Positions 1-48,180 of a DNA stretch of 48,180 bases are shown piece after piece. A program made the translations under genes and the position numbers. Source of the stretch: Thermodesulfovibrio sp. (GTDB lineage: Bacteria > Nitrospirota > Thermodesulfovibrionia > Thermodesulfovibrionales > UBA6898); assembly GCA_013824615.1 (NCBI GenBank), contig PNOC01000023.1, positions 1-48,180 of the forward strand, written 5' to 3'. The notes beneath the pieces are model-generated. The model searched no databases. It saw only the letters and a program-made list of their open reading frames with translations, and was not told where the DNA came from. Position 1 is the first letter of the stretch. Each line of letters starts with the position of its first letter.

Positions 1-1
1 G

Positions 2-874
2 GACCACAGCAGCGGTCATATTTCCACAGACGAGGCGCGGGAGTTGATCACTGATCTGGATCTTGCCATCGGTTCTGCTTCCATGAAGTTTTATCCGGGA
101 GTCAGCTACCGGCATCTGATGGTATGGAGCGAGGGCCCCTTAGAGATTGAGTGTGTGCCTCCGCATGACATCCTGGGAAAGGAGATCATAGACTATCTGC
201 CGGTAGGTGAACGTGAAGCGGTGTTGCGGAAGATCATGCTCGATTCGGTTGATCTGCTTGAGCCTCATCAGATTAACCGGGAGAGGCTCAAGGCCGGGAA
301 AAATCCGGCCAATAGCGTCTGGTTCTGGGGACAGGGCAGGAGGCCGAGTATGCCTACGTTTAAAGAGAAATATGGCATCAGTGGTTCTCTTGTCTCTGCA
401 GTGGATCTGACCAAAGGCCTTGGGATTTACGCGGGCTTCGAGATTCTCAATGTCCCGGGGATGACCGGCTACATTGATACTAACTACCAGGGGAAAGCTG
501 ATGAGGCCCTCAGATCCCTGGAGAGGGTTGATTTTGTCTATATCCACGTGGAGGCCCCGGATGAGGCCGGACATGCCGGCAAATATCAGGACAAGGTAAA
601 GGCCATCGAAGACTTTGATGCTCTTGTGGTGGGAACGGTTATGGAAGGTGCAAAGCGGTTCGGAGATCACCGTATTTTGGTAATGCCGGACCATCCGACC
701 CCTATCGAACTCAGAACCCATTCAGACGATCCGGTCCCGTTCATTCTTTATGACAGCCTTAAGCCGCAGTGCAACGAAGGCGCTGTTTATGATGAGGATA
801 TTCTCGAAAGAGAGGGAGCCATGGTTTTCAGGGAAGGCCATAAGCTGATGGACTATTTTATCCGGGGCGAGTAG
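2..874 (+). CDS. apgM: 2,3-bisphosphoglycerate-independent phosphoglycerate mutase, archaeal type (5' partial)
   Basis: The frame is open from base 2, so the gene runs off the left edge and the N-terminus (probably 100 residues or more, with the first metal ligands) is missing. It interconverts 2- and 3-phosphoglycerate in glycolysis and gluconeogenesis in the cytoplasm. Visible family landmarks are DHSSGHIST at the edge, FYPGVSYRHL about 30 residues later, HVEAPDEAGHAG with metal-ligand type Asp and His, KAIEDFDALVVG, and VMPDHPTPIELRTHSDDPVPF near the C-terminus. An in-frame TTG at 44 is not the real start, because homologous sequence continues upstream of it. It is followed by a 215-bp gap holding a repeat, then lysC. 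The family call is secure; the start cannot be seen. Confidence 0.9.
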   Translation, partial: DHSSGHISTDEARELITDLDLAIGSASMKFYPGVSYRHLMVWSEGPLEIECVPPHDILGKEIIDYLPVGEREAVLRKIMLDSVDLLEPHQINRERLKAGKNPANSVWFWGQGRRPSMPTFKEKYGISGSLVSAVDLTKGLGIYAGFEILNVPGMTGYIDTNYQGKADEALRSLERVDFVYIHVEAPDEAGHAGKYQDKVKAIEDFDALVVGTVMEGAKRFGDHRILVMPDHPTPIELRTHSDDPVPFILYDSLKPQCNEGAVYDEDILEREGAMVFREGHKLMDYFIRGE

Positions 875-947
875 GACCTCGCGGTATTTCCGTAACTGCG
901 GTTTTCCAAATTAATACAGTAGAACTGACAAACTCGTAATAAATACG

Positions 948-1073
948 GACGGATTTGTAAAAAGCGCTGGAGGCAAGGCGCGCAAGAAATGAGGAATGAG
1001 GCGTACTTACCGGTACGTCGCAGTGACGCGTTTTGAAGCGCAACGCAGCATACGGACTTTTTACGAAGCCGTC
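948..1073. repeat. MITE/REP-like repeat with 17-bp imperfect terminal inverted repeats
   Basis: The ends are GACGGATTTGTAAAAAG (948-964) and, read on the minus strand, GACGGCTTCGTAAAAAG (1073-1057), matching at 15 of 17 positions. The centre holds a small palindrome (CGTAC / GTACG around 1002-1017). The element is 126 bp, has no coding capacity of its own, and fills most of the apgM-lysC gap. I recall similar non-coding repeats being dispersed in Geobacter- and Nitrospirota-type genomes, but no second copy occurs in this window. Confidence 0.6.
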
Positions 1074-1089
1074 TAATCTGGAGGATATT

Positions 1090-2310
1090 TTGGCATTAAT
1101 AGTTCAGAAATACGGCGGCACCTCGGTCGGCAGTGTCGAGAGAATAAAATCGGTTGCCGAGCGCGTGGTGAGGACGGTAAAAGATGGAAACAAGGTGGTG
1201 GTCGTTGTATCGGCCATGTCAGGGGAGACCGATAAGCTCATCACCCTGGCCAACCAGCTTTCAGCGCACCCTGGCGAGCGTGAAATGGATATGCTCCTCT
1301 CCTCAGGCGAGCGGGTGACCAGTGCTCTTACCGCTATGGCGGTCGAGGCCCTCGGCACCAAGGCGATATCATTTACCGGCAGGCAGGCAGGTATTATTAC
1401 GGATACGGTCCATACCAAGGCACGTATCGAACGAATTAACGGCGACCGGATCAGCAAGGCTTTGGAAGAAGACTATGTTGTGGTTATCGCCGGATTTCAG
1501 GGTGTCACCGAGGGATCTACCGACGTAACGACTCTCGGCAGGGGGGGGTCTGACCTCTCTGCGGTTGCGATAGCAGCTGCGGTGAAAGCTGACCTTTGTG
1601 AGATTTATACCGATGTCGATGGCGTCTACACCACGGATCCGAATATTGTTCCGGAGGCCCGCAAACTGGAAAAGATATCGTACGAAGAGATGCTTGAGTT
1701 GGCCAGTCTCGGCGCCAAAGTGCTCCAGACTCGGTCGGTAGAATTTGCGATGAAATATAATGTACCTGTTGTTGTCAGGTCGAGCTTTAATAATAATCCC
1801 GGAACGCTCGTGGTTGAGGAGGATAAAGGTATGGAAAATGTTGTGGTATCAGGAATCGCCTATGATAAGAACCAGGCCAAGGTAACGGTGGTTGATGTGC
1901 CGGACAAGCCCGGGATTGCGGCCAAGCTGTTCAATGCCATTGCTTCTGCCAATATTATCATTGACATGATCGTGCAGAATATCAGCAGCGACGGTAAATT
2001 TGCCGATATCTCCTTTACCGTGCCGAAGACGGATGCCAAACGAGCAGTAGAGGTTGCCGGGGCCATTGGCAAAGAAATGGGGGCGAAACGGGTCGACCTG
2101 CGCGAGGATATCAGTAAGGTCTCGGTGGTGGGTGTCGGCATGCGGACGCACTCAGGTGTGGCTGCAAAGATGTTCCAGCAGATGGCGGACCACAATATCA
2201 ATATCTTCATGATCAGTACCTCCGAGATTAAGGTATCCTGCATCATCGACCTGAAGTTCACGGAACTGGCGGTCAGGGTGCTGCATGAGACATTCGACCT
2301 TGCTGTCTGA
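1090..2310 (+). CDS. lysC: Aspartate kinase
   Basis: Phosphorylates aspartate, the first step towards lysine, threonine and methionine. The 406-residue protein opens with the kinase signature [10 protein letters not shown] and has the catalytic-domain segments [39 protein letters not shown] and [14 protein letters not shown]. Two C-terminal ACT-type regulatory domains follow (roughly residues 265-400), so feedback control by an end-product amino acid is expected. I place the start at the TTG at 1090, which sits 5 bases after GGAGG (1080-1084) and directly precedes the conserved N-terminus. An in-frame ATG at 1033 lies inside the repeat and would add 19 unrelated residues. It is 20 bp upstream of cimA, so the two are probably co-transcribed. 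Confidence 0.95.
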
Positions 2311-2330
2311 ACCGGGTTATTGAGATTACG

Positions 2331-3914
2331 ATGCGGAAGATCGAAATTTATGATACCACGCTGAGGGATGGGGCCCAGTCTGAAGATATCTCTTTTTCAG
2401 TAGAGGACAAGCTCAGGATCACCGAGCGATTGGATGATCTCGGCATGCATTATATCGAAGGCGGCTGGCCCGGCTCCAATCCCAGAGACATTGACTATTT
2501 CAAAAAAGCCCTGAAACTGAAACTCAGGAACTCCAGGCTCGTCGCCTTTGGGAGTACGCATCACCCTAAAAAAAAGGCGGCCAAAGATGAGACGCTCAAG
2601 GCGCTGATTGATTCCGGGGTTGAGACCGTAACCATCTTCGGTAAGACGTGGGATTTCCATGTTATCGAAGCCCTGAAGGTTCCGCTGGAAGAGAACCTTG
2701 CCATTATCCATGACTCAGTGGCATATCTCAAAAAGCGGGTGGGGACCGTTTTTTTTGATGCGGAGCATTTCTTTGACGGTTATATCAACAACCCTGCTTA
2801 TGCCTTGAAATGCCTTGCTGCTGCTGAACAGGGTGGAGCCGATCGGCTGGTGCTCTGCGACACGAACGGCGGGACCATGACCGGCACGCTCGCAGATATT
2901 GTCAGGAAGATCAAGAAAGGCTATAAAACTCCTCTCGGGATTCATGTCCATAATGACGGCGACTGTGCAGTGGCAAACTCGATCGCCGCGGTTGAGGCCG
3001 GCGTGGTCCAGGTGCAGGGCACGATCAACGGCCTGGGTGAACGCTGCGGCAATGCCAATCTCATATCAATAATCCCCAATCTGCAGGTCAAGCTCGGCAT
3101 GAAATGCATCACCCCGGAACAGATGATGAAACTGAGGGACGTATCGAGATATGTGAATGAGATCGGCAATATCAGTCATTTCAAACGCCAGCCTTTTACG
3201 GGTGACAGTGCCTTTGCGCATAAGGCAGGGATCCATGTCAGTGCCATCCGCAAACGGCCCGAGACCTATGAGCATATGCGGCCCGAGCTGGTCGGAAATT
3301 CCCAGCGGGTGCTTGTCTCTGACCTTGCGGGCAGATCCAATATTCTGCGGAAGGCCGAGGAGTTTGGCATCAAGATATCGGCCGACTCTGCCCAACTCCA
3401 GACGATTGTCACGAACCTGAAGGAACTTGAGAGTCAGGGCTTCCAGTTTGAGGGAGCCGAGGCCTCTTTTGAGCTGATGATGAAGAAGGAGCTCGGTCTG
3501 CATCGCAGGTTCTTTGATCTCATCGGGTTCCGGGTGATCATCGAAAAGAGAAATGAGGGCGAAGAGCCGCTGAGTGAGGCGACGATCATGCTGAAGGTGA
3601 GCGGACATATCGAGCATACCGCTGCCACGGGAAAAGGTCCGGTGAACGCTCTGGACAATGCACTGAGAAAGGCGCTTGAAACTTTCTATCCCCAGCTGAA
3701 GGAAGTAAGGCTGCATGACTACAAGGTCCGCGTACTGACTGCAGGAAGAGGGACAACTGCCAAGGTCCGCGTGCTTATTGAATCCGGTGACAGAGAATAT
3801 CAGTGGGGAACGGTCGGCGTTTCAGAAAATATTATCGAGGCATCCTACCAGGCTCTGGTTGATAGTATCGAGTATAAGCTTCTCAAAGAAGAGCGGCAGT
3901 TCAGCTCAGATTAG
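2331..3914 (+). CDS. cimA: (R)-citramalate synthase
   Basis: Condenses pyruvate with acetyl-CoA to citramalate, the threonine-independent entry to isoleucine synthesis. The 527-residue length fits the long CimA family rather than LeuA. The N-terminal TIM barrel shows YDTTLRDGAQSED with the metal-binding Asp, and GIHVHNDGDCAVAN with the His-x-His ligands. The C-terminal third (from about residue 400) is the LeuA-type regulatory dimer domain, where isoleucine feedback would act. It lies between lysC and an osmC-like gene on the same strand. LeuA or homocitrate synthase are less likely, given GAQSEDISFS and the length. Confidence 0.92.
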   Translation: MRKIEIYDTTLRDGAQSEDISFSVEDKLRITERLDDLGMHYIEGGWPGSNPRDIDYFKKALKLKLRNSRLVAFGSTHHPKKKAAKDETLKALIDSGVETVTIFGKTWDFHVIEALKVPLEENLAIIHDSVAYLKKRVGTVFFDAEHFFDGYINNPAYALKCLAAAEQGGADRLVLCDTNGGTMTGTLADIVRKIKKGYKTPLGIHVHNDGDCAVANSIAAVEAGVVQVQGTINGLGERCGNANLISIIPNLQVKLGMKCITPEQMMKLRDVSRYVNEIGNISHFKRQPFTGDSAFAHKAGIHVSAIRKRPETYEHMRPELVGNSQRVLVSDLAGRSNILRKAEEFGIKISADSAQLQTIVTNLKELESQGFQFEGAEASFELMMKKELGLHRRFFDLIGFRVIIEKRNEGEEPLSEATIMLKVSGHIEHTAATGKGPVNALDNALRKALETFYPQLKEVRLHDYKVRVLTAGRGTTAKVRVLIESGDREYQWGTVGVSENIIEASYQALVDSIEYKLLKEERQFSSD

Positions 3915-3930
3915 ACATGGAGGATAAAGC

Positions 3931-4350
3931 ATGCCGAAGGCGAAGATAAAATATACGGACGGGATGCAGTTTGTCGGGGAGGCGGGCTCGGGCCATGCCA
4001 TAGTAATGGATACGGATTCGGAATTCGGTGGGGCCAACACCGGTCTCCGGCCGACAGAACTCCTGCTGATCGGAGTCGGCGGCTGTTCGGGGATGGATAT
4101 CGTCTCGGTTCTGAAGAAAAAGAAACAGAACCTTACCGGCCTTGAAATTAATGTCGACGGCAAGAAAGCAGAAACCTATCCTCAGAAATTTACTGAGATC
4201 AATATTGAGTTTGTGGTTACCGGGAAGAGCCTCTCTGAAGAGGCAGTAAAAAAGGCAGTAGACCTTTCCATGGAAAAATACTGTTCGGTAAAGGCAACGC
4301 TCGAAGGTTCTGCAAAGATTACGTTCAGCTATAAAATTGTCGAGGGGTAG
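3931..4350 (+). CDS. OsmC/Ohr family protein (peroxiredoxin-like)
   Basis: A 139-residue protein of the OsmC fold, a cytoplasmic thiol-dependent peroxidase family. Both conserved cysteines are present: one in GVGGCSGMDIVSVLKKK (about residue 51) and one in MEKYCSVKATLEG (about residue 114). The start is preceded by ATGGAGGAT, giving a good ribosome-binding site. It overlaps the proposed pgpA start by 14 bases. Which peroxide it reduces cannot be told from the sequence; many members of this short subgroup (YhfA-like) have no defined substrate. Confidence 0.85.
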   Translation: MPKAKIKYTDGMQFVGEAGSGHAIVMDTDSEFGGANTGLRPTELLLIGVGGCSGMDIVSVLKKKKQNLTGLEINVDGKKAETYPQKFTEINIEFVVTGKSLSEEAVKKAVDLSMEKYCSVKATLEGSAKITFSYKIVEG

Positions 4351-4792
4351 TCTTATCCTGAAGCATATCGCTACGCTTGGGCCAGTTGGTTACCTGCCTT
4401 TGGCCCCGGGGACCTGGGGCAGTGCAGCAGGAGCTTTATGTATCCTTCTGGTCCCTTTGTCAACCGCAATGCAGCTCCTCCTGGTACTGACCTGCTTCGC
4501 TATAGGGGTTGTTGCCTCAGGGGCTGCGGAGAAGGTTACCGGAGAGCAGGACAGCGGACATATCATCATCGATGAGTTTGTGGGTATGCTGGTGTCCGTA
4601 CTTTTTCTGCCTCAGAGTCTTGGCTGGGTTCTGGCCGCTTTTATCCTGTTCAGGATGCTGGATATTCTGAAGCCATTTCCTATCAGGCAGGTGGAATCGT
4701 CTTTAAAGGGAGGGATTGGGGTCATGACGGATGATGTCCTTGCCGGCATCGGCGCAAACCTGATCCTGCAGCTATGGAAGATGCTCTCCTAG
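4337..4792 (+). CDS. pgpA: Phosphatidylglycerophosphatase A
   Basis: Dephosphorylates phosphatidylglycerophosphate to phosphatidylglycerol at the inner membrane. The family motifs PLAPGTWGSAAGAL (N-terminus), HIIIDEFVGMLVS (acidic metal site) and FRMLDILKPFPI are all present, with three to four hydrophobic helices. The TTG start at 4337 overlaps osmC by 14 bases; a start a few codons later, using the GAGGGG at 4342-4347 as ribosome-binding site, is possible because only about 9 residues precede conserved sequence. Its end overlaps pncC by 19 bases, so the genes are translationally coupled. Confidence 0.88.
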   Translation: MSRGSLILKHIATLGPVGYLPLAPGTWGSAAGALCILLVPLSTAMQLLLVLTCFAIGVVASGAAEKVTGEQDSGHIIIDEFVGMLVSVLFLPQSLGWVLAAFILFRMLDILKPFPIRQVESSLKGGIGVMTDDVLAGIGANLILQLWKMLS

Positions 4793-5259
4793 AGGTTGTC
4801 CAGTCCATCGCAGATACTCTAACCAGAAGAGGGATGACCCTTGCCCTTGCAGAATCCTGCACCGGCGGGTATATAGCAGATGCCATTACCGATCTGCCCG
4901 GGGCGTCGCGTTTTTTTGTCCTTGGTGTTGTCTCCTACTCAGCAGAATCGAAAGAGTTGGTTCTGGGTGTCCCTGCCGGTGACCTTGCCAGGTTCGGCAT
5001 GGTGAGTGAGGATACAGCCTCTGCCATGGCCCGGGGAGTCCGCATGCTGAGCAGAGCAGATATAAGTCTTTCGACAACCGGGGTGGCAGGGCCTGAGCCG
5101 CTTGAAGGCAAAGAACCGGGTCTGGTCTTTATAGCCGTGGCGTCTAAAGAACGCATTGAAAACAGGACACTGAGATTGTCCGGTGACCGGCAGGCGATCA
5201 AGAAAACAGCAGCGCTTGAGGCCCTGAGATTTCTGCAGGAAGTGCTGGGATGGGAATAA
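4774..5259 (+). CDS. pncC: Nicotinamide-nucleotide amidohydrolase (CinA C-terminal domain)
   Basis: Hydrolyses nicotinamide mononucleotide to nicotinate mononucleotide, recycling the product of NAD-dependent DNA ligase. At 161 residues it is the stand-alone CinA C-terminal domain; the N-terminal ADP-ribose pyrophosphatase domain of full CinA is absent. The active-site segment LALAESCTGGYIADAITD and the later STTGVAGPEPLEGK motif are clear. It begins inside pgpA and ends inside thpR (10-base overlap), in the order pncC-thpR-recA that is common upstream of recA. Confidence 0.9.
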   Translation: MEDALLEVVQSIADTLTRRGMTLALAESCTGGYIADAITDLPGASRFFVLGVVSYSAESKELVLGVPAGDLARFGMVSEDTASAMARGVRMLSRADISLSTTGVAGPEPLEGKEPGLVFIAVASKERIENRTLRLSGDRQAIKKTAALEALRFLQEVLGWE

Positions 5260-5816
5260 GGTGTTTTATTGCTGTCGAGGTACCGGCTCCCTTGCGCGTA
5301 ACTATGGGTGGGATTGCTGAGGACCTGAAAAAGTGCGGGGCTGACGTTAAATGGGTCAGGCCGGAGAATATACATATTACCCTGAAATTCCTTGGAGACA
5401 CAGAGGAACCGCTGCTCACGCTTATTGAGGAGAGACTTTCGAAAAAACTGTTTAATTATAAGCCTTTTTGTATTAGAATATCGGGAGCCGGTTCATTTCC
5501 GTCTGGCCGGCATCCCCGGGTGATATGGGTCGGCATTGAGGAATCACCTGCATTGCTGGCATTGCAACGGGATGTTGAGTTTGAGGTGAGGGCATTGGGC
5601 TATGCGCCTGAAGAACGGCCTTTTCTGGCTCATATAACCATTGGAAGAGTGAAGACGGAGAGGAAACTTTCGAGCTTAGCCGAAAAGCTGGAAGTGTTAC
5701 GCGATAAAGATATAGGAAGTTTTGAGATCAGGACCATAAAATTAATGAAGAGTGAACTGGGACGGGGAGGGCCGGTATATACAAGTCTGGCCGGGATTCC
5801 ACTTAACTATTCTTAA
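5250..5816 (+). CDS. thpR: RNA 2',3'-cyclic phosphodiesterase (LigT/2H family)
   Basis: A 188-residue 2H phosphoesterase, expected to open 2',3'-cyclic phosphates on RNA ends in the cytoplasm. Both His-x-Thr-x catalytic motifs are present: HITLKFLG near residue 46 and HITIGRVK near residue 127. The N-terminus MGIRCFIAVEVP is typical. The ATG lies within the end of pncC. It is 24 bp upstream of recA, which has its own AGGAGG ribosome-binding site. Confidence 0.9.
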   Translation: MGIRCFIAVEVPAPLRVTMGGIAEDLKKCGADVKWVRPENIHITLKFLGDTEEPLLTLIEERLSKKLFNYKPFCIRISGAGSFPSGRHPRVIWVGIEESPALLALQRDVEFEVRALGYAPEERPFLAHITIGRVKTERKLSSLAEKLEVLRDKDIGSFEIRTIKLMKSELGRGGPVYTSLAGIPLNYS

Positions 5817-5840
5817 CCCTATAGCACCCAAGGAGGAAAG

Positions 5841-6875
5841 ATGTCTGGCAAAGAAACGAATAAAGAGTTTAGCAAGGAGCAGAACAAGGAGAAACTCAAG
5901 GCGCTGGAGATGGCAATCTCCCAGATCGAGAAGAATTTTGGTAAGGGTTCTATCATGCGTCTTGGCGAGGGGAAGGTTCTGGAGGGTATCCAGTCGATAT
6001 CCACCGGTTCTCTCACGTTGGATATAGCAACGGGTATCGGAGGCCTGCCGCGCGGTCGCGTTGTCGAGGTGTATGGACCGGAATCCTCGGGCAAGACAAC
6101 ACTCGCGCTCAGCACGGTTGCGCAGGCACAGGCTGAAGGCGGGTCTGCTGCCTTTATCGATGCCGAGCATGCCCTTGACATATCCTATGCAAAGAAGATT
6201 GGGGTCAATATCGACGACCTGCTTGTGTCTCAGCCTGATACCGGCGAGCAGGCGCTGGAGGTCACTGAATCACTTGTGCGCAGCGGGGCGCTTGATATCA
6301 TAGTCATCGACTCTGTCGCGGCTCTTGTGCCGAAGGCCGAGATCGAGGGCGACATGGGCGATTCACTCCCGGGCCTTCAGGCCAGGCTGATGAGCCAGGC
6401 CCTGAGAAAGCTCACCTCTGCCATTGCGAAATCGAACACCACGGTCCTTTTCATCAACCAGATCAGGATGAAGATTGGCGTGATGTTTGGGAGCCCGGAA
6501 ACCACCACGGGCGGTAATGCGCTGAAATTCTACTCTTCCATGCGACTCGACATCAGAAGGATCGAGAATATCAAGGATAACCAGGAAGTCATTGGCGGCA
6601 GGGTGAGGGTCAAGGTGGTGAAGAACAAAATGGCGCCGCCTTTTAAACAGGCTGAATTCGATATCTATTTCAACGAAGGTGTTTCCCGGAACGGAGAGAT
6701 TGTTGACATAGGCTCGGAACGTGGCGTCATCGATAAGAGCGGCGCCTGGTACAGTTACAGTGGCAACCGGATTGGTCAGGGCAGAGAAAACGTCAAGGAG
6801 TACCTGAAGGCAAATCCGGAGATAGCTGCTGAGATTGAGGCAAAGATCATTGAAGCGGTTAATCTGAAAAAATAG
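5841..6875 (+). CDS. recA: Recombinase RecA
   Basis: The DNA strand-exchange protein of homologous recombination and co-protease of the SOS response. It is 344 residues, normal length, with Walker [12 protein letters not shown], the Walker B region [22 protein letters not shown], loop 1 and LMSQALRKL, and the [14 protein letters not shown] segment. No intein is visible. AAGGAGGAAAG precedes the ATG. I saw no obvious SOS box just upstream, and the gene may be read from the upstream operon. It is followed by a pilT-like gene and then recX. Confidence 0.98.
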
Positions 6876-6902
6876 AATTCGGAAGATATTCGGGAGAACA
6901 CT

Positions 6903-8057
6903 ATGGATATAAATGATCTTTTGAAGGCAGCCCACGCAAAAGGGGCATCAGACGTCCATCTGAAGGTAGGATCTTATCCCATCCTCCGCATTGACGGTGA
7001 TCTGGAGCCGCTGTCGACCGAAAAAAGGCTCACCCAGGAAGATACCCTGAAAATGGCCTTTGCGGTTATGAGTCCGGCCCAGCGCGAGATTTTCAAAAAA
7101 CGCAATGATATAGACCTTGCATACAGTGTACCCGGACTGGGCCGCTTCCGCTGTAATATCTTTATCCAGCGGGGTACGATCGGGCTGGTCTTTCGGGTAA
7201 TCTCGATGCGTATCCCGACCATAGAAGAGCTCTTCCTTCCTGAAATTATCAAGAAGATATCGCTCGAGCCGCGGGGACTCATACTCGTTACCGGGACCAC
7301 CGGAAGCGGTAAGTCGACGACCCTGGCTGCGATGATCGATAATATCAACACAAGCAAGACCGAGCATATTATGACAATAGAGGACCCTATCGAATATCTT
7401 CACCGGGACAAGAGCTCTATCGTCAACCAGCGTGAAATCGGGAATGACACCGAGTCGTTCAGCAAGGCGCTGCGTGCTGCCCTGCGGCAGGACCCTGACG
7501 TTATCCTCGTCGGTGAAATGCGGGACTTCGAGACGATCCAGACAGCGCTGACCGCAGCCGAGACAGGCCATCTCGTACTCAGTACCCTGCATACGATCGA
7601 TGCAATGGAGACGATTAACCGGGTCATCTCTGTCTTTCCGCCTTACCAGCATAAACAGGTGCGGATGCAGCTCGCCTCAGTCATCAGGAGCATCATATCG
7701 ATGCGACTGGTGCCCCGCGCAGACGGCAAGGGCAGGGTGCCGGCAGTCGAGATCATGATAGCCACCGCAACGATCAAGGACTGCATCACCGATCCTGACA
7801 AGACGAAGTCCATCGCAGATGTGATTGCGCAGGGTGCCATACACTACGGCATGCAGACTTTTGATCAGTCCCTTTTCAATCTCTACAAGTCCGGCTTTAT
7901 AACCTATGAGGAGGCGCTCAGAAGGGCGACTAACCCTGACGATTTTGCCCTCAAGGTCAAGGGGATACAGTCAACCAGTGACTATGAAAATACTCAGCAG
8001 GAATCCATGCCCCAGAACTCAAGGGATGAGATGAAGATTGACCGGTTCGGCACCTGA
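6903..8057 (+). CDS. Type IV pilus retraction ATPase-like protein (PilT family)
   Basis: A cytoplasmic hexameric secretion ATPase predicted to power pilus disassembly or twitching. The 384-residue protein has the N-terminal PAS-like module (ASDVHLKVGSYPILRIDG), Walker A TGTTGSGKSTT, the Asp box TIEDPIEYLH, Walker B DPDVILVGEMRD, the His box THLHT-like segment STLHTIDAMETINR, and the C-terminal GMQTFDQSLFNLYKSG. The canonical PilT motif AIRNLIRE appears instead as TIKDCITD, so this may be a paralogue with a modified retraction role. It overlaps recX by 20 bases. Confidence 0.9.
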   Translation: MDINDLLKAAHAKGASDVHLKVGSYPILRIDGDLEPLSTEKRLTQEDTLKMAFAVMSPAQREIFKKRNDIDLAYSVPGLGRFRCNIFIQRGTIGLVFRVISMRIPTIEELFLPEIIKKISLEPRGLILVTGTTGSGKSTTLAAMIDNINTSKTEHIMTIEDPIEYLHRDKSSIVNQREIGNDTESFSKALRAALRQDPDVILVGEMRDFETIQTALTAAETGHLVLSTLHTIDAMETINRVISVFPPYQHKQVRMQLASVIRSIISMRLVPRADGKGRVPAVEIMIATATIKDCITDPDKTKSIADVIAQGAIHYGMQTFDQSLFNLYKSGFITYEEALRRATNPDDFALKVKGIQSTSDYENTQQESMPQNSRDEMKIDRFGT

Positions 8058-8511
8058 GGCAAAAAAATATGCACTGAAGCTCCTTGCCTATCGCGGCAGG
8101 AGCGAGCAGGAACTGCGCGAGCGGCTTCTACGCAAGGGCTTTGAAGAGCGTGTCATCGAAACAGTTACCCGGGACCTGAAAAGGGCCGGTTTTATCGATG
8201 ATACAGCGCTGGCTGTCAGCCTGAAAAGACAGGCGCAGGAGGGAAGACTGCTCGGCCATCATGCTGTGCGGATATTTCTGCTGAAACGCGGACTTTCCAG
8301 AGATATCGTCGATGCGGCTCTTTCTTATAATCAGGATGACGAAATGAATTCCCTGCGAAGACTTCTGGAGAAGAAGATGAAATTGTCCGATGACCGGCAG
8401 ACGCCCGCCGGCAGGCAGCGACTCTGGAATTTTCTGGTTCGCAGGGGTTATTCTACAGAAAGTATTCGCAGGGCAATGAAAGACTTTGATTTTGATGAGG
8501 AGGCTTTGTAA
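8038..8511 (+). CDS. recX: Regulatory protein RecX
   Basis: RecX modulates RecA filaments. The 157-residue protein has the three-helix tandem repeats of the family: YALKLLAYRGRSEQELRERLLRKGF, then FIDDTALAVSLKRQ and GHHAVRIFLLKRGL, then WNFLVRRGYSTESIRRAMKDF. The TTG start at 8038 overlaps the end of the pilT-like gene, which separates it from recA. The exact start is uncertain, because conserved sequence begins about 8 residues in. It is followed by a 34-bp gap and alaS. Confidence 0.88.
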   Translation: MTGSAPEAKKYALKLLAYRGRSEQELRERLLRKGFEERVIETVTRDLKRAGFIDDTALAVSLKRQAQEGRLLGHHAVRIFLLKRGLSRDIVDAALSYNQDDEMNSLRRLLEKKMKLSDDRQTPAGRQRLWNFLVRRGYSTESIRRAMKDFDFDEEAL

Positions 8512-8545
8512 TGATGTTTAATGCGGCTCGGGAAGGTTTTGTACA

Positions 8546-11179
8546 ATGAACGGCGGTGAGATACGTACTATATTTCTTGATTATTTTAAGTCCAAAGGCC
8601 ATGAGATTGTCCAGAGTTCATCCCTTATTCCTGGAAATGATCCGACGCTGTTGTTTACGAATGCCGGCATGGTGCAGTTTAAGTCGGTCTTTCTGGGTCA
8701 GGAAATGCGTCCCTATCAGCGCGCGGTCACGAGCCAGAAGTGCATGCGGGCAGGCGGCAAGCACAACGACCTGGAGAATGTAGGCCATACTGCACGTCAT
8801 CATACTTTTTTCGAGATGCTCGGCAACTTCTCGTTCGGTGATTATTTCAAGAGCGAGGCGATTGAATTTGCCTGGGAGCTTCTGACCGAGGTTTATAAAC
8901 TTCCCAAAGATAAATTGTGGGCCACGGTTTATGAAGACGATGATGAGGCTGCGGATCTTTGGGTGAAATTGACCGGCGTCCCGGCGGAACGGGTGGTGAG
9001 GCTTGGGGCCAAAGATAATTTCTGGCAGATGGGTGATACGGGGCCCTGCGGACCGTGCTCTGAAATTATCATCGACCAGGGAGCTGATCTGGGCTGCGGT
9101 AGGCCGGATTGTGCGGTCGGCTGCGACTGCGACCGCTATCTTGAAATATGGAACCTCGTTTTTATGCAGTTCGACCGGGACAAGTCCGGCACGCTTACGC
9201 CTCTGCCGAAGCCGAGCATTGATACCGGTATGGGGCTTGAACGTCTCGCTTCTGTGCTGCAGGGCAGACACAATAATTTTGATGCAGATATCTTTGCTCC
9301 GATAATCAGCGCCATCTGCAGTTATGCGAAGAAAGATTATCATGCAGACCGCAAGACAGACATTGCGATACGTGTCATTGCCGACCATATGCGGTCCATC
9401 ACGTTTCTGCTTTCGGAAGGGCTGACCCCTTCGAATGAGGGCAGGGGATATGTCCTCAGACGGATTATCAGGAGAGCGGCCCGCTATGCCAAGTCTCTGG
9501 ATATTGCTGAGCCGGTCCTGTTTAAGCTCTGCGCCTCGGTCTCTGAGGCCATGTCATCGGCCTATCCTGAGCTGATTGACGAGAAGCCCCGGGTCGAAAA
9601 GATTCTCAGGATGGAAGAAGAGCGCTTCAACCGGACGCTTGAACAGGGACTGCAACTGTTGAATGAGGTGATTGTCCAGGTGAAGAAGTCCGCGAAGGCT
9701 GCTATTCCGGGAGATGAACTTTTCAGGCTCTATGACACCTTTGGCTTCCCGCTCGATATAGCGCGCGACGTGGCTCAGGAGAACGGCCTGACTATCGACG
9801 AGCATGGCTTTCATACTGAAATGGCTGCACAGAAGACCAAGGCCCGGGCCTCCTGGTCTGTTGAGGACACGGCGGTTGCTCCGGTCTATAAAGAGCTGAT
9901 GCTGAAGTTCAAAAAGACGGATTTTATTGGATATGATTCCATGAAAACGGATACAACGGTACTTGCCCTGATCAAAAAGGGAGCGCTGGTCGATGCGCTC
10001 CAGAGTGGTGAGGAAGGCGAGGTCCTTCTGGAAGCAACGCCGTTTTATGCTGAGTCGGGCGGCCAGGCTGGAGATGTTGGAGCGCTTTTGTATGAGGGCG
10101 CAGTGGTTGACGTTACTGATACAAAGAAGCCGCTGGAGGGATATCACCTGCATAAAGTCCTGGTCAAAAAAGGAACCCTCGGCACCGGAGCGCGTGTATC
10201 TGCCGAGGTCGAGCTTTCCCGCCGCCTGTCTACAATGAGAAATCATACGGCAACGCATCTCATCCATGCCTCGCTGAGAAATCTGTTGGGGGGACATATC
10301 AAGCAGGCAGGTTCCTATGTATCCTCCGAGCGGCTGCGTTTCGATTTTAACCATTTTGATTCTGTTGACCGCAACACGCTTGAGGCGATTGAAGATGAAG
10401 TGAATGATGCTGTGCTGCGCAACCTTGGCGTCAGCACGACCGTTATGGAGACGAAAGAAGCTATCGAATCAGGGGTAACTGCCCTGTTTGGTGAAAAATA
10501 CGGAGATGAGGTGCGGGTCGTTGCTATCCCGGAAACCAGTTCAGAGCTCTGCGGGGGAACACATGTCCATGCCACCGGAGATATCGGTCTTTTCAAGATA
10601 CTCTCAGAAGGCAGTGTTGCTTCAGGTATACGCAGGATTGAGGCGGTAACGGGCAAGGCCGCTTTTCATTATTTCAGAGAAGAAGAGGGAGAACTGAGGC
10701 GCATTGCCGAAATCCTTAAAACATCTGAAAAGCCTGCTGAAAAGCTCCAGAAGGTACTCTCTGATATGAAGTCTCTTGAGAAGGAACTCGAATCGTACAA
10801 GGGGAAGTCAGCCTCAGAGCATTCGGGAAAGGTGCTTGAAAAAACGAGGGTGATTAACGGCATCAAGGTGATATCCTGCCGGGTTGATGGTCTGGACGGC
10901 AAGGACCTCAGGACCATGGCCGACAATGTACGGGAGGGTCTGGGCTCAGGGGTTTTACTGCTTGCCTCGGTAAAAGAGGATCAGGCCTCGATGGTGGCGA
11001 TGGTGACGAAAGATTTGACCGCGAAATACAGCGCAGGGAACCTGCTGAAAAAGATTGCAGCGGAGGCGGGCGGCAAGGGGGGCGGAAAGCCTGATCTTGC
11101 TCAGGGCGGCACGAAGGAACTCGGCAGGCTGGACAGCGCCTTGGAAACGCTCTACAAACTGGTGGCAGAGGTGGCATAG
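8546..11179 (+). CDS. alaS: Alanyl-tRNA synthetase
   Basis: Charges tRNA-Ala. At 877 residues it has standard length. The catalytic domain shows FLDYFKSKGH, SLIPGNDPTLLFTNAGMVQF and RHHTFFEMLGNFSFGDYFK. The editing domain has the zinc motifs HTATHLIH and CGGTHVHATGDIG, and the C-terminal oligomerisation/C-Ala region is Gly-rich (AGGKGGGKPDLAQGG). The ATG follows GGGAAGG. A strong intrinsic terminator lies 27 bp past the stop and closes the apgM-to-alaS gene run. Confidence 0.98.
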   Translation: MNGGEIRTIFLDYFKSKGHEIVQSSSLIPGNDPTLLFTNAGMVQFKSVFLGQEMRPYQRAVTSQKCMRAGGKHNDLENVGHTARHHTFFEMLGNFSFGDYFKSEAIEFAWELLTEVYKLPKDKLWATVYEDDDEAADLWVKLTGVPAERVVRLGAKDNFWQMGDTGPCGPCSEIIIDQGADLGCGRPDCAVGCDCDRYLEIWNLVFMQFDRDKSGTLTPLPKPSIDTGMGLERLASVLQGRHNNFDADIFAPIISAICSYAKKDYHADRKTDIAIRVIADHMRSITFLLSEGLTPSNEGRGYVLRRIIRRAARYAKSLDIAEPVLFKLCASVSEAMSSAYPELIDEKPRVEKILRMEEERFNRTLEQGLQLLNEVIVQVKKSAKAAIPGDELFRLYDTFGFPLDIARDVAQENGLTIDEHGFHTEMAAQKTKARASWSVEDTAVAPVYKELMLKFKKTDFIGYDSMKTDTTVLALIKKGALVDALQSGEEGEVLLEATPFYAESGGQAGDVGALLYEGAVVDVTDTKKPLEGYHLHKVLVKKGTLGTGARVSAEVELSRRLSTMRNHTATHLIHASLRNLLGGHIKQAGSYVSSERLRFDFNHFDSVDRNTLEAIEDEVNDAVLRNLGVSTTVMETKEAIESGVTALFGEKYGDEVRVVAIPETSSELCGGTHVHATGDIGLFKILSEGSVASGIRRIEAVTGKAAFHYFREEEGELRRIAEILKTSEKPAEKLQKVLSDMKSLEKELESYKGKSASEHSGKVLEKTRVINGIKVISCRVDGLDGKDLRTMADNVREGLGSGVLLLASVKEDQASMVAMVTKDLTAKYSAGNLLKKIAAEAGGKGGGKPDLAQGGTKELGRLDSALETLYKLVAEVA

Positions 11180-11205
11180 TTTTCCGGGTTCCACATGTTC
11201 TTCTT

Positions 11206-11247
11206 AAAAAACAGTCATTTCTGTGCGGAGAGAGATGACTGTTTTTT
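11206..11247 (+). terminator. Rho-independent terminator of alaS
   Basis: A perfect 13-bp inverted repeat, AAAAAACAGTCAT (11206-11218) and ATGACTGTTTTTT (11235-11247), encloses a 16-base loop and ends in six T. The A and T tracts make it look bidirectional, but only plus-strand genes abut it. Confidence 0.88.
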
Positions 11248-11361
11248 ATTCCACAGCAGGTCTTTATTGGTTTCTCCTGCTTCTGCCGGCTTGACCGTTG
11301 CAACTGTACCTCTTGCAATACGTGCGCGCTGTGATACTCTATAATTAGAAAGGGAGGTGCT

Positions 11362-11541
11362 ATGATTGCAGAGGTGGAAATAGTCGAAGGCGGAAAATGG
11401 ATAAAGACTGAAAAAATGAAGGTGAAGCTGGTTAAAGAATTCAGCAACAGCATCAGCATTTACGAGAATGAAGACGGGGAAGCGATACTCTATTCCGGAA
11501 AAGACAAAAAGTACACCCTGGTCTCTATCGATATTGCGTAG
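11362..11541 (+). CDS. Small hypothetical protein, 59 residues
   Basis: The ATG at 11362 follows a strong AGGGAGG (11351-11357) with 4 bases between, and a TATAAT hexamer lies just upstream at 11340-11345. The protein (MIAEVEIVEGGKWIKTEK..., ending TLVSIDIA) is Lys/Glu-rich, has no membrane segment or signal, and alternates like a small beta-barrel or beta-sheet protein. I do not recognise the family. It stands alone between the alaS terminator and the phasin-like gene. The strong ribosome-binding site and clean frame argue that it is real. Confidence 0.6.
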   Translation: MIAEVEIVEGGKWIKTEKMKVKLVKEFSNSISIYENEDGEAILYSGKDKKYTLVSIDIA

Positions 11542-11651
11542 GGGAAGAGTATTGCAGTTACTGTAAAATGCTTCATTAGTGATATAATTCAGGACGCGAA
11601 GATGTGGGTTAAAAGGCAGCATATGAAATCATGACCAAAGGGAGGTTCATC

Positions 11652-11960
11652 ATGTCAGTGTTTGATATTATCAGAAGTGCGATGCTTGCCGGGCTCGGTA
11701 TGCAGGAGAAGGTTAAGGAGTTTGTGGATGAGCTCGTGAAAAAAGGAGAGTTGAACGAGTCTCAGGGAGCCAAGATTGTTAAGGAGTGGACTGAAAAGGC
11801 CGAGAAAAATACCGAGGACATCAGCGCCAGCCTGAACGAGGTTGTCACGAAGGCCATGGACAAGATCAGGCTTTCGACCAAGGAGGATTTGGAGGCTCTC
11901 AGTGCTAAGGTTTCCGAACTGGCTGCCCGTCTTGATAAGATGGAGAAGCCAAAGGAGTAA
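11652..11960 (+). CDS. Phasin-like/PhaF-type coiled-coil protein
   Basis: A 102-residue, highly charged amphipathic protein. An N-terminal segment, VFDIIRSAMLAGLGMQEKVKEFVDELVKKG, is followed by a long helical coiled coil ending SAKVSELAARLDKMEKPKE. This is the pattern of polyhydroxyalkanoate granule-associated (phasin/PhaI-PhaF) proteins. I chose the ATG at 11652 because AAAGGGAGG (11637-11645) lies 6 bases before it; an ATG at 11631 has no such site. It sits 16 bp upstream of ubiB. No PHA synthase is present here, so granule binding is not proven. Confidence 0.7.
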   Translation: MSVFDIIRSAMLAGLGMQEKVKEFVDELVKKGELNESQGAKIVKEWTEKAEKNTEDISASLNEVVTKAMDKIRLSTKEDLEALSAKVSELAARLDKMEKPKE

Positions 11961-11976
11961 GCGACGGTAGTATTGG

Positions 11977-13680
11977 ATGTTGTTAAATCTTCTCGGCATC
12001 AGGAGAACCTACCGGAACGTTAACCGGGTAAGGCAGATCGTTAATGTACTCCTGAAGCATGGGTTCGGGAATCTTATCGATCAGTTGCACCTGAACCGGT
12101 TTGTCCCTTTCAGGAAAAGGCTCAGGTCGTTCGGCCAGTGGCCGCCCCTGAAGAGTCTGAACTCGGCCGAGCGCCTCAGAATGGCTTTTGCCGAGCTGGG
12201 GCCGAGCTTCATTAAACTTGCCCAGCTTCTGGCTACGCGCCCGGATCTGGTAACGAAGCAGTTTGCTGATGAGTTCAAAAAACTTCAGGACAGTGTTCCC
12301 CCGTTTTCAACAACCGCGGCAAAAGCAATAATCGAGGCCGAGACAAAAACCTCCGTAGGAACTATTTTTGCCTATTTAGATGATGAGCCGATAGCTGCTG
12401 CGTCCATCGCCCAGGTCTACCGCGGCCGGTTGCTTGATGGCAGCGAGGTCATCATCAAGGTCCAGCGGCCGGGCATTGAAGAGCAGATTGAAACCGACAT
12501 CAATATACTTACCTCTGTGGCCCAGTTGATGGAACGCCACATCCCTGAAAGTGCTTTTTTTAATCCCTCCGGCATTGTAGATGAGTTCGCCCGCACCGTA
12601 AGGAAAGAACTGGACTTTATGGAAGAGGCCCGCAACTGCATCCGCTTCGGCAAAAACTTCGAAAAGCATCCTGATGTCCATATACCAAAGGTATTTAACA
12701 TCTACACAACAGACAAAATCCTGGTTCTTGAACTAATTCCGGGTGTCAGGATTGATGATATCGATGGCATTATCAGCCTCGGCCTTGATCGCAAACGTCT
12801 GGCAAAGATAGGTGTCGATGCCTACTTTAAACAGGTGCTGGAAGATGGCTTTTTTCATGCAGATCCGCATGCCGGCAATATCTTCGCGATGCCTGACGGC
12901 AGGATCGGCTTTATGGATTTCGGGATAGTCGGTCGGGTGACTGCCGAGATGCGCGAAACCATGGCAAATACTTTTCTCGCCCTGATTCATAAAGATTTCG
13001 ACCGTTTGATTGAACAGTATGTGGAACTCGGTCTTGTGCCTGAGCATATCGATTTCGATGTCTTCCGCCGGGAGTTCCGCGCTGATCTGGCCGATTTTCT
13101 GGAGCCGCTGTACGGCATGACTCTGAAGGACCTTAACTTCGCCGAGTATATGGATACGGTCACCCGTCTGGCGATCAAACATAAGCTGAAAGTCCCGTCA
13201 GACCTGATACTGGTTAACAAGGCGATGCTGATTCTGGAAAATCTGGGACGTGAGCTGGACCCTGAGTTTGATTTTATTGCAGCGGCCGAGCCCTATGCCA
13301 CAAAGATCATCGGAGAAAGAGTTAGACCGGCTAGAATATTCGAGCGCGCCCAGAAGAACGTAATGGAGATCAGTGACTTTTTTGTACTCTTCCCCAAGCA
13401 GATGAAGCAGATCATCCGCAAGGTCCTGAAGGACGACATTCATGTCAAGATGACGCACATAGGGATGGAAAAGCTGATCGGGGATATGGACCGGTCGAGC
13501 AACCGGATATCTTTCAGCATGATCATCAGCGCTATCCTGTTGAGTTCAGCGATCATGCATGGGATGGGGGTAGGGCCGACATGGAACGGCATGTCCGTCC
13601 TCGGGTTTGCTTCCTTCGGCTTTGCCTTCATCATGGGCATCTGGCTGATCATCTCGATCATCAGATCCGGCAGGCTGTAG
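11977..13680 (+). CDS. ubiB: UbiB/ABC1/Coq8-family atypical kinase
   Basis: A membrane-associated atypical protein-kinase-like ATPase needed for isoprenoid quinone synthesis in many bacteria. At 567 residues it shows the Ala-rich nucleotide loop AAASIAQVYRG, VIIKVQRPGIEEQIETDI, the catalytic segment FFHADPHAGNIF and the metal-binding MDFGIVGRV. Two transmembrane helices close the protein (about residues 508-565). The family motif KxGQ is KLAQ here (residues 80-83). It lies 16 bp behind the phasin-like gene. The call as a UbiB-family protein is secure; the actual substrate is inferred. Confidence 0.9.
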   Translation: MLLNLLGIRRTYRNVNRVRQIVNVLLKHGFGNLIDQLHLNRFVPFRKRLRSFGQWPPLKSLNSAERLRMAFAELGPSFIKLAQLLATRPDLVTKQFADEFKKLQDSVPPFSTTAAKAIIEAETKTSVGTIFAYLDDEPIAAASIAQVYRGRLLDGSEVIIKVQRPGIEEQIETDINILTSVAQLMERHIPESAFFNPSGIVDEFARTVRKELDFMEEARNCIRFGKNFEKHPDVHIPKVFNIYTTDKILVLELIPGVRIDDIDGIISLGLDRKRLAKIGVDAYFKQVLEDGFFHADPHAGNIFAMPDGRIGFMDFGIVGRVTAEMRETMANTFLALIHKDFDRLIEQYVELGLVPEHIDFDVFRREFRADLADFLEPLYGMTLKDLNFAEYMDTVTRLAIKHKLKVPSDLILVNKAMLILENLGRELDPEFDFIAAAEPYATKIIGERVRPARIFERAQKNVMEISDFFVLFPKQMKQIIRKVLKDDIHVKMTHIGMEKLIGDMDRSSNRISFSMIISAILLSSAIMHGMGVGPTWNGMSVLGFASFGFAFIMGIWLIISIIRSGRL

Positions 13681-13731
13681 TCTACTGCCTCCTTAAGTGC
13701 TTTTCATGTTTTTCTCTCTCCGACACCTCAC

Positions 13732-14583
13732 TTAGGGCAGGGCAATATTTGATAGTTTAAAGGAGGTCCTGGTCATTGACTTGGGCGTCATCAGGAAAAT
13801 AGTCAGCTTTGCATCCTGAGGCATTGGTTTTTCAAATTCGAACACCCTGATATCTCCTGTTTTCATTGAGGAGCCGCTTCTCATAGCTGCGCCGGCAGCA
13901 TCGGAGAACTCAAGGTCAATAACTTTGGAATCCGGATCGGCAATATTCAGGATGACGCTGTTTTCGCTGATCTCCATCATGCCCCCAAAGAGAGACCCGA
14001 GGGCCTTTGCCATTGCCTCCCCGAACTCTTTGACCATCTCCCCTTCCTTTGCCTTGACCTCTTTTTTCTGCTGCTCCTTGAACTCGTCAAACTCCTTCTT
14101 GGTCATAATGGTAAGGTTGACGCGTGCTGCTGTTAAGGCTTTGTTGTTGATCTTCTTTCCGGAATGGGTCATGAAAGAAGAAAGCGACGCAACGGAATTG
14201 GGGTCTCTGGAGGGTGAAAAAATGCTGACTTCTCCGGCAAGTTCTCTGACCACCGCGGCCTTTCTCGAGGGGTTTTTAAGTTTCACCTCGATCTCTGCCT
14301 GGCCGGTGCGGTTCTCATCCGGTTTTGTGAATTCTTTCCTGCCGCTATCTTCCTTCTTCAGCAGATCACGTCCGGTGTCGTCGGTCGCCTTGGTAACCGA
14401 GAACTTGAGCCCCTTTGCATCAGCGAGGCTGTCTCCCATGACCCTTAATTTGATATCAAGGCCGGCAAAAAACTGCCCGGTTGTCCTGGAATCCCTGACT
14501 TCGGTGACGGATACGGTTATGTCTCCAGCATGAGCCTTTACAGTAATGAAACAGAGAAAGATGATCAGGTATATTTTTTTCAT
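13732..14583 (-). CDS. Secreted protein of unknown function, 283 residues
   Basis: The protein starts MKKIYLIIFLCFITVKAHAG, a clear Sec signal peptide with a likely cut after AHA. The mature part is beta-rich with repeated Lys/Glu-rich stretches (KKEFDEFKEQQKKEVKAKEGEMVKEFGEAMAK is one helical segment) and no recognised domain. I chose the ATG at 14583 because GGAAGGGAG precedes it; a longer frame to 14811 would run through the tmRNA-like remnant. It is convergent with ubiB (51 bp between stops) and stands alone. Periplasmic location is inferred. Confidence 0.72.
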   Translation of the reverse strand: MKKIYLIIFLCFITVKAHAGDITVSVTEVRDSRTTGQFFAGLDIKLRVMGDSLADAKGLKFSVTKATDDTGRDLLKKEDSGRKEFTKPDENRTGQAEIEVKLKNPSRKAAVVRELAGEVSIFSPSRDPNSVASLSSFMTHSGKKINNKALTAARVNLTIMTKKEFDEFKEQQKKEVKAKEGEMVKEFGEAMAKALGSLFGGMMEISENSVILNIADPDSKVIDLEFSDAAGAAMRSGSSMKTGDIRVFEFEKPMPQDAKLTIFLMTPKSMTRTSFKLSNIALP

Positions 14584-14662
14584 ATAATGACTCCCTTCCG
14601 GATTGATAACTAAAATATAGCATATAATGGCTGACTTTGTTTTTGCAGGCACTGAAAAATAT

Positions 14663-14692
14663 AGTGGAGCCGTGGGGAATAGAACCCCGGTC
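14663..14692 (-). repeat. Decayed copy of the ssrA 3' end (att-like remnant)
   Basis: Thirty bases match the 3' end of the tmRNA gene (15991-16020) at 26 positions, in the same orientation. Both contain the T-arm GAACCCCGGTC block, but the T-loop here is altered. Similarity stops on both sides, and no acceptor 5' strand, D-arm or anticodon arm accompanies it. Such a direct repeat is what integration at ssrA leaves behind. Confidence 0.65.
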
Positions 14693-14713
14693 ATAACGCT
14701 ATAGCCATTTGTA

Positions 14714-15553
14714 TCATGAATTATTTCCTTCCACTGACTGGGATTCAGGCTGCTGTGCATCAAACATATTATTAAGATGTAAAATAAATACGTCTTCAAC
14801 TCCTGAATCAACTATTCTCCGGCCAATGTCGCTAATATAATTGCCGCAATTTTTTTTTAGCAGGTTTGGCATGTCGGATGTGATGGATTCAAATCGTTCA
14901 AAAGCATCAAGGCGGTCAACAGCTAAAGCTATTTTATTATTATTGTGATTCAATATCACTGCGTATTCGTAAGTGTACTGGTGAATGTGTTCATGAGCCC
15001 CATCAAAAAGATCGAGCAGTTGCCTGAGATTGCCCTGTTCAGCCGAATGGATAAGGTTTTTGGCGTCGTCTACTCTGCCTGCTTTTATGTGAGTGCTTGC
15101 AGTTGTTGCCAGCCCATGTATCTGTTTATGAGGTCTGTCGAATAGCTGCATATAATTAGCAAGCGTAAGACTGTCAGGTTTGAATGTATCATACCATTGT
15201 CCAAATGCGCATTTATGGGGATTCGTCTCTACCGAAATATCTTTTCCGTTATATACCGAATCCTTGAGCTTAGCGATCCAATTAAGATGATCTTGTCTGC
15301 GCTGCCGCAGGTTATCGACGATAGCTGATACTTCCTCCTTCAAGGGTTGGCTACCAAACCTCCTTCTCAGGTCATAGAGCGGAACCGCAGCCCCCTCCAC
15401 ATTTATGCAGCCCCGAGCATATGGGGGTGTGCCAGGCATCGAGGTTGTTCTAGGAACATCGATGATCCTGATAAGATTATGGTATGGTAATGCAAATCTT
15501 TGATGTGCAACGGTAAAGATCAGAAAATCATCTTCAGTTGAATGTATATGCAT
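14714..15553 (-). CDS. CheW-like protein with an inserted CZB zinc-binding domain
   Basis: Residues 1-70 form the first half of a CheW fold (FLIFTVAHQRFALPYHNLIRI, RGCINVEGAAVPLYDLRRRF). Residues 80-185 are a chemoreceptor zinc-binding (CZB) domain with the expected ligands His89, Cys115, His142 and His146 (motif KCAFGQWY, then H-x3-H). Residues 195-265 complete CheW (IALAVDRLDAFERFE, VEDVFILHLNNMF). So the CZB domain interrupts CheW. It would couple zinc or oxidant sensing to a chemotaxis scaffold in the cytoplasm. No other che gene is nearby. A TATAAT on the minus strand (15579-15574) may be its promoter. It is the only gene between the two ssrA-like repeats. Confidence 0.85.
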   Translation of the reverse strand: MHIHSTEDDFLIFTVAHQRFALPYHNLIRIIDVPRTTSMPGTPPYARGCINVEGAAVPLYDLRRRFGSQPLKEEVSAIVDNLRQRRQDHLNWIAKLKDSVYNGKDISVETNPHKCAFGQWYDTFKPDSLTLANYMQLFDRPHKQIHGLATTASTHIKAGRVDDAKNLIHSAEQGNLRQLLDLFDGAHEHIHQYTYEYAVILNHNNNKIALAVDRLDAFERFESITSDMPNLLKKNCGNYISDIGRRIVDSGVEDVFILHLNNMFDAQQPESQSVEGNNS

Positions 15554-15989
15554 GGCCCCTATTCCCCCATGATATTATAATTAAAAATAGTATATTACCT
15601 TATAAGCATAAGTTCAATAGAATTATATGCACATAAAAGATTCCAGATAATATTGATAATCTACAGTCTAGGCTTTATATCAAGAATGCGGGTTTGCAGG
15701 TGTCAACCTCATTTAAACGCTAAAGGCATTTGGTCAATTACTATTTGTAATTTACCGCTGAGATATCCCCGCCGTAGCACCGACAGGCGACGGGGAGAGA
15801 GGGATAGGCTGGCAAGGGTTACAGGGGAAACCGGGCTATACTCCCCCTACAACCGGACGCAATTTTCACCCCTTAGTTAATCCCCATTTTAACGGTTAAA
15901 ATACACCCTGTTTTCAATTCTGGAGACGGTCTGGGGACGGTGTTTTCAGGGATTGTCTGAATGCAACCCCTTGATAACAAATAATATAA
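15554..15989. other. 436-bp gene-free stretch at the ssrA side of the remnant island
   Basis: No convincing coding sequence is present. The left part is AT-rich. Around 15768-15797 there is an imperfect GC-rich hairpin (CCCCGCCGT ... GCGACGGGG). At 15920-15941 the 11-mers CTGGAGACGGT and CTGGGGACGGT lie in tandem, flanked on both sides by TGTTTTCA. GGGGACGGT-type motifs often accompany REP-associated transposases, but no transposase is visible. A plus-strand open frame at 15653-15880 has no ribosome-binding site or recognisable protein. Confidence 0.5.
15920..15941. repeat. Tandem 11-bp repeat, GGGGACGGT type
   Basis: CTGGAGACGGT and CTGGGGACGGT are adjacent with one mismatch, bracketed by TGTTTTCA at 15909-15916 and 15941-15948. 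It may be a scar of a REP-type element. Confidence 0.45.
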
Positions 15990-16338
15990 TGGTGGAGGCG
16001 CGGGGAATCGAACCCCGGTCCGAAGGTACTACACATAAGCCTCTACATGCGTAGTCAGTTTTTTTCAGTTTCGGTTCCCAGAGCGTCAACTGACAAACTA
16101 TCCAGAATACCTATCACCCTTTGTCTCGCCGAAGGACGGGGTGCGCAACCTCCAGCCAGCCTGCTAGATTACCGCCGTCTCCCGGACACAGGCAATCCAA
16201 GAGGGGCGGGCTGCTTTTAGTTAAGCAGCAAGTGCCAGTTCGTTGTTGGCGTTTGTGTTTGTTCCATCTTTTTACGTGGTGATGGAGCCACGGCATGCCA
16301 CGTATGCCTCATAACCCCCGTCGAGCCCATTCGCCCCC
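15990..16338 (-). ncRNA. ssrA: Transfer-messenger RNA (tmRNA)
   Basis: The 5' end at 16338 starts GGGGGCGAATGGGCTCGACG and pairs with the 3' end CGCCTCC-A-CCA (encoded CCA ends at 15990), forming a 7-bp tRNA-like acceptor stem. The T-arm GGTTCGATTCC precedes the 3' end. The tag frame (complement of 16221-16265) reads GTNTNANNELALAA followed by TAA; which codon is the resume codon (GGA is my guess) is uncertain. The length of 349 is standard. It rescues stalled ribosomes together with SmpB, encoded 13 kb away on the same strand. Its 3' end is flanked by the remnant island. Confidence 0.96.
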
Positions 16339-16347
16339 ACGGTATAG

Positions 16348-16656
16348 CTATATTATACCATAGAAAAGGGCTCTTGACGTTGATTCATAGATGTATTCGT
16401 AATTCCCACCATGTTGTACGCAATGCAATTTTCCGGAACTGACCAGTTTATCAATGCCAAACATATCCTTCATTATCTCGGGCGTAGCCGGTGCGTCGCA
16501 CACAAGGACAACCACGTCCTGCTTATTCTTGTCAAAAAAACCCGGCTCTGCAGTGGCATAAACATGGCTAATCCCTACCGAATCGTTGTCCAGGGTCAGT
16601 TTTCCCTTTGCCTTATTCTCTGCTGCAGTTGCGGCAGCCGGTGAAATGCCGGCAGG
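16348..16656 (-). pseudogene. Truncated paralogue of the secreted protein at 17422-18288
   Basis: The minus-strand frame reads AAENKAKGKLTLD, SHVYATAEPGFFDKNKQDVV, VLVCDAPATPE and SGKLHCVQH. These match AENTVKGKLTVD, VLAYSQPGFFDKKKKDVV, LMCDAPVTQE and AGKLHCVRH of the intact gene two positions upstream. It has no start codon or full signal peptide and breaks off after about 85 homologous residues, running into the ssrA promoter and a TAG at 16350-16348. The intact protein has a further 180 or so residues. I call it a relic of a tandem duplication. Confidence 0.75.
16352..16362 (-). promoter_or_regulatory. Extended -10 element of the ssrA promoter
   Basis: The minus strand reads TATGGTATAAT ending 13 bases before the mature tmRNA 5' end, with the TGn extension but no good -35 hexamer at 17 bp. 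The identical 11-mer precedes the VorB-like gene (47925-47935). It overlaps the tail of a decayed paralogue gene. Confidence 0.6.
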
Positions 16657-16658
16657 AT

Positions 16659-17414
16659 TTAAAATCCCGGCTTTCCTTCATAGGGTTCTTCATCAGTCAC
16701 AGCCCGAAGCTGTTGTATATGGTGCTCCTGGGCTCTTTCTTGTCTCCAGTATTGGGAAAACCCCTTTCCCAATACGGTCACCATCCACCCGGGCGCCTCT
16801 TCGGGATCAAAATCCTGAAACAGGCCTGCCATGTCGAAAAAGAGTTTCAGGCTGCCGAAGATGCCGAATATCAGCTTTGGGCGGTCCAGCCAGGCAATCA
16901 GGGGCATCCCCAGCATGATGGTAAAGAATAGAAGGACCACCCTCCGCAGGGAAACATCCGAGAGGCTTCTGATCCAGGCAAACGGTCTTTTGTTCAGTCC
17001 AATCAGGTCCAGACCGAACCCGACGAGCATAAACGCAGCCGCAGCAGTGACTCCCTGCCTGACTGATTCCAGATCGATACTGGCCTTGTTGATCATGAAG
17101 ATTATGAGGGCCACAAACACCCCTTCTGCAACCGTGAACGCTCCTATAATCGTCAGATAGTTATTGTTAAAGGTGATGGTGCGTCTCGTCACCAGCCCGC
17201 CTCCGTGTTTGACCTGCTCCTCGACATAATGGCCACGTTTATTCGTTGCTTTCCGGTGCAGATAGATGCGCAGAGAGATGAGAGGGAGCATCAGCATATT
17301 TTCGCACCAGAAAAGGGCGAGGGCTGTCCCGTCGGACCAGCCGGCTCTTACCACACCGATGAGCAGGATGCTGTTAAGTCCGCCGAGCTGCAGAATTTGA
17401 AATATACGGTTCAT
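16659..17414 (-). CDS. Integral membrane protein, DUF6498-like
   Basis: A 251-residue protein with about five to six hydrophobic segments (for example LGGLNSILLIGVVRAGW, LTIIGAFTVAEGVFVALIIF, VTAAAAFMLVGFGLDLIGL and VVLLFFTIMLGMPLIAW). The segment ALALFWCENMLMLPLISLRI resembles the FW-x-EN signature I associate with DUF6498 membrane proteins. Function unknown. I chose the ATG at 17414, with AGAGGA just before it; this start leaves 7 bp after the upstream secreted-protein gene, so the pair is probably one transcript. The C-terminus is charged and cytoplasmic-looking. Confidence 0.7.
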   Translation of the reverse strand: MNRIFQILQLGGLNSILLIGVVRAGWSDGTALALFWCENMLMLPLISLRIYLHRKATNKRGHYVEEQVKHGGGLVTRRTITFNNNYLTIIGAFTVAEGVFVALIIFMINKASIDLESVRQGVTAAAAFMLVGFGLDLIGLNKRPFAWIRSLSDVSLRRVVLLFFTIMLGMPLIAWLDRPKLIFGIFGSLKLFFDMAGLFQDFDPEEAPGWMVTVLGKGFSQYWRQERAQEHHIQQLRAVTDEEPYEGKPGF

Positions 17415-17421
17415 AGTCCTC

Positions 17422-18288
17422 TTATTCCGGAGGATTGTCGCTCCAGCTTTCCTTTCCAACCACCCATTTGTCATTTTCCTTTGTCATATCGATCGTCCCG
17501 TATCTCTTTTCCTTACCTGAATGATCGGTAATGAACAGCATCCCTTTATCGCCATTCAGATATCCTTCAGAAAACTTCGGGTTCTTGGCCATCATTGCAA
17601 CAGCCAATTCTTTCATCGCCTTGAGTTCTTTATCGGTTATCTTGTCGGATTCTTCCTTCGGCATAGTCTTTCGTATCTCTTTGATATCCATACTCTTTAC
17701 TTTCTTGTTATGCGCGATGTATGCCTTCCATGCATCGCCGCCGTCGGCAGGAAGTTTCGTGCCGACCTTTTTGCTTTGCGGAGCAGCTATGTCTGCGCTG
17801 AAGGTGATGTCATAACTGTAAGGAACGTCATCGAAGCCCGATTTCTGGGGCGCTGTTGTCCTTGACCGGCCGGCGACAGCGGTACTTGTAAATGTCTTTG
17901 GCTCGAATATCTGATAGGTAGACCCGCCGCTGACGGTCATCTTGAATCGGTTATGATTTACTTCGAAGCTTATCACCTTTTTATCAGCGTCAATCGTATG
18001 CCTGACGCAGTGTAATTTTCCGGCCTTGGCCTGATCGGATACCCCGAACGGGTCTTTTGCGACCTCCTGGGTGACAGGTGCGTCGCACATGAGCACAACC
18101 ACATCCTTTTTCTTTTTGTCGAAAAAGCCGGGTTGTGAATATGCAAGAACGTGTTTTATCTCGACCGTCTTGCCATCAACTGTGAGCTTCCCTTTTACTG
18201 TGTTTTCAGCTCCAGCTGGTATGGCAGTCAGAACAAACATGGAAATTCCAAGGCAGATTGTAAATATTGTTGCCATGCTTCTTTTCAT
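17422..18288 (-). CDS. Secreted protein of unknown function with a degraded neighbouring paralogue
   Basis: A 288-residue protein. Residues 1-30 are a Sec signal peptide (MKRSMATIFTICLGISMFVL, cut near PAGAE). The mature part begins with a conserved block (VKGKLTVDGKTVEIKHVLAY, PGFFDKKKKDVVVLMCDAPV) that is repeated in the truncated paralogue at 16348-16656. It ends ITDHSGKEKRYGTIDMTKENDKWVVGKESW, a beta-rich tail similar to periplasmic DUF4878/SnoaL-like ends. I chose the ATG at 18288 because GAGGAGGAATCAA precedes it. I do not recognise a family. Confidence 0.72.
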   Translation of the reverse strand: MKRSMATIFTICLGISMFVLTAIPAGAENTVKGKLTVDGKTVEIKHVLAYSQPGFFDKKKKDVVVLMCDAPVTQEVAKDPFGVSDQAKAGKLHCVRHTIDADKKVISFEVNHNRFKMTVSGGSTYQIFEPKTFTSTAVAGRSRTTAPQKSGFDDVPYSYDITFSADIAAPQSKKVGTKLPADGGDAWKAYIAHNKKVKSMDIKEIRKTMPKEESDKITDKELKAMKELAVAMMAKNPKFSEGYLNGDKGMLFITDHSGKEKRYGTIDMTKENDKWVVGKESWSDNPPE

Positions 18289-18311
18289 TTGATTCCTCCT
18301 CATTCAGCTCT

Positions 18312-18328
18312 CTGCGGCAATGCCGCAG
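18312..18328. other. Short perfect hairpin upstream of the secreted-protein gene
   Basis: CTGCGGC-AAT-GCCGCAG forms a 7-bp stem with a 3-base loop. On the minus strand it sits about 12 bases upstream of the GAGGAGGA ribosome-binding site, so it would lie in the leader of that gene. The T tract follows only on the plus strand, so it is not a terminator for the TPM gene. Confidence 0.45.
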
Positions 18329-18386
18329 TATTTTTGTCGTTCATTGTAACCCTACGTGGAGTTTTTCCTGTTATACATTCAGATAC

Positions 18387-19361
18387 TTAATAATCCCCTG
18401 AGGCGCCTCCGCCACCCGATGAGCCACCGCCGCCAGAAAAGCCACCGCTACTTCCGCTGCTACTGCTACTTCCGCTGCTTCCGCTGGTGGAACTGGAAAA
18501 CCGCACATACATGCCGATGATACCAAACAGAGCTCCGGAACAGACATAAAACAGCCATGCAACAAGACTGGTCTCAGCCATCATCCAGTATGCGGCCACC
18601 GGACCGCATACTGCTCCAGTCAGGGCGCCAAAGATCCACTTGGGCCTCTTCTTCCTTCCCCTCGAGGCATATGTTGCACCGGCCTGCGCGTCTCCCGAAC
18701 CACCTTGAGCCTTGCTCCTTACTACCATCAGGAACTCATCGATCCGAAGCAATTTGATCAGGCTCGAAATAAGACGAACCCCCATCATCATAAGAAGTGA
18801 GTAGTAGACAACTGCGACACTATTTTCAGATAGATACCGAATAAAACTTCCGCCCCAGAAATCACGCAGCACAGATGCACTATATTGACCTTTCAGGACC
18901 GGAATAAGAGCGTCGATCCCATCCATGATTCCTGTCTCATAATCACCACCCTTGAATTTAGGGGCCATTACTGTATCTATAATAATCTTTCCGGCGGCAA
19001 GATCGGTCATCTTCCCTTTTTGCCCCCTGCCGGCCTCAATCCGGATCTTGCCTTCCTTCTGTGCCACGATCAGGATAACCCCGTTATCAAGTTTTGACGC
19101 TCCGGTTTTCCAGACTCTAAAGACCTTTGGCGCAAACTCCTCCAGCACCTCGTCTTCCAAGGTCGGTATGGTCAAAATAAATATCTGGGTGGAACTGGTT
19201 CGCTCAAGAGCATTGAGCTTCTCCTCCATGCGGGATTTGACATCTGGTGAGATTAAGCCTGCGTAGTCATTGACATATCCCTGGAGCTCTGGCACGTCAA
19301 GCGCGTGAACAGAAACTACCAGAGCAACTATCCAGACAACGATCAGTAATATTCTTTTCAT
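18387..19361 (-). CDS. TPM-domain membrane protein (YgcG/Psb32-like)
   Basis: A 324-residue protein with signal peptide MKRILLIVVWIVALVVSVHA and a TPM domain in residues 24-160 (LQGYVNDYAGLISPDVKSRM, STQIFILTIPTL, GVILIVAQKEGKIRIEAGRG). Membrane segments lie near residues 180-200 and 245-290, followed by a low-complexity Ser/Gly tail (GGFSGGGGSSGGGGASGDY). TPM proteins face the periplasm; some have phosphatase activity and others assist membrane-complex repair, so the role here is open. A similar Gly-rich tail is found on the protein at 21711-22136. A terminator separates it from the delta-60 gene upstream. Confidence 0.85.
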   Translation of the reverse strand: MKRILLIVVWIVALVVSVHALDVPELQGYVNDYAGLISPDVKSRMEEKLNALERTSSTQIFILTIPTLEDEVLEEFAPKVFRVWKTGASKLDNGVILIVAQKEGKIRIEAGRGQKGKMTDLAAGKIIIDTVMAPKFKGGDYETGIMDGIDALIPVLKGQYSASVLRDFWGGSFIRYLSENSVAVVYYSLLMMMGVRLISSLIKLLRIDEFLMVVRSKAQGGSGDAQAGATYASRGRKKRPKWIFGALTGAVCGPVAAYWMMAETSLVAWLFYVCSGALFGIIGMYVRFSSSTSGSSGSSSSSGSSGGFSGGGGSSGGGGASGDY

Positions 19362-19469
19362 ATACGTTCAATGCCTCTCGTGCTTGTCATAGTATCGATA
19401 CCCGAGCCGTCATTATTTTGAGCATTCCGCGGAGATTATACCAGACAAATACCTATATAGAAAAATCAG

Positions 19470-19506
19470 AAAAAAGTTCCCTCCCCGTGGGATGAGCGGG
19501 GAGGGG
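19470..19506 (-). terminator. Rho-independent terminator downstream of the delta-60 gene
   Basis: On the minus strand CCCTCCCCG and CGGGGAGGG (19505-19497 and 19487-19479) form a 9-bp GC-rich stem with a 9-base loop, followed by AACTTTTTT. It lies 28 bp past the delta-60 stop codon. Confidence 0.8.
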
Positions 19507-19534
19507 AGTGTTTGGGGACTTTGGTTGCAGGCAT

Positions 19535-21352
19535 CTACTGAATCGTTATCCCGTCAATGATCAACTCACAGGTGCCTGAGATAGTGAGCTTGGGGGCGAT
19601 GACCGTAGGGTTCGTTCCCCGGGAATCAAGTGTTGCCCACTCCCCAGAAAGCACCGGCGTCACGTTTCCAATGTCGCTGCAGTTCATGCCGGCAAGATCG
19701 AAATACAAACCCGAGAGAACCTTTATCAGATCATAGTTGTTTGCCGCAGTATCCGAAAAGGCCAGCGCCATCGTGCTGTCTGTCTTCTGAAGACTTTGGT
19801 TTTTAAACAGCCATATAGTCGCCGGCGCAAATGTGGCCTGTATGCCGAGGGCAGAACCGAGGTTCGAAAATCTGTATGACCAGACAGGTGCAAGGGTCTG
19901 ATTTAGCATTCCCCAATCGATCAGCAAGCCGGTTGTGCGGCAGCCGCTGTTTGGGACTATTGCGCAGTTTGAATCTCCCCCCTCCCAGACAGGATCAGGT
20001 GAGCAGCTGACAAACCCATCGCAGCCATTTGTTGGAATCGTTGATGTGCTTATATTGTAATACTGCGGCAGAAGTCGCATGAGGCCGCCGGTCGATCCAG
20101 GGCCATCGCCAACCTCACCTGCAACGACAATCTTTCCGTCTGGTTGAATAAGAACTGCATGAGCGCCCTCAAAGAGATTAAGGTCGGTGTAGTTATACCT
20201 CACGAGACCACCCGTTCCAAACCCGGAGTCAAGCGATCCGTTGCTGTTAAACCGCCAGACGCTGAAAGCACTATGAATCACAACTTGGGAAGTACTCCCC
20301 ACGACAACAATCTTTCCGTTGGCCTGAAGGGCAATATCTTGCACCCTGACGCTGTTGTCGGTAGCAAGAACTGCTCCAGCGGTACCAAAGCCGCTGTCGA
20401 GACTCCCGTTGCTGTTTAACCGCAGGAGCAGGACGTCATTGTCTCCGCTGCTCCCACCGACGACAATTTTTCCATCAGACTGAATGGCAATTGCAGCAGC
20501 CAATGTATTATTGCCCGGTCCGGGATAGGTGACAACACCGGATGAGCCGAATCCAGTGTCAAGGGTTCCATTTGAGTTGTACCGGAGGACAAACAGATAT
20601 GAATCGCTGACAGTGCTGACCGTGCCGCAAAGCACGAGCTTTCCATCCGACTGAATTGCTATATCACTAAAATAATAACTATGGGTGCCGTCGCCGTAGG
20701 TACCGTAAGTGCCCAAGCCTCCGGAAGCGAAAGATGAGTCATATGTTCCGTCACTGTTATACCTTAAAACAATTGCAATGGTTATTGAGCTATAGGAACA
20801 ATATCCGGCTGCGAGAATTCTGCCATCCGGCTGAACCACTATCCGTATTCCGGATTCCTCTCCCGTAGACCCAACCTTATCAGAAGCCAGTCCATTAGTC
20901 CCAAAATCGGTGTCAGGTGTGCCATTACTGTTATACCGCCAGACAGCAAAGATATAGGTTGCTCCGGCGAGAGTTTGCCGACCAGTTACCAATATCTTGC
21001 CATCCTGCTGGAGTGCAATGCCATACCCTTCACCGTTGCTGGTAAGTGCAAACCCGCCGAGACCAAAGTCACTGTCAACAGTGCCATCAGCATTAAACCG
21101 TACCAGCAGCATTCTAAAATAACCACTGACTATTGTTCGTCCAGTCGCAATTATTTTCCCGTCTGGCTGACGCACGATATCTCGCAGAACCGTATCTGTT
21201 CCCAGTGGACAACTGTACTGTAGAACTCCATCCGGGCTGCTGAATGCTGTATCAAAATCACCCGCGGCAGCAAGCACGCTTGAGGGTACGATGACGAATA
21301 AACTTATCAATAAGTAAAATGCGCTGATCAAGATCTCTTGTCTCATTTTCAT
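19535..21352 (-). CDS. Secreted delta-60 repeat (beta-propeller) protein with the ITIQ C-terminal module
   Basis: A 605-residue protein with a signal peptide (residues 1-29, ending SVLAAAG). About seven delta-60 repeats follow, each with the pattern IAIQSDGKIVV-G, V-RYNSNGSLD-GFG, which fold as a beta-propeller. From about residue 430 it switches to a divergent InlB-B-like repeat (ISTSTIPTNGCDGFVSCSPD ... IQATFAP) and then a roughly 95-residue module from IWLFKNQSL to the very end, IDGITIQ. The same C-terminal region ends the two beta-helix proteins upstream. GGGAGGAAATGAG precedes the start. It is probably cell-surface exposed; the ligand is unknown. Confidence 0.85.
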   Translation of the reverse strand: MKMRQEILISAFYLLISLFVIVPSSVLAAAGDFDTAFSSPDGVLQYSCPLGTDTVLRDIVRQPDGKIIATGRTIVSGYFRMLLVRFNADGTVDSDFGLGGFALTSNGEGYGIALQQDGKILVTGRQTLAGATYIFAVWRYNSNGTPDTDFGTNGLASDKVGSTGEESGIRIVVQPDGRILAAGYCSYSSITIAIVLRYNSDGTYDSSFASGGLGTYGTYGDGTHSYYFSDIAIQSDGKLVLCGTVSTVSDSYLFVLRYNSNGTLDTGFGSSGVVTYPGPGNNTLAAAIAIQSDGKIVVGGSSGDNDVLLLRLNSNGSLDSGFGTAGAVLATDNSVRVQDIALQANGKIVVVGSTSQVVIHSAFSVWRFNSNGSLDSGFGTGGLVRYNYTDLNLFEGAHAVLIQPDGKIVVAGEVGDGPGSTGGLMRLLPQYYNISTSTIPTNGCDGFVSCSPDPVWEGGDSNCAIVPNSGCRTTGLLIDWGMLNQTLAPVWSYRFSNLGSALGIQATFAPATIWLFKNQSLQKTDSTMALAFSDTAANNYDLIKVLSGLYFDLAGMNCSDIGNVTPVLSGEWATLDSRGTNPTVIAPKLTISGTCELIIDGITIQ

Positions 21353-21402
21353 CTCATTTCCTCCCTTTATTAAACATATGTCCGGTTCCCCCGACTCTTA
21401 CC

Positions 21403-21540
21403 CTACTGAATCGTAATTCCGTCAATGATCAGAGCACAGGCACCCATTATGGTAAGCTTCGGAGCGATGACCGTGGCAAGTAGTAACTTGAATATTAATG
21501 CTGCACTCCTATTCTCCCCTGATCTACTTTGTTTCTTCAT
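21403..21540 (-). pseudogene. 45-codon internal-deletion derivative of a surface-protein gene
   Basis: ATG at 21540, after GGAGGTTCTGA, encodes MKKQSRSGENRSAALIFKLL and two more residues, a basic-plus-hydrophobic start like a signal peptide. This is fused directly to TVIAPKLTIMGACALIIDGI then TIQ and stop, which is the last 22-23 residues of the C-terminal module of its neighbours. Everything between is missing. The frame is intact, so a peptide could still be made. I read it as a paralogue that lost its body by an internal deletion. Confidence 0.75.
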
Positions 21541-21558
21541 TCAGAACCTCCATGTCTT

Positions 21559-21666
21559 CTATTGTTTGGCTTTCCTGTCCTTTATCATCTCGATCTCCTC
21601 CCCGTATGGCTTCTCTTTCCCGGAGACAAACGATACAAAGATTGTGGCTTTTTCAGTCATATCCAT
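21559..21666 (-). pseudogene. Decayed copy of the small upstream gene (as at 23858-24082)
   Basis: A 35-codon frame (MDMTEKATIFVSFVSGKEK ...) with GGAAGGATAGGAA before its ATG. Downstream of it the DNA (GGACAGGAAAGCC ... GACATGGAGGTTCTGAATGAA) closely matches the end of the 74-residue gene and its junction with the beta-helix gene (GGACAAGAAGGCC ... GGCATGGAGGTACAGAATGAA). The reading frame differs, so a frameshift has probably occurred. Homology of the N-terminal part is weak. Confidence 0.45.
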
Positions 21667-21710
21667 TTCCTATCCTTCCCTGTGTCACCCGAAAGAACCG
21701 TTTCAGACAA

Positions 21711-22136
21711 TCAATACCCGCCGGATGCCCCACCGCCGCCGAATGAACCACCACCGCCCTTCGTACCTGATGAACTTTTCGCCCCTCCCGTTGCTCCTCC
21801 AATAACACCGTCCACTATCGCATCCATTGCCTCGGCAGCAACTTCTTTTGCAATATCTTCAGCTATGTCTGCCATGGACTGCTTCCTGTATATGCGCTGG
21901 AGGATCACATTGGACAATACAGCCATCAGAATGGAGAAGAAAACCGCAAAACCAGTGCTGAACACAATCCTCTCGACAGGATCAGGAGCGCTGTTTACAG
22001 TGTCTTGCAATTCAGCATAGAACTTCCCGTAGATAGCGGTAAAAAGAAGCGCGCCGGCAGTGCAACAGCCCAGCGCTTGCCATATCCTCCATGAAACAGG
22101 GATATTGCCGTCTTTGCGGTTCCTCTTCTTTTTCAT
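21711..22136 (-). CDS. Small membrane protein with Gly-rich tail
   Basis: A 141-residue protein. A basic N-terminus (MKKKRNRKDG) leads to two transmembrane segments (IWQALGCCTAGALLFTAIYG and IVFSTGFAVFFSILMAVLSN). An amphipathic acidic helix (ADIAEDIAKEVAAEAMDAIV) and a Gly/Ser tail follow, ending GGGGSFGGGGASGGY. The tail closely resembles that of the TPM protein at 18387-19361, so this may be a TPM-family paralogue lacking the TPM domain. The start at 22136 lies 11 bp after the beta-helix gene, with only a weak ribosome-binding site (AAAG), which suggests coupling. Function unknown. Confidence 0.65.
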   Translation of the reverse strand: MKKKRNRKDGNIPVSWRIWQALGCCTAGALLFTAIYGKFYAELQDTVNSAPDPVERIVFSTGFAVFFSILMAVLSNVILQRIYRKQSMADIAEDIAKEVAAEAMDAIVDGVIGGATGGAKSSSGTKGGGGSFGGGGASGGY

Positions 22137-22146
22137 CTTTACACAC

Positions 22147-23871
22147 TCACTGAATCGTAATCCCGTCAACGATCAGAGAGCAGGCACCAATTATGGTAAA
22201 TTTTGGAGCGATGACCGTTTGTTTGGTGTCCCTGGCAAGAAAGCTGGCCCAGCCACCCGAAAGTATTGGAATCACCCCTCCAAAATCGCCGCTGCATGTC
22301 ATACCGAAACCCTCGAAATATGCGCCGGAATGAACCCTGATTTCGTCGTCATCGTCGGCGGCAGCCAGCGTCAATGCCCCATTGATCGAGGTGGTGGTAC
22401 TGTTCACGGGCAGGCCCGGCCCCTTAAAAAGCCAGATATTGCCAGAGTTGCCTGCAAATGATGCATTGATCGTCTTGTCTCCCTGAAGATTCGGGAACCC
22501 GTATGCCCAGATAGGTCCGACAGAGACAGGAGTGCCGTAGGGTCCTGCAAGCACGTCGGTGACGTGATACCCAATGTTCGGTGTTATGGCGCAGACCGGG
22601 TCTGATTGCTCGACAATGTGATATATAGGGTTACCCCCTCCCGACACGGATTCGTACGGGGCGCAGGAGATGGCGCCGTTTGCGCCCGGGAACGTGTAGA
22701 TGCCATACTGGACCGGCTCATATTCATAAGCGCCTATATCACAGCCTCCCCATTGCGGTCGCACCACCCCTCTCTGGTCAGCAGGAGGACAGGAGGCAGC
22801 ATCCGCGGCGTCGATGGCAGGACTCCAGGAAAGGAGTGCGCGCGTCTGCGTCTGTCCCGGTGAATTCAGCGCCAGCGGCGCTATACTCGGAGCGGCATTC
22901 ACAAGATCGCCGGCTGCGGTGAAGCCGCAGGAGTTTTCACTGTCGAGATTATGACCATTCGATACAAGGCTGCCGCCCGTATAAAAGGTGCAGTTTGTCC
23001 CTGAGACGGCACTGGCTATAATCGTGTTGCTCGCATGGACAATTGGATTAGGCGCTCCGGTCACAAGAAGGTTATCCCCTGTATTGCCGGCCAATGTAAC
23101 ATGCTGGAAAGTGGCGTCACCCTTGTTAAGGACAGCAAGGCCCCCTCCTGAATGTGCCGCAGCCAGATTGTTGCTGATAGTCGAGTTCGTCAACATCAGC
23201 GGACCATATGAGCAAATGCCTCCGCCAGAACTGCTCGCCTGGTTCCCGGAAAAAGTGCTGCTGTTCGCGGTCACAGAGACCGACTTGCCAGTAGTCGCTG
23301 AATTAATGAATAGCCCGCCCCCATGAGCTGAAGCAGAATTATTGCTTATCGTGGAGTAGTATATGTTCAATACGCCGTCTTTTATCGAAAGGCCGCCTCC
23401 ATAAGCCGCGCTGTTGTTGGAAACTGTACAGTGGGAGAGGGTCACAACGGCATCGAGGACCAGGACGCCTCCGCCCACATCCCCGGGAGGAGCTGCATTT
23501 GCCGAGCCGTTCCTTATGGTCAAGCCCTCGATGTATACGAAGGCGTTATTCCCTATTTTCATTATCCGGTTACTCCCGCCTCCGCTAAGAGCAAGACTTG
23601 CAGCTCCCGGGCCGTAGATCGACATATCCGTTGCGATAAGAAGCTCGCTGGCAAGTGTGATCGTGCCCGTCACCCCGAAATAGATCTTGTCGTTAGCTAC
23701 CGCATCGTGAATTGTCTGCCTGAGAGACCCCGGCCCGCTGTCGTTCGTATTCGTGACAGTCAGGCTCGCTGACGAAGAGGTACGGGGTCCTGTTAATATT
23801 GCGGCAGCTGCAAGCAGAATTATGATTACTGTAGTACGTATATTTCTTACCGATCCTTCATGTTGTTTCAT
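22147..23871 (-). CDS. Secreted right-handed beta-helix protein with the ITIQ C-terminal module (copy B)
   Basis: A 574-residue protein with a signal peptide (RTTVIIILLAAAAILTGPRT). A CSLREA/PMP-like cap (LTVTNTNDSGPGSLRQTI) precedes a parallel beta-helix of about 280 residues with GGG-x-SNNSA type turns (HCTVSNNSAAYGGGLSI, STISNNSASAHGGGLFI) and the closing SPAIDAADAASCPPADQRGV and GGCDIGAYEYE. It ends with the InlB-B-like repeat (YGIYTFPGANGAISCAPYES) and the IWLF-to-ITIQ module. Its ATG follows GGAGGTACAGA and overlaps the small gene upstream by 14 bases, so the two are coupled. Probably an adhesin or surface-layer-type protein. Confidence 0.85.
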   Translation of the reverse strand: MKQHEGSVRNIRTTVIIILLAAAAILTGPRTSSSASLTVTNTNDSGPGSLRQTIHDAVANDKIYFGVTGTITLASELLIATDMSIYGPGAASLALSGGGSNRIMKIGNNAFVYIEGLTIRNGSANAAPPGDVGGGVLVLDAVVTLSHCTVSNNSAAYGGGLSIKDGVLNIYYSTISNNSASAHGGGLFINSATTGKSVSVTANSSTFSGNQASSSGGGICSYGPLMLTNSTISNNLAAAHSGGGLAVLNKGDATFQHVTLAGNTGDNLLVTGAPNPIVHASNTIIASAVSGTNCTFYTGGSLVSNGHNLDSENSCGFTAAGDLVNAAPSIAPLALNSPGQTQTRALLSWSPAIDAADAASCPPADQRGVVRPQWGGCDIGAYEYEPVQYGIYTFPGANGAISCAPYESVSGGGNPIYHIVEQSDPVCAITPNIGYHVTDVLAGPYGTPVSVGPIWAYGFPNLQGDKTINASFAGNSGNIWLFKGPGLPVNSTTTSINGALTLAAADDDDEIRVHSGAYFEGFGMTCSGDFGGVIPILSGGWASFLARDTKQTVIAPKFTIIGACSLIVDGITIQ

Positions 23872-24082
23872 TCTGTACCTCCATGCCTTTTTTTGTAGGC
23901 CTTCTTGTCCCGGGTTTTCGGCTGATCAGTTTCAGGAGTTCTCCCCCGCTTCCGAATTTCATTGCCCCTTCAGTCCCCACGGCCTCGACCAGTCCCACCA
24001 TCGACTCAGGGTTATCGTCATCTCTCCGGTAAATTCTTACGATATAGCTTTCAGTAACGACCGACTGCCGTTCTCTATTCAT
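23858..24082 (-). CDS. Small conserved-looking protein upstream of a beta-helix gene, 74 residues
   Basis: ATG at 24082 after CAGGAGGTCTGAAG. The protein reads MNRERQSVVTESYIVRIYRR, then a short beta-strand pattern (MVGLVEAVGTEGAMKFGSGG, ELLKLISRKP) and a basic tail. It has no signal peptide. I recall similar 60-75 residue proteins (SYIVRIYRR ... GIVE) preceding large exported proteins in related genomes, but give no function. It overlaps the beta-helix gene by 14 bases. Its first 48 bases are repeated, with 3 differences, as the start of the next beta-helix gene (24123-25910). Confidence 0.68.
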   Translation of the reverse strand: MNRERQSVVTESYIVRIYRRDDDNPESMVGLVEAVGTEGAMKFGSGGELLKLISRKPGTRRPTKKGMEVQNETT

Positions 24083-24122
24083 CTTCAGACCTCCTGGTAA
24101 ATGCTCTGTTATTACACTGCAC
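24035..24122 (-). repeat. 88-bp direct repeat, copy 1 (head of the small gene and its leader)
   Basis: Matches 25863-25950 without gaps at 77 of 88 bases: 45 of 48 in the coding part and 32 of 40 in the leader. It covers the leader, the ribosome-binding site and the first 16 codons. Confidence 0.85.
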
Positions 24123-25910
24123 CTATTGGATCGTTATCTCATCTATTTCCAAGGCGCAATTTCCGGTGATGGTGAGCTTCGGGGCGATGACCGTTGGTAT
24201 CGTGTCGGGTGCAAATGCGTTGAACCAGCCGCCCGAAAGCTTTGGAATAACGCCGCCGAAATCGCCGTTGCAGATCAGACCGAGACCCTCAAAATATGCG
24301 CCCGACTCAATCCTGATTTCGTCGTCATCTGAAGCAGCGGCTTGTGTTAGCGCCGCAGTGATTGAAGTCGTCACGGTCGAAGCCGGTACTCCGCCATTGA
24401 AGAGCCAGATGTGATTTCCGGCGAACGTGGCATGGATCACCTTGTGTTCCGATATGTTGAGGAAGCCGTATACCCAGAGAGGCCCGACGGACACTGGCTG
24501 AATGCCGCCATGGCCTATGAGCACATCGGAGACATGATAACCACCAGCAGACGGCGTCATGACACAAACCGGATCGGTTTGTTCAATCACATAATAAATC
24601 TGGCTCTCTCCGCCCGTCACAGAATGATACGGCACGCACGAAATAATGCCATTTCCGCCCGGGGTTGACGTGGAGATGGCGTACTGCCTCGCTTCGAAGG
24701 CGCCTATGTCGTAACCCAAGCCCTGCGCGCGAACAACGCCGCGCTGGTCATTCGAAGGGGCTCCATTGGGCGAATTAAACGTCACGCCATCGATGGCAGG
24801 GCTGCCGGGCAGCAGCGTCATCGAGGCTGTGCGGCCGCCGTAATATTGAAGAGGCCCCAAAAGGGGATCAGTGTTGCTAATAGAACCGTTTACCGAGCCC
24901 CAGCCGCACGTCGTCCCATCCTCGAGGTTGTTTCCGCCGTTGGTAATCGTGCCACCGCAGTTGCCACCAAGCGCGCTGTTGGTGACTATCGTATTGCTGA
25001 GCGTAGGGGCCGCAGAGCCGTAAATGCCGCCACCGTTTGAAGCGTTGTTATCCGAGAGAGTGCTGTTCGTGACTGTCAGCATGCCGGGGGCGTTATAAAT
25101 ACCTCCGCCCAAGTTGGTCGCGCTGTTAGCGTGAAAGGTGCTATTCGTAATCGTTACAGTGGAGGTGCCGCAAAAGACTCCGGCTCCATTAGCCGCAGTA
25201 TTGCCAGAAAGAACGCTGCGCGTGATGGTTCCAGCGCCGCTCGTGATATGAATACCGCCGCCGGCGTTTACCGCAGTGTTGCCGGAAAAGCTGCCGACCG
25301 TTAGCGTGAGAACCCCGTTTTGGCTACGGATGCCGCCGCCGTAACTCGCGCTATTGCCGGAGAAGGTGCCATCTGTAATGGTCAGCGTACCATCCAGGTC
25401 ATAAATGCCGCCGCCGTATTCTGTCGCATTATTGCCGGAAAGGGTACTGCTTGCAATTGTTAGTGCGCCACCGTCGTTATAAATGCCGCCGCCGGAAGTG
25501 CTGCTGCCATCGGCAATCGTGAGGTGATTCAATGTCAGAGATGCCCCGGATGCTACATACAATACTCTCGTCGCATGATTGCCGCTGACCGTGATGTTTT
25601 GAGGTGCGCCTTCTATTGTAAGCGCACCCCCTGTTGGTGCGATTTGAGGCAGAGTCGTGCTCAGTGTAATGATTCCGCTGACGCTGAACGTTATCGTATC
25701 CGCAGCCGTCGTCGCCATCGCATCCGTAATCGCCTGCCGCAGCGACCCCGGTCCGCTATCGTTTGTATTCGTAACCGTAATAGTCGCTGCCTGGGCAGCG
25801 CCGGCTGCCGCCCAGAGCGCAGCAGCCAGCAGGCAGATTGTTACTATATTGCTCAACTTCCTTCTTACGATATAGCTTTCAGCAACGACCGACTGCTGTT
25901 CTTTATTCAT
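24123..25910 (-). CDS. Secreted right-handed beta-helix protein with the ITIQ C-terminal module (copy A)
   Basis: A 595-residue protein. Its first 16 residues (MNKEQQSVVAESYIVR) copy the start of the 74-residue small protein. They are followed by the real signal peptide (KLSNIVTICLLAAALWAAAG, cut near AAQA). The CSLREA-like cap (ITVTNTNDSGPGSLRQAI) and a long beta-helix with repeated SGNNATEYGGGIY-type turns come next, then SPAIDGVTFN and GYDIGAFEAR. The InlB-B-like repeat (YAISTSTPGGNGIISCVPYH) and the IWLF-to-ITIQ module end the protein. AGGAGG precedes the ATG. It is the first gene after the regulator at 26038-29310 on the same strand. Confidence 0.85.
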   Translation of the reverse strand: MNKEQQSVVAESYIVRRKLSNIVTICLLAAALWAAAGAAQAATITVTNTNDSGPGSLRQAITDAMATTAADTITFSVSGIITLSTTLPQIAPTGGALTIEGAPQNITVSGNHATRVLYVASGASLTLNHLTIADGSSTSGGGIYNDGGALTIASSTLSGNNATEYGGGIYDLDGTLTITDGTFSGNSASYGGGIRSQNGVLTLTVGSFSGNTAVNAGGGIHITSGAGTITRSVLSGNTAANGAGVFCGTSTVTITNSTFHANSATNLGGGIYNAPGMLTVTNSTLSDNNASNGGGIYGSAAPTLSNTIVTNSALGGNCGGTITNGGNNLEDGTTCGWGSVNGSISNTDPLLGPLQYYGGRTASMTLLPGSPAIDGVTFNSPNGAPSNDQRGVVRAQGLGYDIGAFEARQYAISTSTPGGNGIISCVPYHSVTGGESQIYYVIEQTDPVCVMTPSAGGYHVSDVLIGHGGIQPVSVGPLWVYGFLNISEHKVIHATFAGNHIWLFNGGVPASTVTTSITAALTQAAASDDDEIRIESGAYFEGLGLICNGDFGGVIPKLSGGWFNAFAPDTIPTVIAPKLTITGNCALEIDEITIQ

Positions 25911-25950
25911 CTTTCGGCCTCCTGTTTAATCCTCTGTGATTACGCTGCAC
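25863..25950 (-). repeat. 88-bp direct repeat, copy 2 (head of beta-helix gene A and its leader)
   Basis: Same repeat as 24035-24122. Here the 16 repeated codons are fused to the signal peptide of the large gene instead of continuing into the small protein. Confidence 0.85.
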
Positions 25951-26037
25951 AAGTTTATCGGGCGCAACCCTACAGATAGCACACAGATTTGAAGAGATTC
26001 ATGACAAGCAGGAATGACAGCGAATATACAGGGAAAG

Positions 26038-29000
26038 CTAGGATCTGCCGGTGAAACGCTCAAATAATGCGGCTGTTTGAACCGAAGGCTGAATATCAAG
26101 GCCACGAGAAAGTGCCTCGCAGCACTGCCGGTATGCACGCACAATTTCTGTTTTTTGGCCAAGGCGGTCATAGCAGAGCATAATATGCTGGTAAGACTTC
26201 TCAGAGAGATTGTCGATTTCAATGCCCCTGCGCCAGAAATGAACGGCTCTTTCATAATCTCCAGCGGTTTCAGCCGACGACGCAAGGGCCGAGATAATCG
26301 CAAGAACCTTAGTTCTCATGCGCTCCCTCATATGCAGGGTCCAGCTTTTATCACTGTCATTCTCAAGAAAAGATCCCTTATAAAGGTCGACTGCACGCTC
26401 GCAATAACGCATCTCCGCAGGAGTAAGTGAAGGTATGTTTCCGGATTCACTGCTCACCCGGTTCTTTATCTCAGTTTCATGGATATGCTCCAGTATCTGA
26501 GCATCAATCCAGCAGGAACCTGTGTCGATGCTGAACCGTCTGCCCTGAACCCGGATAAACCCATCGGTTCCCGAAAGATTGCGCAGCCGGTAAAGGTTGA
26601 CTTCAAGTGACTTGGCAGCGCTGTCCCCGTCCGCATCAGGCCAAAGCGCATCAAGCAGCTTCTCCTGCGGAACATCCCTGCCGCCATAGGCGATGATGGC
26701 CTTGAGGAGCTCAAGAGGCTTCTTCTGGATCTTGCCAGAGAATTCAAGCGGCTCATCGTTCAGCAGAATCCTGAAACTCCCGAGTGTATATATTTTGACC
26801 GGATATGGCCACTTTTCAGTGCCCGAAGATGTGGGGTCGGGAATAAGCCTTCTTTTGATAATCAGATGCCTCACATACTCCTCTTCAATGCCCTCCTCAA
26901 GCGCGCGCCTGCATAAGCGGGCCATAACCTCTGGCTGCCACCACCAGAACATGCTTATGTATCCCCGCTGCCGTCCCAGTTCCATGGCTTTGCGCAGATG
27001 ACTCACTCCTTCTTTCTGCTTACCCCTGTCAAAACTGAACTGGGCCTCAGTCATCAGGATCATATATCTCAGAATGCCGCTTTCTGTCTTTTCGGCCAGC
27101 CCCTGGGCAACCGAGAGTTGATTGTCCGCCTTTTGGTAGTCTTTTTGTTCGTTCGCTATCTGCGCTATCACAAAATGGGGCTGAAATTCAGCCTCGGGAA
27201 GGAACGCCCCGCTCATTTCGATGAACTTCAATCCCTCCTCAGCATGCGAAAGCGCTGCAGTTGTCTCATCTCTGAGAAGGTAGTACCATGCAGCGAGTAT
27301 ATGATAGTGAAACAAGCCGAAACACTTCGGACCTGCCAGAGACTCCTTCATTTTTTCAAGAAAATCACCGCCGGCCTTAATATCCCGGGTGTTCAAAGAA
27401 TAACAGACGCCCTGCGCATAGAGCATATGGTCCCATATATGAATACCGATTTCGTCAGATGTCTGAAGATATTCAGAAATACTTCTGGAAGAACCGATGA
27501 AGTCCATCGTCAGGATATCGATAGAGGGCTCCATACCATTGCAGAGGGCCTTCATCATTGGGGATACGCCGGCCGACTTCCACGTGCTCGCAAGTTCATC
27601 GGACACGATGCGGGCCCCGGCAAAATCACCAGACAGGAAATAAAACTGTATTGCTCCGTGGCAGGCCTGCAGGCGCAGGTTAATATCCCCGGCTGTCAGC
27701 GTAAGCCTCATGGCCCGCTCATGCCATTCCCTCAAGTCAGAAGGCGATCCCCGTCTCCACATAAGCGCGGTAGCCATCGAAACGCTCACAACCGCCTCTA
27801 TCTGAGGGGATGGGAAGGTCTTATTCTTCTTCATACGCTTTTGAAGCCATTCAATGAGTGTGTCCATTTTCCTGAATTGATCCCACTCATGAAGGAGAGA
27901 AGTCACCGTGGCAGACCAGGAAAGCAGCATGCCGGTATCGTCCTTCCGGGCATCGAAGAGCTGAAATGCCCGATCGAGAAGCTTTCGGCTCCCTGCAGGA
28001 TCAAACGGTAACCGGCAGATGCCGAGCCAGTATTGCAGCCACGGAACATTATCCGCAATCGCCTTGGGAATAGATCTGATCCAGGCATCCAGCGTCTGGC
28101 CTCTTCCCTGGGCAACAAGGCCCTGCGCATGGGAAAGAGCCAACCGTATAAGATGTTCCCACGCCCCGGCCTCCTGGTAGAGCGCAGCGGCCTCCTCCAT
28201 CCTGGTCTCAGCCTCAATAATAGAGGCAGTAAGGATCTGTACTCCGGCTACTTCTTCCGGCCTGAAAGTACTTCTGGCTCGGGATTGCAGAAACTCCCGA
28301 AATAAGGGGTGGTACTGAAATACAGGCTTCGGCAGAGAACGCCAATCGGTGAAATAATGACTGCGACTCAACCTTGACAATATGCTCCGCGACTTCTTGT
28401 TGCCGGTAAGTGCTTCGGCAGCAGCAACCGTCATGGAGGGAAAGAAGGAGGTCTTAAGAAGAAAATCACGCGTCTCAAGGTCCATCTTATCCAGGATCTC
28501 GTTCGCAAAGTACCCAAAGACCGCTTCGTTCGAGAGTTCGCTGATCAATGGATACGCAATTTCCTCTGCCTTCGCTCTTTCAGTAATAAGCACCAGACCT
28601 GCAGCCCAGCCGTCGGTCCTTTTGTGAAGCTGCCGGACCGATTCCTCCGACAAGGCCTTTCCTTCCAGAAAATCGCGACACTCCTGAAAAGTGAAGCTGA
28701 GTTCATTCCAGCCCATGAAGGAGATTCCGTTGTTTGCCCTCAGACGTGCAAGCTCCTGTGGAGGTTCCGAGCGACTCAGCGCAATAACGCTGATACCCTC
28801 CGGTATCACCTCCATTGCGCAGCCCATGATATCGTGAAAGGCAGGGGAGGGGGCGTCCTGGAAGTTGTCAATGACGATAACGCCCCCAAACCCCCTCTTT
28901 GAGAAAGAGGGGGAGCGAGAAGGTGTCAGTCGCCCGAAGAGTTCTTCGAAATACCGGCGGGTGAACGTCGGAAGGCCCATCATATATTCCGGGGTAAGCA

Positions 29001-29310
29001 GCGGCAGTGGCTTTTTGTGACGGGGTGCGGCTTTCTTCGCCGCAAGGCCCATATAGTAAAAGAAGGAGGCTATATCTGCATCGCCCTCATCGACCTGATA
29101 CCATAGACAGGGCAGTTTACGCGAATCGATCCAGCTGGCAACAAGGGTAGTCTTGCCGGCTCCGGCAGGGCCGGTTACCCATATCACAGGCTTCTTCAGT
29201 CCTGAGTCCAGCATCCTAAAGAGTCTCTGCCTCGGCACAACCCCCGAGACCGAAGGTCTCGCAATCTTGACTAATGAAACAGACCCTGTTCTCGTCACCC
29301 CATCCACCAT
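26038..29310 (-). CDS. MalT/SARP-type transcriptional activator (STAND ATPase, TPR, winged helix, BTAD)
   Basis: A 1090-residue cytoplasmic regulator. Residues 20-330 form a MalT-like STAND ATPase with Walker A GPAGAGKTT (47-55) and Walker B VIVID (144-148). Residues 350-800 are helical TPR-like repeats. From about 850, YPVKIYTLGSFRILLNDEPL begins an OmpR-type winged helix (KPLELLKAIIAYGGRDVPQE, SLEVNLYRLR), followed by a bacterial transcriptional activator domain to the end. It probably controls the beta-helix genes starting 127 bp downstream; this is inferred from position only. Residues 133-143 (SPSFSKRGFGG) are encoded by a palindromic insertion. No ribosome-binding site is visible before the ATG at 29310. 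Confidence 0.85.
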   Translation of the reverse strand: MVDGVTRTGSVSLVKIARPSVSGVVPRQRLFRMLDSGLKKPVIWVTGPAGAGKTTLVASWIDSRKLPCLWYQVDEGDADIASFFYYMGLAAKKAAPRHKKPLPLLTPEYMMGLPTFTRRYFEELFGRLTPSRSPSFSKRGFGGVIVIDNFQDAPSPAFHDIMGCAMEVIPEGISVIALSRSEPPQELARLRANNGISFMGWNELSFTFQECRDFLEGKALSEESVRQLHKRTDGWAAGLVLITERAKAEEIAYPLISELSNEAVFGYFANEILDKMDLETRDFLLKTSFFPSMTVAAAEALTGNKKSRSILSRLSRSHYFTDWRSLPKPVFQYHPLFREFLQSRARSTFRPEEVAGVQILTASIIEAETRMEEAAALYQEAGAWEHLIRLALSHAQGLVAQGRGQTLDAWIRSIPKAIADNVPWLQYWLGICRLPFDPAGSRKLLDRAFQLFDARKDDTGMLLSWSATVTSLLHEWDQFRKMDTLIEWLQKRMKKNKTFPSPQIEAVVSVSMATALMWRRGSPSDLREWHERAMRLTLTAGDINLRLQACHGAIQFYFLSGDFAGARIVSDELASTWKSAGVSPMMKALCNGMEPSIDILTMDFIGSSRSISEYLQTSDEIGIHIWDHMLYAQGVCYSLNTRDIKAGGDFLEKMKESLAGPKCFGLFHYHILAAWYYLLRDETTAALSHAEEGLKFIEMSGAFLPEAEFQPHFVIAQIANEQKDYQKADNQLSVAQGLAEKTESGILRYMILMTEAQFSFDRGKQKEGVSHLRKAMELGRQRGYISMFWWWQPEVMARLCRRALEEGIEEEYVRHLIIKRRLIPDPTSSGTEKWPYPVKIYTLGSFRILLNDEPLEFSGKIQKKPLELLKAIIAYGGRDVPQEKLLDALWPDADGDSAAKSLEVNLYRLRNLSGTDGFIRVQGRRFSIDTGSCWIDAQILEHIHETEIKNRVSSESGNIPSLTPAEMRYCERAVDLYKGSFLENDSDKSWTLHMRERMRTKVLAIISALASSAETAGDYERAVHFWRRGIEIDNLSEKSYQHIMLCYDRLGQKTEIVRAYRQCCEALSRGLDIQPSVQTAALFERFTGRS
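28891..28913. repeat. Palindromic element inserted in frame in the regulator gene
   Basis: CCCCCTCTTT-GAG-AAAGAGGGGG is a perfect 10-bp inverted repeat with a 3-base loop. On the coding strand it encodes part of SPSFSKRGFGG just before the Walker B strand, a low-complexity stretch unlike the family around it. Such C-run/G-run palindromes are typical of dispersed repeats. Confidence 0.65.
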
Positions 29311-29333
29311 ACGGCCATAACTGCCGTTTTTTT
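29311..29333. promoter_or_regulatory. Hairpin abutting the start codon of the MalT/SARP regulator
   Basis: ACGGC-CATAACT-GCCGT (29311-29327) followed by a T run to 29333 looks like a small terminator on the plus strand, but no plus-strand gene ends here. For the minus-strand regulator the hairpin occupies the place of the ribosome-binding site immediately before the ATG, so it could limit translation. Confidence 0.4.
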
Positions 29334-29456
29334 ATATAAAATATAAAATACATGTTTTATACCCGGAAAGTCCAGTATTGGGGAATGAGAGGAGAGGACA
29401 TGCTACTGTCGCATTATTCAGGATAAATTTGATGCGGGATAGTGGTAAGGTTATTA

Positions 29457-29906
29457 CTACTTGTTTCTGCTCTTCATCGCCCTTTCTATCTCACGGTCGG
29501 ATTCTTTCTTCTTGATCGTCTCGCGTTTTTCATACTGTTTCTTTCCTCTGGCGAGACCGACCTCCACCTTTGCATGTGAACCCTTGAAATAGATTTTCAG
29601 GGGGATGAGGGAATAGCCTTTCTGGGCTGTCTTGGCCTGCAGTTTCATGATCTCCCGGCTATGGAGCAGCAGTTTTCTTGTCCGGACCGGATCATGGTTT
29701 GCTATATTGCCATGGGTATAGGGGCTGATATGGCAGTTGAGCAGGAAGGCCTCAAGGTTCTTGATCAGCACGTAACTGTCTTTAAGGTTGGCCTTACCGC
29801 TCCGAAGGGACTTCACCTCAGTGCCGGTAAGCATGATGCCGGCCTCGACTGTTTCATCGATAGCATAGTCATGAAAGGCTTTCTTGTTCTGGGTAACGAT
29901 ATCCAT
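29457..29906 (-). CDS. smpB: SsrA-binding protein
   Basis: Binds tmRNA and delivers it to stalled ribosomes. The protein from ATG 29906 has 149 residues, near the family norm, with [38 protein letters not shown] and [20 protein letters not shown] followed by [20 protein letters not shown] and a basic C-terminal tail. In-frame ATGs at 29921 and 29960 would add 5 or 18 non-conserved residues, and none of the three has a strong ribosome-binding site. Its RNA partner ssrA lies 13 kb downstream on the same strand. It is divergent from the radical SAM gene (66 bp). Confidence 0.95.
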
Positions 29907-29972
29907 GCAGAATTTTACCATATCAGCAGACGGAATAACGATTATGAGGCTTACGAACAAGTATAATAAACA

Positions 29973-31601
29973 ATGGACCAGCGGCTGCTCGAAAAGGCTG
30001 ATTATCTGCTTTCACAGGAAACCGGCACTATATATAAAGACCCTGGTGGGAAGATTACCATAGCGTTGGTCTACCCGAATGCCTATGGTGTGGGAATGTC
30101 AAGTTTGGGGTTTCAGGGGATATACGGACTGCTGAACAAGCTCCCGGATGTTGTCTGTGAGCGGGCCTTTCTCCCGTCCGAGAGTGATCTTGAGGTTCAC
30201 CGGAGGACGAATACAGATATTTTTACAATTGAATCAAAGAAGCCGCTCTCCCGCTTTGACATCATCGCCTTTTCTGTATCTTTCGAAAACGATTATCCCA
30301 ATATACTCAAAATTCTCTCACTGGCGAAGGTGCCGCTCAGGAGTAGTGAACGCAACATCCGCCATCCCCTGGTGGTTGCAGGAGGGGTCTGCTGCTTTTA
30401 TAACCCTGAACCGCTGGCAGATTTTATGGATATCTGCTTTATTGGTGAGGCAGAGGAAATGCTCCCTGAGTTTATTGCGCTCTGCAGACACTCGGGGACC
30501 CGCAAAGAACTATATCTTGAAGCGCTGATGGTAGAGGGCATCTACATCCCGCAATATTATGAAGTGGGCTACGATGCGACTACCCACCAGATCAGGGAGC
30601 GGAAAGCGCTTGGACCTGCGCCGGTTGTTATAAAAAAGCGTTCGGCTGCAGACCTCTCCGGGGGTCTGATAAAGCCGGTCATAATCACACCTGAGGCGGA
30701 GTTTGCCAACATGTATCTGGCCGAGGCGATGCGGGGGTGTCCCTGGTCATGCAGGTTCTGTGTTGCCGGGCATATCTATAACCCGGCCAGGAAAAAAGAT
30801 CTCGCGGTGCTCAGGGATGAGATTGGTGAGGCTCTCAGGGTCACCAAAAAAGTCGGGCTCATTGGGCCGTCACTCTCTGACTATCCTCATGCCAAAGATG
30901 TTCTGGCAATTGAGGGTGTTGATTTTTCGATCACGTCGCTGAGGGCCAGTGCCCACAGCGGTCATATCGTGTCCCTGATGAAGGGTCACAAGAGCATCTC
31001 GATAGCTCCTGAGGCCGGCACGGCGAGACTGCGGAAAGCGATCAATAAAAAAATCAGCGAGGAAGACATCCTTGAAACAGCAGCACTGATACTCGACAGT
31101 GGGATTGAAACGCTCAGGCTCTACTTTATGGCAGGTCTGCCGACCGAGACTACTGAGGACATCGAGGGCATTATTGATCTGGTCAAAAAAATCCGTGCCC
31201 GCAACAAAAGAGGCTATATCACGCTGAGCGTCAGCACTTTTGTACCCAAACCGTTTACTCCCTTCCAATGGCAGGCCATGGAGAAGATGGCCGTGGTGAA
31301 AGACCGGCAGCGAATCCTTAAAAAGGGTCTTTCCGGGGTAAAGGGGGTGAAGGTGTTTCATGATCTGCTGAAACAGACCTATATCCAAGGCCTGCTCTCG
31401 GTAGGCGACCGCCGTTCTTCAGCGCTAATCGAAAAACTTGCCGGGGTCCGTGAGGGAGCAGTCGCCAGGGCAGATTTTGACTACTATATCTTCCGAAACA
31501 GAGATTTTCCGGAAAGACTCCCCTGGGAATTCATTGACGCAGGAGCCCCGGTCGAGCGTCTCTGGCTGGAATATCAGGAGGCCCTGGCTGCATGTCCCTG
31601 A
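29973..31601 (+). CDS. Radical SAM protein with N-terminal B12-binding-like domain (TIGR03960-like)
   Basis: A 542-residue protein. Residues 25-190 form a Rossmann-type, B12-binding-like domain ([39 protein letters not shown]). The radical SAM core follows with its [4Fe-4S] motif in [13 protein letters not shown] (C-x3-C-x2-C) and [18 protein letters not shown]. It resembles the uncharacterised TIGR03960 family, usually paired with a TIGR03936 partner near RNase G; that partner is not seen here. Substrate unknown. Its stop overlaps the LysE-family gene by 10 bases, so they are coupled. Confidence 0.85.
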
Positions 31602-32212
31602 TTCTGATCGTGGTGTCTTCTTTCCTGCTGGCGCTTTCAGGTGCACTGGTCCCGGGTCCGCTTTTTACACTTACGATCAGCGAGTCTGCGAAGAGAGGGT
31701 TTATCGCCGGTCCTCTCCTTATTCTGGGGCATGGAATCCTGGAGGTTTCTATTGTCCTGCTGATCCTGTTCGGCATCACGCCGTATCTCCTGACTGAGCA
31801 GGCAAGATTCTGGATCAGTATTACCGGTGGCAGCATACTGCTTCTTATGGGTGGGATGATGATAAAGGATGCCGGGAGGCTGAAACTTGCTCTTGACACC
31901 GGGGCAAGAGCTCAGCACGGAATGCATCCGGTTCTGGCGGGCATACTCGGAAGCCTGTCGAACCCCTACTGGATCATCTGGTGGCTGACGATCGGGCTTG
32001 GCTACCTTATAAGCTCGATGAAGCTCGGCTTCCCGGGAGTGGTTGCTTTTTTTGTCGGTCATATAGCTGCTGATCTTGCCTGGTACAGCATGATAGCGCT
32101 GGCAGTCTCCCGTGGCAGAAATCATATCAGTCAGAAGGGCTACCGCTTCATGCTTTATGCCTGCGGAATATTCCTGATTTTTTTTGGCGTATGGTTCATA
32201 ATATCAAAATAA
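31592..32212 (+). CDS. LysE/RhtB-family exporter
   Basis: A 206-residue inner-membrane protein with about six transmembrane helices. The family signature SGALVPGPLFTLTISESAKR lies at the N-terminus, and LAGILGSLSNPYWIIWWLTI in the middle. Members export amino acids or small metabolites; the substrate cannot be read from the sequence. It starts within the radical SAM gene and is 3 bp upstream of yggS. That position beside yggS and proC fits amino acid homeostasis, but this is inference. Confidence 0.85.
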   Translation: MSLILIVVSSFLLALSGALVPGPLFTLTISESAKRGFIAGPLLILGHGILEVSIVLLILFGITPYLLTEQARFWISITGGSILLLMGGMMIKDAGRLKLALDTGARAQHGMHPVLAGILGSLSNPYWIIWWLTIGLGYLISSMKLGFPGVVAFFVGHIAADLAWYSMIALAVSRGRNHISQKGYRFMLYACGIFLIFFGVWFIISK

Positions 32213-32215
32213 AAA

Positions 32216-32929
32216 ATGGCTGATACAGACCTCTTTAGTGCAATCAAGTCTATCCATACCCGTATGGCGCGCGCTGCGCTGAAGGCCGAGAGGGACCTGT
32301 CCGAAGTGAGGCTGCTTGCTGTCACGAAAGAGGTCACGGCTGAAGCGGTATCTGAGGCGATCGACAATGGTCTGCGCGAGTTCGGTGAAAGCAGGGTGCA
32401 GATTGCCAGGGAGAAGATCCCGCGTGTCAGGGCGATGGCCGGAAGTGCGGTGGTGAACTGGCATATGATCGGCCCGTTGCAGAAGAACAAGGTAAAAACG
32501 GCGGTGGAGCTGTTCGACCTTATCCATTCCGTTGATTCTCCTGAACTGGCTGCTCTGATTAATGAACATGCTGCTGGTATGAATACAATCCAGCGTGTGC
32601 TGATTGAGGTAAAGCTATCCCCTGAGGAAAGCAAGCACGGCGTTGACAGAGGTGGTGTTATCGCTCTGCTGGAGGCGACCCGTCACATGAGAAACCTGCA
32701 GGTGGACGGGTTGATGACTGTCCCTCCCTTTATGGAGGATCCTGAAAAGACAAGGCCATATTTTCAGGAACTCAAAGCACTCAGGGACGAAATAGAAACA
32801 GCAGGTTTCAGTCTCAAGGACCTTTCGATGGGCATGTCCCATGATTTTGAGATAGCGATCGAAGAGGGGGCCACCCTTGTGCGGGTAGGTACCGCCTTAT
32901 TTGGCGAGCGGAAGAAGGAGGAGGCATGA
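32216..32929 (+). CDS. yggS: YggS-type PLP homeostasis protein
   Basis: A cytoplasmic pyridoxal-phosphate-binding TIM-barrel protein that keeps PLP and amino acid pools balanced. It is 237 residues. The PLP lysine lies in VRLLAVTKEVTAEAV. Family segments are LREFGESRVQIAREK, WHMIGPLQKNKVKTAV, VEVKLSPEE-type IEVKLSPEESKHGV, LMTVPPFMEDPEKTRPYF, LSMGMSHDFEIAIEEGAT and VRVGTALFGER. It overlaps proC by the ATGA tetranucleotide. The yggS-proC-yggT-divIVA order is widely conserved. Confidence 0.93.
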   Translation: MADTDLFSAIKSIHTRMARAALKAERDLSEVRLLAVTKEVTAEAVSEAIDNGLREFGESRVQIAREKIPRVRAMAGSAVVNWHMIGPLQKNKVKTAVELFDLIHSVDSPELAALINEHAAGMNTIQRVLIEVKLSPEESKHGVDRGGVIALLEATRHMRNLQVDGLMTVPPFMEDPEKTRPYFQELKALRDEIETAGFSLKDLSMGMSHDFEIAIEEGATLVRVGTALFGERKKEEA

Positions 32930-33717
32930 TCGGGTTTATAGGCGGCGGCAACATGGCCGAGGCTTTGATAAAAGGTGTAAGGATGGGCAATGGGACAGAA
33001 GAGATTCTGGTATCAGAACCGTCTCTGGATCGACGGGCCCTTTTGGAGAAGGAGTACCGGGTCCGGACAACCGCTTCGAATACTGAACTGGCTGCTGCAT
33101 GCGATATTATTATTCTCGCGGTGAAGCCCCAGATTATGGACAAGGTTATAGACGAGATAGCAGATCTGATTGATAACTCAAAGACCGTTGTCTCGATTGC
33201 TGCTGGCATTACACTTTCGTATCTCGGTTCCAGACTCAGGACCAACAAACTGATCAGGGTGATGCCGAACACACCGGCCCTTGTCCAGGAGGGCATGTCG
33301 GTGATGTCCCTTTGTGAATGTTTCACAGGAAAAGAGCTTGATACGGTCCGGGGCATACTTATGTCGGTCGGCAAGGTGATTACTCTGCCGGAGCGTCTTA
33401 TGAATGCGGTCACGGCGGTCTCCGGCAGCGGCCCGGCCTTTGTGGCCCTGTTTGTCGAGGCCATGACCACGGCCGGTGAGAAACTGGGACTGGGCAGCAG
33501 CGAAGCGTCTGAACTGGCTGTTCAGACGCTTATCGGTACCGCAAAACTGCTGGAGACCGGCATGACACCGGAAAAGCTCCGCATGATGGTGACGTCGCCC
33601 GGAGGGACGACCGAGGCCGGGCTGAAGACCTTTCAGGAGAGAGGTTTGCATGATCTGGTACAGGCTGCGCTGAGCTCAGCAAAAAGCAGGGCTGAGGAAC
33701 TGGGGAGGTCGGCATAA
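32926..33717 (+). CDS. proC: Pyrroline-5-carboxylate reductase
   Basis: Final step of proline synthesis, reducing pyrroline-5-carboxylate with NAD(P)H. At 263 residues it begins with the Rossmann motif IGFIGGGNMAEALIKG. It carries VRVMPNTPALVQEGM-type IRVMPNTPALVQEGMSVMSL, the AVSGSGPAFVALFVEAM active-site region, and VTSPGGTTEAGLKTF near the C-terminus. The start overlaps yggS, and the stop shares a base with the yggT start, so the operon is tightly coupled. Confidence 0.95.
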   Translation: MIGFIGGGNMAEALIKGVRMGNGTEEILVSEPSLDRRALLEKEYRVRTTASNTELAAACDIIILAVKPQIMDKVIDEIADLIDNSKTVVSIAAGITLSYLGSRLRTNKLIRVMPNTPALVQEGMSVMSLCECFTGKELDTVRGILMSVGKVITLPERLMNAVTAVSGSGPAFVALFVEAMTTAGEKLGLGSSEASELAVQTLIGTAKLLETGMTPEKLRMMVTSPGGTTEAGLKTFQERGLHDLVQAALSSAKSRAEELGRSA

Positions 33718-34013
33718 TGTTTGTTTTCGGAAAATTCATTATCGGCATTGCGCAGGTCCTGGATATCCTTCTGGGGACCTACAAGTGGATCGTGATAGTC
33801 TCTGCGCTGATCAGCTGGGTGAACCCTGACCCGTATAACCCTATTGTCCGGTTTCTGTATTCTGTCACCGAGCCTGTTTTCAGGCCGATACGGCGTATGA
33901 TAGGCTATCGTCTCGGGCCGATCGATATTTCCCCATTGGTTGTCATTCTTGCTATTATATTCGCGCAGACTTTTCTGGTAGGATCGCTTATAGAAATTGG
34001 TAAAAGATTTTAG
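33717..34013 (+). CDS. YggT-family membrane protein
   Basis: A 98-residue inner-membrane protein with two hydrophobic spans (LGTYKWIVIVSALISWVNPD and LVVILAIIFAQTFLVGSLIE). Between them is the family segment YNPIVRFLYSVTEPVFRPIR, and RRMIGYRLGPIDISPLVVIL leads into the second span. YggT proteins accompany division genes in many bacteria; their precise role is unsettled. It lies 11 bp upstream of divIVA. Confidence 0.88.
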   Translation: MFVFGKFIIGIAQVLDILLGTYKWIVIVSALISWVNPDPYNPIVRFLYSVTEPVFRPIRRMIGYRLGPIDISPLVVILAIIFAQTFLVGSLIEIGKRF

Positions 34014-34024
34014 GAGGATGAGAT

Positions 34025-34507
34025 ATGAGAATTACGCCGCTTGATATCCAGCAGAAGAACTTTCCAATAAAGTTCAGGGGCTTTGATGTCGAAGAAGTTT
34101 ATGCTTTTCTTGAGGTTATCCGCGAAGAGATGGAGGAACTCCTGAGGGAAAATGCCAATCTCAAGGAGAACGTGCAGCGGTCTGACAACCACATAAAGGA
34201 ATATAAGGACATGGAGGCCACCCTGCGGGAGACCCTCGTGACCGCGCAGCAGATGGTTGAGGACTATAAGAGCAATGCAAGAAAAGAGGCGGAACTGCTT
34301 ATCAAGGAGGCCGAGCTCAAGGCCGACAGCCTTATCAAAGATGCGCAGGAGAAAGTCATCAAGATCCACGAGGACATCGTCGATCTCAAGGGCGTCCGGC
34401 GTCATTTCAAGGAAGAGTTGAAGAGATTAATTGAAAACCATATGAGAATGCTGGATTTTGATCTGCATCGCGAACAGGAAGGCCGTGAAGAGGGACCTGC
34501 TGAGTGA
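34025..34507 (+). CDS. divIVA: DivIVA-domain protein
   Basis: A 160-residue coiled-coil protein. The N-terminal membrane- and pole-targeting motif is ITPLDIQQKNFPIKFRGFDV followed by EEVYAFLEVIREEMEEL. Two long heptad-rich helices run from about residue 35 to 145, and the tail is acidic. AGGAGGATGAGAT precedes the ATG. DivIVA marks curved or polar membrane and organises division or pole proteins; in Gram-negative relatives its client is often unknown. It overlaps hisS by 4 bases (GTGA). Confidence 0.88.
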   Translation: MRITPLDIQQKNFPIKFRGFDVEEVYAFLEVIREEMEELLRENANLKENVQRSDNHIKEYKDMEATLRETLVTAQQMVEDYKSNARKEAELLIKEAELKADSLIKDAQEKVIKIHEDIVDLKGVRRHFKEELKRLIENHMRMLDFDLHREQEGREEGPAE

Positions 34508-35769
34508 GTTCGGCAGAAAAATACCGGGCGCTGAAGGGCATGCGGGATGTCCTGCCGCCGGATATTTATGTATGGCAGAAGATCGAAGGCATTGCCTCCG
34601 GGCTGTTTGCCTCCTATGGCTTCAGCGAGGTAAGGACCCCGGTAGCTGAAGCAACCGGGCTTTTCACCCGGGGGATAGGGGAGGGCACGGACATTGTTGA
34701 CAAAGAGATGTATACCTTTGAAGACAAAGGGGGCCGGAGCATTTCACTCAGGCCTGAAGGTACCGCCTCCGTCGTCCGCAGTTACATAGAACACCAGCTT
34801 CATACGCTGCCGTCTCCTCAGAAGTTTTATTATGCCGGGCCGATGTTCCGGTATGAGCGGCCGCAGTCAGGCAGGTTCAGGCAGTTTTATCAGATCGGGG
34901 TTGAGGCCTTTGGTTCGTCGTCACCTGCCCTTGACGCCGAGGTCATTTCAATGCTCCGCCACTTTCTTCAGAGACTGGGTCTGGATCAGCTCGTTGTTCA
35001 GGTCAATTCCATCGGCTGCGCAGCATGCAGACCCGGTTACACCGGAACCCTGATCAGCTTTCTTGGAGAACGGCAGGGAGAACTCTGCCCGGACTGTCAG
35101 CGCCGGCATGCTCAAAATCCTCTGAGAATTCTGGACTGCAAGGTTCCGCAGTGTATTGCCCTGCGCCAGGGCGCTCCGAAGGTCATGGACCACCTCTGTG
35201 CAGACTGCCGCCAACACATGGAGTTGCTGCAGCACCTGCTGACAGGACTCGAAATCCCTTTTGTCCTGAATCACGAAATGGTCCGTGGGCTCGATTATTA
35301 CACCCGGACGGTCTTTGAGGTGACGAGTGGTGATCTTGGTGCCCAGAATGCAGTAGCAGCCGGTGGCAGATACGACCGGCTGGTCAGCGAATGCGGCGGG
35401 CCTGACGTTCCTGCGTTCGGATTTGCTGTCGGGATGGAGAGGATTACGGAACTGGTAAAGAAGACTCTGCCGGCAGTGCATCCGGCACCGTCAGCATTCC
35501 TGGCTCTGCTGGGAGCTCAGGCTCTTTATGAGGGCCTCCGCATTGCAGACAGGCTCAGAACAGCCGGTATATGGACCGAGACGGGAGACCATACGGCTTC
35601 TCTCAAGAGTCAGATGAGAAAGGCCGACCGCGTGGCTGCTGCCTTTGTCATTATTATTGGCGATGATGAGCTCGCTGCAGGGGAGTTCAGGTGGAAGAAA
35701 CTTGCCGACGGGACTGGCGGTTCAGCCCCGTTTTCTGCGCTCTCTTCATTTTTTTGCGGGTGCTCCTGA
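34504..35769 (+). CDS. hisS: Histidyl-tRNA synthetase
   Basis: Charges tRNA-His. A 421-residue class II synthetase: RALKGMRDVLPPDIYVWQKI at the N-terminus, motif 2 in MFRYERPQSGRFRQFYQIGV, the histidine-binding VRGLDYYTRTVFEV, and motif 3 in AFGFAVGMERI. A Cys-rich insert (CPDCQRRHAQNPLRILDCK ... CADC) is typical of the bacterial enzyme. The C-terminal anticodon-binding domain ends FSALSSFFCGCS. The GTG start lies in the end of divIVA. Confidence 0.96.
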   Translation: MSSAEKYRALKGMRDVLPPDIYVWQKIEGIASGLFASYGFSEVRTPVAEATGLFTRGIGEGTDIVDKEMYTFEDKGGRSISLRPEGTASVVRSYIEHQLHTLPSPQKFYYAGPMFRYERPQSGRFRQFYQIGVEAFGSSSPALDAEVISMLRHFLQRLGLDQLVVQVNSIGCAACRPGYTGTLISFLGERQGELCPDCQRRHAQNPLRILDCKVPQCIALRQGAPKVMDHLCADCRQHMELLQHLLTGLEIPFVLNHEMVRGLDYYTRTVFEVTSGDLGAQNAVAAGGRYDRLVSECGGPDVPAFGFAVGMERITELVKKTLPAVHPAPSAFLALLGAQALYEGLRIADRLRTAGIWTETGDHTASLKSQMRKADRVAAAFVIIIGDDELAAGEFRWKKLADGTGGSAPFSALSSFFCGCS

Positions 35770-35824
35770 TGAGGTCTCCGGGGGGTCTTTACACTGATAT
35801 GAGTCTGAGAACCCGGCACAGGGT

Positions 35825-36772
35825 ATGAATCTGAAGCCATACGTTCCTGGTACGGCCCTGGTTCTGCTCATTGCTTTTTTTTCTTTTATTTTGTCAAAAT
35901 TCAATCCCTCCTTTGATGCCCAGGTTGTTTCTATTATTATCGGGATGTTTGTCGGCAATTACTTCGCGCGGCAGCACTCCTTTCTCCGCGGCGTTGAAGG
36001 GGGCATCACCGTCCTGCTTCCTGCTGGTATTGCCCTGCACGGGACACAGGTTGTCGTCACCGGTATGAGCGGCAGCTATATTTTGTTTATCCTGCTGGTC
36101 TGTCTCGCTTTCTTTGGTCTGACCCTGCTGCTGTCGCGGGTGTTCAATCTTGAGCGTAAGACGGCCATTTTACTTGCCTCAGGTCTGTCTACCTGCGGTG
36201 CCGCAGCGGTTGCCATCATCTCCCCGATTATCGGAGCCCGCCGTGAGGACACTTCGGTTTCAATAGTCTCCCTCATGATGATTGGATTTACCGGTATGAT
36301 ATTCTATCCGATTATCAATGATCTTTTTTCACTCTCCAGAGGCGAGTTCAATTTTCTTGCAGGAGCGACGCTGCCCATGCTGGGACAGGTGAAGGTCGCG
36401 GCCGCCAGCGTCTGTCCGGAATGTTTGGATGAGGCAGTGAAGATTAATTTCATCAGACTGTCTTTTTTTCTGTTTCCGGTGACCGCAGCAATTTTTCTTG
36501 CGGATAAGGAAAAAAAACAGATGCGGGTACCGTGGTTTATCATCATTTTCTTTGCCGGGGCTCTGGTGGTAAATACGACCGGAATATTCAATATCTTTCT
36601 CGCGCCGCTGAAGACATTAAGCGGGTTTTTCCTTTCAGCCGGTCTGGCGTCAATCGGGTATTGCGTTGATTTTGAGGCAGTTATTGATGAAGGCATTACT
36701 CCGCTGGGGGTCCTCTTTCTTGTCTTGGGAGTCGTCCTTCTCCTGATGTATTTTATACGGAACATATTCTGA
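35825..36772 (+). CDS. UPF0324 (YeiH-like) putative anion exporter
   Basis: A 315-residue protein with about nine to ten transmembrane helices. The family landmark GLSTCGAAAVAIISPIIGAR corresponds to the conserved G-x-S-x-CG-x-SA region of YeiH proteins, followed by MMIGFTGMIFYPII. Members of this superfamily are proposed sulfate or sulfonate exporters, without firm proof. Its stop overlaps the start of the large histidine kinase by one base, placing it in a signalling operon. No strong ribosome-binding site is visible before the ATG. Confidence 0.78.
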   Translation: MNLKPYVPGTALVLLIAFFSFILSKFNPSFDAQVVSIIIGMFVGNYFARQHSFLRGVEGGITVLLPAGIALHGTQVVVTGMSGSYILFILLVCLAFFGLTLLLSRVFNLERKTAILLASGLSTCGAAAVAIISPIIGARREDTSVSIVSLMMIGFTGMIFYPIINDLFSLSRGEFNFLAGATLPMLGQVKVAAASVCPECLDEAVKINFIRLSFFLFPVTAAIFLADKEKKQMRVPWFIIIFFAGALVVNTTGIFNIFLAPLKTLSGFFLSAGLASIGYCVDFEAVIDEGITPLGVLFLVLGVVLLLMYFIRNIF

Positions 36773-39700
36773 TGGTACGGACAAAAATTATCTATCGTCT
36801 CATCGTCATGTTTCTGGTCTTTGCGGCCATGATAACCATCCCGTTGACCTTTACCGTCATTACTCAGGTCAATAAGATGATCGCAGAGGAGGAGGCCATG
36901 AGGCCTCCCTCGGACAGGGAATATGAAAACATGCACCATGTTTTTTCCTCAAGACTGCTCGGGCAGATTATCCCCTATTCATTTTATATTCTCATCATGG
37001 CTCTGATGCTTTCGATTTTCCTGTCACGCAAGATGCTCATCTCATTAAAGGAACTCCAACGGGGGGCCAAATCTATCAGGGAGGGCAATCTTGATGTCGT
37101 TCTCAGGATTTCCGGGGATGATGAACTGGCGGCCGTGACCCGGGCGTTTAATGAGATGGCCGCATCGCTGAAGGAAAAAACTCTGGATCTTCAGAAGAAA
37201 AATACGTATGTGGATGCGATGCTTGACCCGCTCTGGGTTGTGGACGAAATGAACCGGGTGGCAGACGTAAATCCTGCCTTTGTCAGACTGTTCGGATACA
37301 GCCGCGAAGAGGTTATCGGTGCGTCGGTGTATGATTTTTTTGATGAACAGAATGTAGGTATTATCCGTAATCAGCTTCTTGAGAGGACTGAAAGAAAGAT
37401 TGCTTCGACCTACGAAGTCAGCATCATAACCCGTGAAGGCACCTCCATGCCGGTATTGCTCAGCGGTTCTCCCATCCTGGAAGAGGGCAGGGTATCCGGG
37501 AAAATTGGTATCTTTAAGGATTTCAGGGAACAGCAGGGCTTCAGGCGAGAGGTGGAGCAGTCGCGGGACTATGTCGAGACCGTCGTAAACAGCATCGAAG
37601 ACCAGCTTCTTGTTATCGACAAGGAATATCGCATTGTGACGGCAAACCGGAGGGCCCTGGAGCATGTCTCCGGATCACCGGTCGGCCAGTACTGCTATCT
37701 TGTCTCACACGACATGAATAAACCGTGCTGGGCAGATGGGCATGAATGCCCTGCGCAGAGTGTATTTCTGACAGGTAAAAACTTCAGAACTACTCATCAG
37801 CATACCGGGTCGGGAGGGGAAAGACGTTTTCACGAGATTGTGGCAACGCCGATCAGGGATGCTGCGGGGAATGTATCTCAGGTGATTGAGTTGATCAGAG
37901 ACGTCACTGACCGGATCAGTCACGAGGAGGAAATATTCCGGAAAAACCGTGAACTGGTTGCCCTTAACAGTATATCGGGCCTGCTAAGCCGGTCTCTCAG
38001 GGCAGACGAAATATTCATGAATGTGCTCGACCGGATGATCGAGATGATCAAAATGGACGGAGGCGGCATTTTCTTCATTGATGAGCTGAAGCGTGACATG
38101 GTATGCCAGTATCATCGCGGCATTTCTGAAGAATATATCAGGATGATGGGCAGGATACGTATGGGTGAGGACATTCCGGGTAAAGTGGCGGTAACCGGAC
38201 AGATTATGACTACCTCGGATATTTCAAAAGACACCAGGATAGAGCGGTCGCTCATGAAACATTCGGGCATGAAGGGCTATTGCTGCCTTCCGGTACGGGG
38301 CAAGGAACGTATTATCGGGGTCTTTTGTCTCTTTAGCTTCAAACCTCATTATTTTACGGAGGAGGAAGAGAGCATTCTTAATTCTATAGGTGAGATGACG
38401 GGCATTGCTCTGGAGAATATCAAGCTGTATGAAAAAATGCGCGATATGTATGAGCAGCAGAGAAAGCGCCGGGATGATGAGCATGGCCAACTCCTGGCAC
38501 TGACCACAAAACTCGGGTCGGCTGTTGACCTCAGGTATGTTATCGGGAGTGTGCTGGAGCTTATACGTAACATGTTCAACGCCGACTTCAGCTGGCTTCT
38601 GGTCAGGGACAGCGGCGACAACTACAGGCTTCGGGCCTCCTCCTCATCAACAGATCTTGAGGATCGGATGCTCTATCCCCGCGGGGTCAGTTCTCTGGAG
38701 GGGTATACCGCAGACAAGCGCACGCCGACGGTCATTGCTGATATAAGGGCAGGTTCCCGGTTTTATGTGCCTGACGAGATAGGGAGCCTCGGGTATCAGT
38801 CGGCACTGGCAGTCCCCATGCATATCGGCGAGAAGACGGTTGGTGTCTTTACGCTTTATTATCGGCGGACCAGGGATTTCAGGGATGAAGAGCTTCATTT
38901 TCTGAGGATCATTGCTAATATGCTGGCTGTTTCACTGGAGCGCTACGACTCCTATGTGCGGTCTATCAGTGAAAAGGGGATTGCCACTACCATAATACAG
39001 AGCGTTGTGGACGGCATTGTTACTGTTGATACGCAGGGCAGAATTATTGCGATTAACAGGGCCTTTGAGGAGATGACTGCCATGAGCGCTGACGAGGCCG
39101 TTGGCCTGACTGTCTGTGATGCACTGCGCTATACCAGGGAAAACCTGGACCTGAGGATTGCTTTCGGCGAATGTCTGGAGTCTGCTCTGTCCGGGGAGTC
39201 TATCAACCGGGGCGTTCTCATGACGACCGCTGCAGGGGCTCAGCTATCTGTTCTTATCACCGGGACCCCGGTGCTCGACGCCGGAGGGGCGGTTACCGGG
39301 GTGGTCTGTCTTATCAGGGATATCAGCAGAGAGAAAGAGATTGACCGGATGAAGACCGATATTATCCGCTCTGTTTCTCATGAATTCAGGACCCCTCTTT
39401 CTGCCATTGTCGGCATGACCGAGATGATTCTGGAGGGAGACCTCGACGCGCAGAAGGACAAGCTGTATCTGCAGACAATCCTGAGCGAAGGCATGCGTCT
39501 TTCTGATATGGTTTCTGATCTTCTGAGCATTGCGAGGATTGAAAGCGGGATGGAGACGCTGCGTCCCGAGGTCCTTGATGTTGCCGCCATATTTGAGGAA
39601 CTCCAGGTGTCTCTTGAATCATCCTGCAAAAAGAAAAACGCCTCTATTCGCTGTGAGGTGCAGGGGATAAAGACGTTTACCGCAGACGGTTCAAAACTGA

Positions 39701-40023
39701 AGCAGGTGCTGCTCAATGTTATCGATAATTCCCTGATGTACTCGGATAGTGGCTGTCTGGTGGCAGTAACGGCAAAAAAGAGCGACAATGGTATTGTAAT
39801 CACGGTGAAGGACAACGGCTGGGGTATATCTGCTGAAGATATGCCGCATCTGAAAGAGCGTTTTTACAGGGGCCGGCACGGAGAAAAGATTAAAGGAACC
39901 GGTCTCGGGCTTTTTCTCTGTAATGAAATTATCAGGCTTCACGGGGGTACTATGGATATTCGGAGCACATTCGGCACGGGCACAGAAGTAACGCTTTATC
40001 TGCCTGACAGAGGGACCTTATGA
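36772..40023 (+). CDS. Membrane-bound multi-sensor histidine kinase
   Basis: A 1083-residue kinase. Two transmembrane helices lie at about residues 8-32 and 65-86. A HAMP domain (SLKELQRGAKSIREGN) is followed by two PAS domains (about 140-255 and 265-375, the second with several Cys: YCYLVSHDMNKPCWADGHEC). Two GAF domains (about 390-540 and 565-720) and a third PAS (about 735-850) come next. HisKA has phosphorylatable His870 in SVSHEFRTPLSAIVGMTEMI, and the ATPase domain shows DNGWGISAEDM and GTGLGLFLCNEII. It has little periplasmic sequence, so it probably senses internal redox or ligand signals. It overlaps its neighbours by 1 and 4 bases. Confidence 0.92.
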   Translation: MVRTKIIYRLIVMFLVFAAMITIPLTFTVITQVNKMIAEEEAMRPPSDREYENMHHVFSSRLLGQIIPYSFYILIMALMLSIFLSRKMLISLKELQRGAKSIREGNLDVVLRISGDDELAAVTRAFNEMAASLKEKTLDLQKKNTYVDAMLDPLWVVDEMNRVADVNPAFVRLFGYSREEVIGASVYDFFDEQNVGIIRNQLLERTERKIASTYEVSIITREGTSMPVLLSGSPILEEGRVSGKIGIFKDFREQQGFRREVEQSRDYVETVVNSIEDQLLVIDKEYRIVTANRRALEHVSGSPVGQYCYLVSHDMNKPCWADGHECPAQSVFLTGKNFRTTHQHTGSGGERRFHEIVATPIRDAAGNVSQVIELIRDVTDRISHEEEIFRKNRELVALNSISGLLSRSLRADEIFMNVLDRMIEMIKMDGGGIFFIDELKRDMVCQYHRGISEEYIRMMGRIRMGEDIPGKVAVTGQIMTTSDISKDTRIERSLMKHSGMKGYCCLPVRGKERIIGVFCLFSFKPHYFTEEEESILNSIGEMTGIALENIKLYEKMRDMYEQQRKRRDDEHGQLLALTTKLGSAVDLRYVIGSVLELIRNMFNADFSWLLVRDSGDNYRLRASSSSTDLEDRMLYPRGVSSLEGYTADKRTPTVIADIRAGSRFYVPDEIGSLGYQSALAVPMHIGEKTVGVFTLYYRRTRDFRDEELHFLRIIANMLAVSLERYDSYVRSISEKGIATTIIQSVVDGIVTVDTQGRIIAINRAFEEMTAMSADEAVGLTVCDALRYTRENLDLRIAFGECLESALSGESINRGVLMTTAAGAQLSVLITGTPVLDAGGAVTGVVCLIRDISREKEIDRMKTDIIRSVSHEFRTPLSAIVGMTEMILEGDLDAQKDKLYLQTILSEGMRLSDMVSDLLSIARIESGMETLRPEVLDVAAIFEELQVSLESSCKKKNASIRCEVQGIKTFTADGSKLKQVLLNVIDNSLMYSDSGCLVAVTAKKSDNGIVITVKDNGWGISAEDMPHLKERFYRGRHGEKIKGTGLGLFLCNEIIRLHGGTMDIRSTFGTGTEVTLYLPDRGTL

Positions 40024-40394
40024 GCAAAGTCATTGTCATAGACGATGAGCCTTTTATCCTGATGATGATCGAGGACAAGTTAAAAAAAGCAGCACTCGAG
40101 GTGGTGACAATACGGGAGAGCAGTACCGCCATGGAGGTCATCCGCCGGGAGTTGCCGGACCTGGTGATTCTTGACTGGATGATGCCTGAGGTCAGCGGCA
40201 TTGATATCTGCCGGATGCTGAAACAGGATGAGACCCTGAAACAGATTCCTGTTTTCATGCTTACGGCCAAGGGTCAGGACGCCGACGAGCAGCTGGGCAG
40301 ACAGATAGGCGTCGAGCGGTACATTACAAAACCCTTTAGTCCGAAGATGCTGCTTGAGATGGTTCAAGAAACGCTGGGCAATGACAAGTCCTGA
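40020..40394 (+). CDS. CheY-like single-domain response regulator
   Basis: A 124-residue receiver domain: acidic pair Asp8-Asp9 (VIVIDDEP), phosphoacceptor Asp52 (LVILDWMMPEVSG), Thr82 (MLTAKGQ) and Lys104 (YITKPFSPKM). It has no output domain. The start overlaps the histidine kinase by 4 bases and the end overlaps the HD-GYP gene by 14, so it is the likely phosphorylation partner of the kinase and may act on the HD-GYP protein or elsewhere. Confidence 0.93.
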   Translation: MSKVIVIDDEPFILMMIEDKLKKAALEVVTIRESSTAMEVIRRELPDLVILDWMMPEVSGIDICRMLKQDETLKQIPVFMLTAKGQDADEQLGRQIGVERYITKPFSPKMLLEMVQETLGNDKS

Positions 40395-41493
40395 AAGCGA
40401 TCTTTCCCTGACTGTTCAGGAGTTGTCGCACGCGTACGAAGAACTCTCACTCCTCTACCGGCTCTCGGAAGTTTTTTCCTGTATGAGTATTGAGGATATC
40501 TGCTCCAGGATAGCGGACGAAGCTGTTACCTCGATCGGGGTAAAGACTGCGGCGGTGCTGTGTATGGACGAGAATGCCGACAAACTGTTGACCAGGACCT
40601 CCCGGGGAGACTGGGACAACTCACGGGAATTTCCCCGGGACGAAGAAATCCTCTGGAAGGTCATTCAGGCAAAAAAACCGTCTGCCTTTTGCCGCCTGGC
40701 GGATACAGAACACCGGAATTACCTGCCTGCCCACCGGTCTCTCATGGTCTGCCCGCTTATCGGCAAGACCCGTGTTGTCGGGGCGCTGGTGGTTGCCGAC
40801 AAGGAGGCTGACGAGGAGTTTTTTTCGAGCGACTCAAAGCTGTTGATGGCCATTTCCTCGCAGGCCGGCCTTGCAATCGAAAATGCCCTGCTCTATGCAG
40901 AACTTGAATCGCTGCTCGTCGGGGCTATCCGGTCACTGGTCAAGGCGCTCGAGGCGTCTTCCTGCTGGACAGCCGGGCATACCGAACGTGTCACCGAGTA
41001 CGCCGTGGGGATAGGAAAAGTCATGGGGCAGCCGGATGATATTGTCGAAAAGCTGAAGATTTGTGCCTTACTTCACGACATCGGCAAAATAGCTACACCC
41101 AAGGAGATCCTGAACAAAAACGAAGGACTTGATGAAGCAGAATGGACAGAGATACAGCGCCATCCGGGACTGGGAGCCGAAATACTCGTGGAACTGAAGC
41201 AGTTCAAAGATATTATACTGAGCATTAAATATCACCACGAACACTGGGACGGGCAGAAGGGCCTCTATGGACTGAAACATGAGGAGATCCCTCTTATGGC
41301 CAGGATACTTTCGGTGGCTGATGCTTATGATGCCATGACCTCTGACAGGCCCTATCGGAAGATGCTCTCACAGGAGGCAGCGGTGAAGGAAATAGAACGT
41401 TGTTCCGGTACCCAGTTTGATCCCTCTGTGGTCAAGGCTTTTCTTGTCTGGATAAGAAGTTTCAGCCCACGACGTCGAGTGTCCTTACCGTAA
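40381..41493 (+). CDS. GAF-HD-GYP protein (probable cyclic di-GMP phosphodiesterase family)
   Basis: A 370-residue protein from ATG 40381. An N-terminal helix precedes a GAF domain (about 35-175: RIADEAVTSIGVKTAAVLCM, RVVGALVVADKEADEEFFSS), then an HD-GYP domain with His232-Asp233 in ALLHDIGKIATPKEIL and the metal residues HHEHWDG (285-291). The GYP triplet is replaced: QKGLYGLKHEEIP reads KGL where GYP is expected. The HD metal site is intact, but loss of GYP makes cyclic di-GMP activity uncertain. Its last 32 bases overlap the end of the TatD fusion gene on the other strand. Confidence 0.88.
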   Translation: MTSPESDLSLTVQELSHAYEELSLLYRLSEVFSCMSIEDICSRIADEAVTSIGVKTAAVLCMDENADKLLTRTSRGDWDNSREFPRDEEILWKVIQAKKPSAFCRLADTEHRNYLPAHRSLMVCPLIGKTRVVGALVVADKEADEEFFSSDSKLLMAISSQAGLAIENALLYAELESLLVGAIRSLVKALEASSCWTAGHTERVTEYAVGIGKVMGQPDDIVEKLKICALLHDIGKIATPKEILNKNEGLDEAEWTEIQRHPGLGAEILVELKQFKDIILSIKYHHEHWDGQKGLYGLKHEEIPLMARILSVADAYDAMTSDRPYRKMLSQEAAVKEIERCSGTQFDPSVVKAFLVWIRSFSPRRRVSLP

Positions 41494-42844
41494 ACCCGAC
41501 GCCCAGTTTTTCTGCGATCGACCTGCATTTTTCAATGTCAACACCCTCCAGAGCCACAACGGTTACTCTGACCTCGGGGATCACTTCCTTTGCCTCGCGG
41601 ATAAACTGAAGGATTTCCTGAAAAGCATCAGGAAATACCGGCCTGCATATTTTCACGTAGGTCTCCTCATCCTGAGCGTCCAGACTTATTGAAATGCTGT
41701 CGACAAGCCCCCGAAGTTCCGGCAGTATCTTTCGTTTATGAATAAGGTTCCCCTGCCCGTTGGTATTAATTCTCACCCGACCGCGCTGCTGCTTGACCCA
41801 TGCAGCTATTTCTCTGACAATATCCAGACGGCTCAGAGGTTCTCCGTACCCGCAAAAGACGACTTCCCTATAAAGTGAAGGATCCCCGATTGCCGTTCGT
41901 ATTTCATCGGCAGACGGTTCGTGGTCAAGGCGGAGCTTATGCCCCTTCACATAGTCGGTCTGAAACTTGACGCAGAAGGTGCACGCATTGGTGCAGCGGT
42001 TGGTTATATTCAGGTAGAGACTGTCGCGTATTCTGTACGCTATTTCAGCGTCTGCACTGACCGGCCCTATGCTGAAGAGGCGCCTGGCATTGAGCGTAGT
42101 AATGCGGGCAAGGTCTTCCAGGCTGATACCCCGCAGTCCGGCAATATAGCGCGCGGTATGGAGGAGAAAGGCCGGTTCATTCCTTTTACCACGGCAGGGC
42201 TCGGGGGCCAGGTAGGGTGAATCAGTCTCAAGCAGCAGATATTCGTCGGGTACCAGTCGGGCGACCTCTTTAAGATCAACCGCTTTCTTGAACGTCACCG
42301 GTCCGGCCACCGATATATGATATCCAAGCGATATTACCTCTGCAGCCATTTTTCTGTCCCCGGAAAAACAGTGCATAACGCCACGGCTGTTTCCCGACTC
42401 CTTCAGTATCCTGATCGTGTCGTCCCAGGCCTCCCTGCAGTGAATAATAGCCGGGAGGCCTGTCTCTGCCGCAAGTTCGAGATGTTTTCTGAAGATGTCC
42501 CGCTGGAGATCGCGCGGTGAGTGGTCGTAGTGATAGTCAAGACCGGTTTCTCCAATGGCGACTACCTTGGGATGCGAAGTCCATTCTTTGAGCTTATTGA
42601 GGGCATCTGCATCGACAAGCTTTGCCTCATGCGGATGGACACCGACCGAGGCAAATATGCTCCCATCGTTCTCTGCAAGAGTAACAGCTTTTGCGGTAGC
42701 TTCCAGGTCCGAACCGATAGTGATCATCGTGCCGATACCGGCTGCCCGTGCCCGGCGGATCATTTCGTCCCGGTCCTCGTCGAACTGAATCATTTCCAGG
42801 TGGCAGTGCGTGTCGATAAGATGCAGGGGCTGTTCACTGTTCAT
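41462..42844 (-). CDS. TatD-family hydrolase fused to a radical SAM domain
   Basis: A 460-residue two-domain protein. Residues 1-255 are a TatD metal-dependent deoxyribonuclease: LIDTHCHLE, VGVHPHEAK, AIGETGLDYHYD, AIIHCREAWDD, VMHCFSG and LLETDSPYLAPEP. Residues 265-460 are a compact radical SAM domain with NRCTNACTFCVKF (C-x3-C-x2-C) and VVFCGYGEPLSRLD, matching the TatD-associated radical SAM family that is often a separate gene. I chose ATG 42844 (MNSEQPLHLIDTHC); an upstream ATG at 42877 is possible and neither has a clear ribosome-binding site. It is convergent with and overlaps the HD-GYP gene. Confidence 0.9.
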   Translation of the reverse strand: MNSEQPLHLIDTHCHLEMIQFDEDRDEMIRRARAAGIGTMITIGSDLEATAKAVTLAENDGSIFASVGVHPHEAKLVDADALNKLKEWTSHPKVVAIGETGLDYHYDHSPRDLQRDIFRKHLELAAETGLPAIIHCREAWDDTIRILKESGNSRGVMHCFSGDRKMAAEVISLGYHISVAGPVTFKKAVDLKEVARLVPDEYLLLETDSPYLAPEPCRGKRNEPAFLLHTARYIAGLRGISLEDLARITTLNARRLFSIGPVSADAEIAYRIRDSLYLNITNRCTNACTFCVKFQTDYVKGHKLRLDHEPSADEIRTAIGDPSLYREVVFCGYGEPLSRLDIVREIAAWVKQQRGRVRINTNGQGNLIHKRKILPELRGLVDSISISLDAQDEETYVKICRPVFPDAFQEILQFIREAKEVIPEVRVTVVALEGVDIEKCRSIAEKLGVGFTVRTLDVVG

Positions 42845-42907
42845 GTGGCAAAATATTACGCGATGAAGGCTATACATTGCAAGTGAAGAGTGCTATATAT
42901 TAAAGAA

Positions 42908-43459
42908 ATGAATATAAAAAAACTGTCGGGAAAACTTCTGATTGCAGTTCCGGGGCTGGAGGATGTTAATTTCAGGCATACGGTTATCCTGATCTGCGAG
43001 CATTCGGAGGAGGGGGCCTTCGGCATTATTCTCAACCGCGTGCTGATGAAGAGTTTTGTTCCGCTGCTGAATGCGTTTGACCTCAAGGCTTCCGTGGTCG
43101 ATCTGCCTATTCATTATGGCGGCCCGGTAAGGCCGGAGCAGGGATATGTCATCTATGCACCCTTTGACGCAAAGTATGGACCCATGAAGATCAGCAGGAA
43201 TATTGCGGTAACAGCCTCCAAGGAAATACTGCATGATATCGCAGCGGGAAGAGGCCCTAAGCAGTACTTCTTCGCCCTTGGCTTTGCCGGCTGGACTGCC
43301 AACCAGCTCGAGGATGAATTGATAACAGACAGCTGGCTGGTGGCTCCGCTGGATATTGACCTGATCTTTAATCTTCCCCTGGAGAACCGGTGGAAACAGG
43401 CAGCGGCGACCATCGGTATTGATCTCAGCAGGCTCGTACCCCGGAGCGGCAAGGCCTGA
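42908..43459 (+). CDS. YqgE/AlgH family protein (UPF0301)
   Basis: A 183-residue cytoplasmic protein with family segments LSGKLLIAVPGLEDVNFRHT, VILICEHSEEGAFGIILNRV, IHYGGPVRPEQGYVIYA, FFALGFAGWTANQLEDELI and SWLVAPLDIDLIFNLPLENR. The start at 42908 is favoured over 42890 because conserved sequence begins right after it. Function is poorly defined; AlgH affects alginate regulation in Pseudomonas. It is divergent from the TatD fusion gene, with a 63-bp gap between starts. Confidence 0.88.
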   Translation: MNIKKLSGKLLIAVPGLEDVNFRHTVILICEHSEEGAFGIILNRVLMKSFVPLLNAFDLKASVVDLPIHYGGPVRPEQGYVIYAPFDAKYGPMKISRNIAVTASKEILHDIAAGRGPKQYFFALGFAGWTANQLEDELITDSWLVAPLDIDLIFNLPLENRWKQAAATIGIDLSRLVPRSGKA

Positions 43460-43526
43460 TTCTGCTGTATAGCCCCTGCTGTTTGTGTTATAGTCAAATT
43501 ATTTTATTCATCGGGAGAATAATATC

Positions 43527-44105
43527 ATGAACGTTATCGGCTTGAATGGTAGTCCGCGCAAAGAAGGCAACACGTCCCACGCGATCAAAACTGTTTTTGA
43601 AGAGCTGCAGAAGGAGGGCATTTCTACTGAACTGCTGCAGCTGGGCAGTTCGAATATTCGGGGCTGCCGGGCCTGCTTTAAGTGTTTTGAGACCAAGGAC
43701 AACCGCTGCATACAGCAGGACGACCTCAACAGCTTTGTTGAAAAGATGGTGGCTGCAGACGGCATCATTATTGGTTCCCCCACGTATTTTGCCAATGTTT
43801 CTACCGAGGTGAAGGCTCTGATTGACCGCGCCGGCCTTGTGTCGCGGGCGAACAGCAATCTTTTTTCCCGCAAGGTCGGGGCTGCGGTAGTCGCTGCCCG
43901 GCGGGCGGGGGCAGTGAATGTCTATCAGAATATCAACCTCTTCTTCGGCATCAGCAGCATGATTATTCCGGGTTCTTCCTACTGGAACATCGGCATCGGG
44001 AGGACCCCCGGAGAAATACTGAATGATGAGGAGGGTATGAAAACCTTCCGGGATCTCGGGCAGAACATGGCCTGGCTGCTTAAAAAACTTCAGGGTGGAA
44101 GTTAA
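43527..44105 (+). CDS. Flavodoxin-fold NAD(P)H-dependent reductase (iron-sulfur flavoprotein-like)
   Basis: A 192-residue FMN protein. The phosphate loop is LNGSPRKEGNTSHAI, and GSPTYFANVSTEVKALIDRA is the second FMN-binding segment. Cysteines occur as C-x2-C-x2-C-x7-C in GCRACFKCFETKDNRCIQQD, typical of the iron-sulfur flavoprotein subgroup, so it may carry a cluster or use the cysteines for electron transfer. GGGAGAATAATATC precedes the ATG. It overlaps the end of hemW, on the other strand, by 4 bases. The electron partner is unknown. Confidence 0.85.
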   Translation: MNVIGLNGSPRKEGNTSHAIKTVFEELQKEGISTELLQLGSSNIRGCRACFKCFETKDNRCIQQDDLNSFVEKMVAADGIIIGSPTYFANVSTEVKALIDRAGLVSRANSNLFSRKVGAAVVAARRAGAVNVYQNINLFFGISSMIIPGSSYWNIGIGRTPGEILNDEEGMKTFRDLGQNMAWLLKKLQGGS

Positions 44106-45226
44106 AGTCCGAGGTTGTCCAGCAGTTTTCCGATCACCATATTCGATACAACCAGTCCGCGTCTGGTAAGTGACAGGTATTCCCCGCATGTTTTGAGATA
44201 GCCTTTTTCAAGAAGGCCGGAGGCTGCCTCATGCAGGTGAAAAACCGAGAAAACCGGGCTTGTCATCAGGATTCCTTCGGTCTTCCTGAGCCCCAGGAAA
44301 ATATGTTCTCTGGATGCTTCTGCTCTGGTAAGGGCCTGCTCCTCTTTCTGGGGCAGGCAACGGAAATGGAGTTCTTCTATGTAATGTTCCAGGTCGCTGC
44401 TGTTGTATGCCCGGATTCCGTTGACAAATGAATGAGCTCCGGCCCCGACACCGGCATAATCCCCCCGGTCCCAATAGTTCAGATTATGCCGGCACTCTCT
44501 GCCGGGTCGGGCAAAGTTAGATATTTCATAGTGCCTGTACCCGTGCTCCCCAAGAAAATCAATAGCGAACCCGTACATATCGAGTACCAGGTCCTCATGC
44601 GGAAGACTCAGTTTCCCTGAGGACAGCATCCCGAAAAGAGGTGTTTCCTTCTCCGGCGTCAGTTCATAGGCCGAGATATGGGTCGGCCCCAGACTGACCG
44701 CCTGCGACAAAGTATCTTTCCATGATGCCATTGTCTGACCAGGGATACCGTACATGAGATCGAGAGAGATATTACTGAACCCTGAAGCGCTGGCTTCTGC
44801 AATGGCGCACGCAGCTTCAGCCGAGTTATGAATCCTGCCGAGCACTTTAAGCTCACTATCCTGAAAGGATTGGACCCCGATACTTAATCTGTTCACACCC
44901 AGAGACCGGAGGGCATCGAGCAGGTCACTGCTGACTGTTCCGGGATTAGCCTCTAGCGTTATTTCTGTATCAGGGCTAAGGCCACAGGTGTCCCTGAGGC
45001 AGCGGAAGAGGCGCACCAGGCGTTCCAGTCCCAACAGGGTCGGAGTTCCGCCACCGATATACAGAGTACTAAGGGATTCAAACAGTTTTTTTTTCATGGA
45101 AAGCTCAGTGCATACGGCAACGACATACTGCTCTGCCCTGGCTGCAGAGAATGGAACAGAGAGAAAGTCACAATAGAGGCATTTCCTGGCACAGAACGGG
45201 AGGTGAATGTAAAGGGCGTCAGTCAT
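44102..45226 (-). CDS. hemW: HemW-like radical SAM protein (heme chaperone)
   Basis: A 374-residue protein of the oxygen-independent coproporphyrinogen oxidase-like group. It starts ALYIHLPFCARKCLYCDF (C-x3-C-x2-C) and has TLYIGGGTPTLLGLERL, EITLEANPG, RLSIGVQSFQDSELKVLGR, NISLDLMYGIPGQT and the C-terminal HemN region (RRGLVVSNMVIG). HemW proteins bind and insert heme rather than oxidise coproporphyrinogen; the missing N-terminal extension fits HemW, not HemN. It is divergent from mazG. Confidence 0.9.
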   Translation of the reverse strand: MTDALYIHLPFCARKCLYCDFLSVPFSAARAEQYVVAVCTELSMKKKLFESLSTLYIGGGTPTLLGLERLVRLFRCLRDTCGLSPDTEITLEANPGTVSSDLLDALRSLGVNRLSIGVQSFQDSELKVLGRIHNSAEAACAIAEASASGFSNISLDLMYGIPGQTMASWKDTLSQAVSLGPTHISAYELTPEKETPLFGMLSSGKLSLPHEDLVLDMYGFAIDFLGEHGYRHYEISNFARPGRECRHNLNYWDRGDYAGVGAGAHSFVNGIRAYNSSDLEHYIEELHFRCLPQKEEQALTRAEASREHIFLGLRKTEGILMTSPVFSVFHLHEAASGLLEKGYLKTCGEYLSLTRRGLVVSNMVIGKLLDNLGL

Positions 45227-45308
45227 GTATTATTATGACACAGCCCCGGGATTCTGTCCCCATGCCGAATTCGACTTTATTGCTGTTACGCTGTTGTTGT
45301 CACGCTGT

Positions 45309-45337
45309 TTGACATTGGAAGAGTTAATTCCTAATAT
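45309..45337 (+). promoter_or_regulatory. Strong sigma-70-type promoter of mazG
   Basis: TTGACA (45309-45314), a 17-bp spacer and TAATAT (45332-45337). The expected transcription start at about 45343-45345 is only a base or two before the ATG at 45346, so the message should be leaderless or nearly so. Confidence 0.75.
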
Positions 45338-45345
45338 ATATCCCG

Positions 45346-46113
45346 ATGAACATGGGCGAACTGGTAAGGATAATGGCAACACTGAGGGGCAGTCAGGGTT
45401 GCCCGTGGGACAAAGAGCAGACGCGGGAATCCCTCAAGCCGTTTATTGTCGAAGAGGCCTATGAAGTGCTTGAGGCTATTGACAGCCGGAACCCCGAGGC
45501 CCTCAGGGAGGAGTTGGGCGATCTGCTTTTCCAGATCGTCTTTCAGTGCCAGATTGCCTCTGAACAGGGAGCGTTTACGCTGTCTGATGTGATAAGCGGG
45601 ATTGCTGGAAAAATGATCAGTCGTCATCCCCATGTCTTCGGGGATGAGAAGGTCAGGACTTCAGCGGAGGTGCTGCTAAAGTGGGACGACCATAAGAAGA
45701 GGGAGGGGAAACAGAGAGATTCGATTCTTGAGGGCGTTCCCGCCGCTCTTCCGGCACTGCTTCAGGCTCAGAAGCTGCAGTCCCGGGCCTCGAAGATCGG
45801 CTTTGACTGGGAATGCAAAGAGGATCTGATCGGAAAGCTTGACGAAGAGATTGATGAATTTAAGACTGCCTTCAACGGTACTGATAAGGATGAGACCGAG
45901 GAAGAGCTGGGTGATGTGCTGTTTATGCTGGTCAATATCTCCAGGTTCATCGGACTGAATCCTGAAGAGGCCCTCAGAAAGACGATCAGCAAGTTCATTT
46001 TCCGCTTTCGCCATATTGAGATGTCGGCAAAACAGCAGGGCAGAAATCTCGCCGACATGACTCTTGCAGAGATGGACGCCTTATGGGACGAGGCCAAGCA
46101 TCTCAAGAAATAA
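45346..46113 (+). CDS. mazG: Nucleoside triphosphate pyrophosphohydrolase
   Basis: Hydrolyses NTPs to NMP and pyrophosphate, house-cleaning nucleotide pools. The 255-residue protein has two MazG domains: the first with GCPWDKEQTRESLKPFIVEE and LREELGDLLFQIVFQ, the second with EEIDEF and EEELGDVLFMLVNISRFI (metal-binding Glu/Asp clusters). It ends LAEMDALWDEAKHLKK. The consensus promoter lies almost on the ATG and no ribosome-binding site is visible; a later in-frame ATG at 45352 is also possible. It is convergent with the NarL-type regulator. Confidence 0.94.
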   Translation: MNMGELVRIMATLRGSQGCPWDKEQTRESLKPFIVEEAYEVLEAIDSRNPEALREELGDLLFQIVFQCQIASEQGAFTLSDVISGIAGKMISRHPHVFGDEKVRTSAEVLLKWDDHKKREGKQRDSILEGVPAALPALLQAQKLQSRASKIGFDWECKEDLIGKLDEEIDEFKTAFNGTDKDETEEELGDVLFMLVNISRFIGLNPEEALRKTISKFIFRFRHIEMSAKQQGRNLADMTLAEMDALWDEAKHLKK

Positions 46114-46144
46114 GTATATGCCCTGCGGGAAGCGGGGGGAGGCC

Positions 46145-46777
46145 TTATTCAACCAATTTGTTATGAATCACGTAGTGGGTGAGGGCGGCGTTGGTTTTCA
46201 TCCGCATTTTGTCGAGTATGCGCGCACGGTAGGTGCTGATTGTTTTAACGCTCAGGTTCAGTTCTTCCCCTATTTCCTTTACCGCCTTGCCTGAGGCGAT
46301 CATACACATCACCTGATACTCCCTGTCGGACAAGGCTTCATGCAGCGGTTTGTCTTCCCCATGTTCCAGATAGACGGCCAGTTTCTCCGCAAGGGAAGGC
46401 CCCAGATATTTCTTGCCTGAGGAGATTTTTCTTATTGCAAGAATCAGCTCATCAGAGGCGCTGTCCTTTGTCAGGTATCCTGCTGCGCCAGCCCTGAGCG
46501 CCCTCATGGCGTATTGTTCTTCAGAGTACATGCTCAGTATAAGCACCGGAAGGCCGGGATGTTCAGCCCTCAGTTGTTTTAAAACATCCAGTCCGTTTCT
46601 GCCGGGCATGGAGATATCGAGCAGCACGATGTCGAAGCGCTGTTTTGCTGTCTTGTCGGCCACGTCAAGCCCGTTTACCGCCTCATCGGCTACAACCATG
46701 TCCGCAGTCTCGGCCAGAATCTGTTTGAGACCCTCCCGGACGATGGTATGATCATCTGCAATAAGTATTCTGATCAT
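46145..46777 (-). CDS. NarL/FixJ-family response regulator
   Basis: A 210-residue regulator. The receiver domain has the acidic pair in ILIADDHTIVREGL, the phosphoacceptor Asp in IVLLDISMPGRNG, and Lys in YLTKDSASDEL. The C-terminal LuxR-type helix-turn-helix (about 145-205) reads LSDREYQVMCMIASGKAVKE followed by LNLSVKTISTYRARILDKM. No histidine kinase is adjacent, so its partner is elsewhere. It lies 18 bp downstream of the VorB-like gene on the same strand and may be co-transcribed with it. Confidence 0.93.
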   Translation of the reverse strand: MIRILIADDHTIVREGLKQILAETADMVVADEAVNGLDVADKTAKQRFDIVLLDISMPGRNGLDVLKQLRAEHPGLPVLILSMYSEEQYAMRALRAGAAGYLTKDSASDELILAIRKISSGKKYLGPSLAEKLAVYLEHGEDKPLHEALSDREYQVMCMIASGKAVKEIGEELNLSVKTISTYRARILDKMRMKTNAALTHYVIHNKLVE

Positions 46778-46795
46778 GTATTGGGCCCGTCGAAG

Positions 46796-47881
46796 TTACG
46801 GAAGCGACTTCCTCTTTCTGAGATGTTTTCGATAGGCTGCCTGGAGCTGGTGCTGTACATCTTCCGGTGTGAAAACCACACCACCCGGCCGGCCATAAAA
46901 GAGCACCTCTGCTTTGCCATTGACGGCCAGCCTCACATCATCCACCATCTGCCCCGCATTCATTTCTACGACCATTATTGTTTTCCCCGGGGCCATCCGG
47001 GCCAGTGCCCTGTCAGGAAAAGGGAAGAGGGTTATCGGCCTGAAAAGCCCGATTTTTCTGCCGGCGGCCCTGAGCTCTTTTATGGCCGAAAGGGTTATGC
47101 GTGCGGCAATGCCTGAGGCAACAACGACCATGTCAGCATCGCGGGTTTGATGGGTATCGAACAAAACCTCTCGCTGCCGTATAGTATCGTATTTTGCTAT
47201 GAGGGCATTGTTCCTGGCCTCCAGCTCCCCCTGTCCCATGAAAAGCGTTTTAATGACTCTGGGGACCCTGCGCCGGCAACCGCCAAGCGTCCAGTTTTTT
47301 TCAGGGAGCCTGGCCTTTATATACGGCCAGGGCATGAAAGGTTCCATCATCTGTCCGATGACCCCATCGCTGAGAATAATGACCGGTGTGCGGTACAGAT
47401 CAGCCCTGTCAAAAGCGAGCATGGTGAGGTCCCACATTTCCTGAACATTAAAAGGTGAATAGACCATGCAGCGGTAATCGCCATGACCACCGCCCCTGAC
47501 AGCCTGATGGTAGTCTCCCTGGCTTGCCGTAATATTTCCAAGTCCGGGTCCGCCTCTCTGAACATTGACAATGACCGAAGGCAGTTCAGCCATGGCGAGA
47601 AAGGAGATGCCTTCCTGCATCAGGCTGATACCGGGACCGCTGGAGGAAGTCATGGCCCTGACGCCTGCAGCCGCAGCCCCAAAAACCATATTAATCGAGG
47701 CCAGTTCACTCTCTGCCTGTATAAATACGCCACCGGCCAGAGCCATTTTGCGGGACATATATTCGGGAATTTCATTCTGCGGCGTGATAGGATACCCGGC
47801 ATAAAACCGGCAGCCGGCACTGAGTGCCGCTTCGGCCAGGGCCTCATTTCCCTTTTTGAGCAGAAGAGTCTGCTTCTGCAT
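46796..47881 (-). CDS. 2-oxoacid:ferredoxin oxidoreductase alpha subunit (VorB/KorA-like)
   Basis: A 361-residue subunit of the enzymes that oxidatively decarboxylate 2-oxoacids to acyl-CoA with ferredoxin. Family segments are KKGNEALAEAALSAGCRFYA, GYPITPQNEIPEYM, TSSSGPGISLMQEGISFLA, VNVQRGGPGLGN and TPVIILSDGVIGQMMEP. Length and motifs fit VorB (branched-chain) or KorA; the substrate is not certain. The thiamine-binding beta and the gamma subunits are not beside it. ATG 47881 is preferred over GTG 47887. An extended -10 lies 44 bp upstream. Confidence 0.85.
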   Translation of the reverse strand: MQKQTLLLKKGNEALAEAALSAGCRFYAGYPITPQNEIPEYMSRKMALAGGVFIQAESELASINMVFGAAAAGVRAMTSSSGPGISLMQEGISFLAMAELPSVIVNVQRGGPGLGNITASQGDYHQAVRGGGHGDYRCMVYSPFNVQEMWDLTMLAFDRADLYRTPVIILSDGVIGQMMEPFMPWPYIKARLPEKNWTLGGCRRRVPRVIKTLFMGQGELEARNNALIAKYDTIRQREVLFDTHQTRDADMVVVASGIAARITLSAIKELRAAGRKIGLFRPITLFPFPDRALARMAPGKTIMVVEMNAGQMVDDVRLAVNGKAEVLFYGRPGGVVFTPEDVQHQLQAAYRKHLRKRKSLP

Positions 47882-47924
47882 CTTCACGTTTCAGGCTCGC
47901 TGTCACAGCTGTTCATAGCGTGTT

Positions 47925-47935
47925 ATTATACCATA
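47925..47935 (-). promoter_or_regulatory. Extended -10 element upstream of the VorB-like gene
   Basis: The minus strand reads TATGGTATAAT, identical to the 11-mer in front of ssrA, with no matching -35 hexamer. Position fits transcription of the VorB-like gene and possibly the NarL-type regulator behind it. Confidence 0.5.
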
Positions 47936-47974
47936 CTCGCGGCAGGACGGATGCTGCATCACGGGAGAAAGGTA

Positions 47975-48003
47975 TTGATTTTTTACTGTTTTTTCTGATA
48001 AAG
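47975..48003 (+). promoter_or_regulatory. Possible promoter of the rimP operon
   Basis: TTGATT (47975-47980), 17 bp, ATAAAG (47998-48003). The -10 is a weak match, but the position before the leader hairpin is right. Confidence 0.35.
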
Positions 48004-48036
48004 TACAACACTAACTGATTTTGAGTTTCCTGTTAT

Positions 48037-48060
48037 AAAGAGTGGGCGATCCCACTCTTT
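48037..48060 (+). promoter_or_regulatory. Leader hairpin/attenuator-like terminator before rimP
   Basis: AAAGAGTGGG-CGAT-CCCACTCTTT is a perfect 10-bp stem with a 4-base loop, followed by TTGTTTTATAG. It lies 12 bases before the rimP start, downstream of the only promoter seen. AGTGGG ... CCCACT hairpins ahead of rimP are a recurrent feature in bacteria. Transcripts for rimP must read through it. Confidence 0.65.
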
Positions 48061-48072
48061 TGTTTTATAGAT

Positions 48073-48180
48073 ATGGCAACGGTAAAAGAGAGATTATCAG
48101 AACTGGCTGAGCCGATTTCCGGACAGCTGGCGGTAGAAATTGTTGATATCGAGCTGGCAGGCAATGCCCGAAGGACGATT
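48073..48180 (+). CDS. rimP: Ribosome maturation factor RimP (3' partial)
   Basis: Only the first 36 codons are present: MATVKERLSELAEPISGQLA, then VEIVDIELAGNARRTI up to the window edge. This matches the start of RimP, a 30S assembly factor, which usually heads the nusA-infB operon. The leader hairpin directly upstream supports the call. The remaining three quarters lie outside the window. Confidence 0.8.
   Translation, partial: MATVKERLSELAEPISGQLAVEIVDIELAGNARRTI

Follow-up and report, generated by a model that had tools for sequence, protein, structure and literature searches.

What does it mean when neighbouring genes for exported proteins finish in one and the same region? The question is raised by three genes, A, B and C, on the reverse strand of a 48,180-nucleotide stretch of Thermodesulfovibrio sp. 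DNA (contig PNOC01000023.1), called the window below. All three proteins have a signal peptide-like start and carry an Ig-like domain followed by a terminal module that runs up to the stop. Their bodies are a delta-60/DUF5122 beta-propeller in A (19535..21352, 605 aa), a right-handed beta-helix in B (22147..23871, 574 aa) and a beta-helix with POMP-type repeats in C (24123..25910, 595 aa), and in B and C a choice-of-anchor Q domain (choice_anch_Q, NF041518) stands before the Ig-like domain (22717..22890, E 2e-20, and 24690..24869, E 1e-19, respectively). The modules were located by profile search at 19538..19819 in A (IWLFKNQ...ELIIDGITIQ) and at 22150..22437 in B (IWLFKGPG...LIVDGITIQ), and in C the module (HIWLFNGG...LEIDEITIQ, 24126..24413) was modelled with AlphaFold (mf1e717c025cf, pLDDT 91). 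The Ig-like or InlB-like domain in front of it covers 24414..24689 in C (residues ~1-101 of model m93329f0ba61a) and approximately 19820..20062 in A, where the assignment comes from the modelled C homologue; it is common to A, B, C and the related locus L004. An earlier note had described this domain as an InlB-B-like repeat of about 80 residues, which stands only in part: it is modelled as an Ig-like beta-sandwich and Pfam gives no InlB match on A-C, while the divergent InlB B-repeat (PF18998) was matched in 5 of 65 related proteins.

We found that the tails of A, B and C are homologous and match far beyond chance. As the earlier note had claimed, the proteins have a common C-terminal region ending in ITIQ (GITIQ in A and B, EITIQ in C), with 46-67% identity to C over the last ~96 residues of the protein alignment and 68-74% DNA identity across the last 85 nt. 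The tail profile matches the three at E 3e-48 to 1e-53, values obtained with a profile that was itself built from these tails; an independent fourth intact copy, on contig C63, is matched by the three-tail profile at E 1e-27, and a distant copy lies on C4. The three bodies had been thought unrelated, which is not so, since B and C are 43% identical over 601 columns along their whole length; there are thus two body types among the three proteins and only A differs. In BLAST comparisons A, L004 and L015 share with B and C only the ~180-residue tail. A further copy suspected near 21403-21540 is real, with 24 module residues at 21406..21477 on the same strand (ATVIAPKLTIMGACALIIDGITIQ, then a stop; E 2e-8) inside a 45-aa open frame that has no body, its DNA likeness beginning at 21399. 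Judged by its sequence this fragment is a pseudogene remnant of a fourth module, a decayed tandem duplicate.

The C-terminal placement bias of the module is overwhelming. In the 3.6-Mb genome from which the window comes, a broadened profile (the three tails together with relatives' sequences) matched 44 times. Two of these matches were left out, the window fragment and a match at E 0.6 in a heme-binding-motif context (CMACH); of the 42 credible intact copies that remain, 36 end 0-8 residues from the stop. The same holds for 89 of 108 copies at E<1e-15 across all loci fetched from Nitrospirota and a second phylum; 6 end 9-40 residues ahead of the stop and 13 lie elsewhere. These counts are not independent events, since the profile itself fetched the loci and related genomes are among them. 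Interior placement is not equally common among these copies. Among weak matches (E 1e-10 to 1e-3) just 2 of 15 are C-terminal. Of 97 terminal copies 52 end in Q, and 80 in Q, K, E or R. Most of the 13 interior copies either follow a signal peptide immediately or come first in a protein with two copies, and at least 7 copies are N-terminal, beginning at about residue 27-64 behind a signal peptide-like stretch. A free C-terminus is thus not essential, and the N-terminal copies favour a folded docking domain over a signal that requires one. Of the sorting, anchoring or secretion tag that the earlier note had suggested, the mostly terminal position on varied bodies supports the general idea, while the copies behind signal peptides weaken a pure C-terminal secretion tag. 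Among module ORFs whose 5' end is complete, a simple rule called a signal peptide-like start in 60 of 74, vs 8 of 28 control ORFs.

The module extends well beyond this genome. One or more matches at E<=0.001 occur in 51 of 396 genomes of its own phylum, a part of the weak matches being beta-helix proteins and not the module. A second phylum, that of G405 (Thermodesulfobacteriota by its record title), has matches at E<=1e-4 in 33 of 345 genomes, where the low end again includes weak beta-helix matches; two genomes of this second phylum, G559 and G607, hold at least 14 copies each. A search with the consensus protein returned 9 loci, 7 of them in Nitrospirae/Nitrospiraceae or BMS3Abin06 and 1 in Thermodesulfobacteriota according to the record titles. 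The same-genus genome G004 has no match at E<=0.001, so the lineage can do without the system, whatever its nature, and the plasmids searched for the module gave no match. That no named family covers the tail agrees with Pfam and NCBIfam searches of single modules, which gave scattered sub-threshold matches and no model covering the module; a literature search found nothing on it, and the sole match in a PDB sequence search, a phosphoribosyltransferase at E 0.007, was judged implausible.

The bodies are as varied as the tail is constant. With the module removed, 65 bodies matched 65 Pfam families, led by PKD (14), subtilase (6), PF18998 (the 5 proteins mentioned above), laminin G (4) and beta-helix (4), with NHL, SBBP, FG-GAP, multicopper oxidase, lectin and propeller families also present. 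A constant tail on variable bodies is therefore strongly supported by both the placement counts and the body families, and reaches wider than the three proteins for which it was proposed: dozens of exported proteins carry the module, a homologous domain without a name that is mostly C-terminal. In one case the tails of two proteins (L007 and L015) are 57% identical and their bodies give no BLAST alignment at all; tails transfer between bodies as cassettes. NCBIfam found choice_anch_D in 8 and choice_anch_Q in 7 of the 65 bodies (15 domain matches). By NCBI naming, the sorting signal that follows a choice-of-anchor domain differs from one lineage to another. In L059 such a domain (430-486) abuts a module that starts at about residue 487, and in L057 (383-475) one that starts at about 484, and so the module stands where a sorting signal would be expected; in B and C choice_anch_Q lies one Ig-like domain away from it.

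What kind of fold occupies this position? The C tail modelled as Ig-like domain plus module (best pLDDT 91.0, other four models 65-70) was dominated by matches to Ig-like proteins, e.g. pilins, and for this reason the module was modelled alone, where five models agree (best pLDDT 91.1, other four 88-91). They have a helix and then short strands, the final ones at residues 92-94 and 96-98 of 99, with no C-terminal cap, and the module is predicted to be a mini beta-solenoid with an N-capping helix and about two to three coils. Foldseek returned nothing at E<=0.001 for the module, and its top rows (CorA) were dismissed as covering 39 residues. Structural comparison gave low scores (Z 2.3-3.7) mostly to beta-helix proteins, and 8 of 10 VIA-align rows in this range are, judged by their titles, of the beta-helix or phage tail-fibre/tailspike type. 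Several of these proteins aligned over their N-terminal parts (Pel9A 36-150, RbmB 31-127 and NosD 33-96; Z 2.3-3.2); chondroitinase B reached a TM of 0.45 against the module, and AlyGC was also among the weak neighbours. Moreover, genuine beta-helix proteins (L153-L165) are matched by the family profile in their opening segments, at E 1e-5 to 1e-13. We infer that the module may descend from, or imitate, the beginning of a right-handed beta-helix, its N-terminal cap and first coils, with which it has in common a capping helix and, after it, strands of the types D-x-I, GG(Y/W) and (T)I-x-G-x-(L)TI. It differs from such proteins in having two to three coils only, standing alone without a C-terminal cap, and sitting at the C-terminus of proteins that are mostly not beta-helices. 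The alternative raised earlier, that the tail is a beta-helix cap, is thus right about the likeness and wrong if taken to mean the next rung of the body, because the Ig-like domain intervenes and most bodies are not beta-helices.

The cysteines of the module also bear on where it would fold. One Cys before the first strand and that of the GGYDC motif are both present in 52 of 86 copies, while 12 copies have one of the two and 22 have none (Fisher p 5e-10, without correction for relatedness). The subfamily of the window lacks the GGYDC Cys and has an alternative Cys pair around the second and third coils in 6 of 6 tails. Such covarying pairs point to a disulfide staple, as would suit a domain that is exported.

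The uncapped end of the model invites another explanation, in which the last coil is an exposed beta edge by which modules or beta-helix bodies stack into a surface layer or matrix and are retained there through one another, with no receptor. The final strands, the many copies per genome and the bodies that are themselves beta-helices are all consistent with such self-assembly, but the last residue is predominantly polar, the N-terminal copies continue into other domains, and similarity from module to module is low (mean column identity 31-38%), and we consider this reading unlikely.

Equally improbable in our view is that the mini-solenoid, in the manner of numerous beta-helices and CBMs, binds a surface polysaccharide (exopolysaccharide or LPS) and keeps enzymes and adhesins in the matrix, which would itself be one form of anchoring. 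The structural neighbours named above are mostly polysaccharide-active beta-helices (Pel9A, RbmB, AlyGC and chondroitinase B), and domains of the CBM-like kind occur at either terminus, like the module; beta-helix enzymes, however, use a long groove of many coils where the module has two to three, and the Z scores are low (2.4-3.7). This reading could also draw on exosortase/EPS-type genes, which are found in 12 of 12 strong-module genomes vs 15 of 49 others among 61 relatives, but other module-rich genomes are without exosortase. We had considered exosortase as the partner of the module as well. Exosortase-like genes are present in the genome of the window, where the gene following L006 has an IPTL-like tail. 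In a wider set, however, the co-occurrence seen among the relatives failed (PF09721 in 27 of 41 module genomes vs 18 of 39 without the module), PF09721 not being detected in the module-rich G607 nor in G642, G113 and other module genomes, and this candidate was rejected. That the module is an inert terminator, a stable, protease-resistant end cap duplicated from a beta-helix N-terminus and with no role in recognition, would fit the weak matches to genuine beta-helix N-termini, the putative staple and the local tandem duplication in the window, but we find it very doubtful, as caps serve beta-helices and yet the module closes proteins with propeller, PKD, subtilase and lectin bodies, its end point hardly ever varies, and it abuts choice-of-anchor domains.

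A co-occurring peptidase or secretion gene had been named as something to look for, and none turned up. No conserved neighbour, peptidase, sortase or secretion gene was seen in the 20-kb stretches of contigs C63 and C17, and SprA (TIGR04189) matched 0 of 41 genomes, nor was any control genome matched. The neighbouring MalT/BTAD-like regulator was rejected as a recurrent partner, being present as a single copy in the genome.

Taken together, these observations lead us to prefer a docking or sorting role at the cell surface, and we would put the chance that the module is a self-folding terminal domain serving exported proteins in this way at about even. In this proposal the tail is a domain of ~85-95 residues at one terminus, nearly always the C-terminus, of proteins that would leave via Sec, as their signal peptide-like starts imply. 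It would fold outside the cytoplasm into the predicted disulfide-stapled mini beta-solenoid, with an uncapped last strand and a polar final residue, usually Q, and a common putative receptor, either an envelope component or a secretion port, would recognise it and so bring proteases, lectins, propellers, beta-helices and oxidases to the same place or hold them there. More tentatively, and with somewhat less confidence than in docking itself, the module could be the cargo signal, in the form of a folded beta-solenoid, of an undescribed sorting or surface-attachment system with a putative receptor or secretion machine of its own and dozens of substrates per genome in Nitrospirota and at least one further phylum. 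To our knowledge surface protein sorting in Nitrospirota has been little studied. Should the module serve in sorting or anchoring, a single pathway would have ~40 exported proteins of this one genome as its substrates, many of them seen until now as unrelated hypotheticals. The receptor of that pathway could then be sought by phylogenetic profiling, as was used for PEP-CTERM and exosortase (PMC1569441). The profile built here is a ready tool with which to search for the module.

How does such a domain compare with known systems? The choice-of-anchor domains (NF041518, NF012200) occur together with the module in one protein, immediately N-terminal to it, but they precede a sorting signal whereas the module occupies the place of the signal itself, C-terminal of them and at the protein end. 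The type V autotransporter has a C-terminal translocator, a 12-strand beta-barrel of ~250-300 residues, against ~95 in the modelled mini-solenoid, and no barrel model of Pfam or NCBIfam matched among 30 modules. Like the module, PEP-CTERM and IPTL-CTERM are C-terminal homology regions on unrelated exported proteins of environmental bacteria (PMC1569441), but their layout of motif, transmembrane helix and basic cluster is absent from the module, which ends on a beta strand, and no CTERM model matched the 30 modules (NCBIfam, E<=1). The type A and B C-terminal domain models of T9SS (TIGR04183, TIGR04131) likewise gave no match in these modules under the same search, and the T9SS domain has an Ig-like sandwich fold where a beta-solenoid is predicted here. 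The module moreover occurs outside Bacteroidota and can be N-terminal. T9SS cargo proteins are exported via Sec, are built of several domains with diverse bodies and finish in a folded C-terminal domain of ~80 residues (PMC12618676), and module proteins similarly combine signal peptide-like starts and C-terminal placement on varied bodies with many copies per genome. By analogy the domain would work as known sorting and anchor domains do while being a member of none of those tested, and it may best be likened to a T9SS C-terminal domain or a dockerin, but one that differs in fold and lacks a cleavable hydrophobic anchor segment.

The genes A, B and C, which encode exported proteins with the common C-terminal module, lie near two further pairs of similar sequences. 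A 152-aa ORF at 21714-22169 (-) and the TPM-domain protein encoded at 18390-19361 (-) have C-terminal ends that resemble each other (GGGGSFGGGGASGGY and GGGGSSGGGGASGDY, respectively). The ORF is perhaps a truncated duplicate of the TPM-domain gene, and if so, a segment comprising the TPM gene and a module gene was duplicated. An 89-nt direct repeat (88% identical) occurs at 24034-24122, in the interval between genes C and B, and at 25862-25950, where it spans the start of gene C. The 24034-24122 copy looks like a gene start left over from tandem duplication. Immediately upstream of the three genes, at 26041-29310 (-), is a gene that proved to be single copy in our search of the source genome. 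From the sequence we read its 1090-aa product as an ATPase regulator of the MalT type whose C-terminal part is BTAD-like, and it possibly regulates genes A-C.

A profile search at E<=0.001 returned zero module matches in G004, a complete genome of the same genus, whereas genomes G000-G003 each gave from 9 to at least 13, a natural contrast for locating the module's partner, a putative receptor or secretion machine. In the second phylum, that of the Thermodesulfobacteriota record, the modules at loci L128, L129, L131, L132 and L150 form a subgroup that does not stop at the last strand and continues for 17-32 extra residues (e.g. EDGTTSLAQTAVPLS...). Finally, in the source genome the gene following an LRR module protein (locus L006, 1790-2947 of contig C4) ends in VGVPTLSTWSMLLFVFLCGVTSIRFLQSRG, an IPTL-CTERM-like tail, and exosortase-like genes are found away from this locus, on contigs C26 and C10; two kinds of tail, the module and the IPTL-CTERM-like type, thus coexist in this genome.
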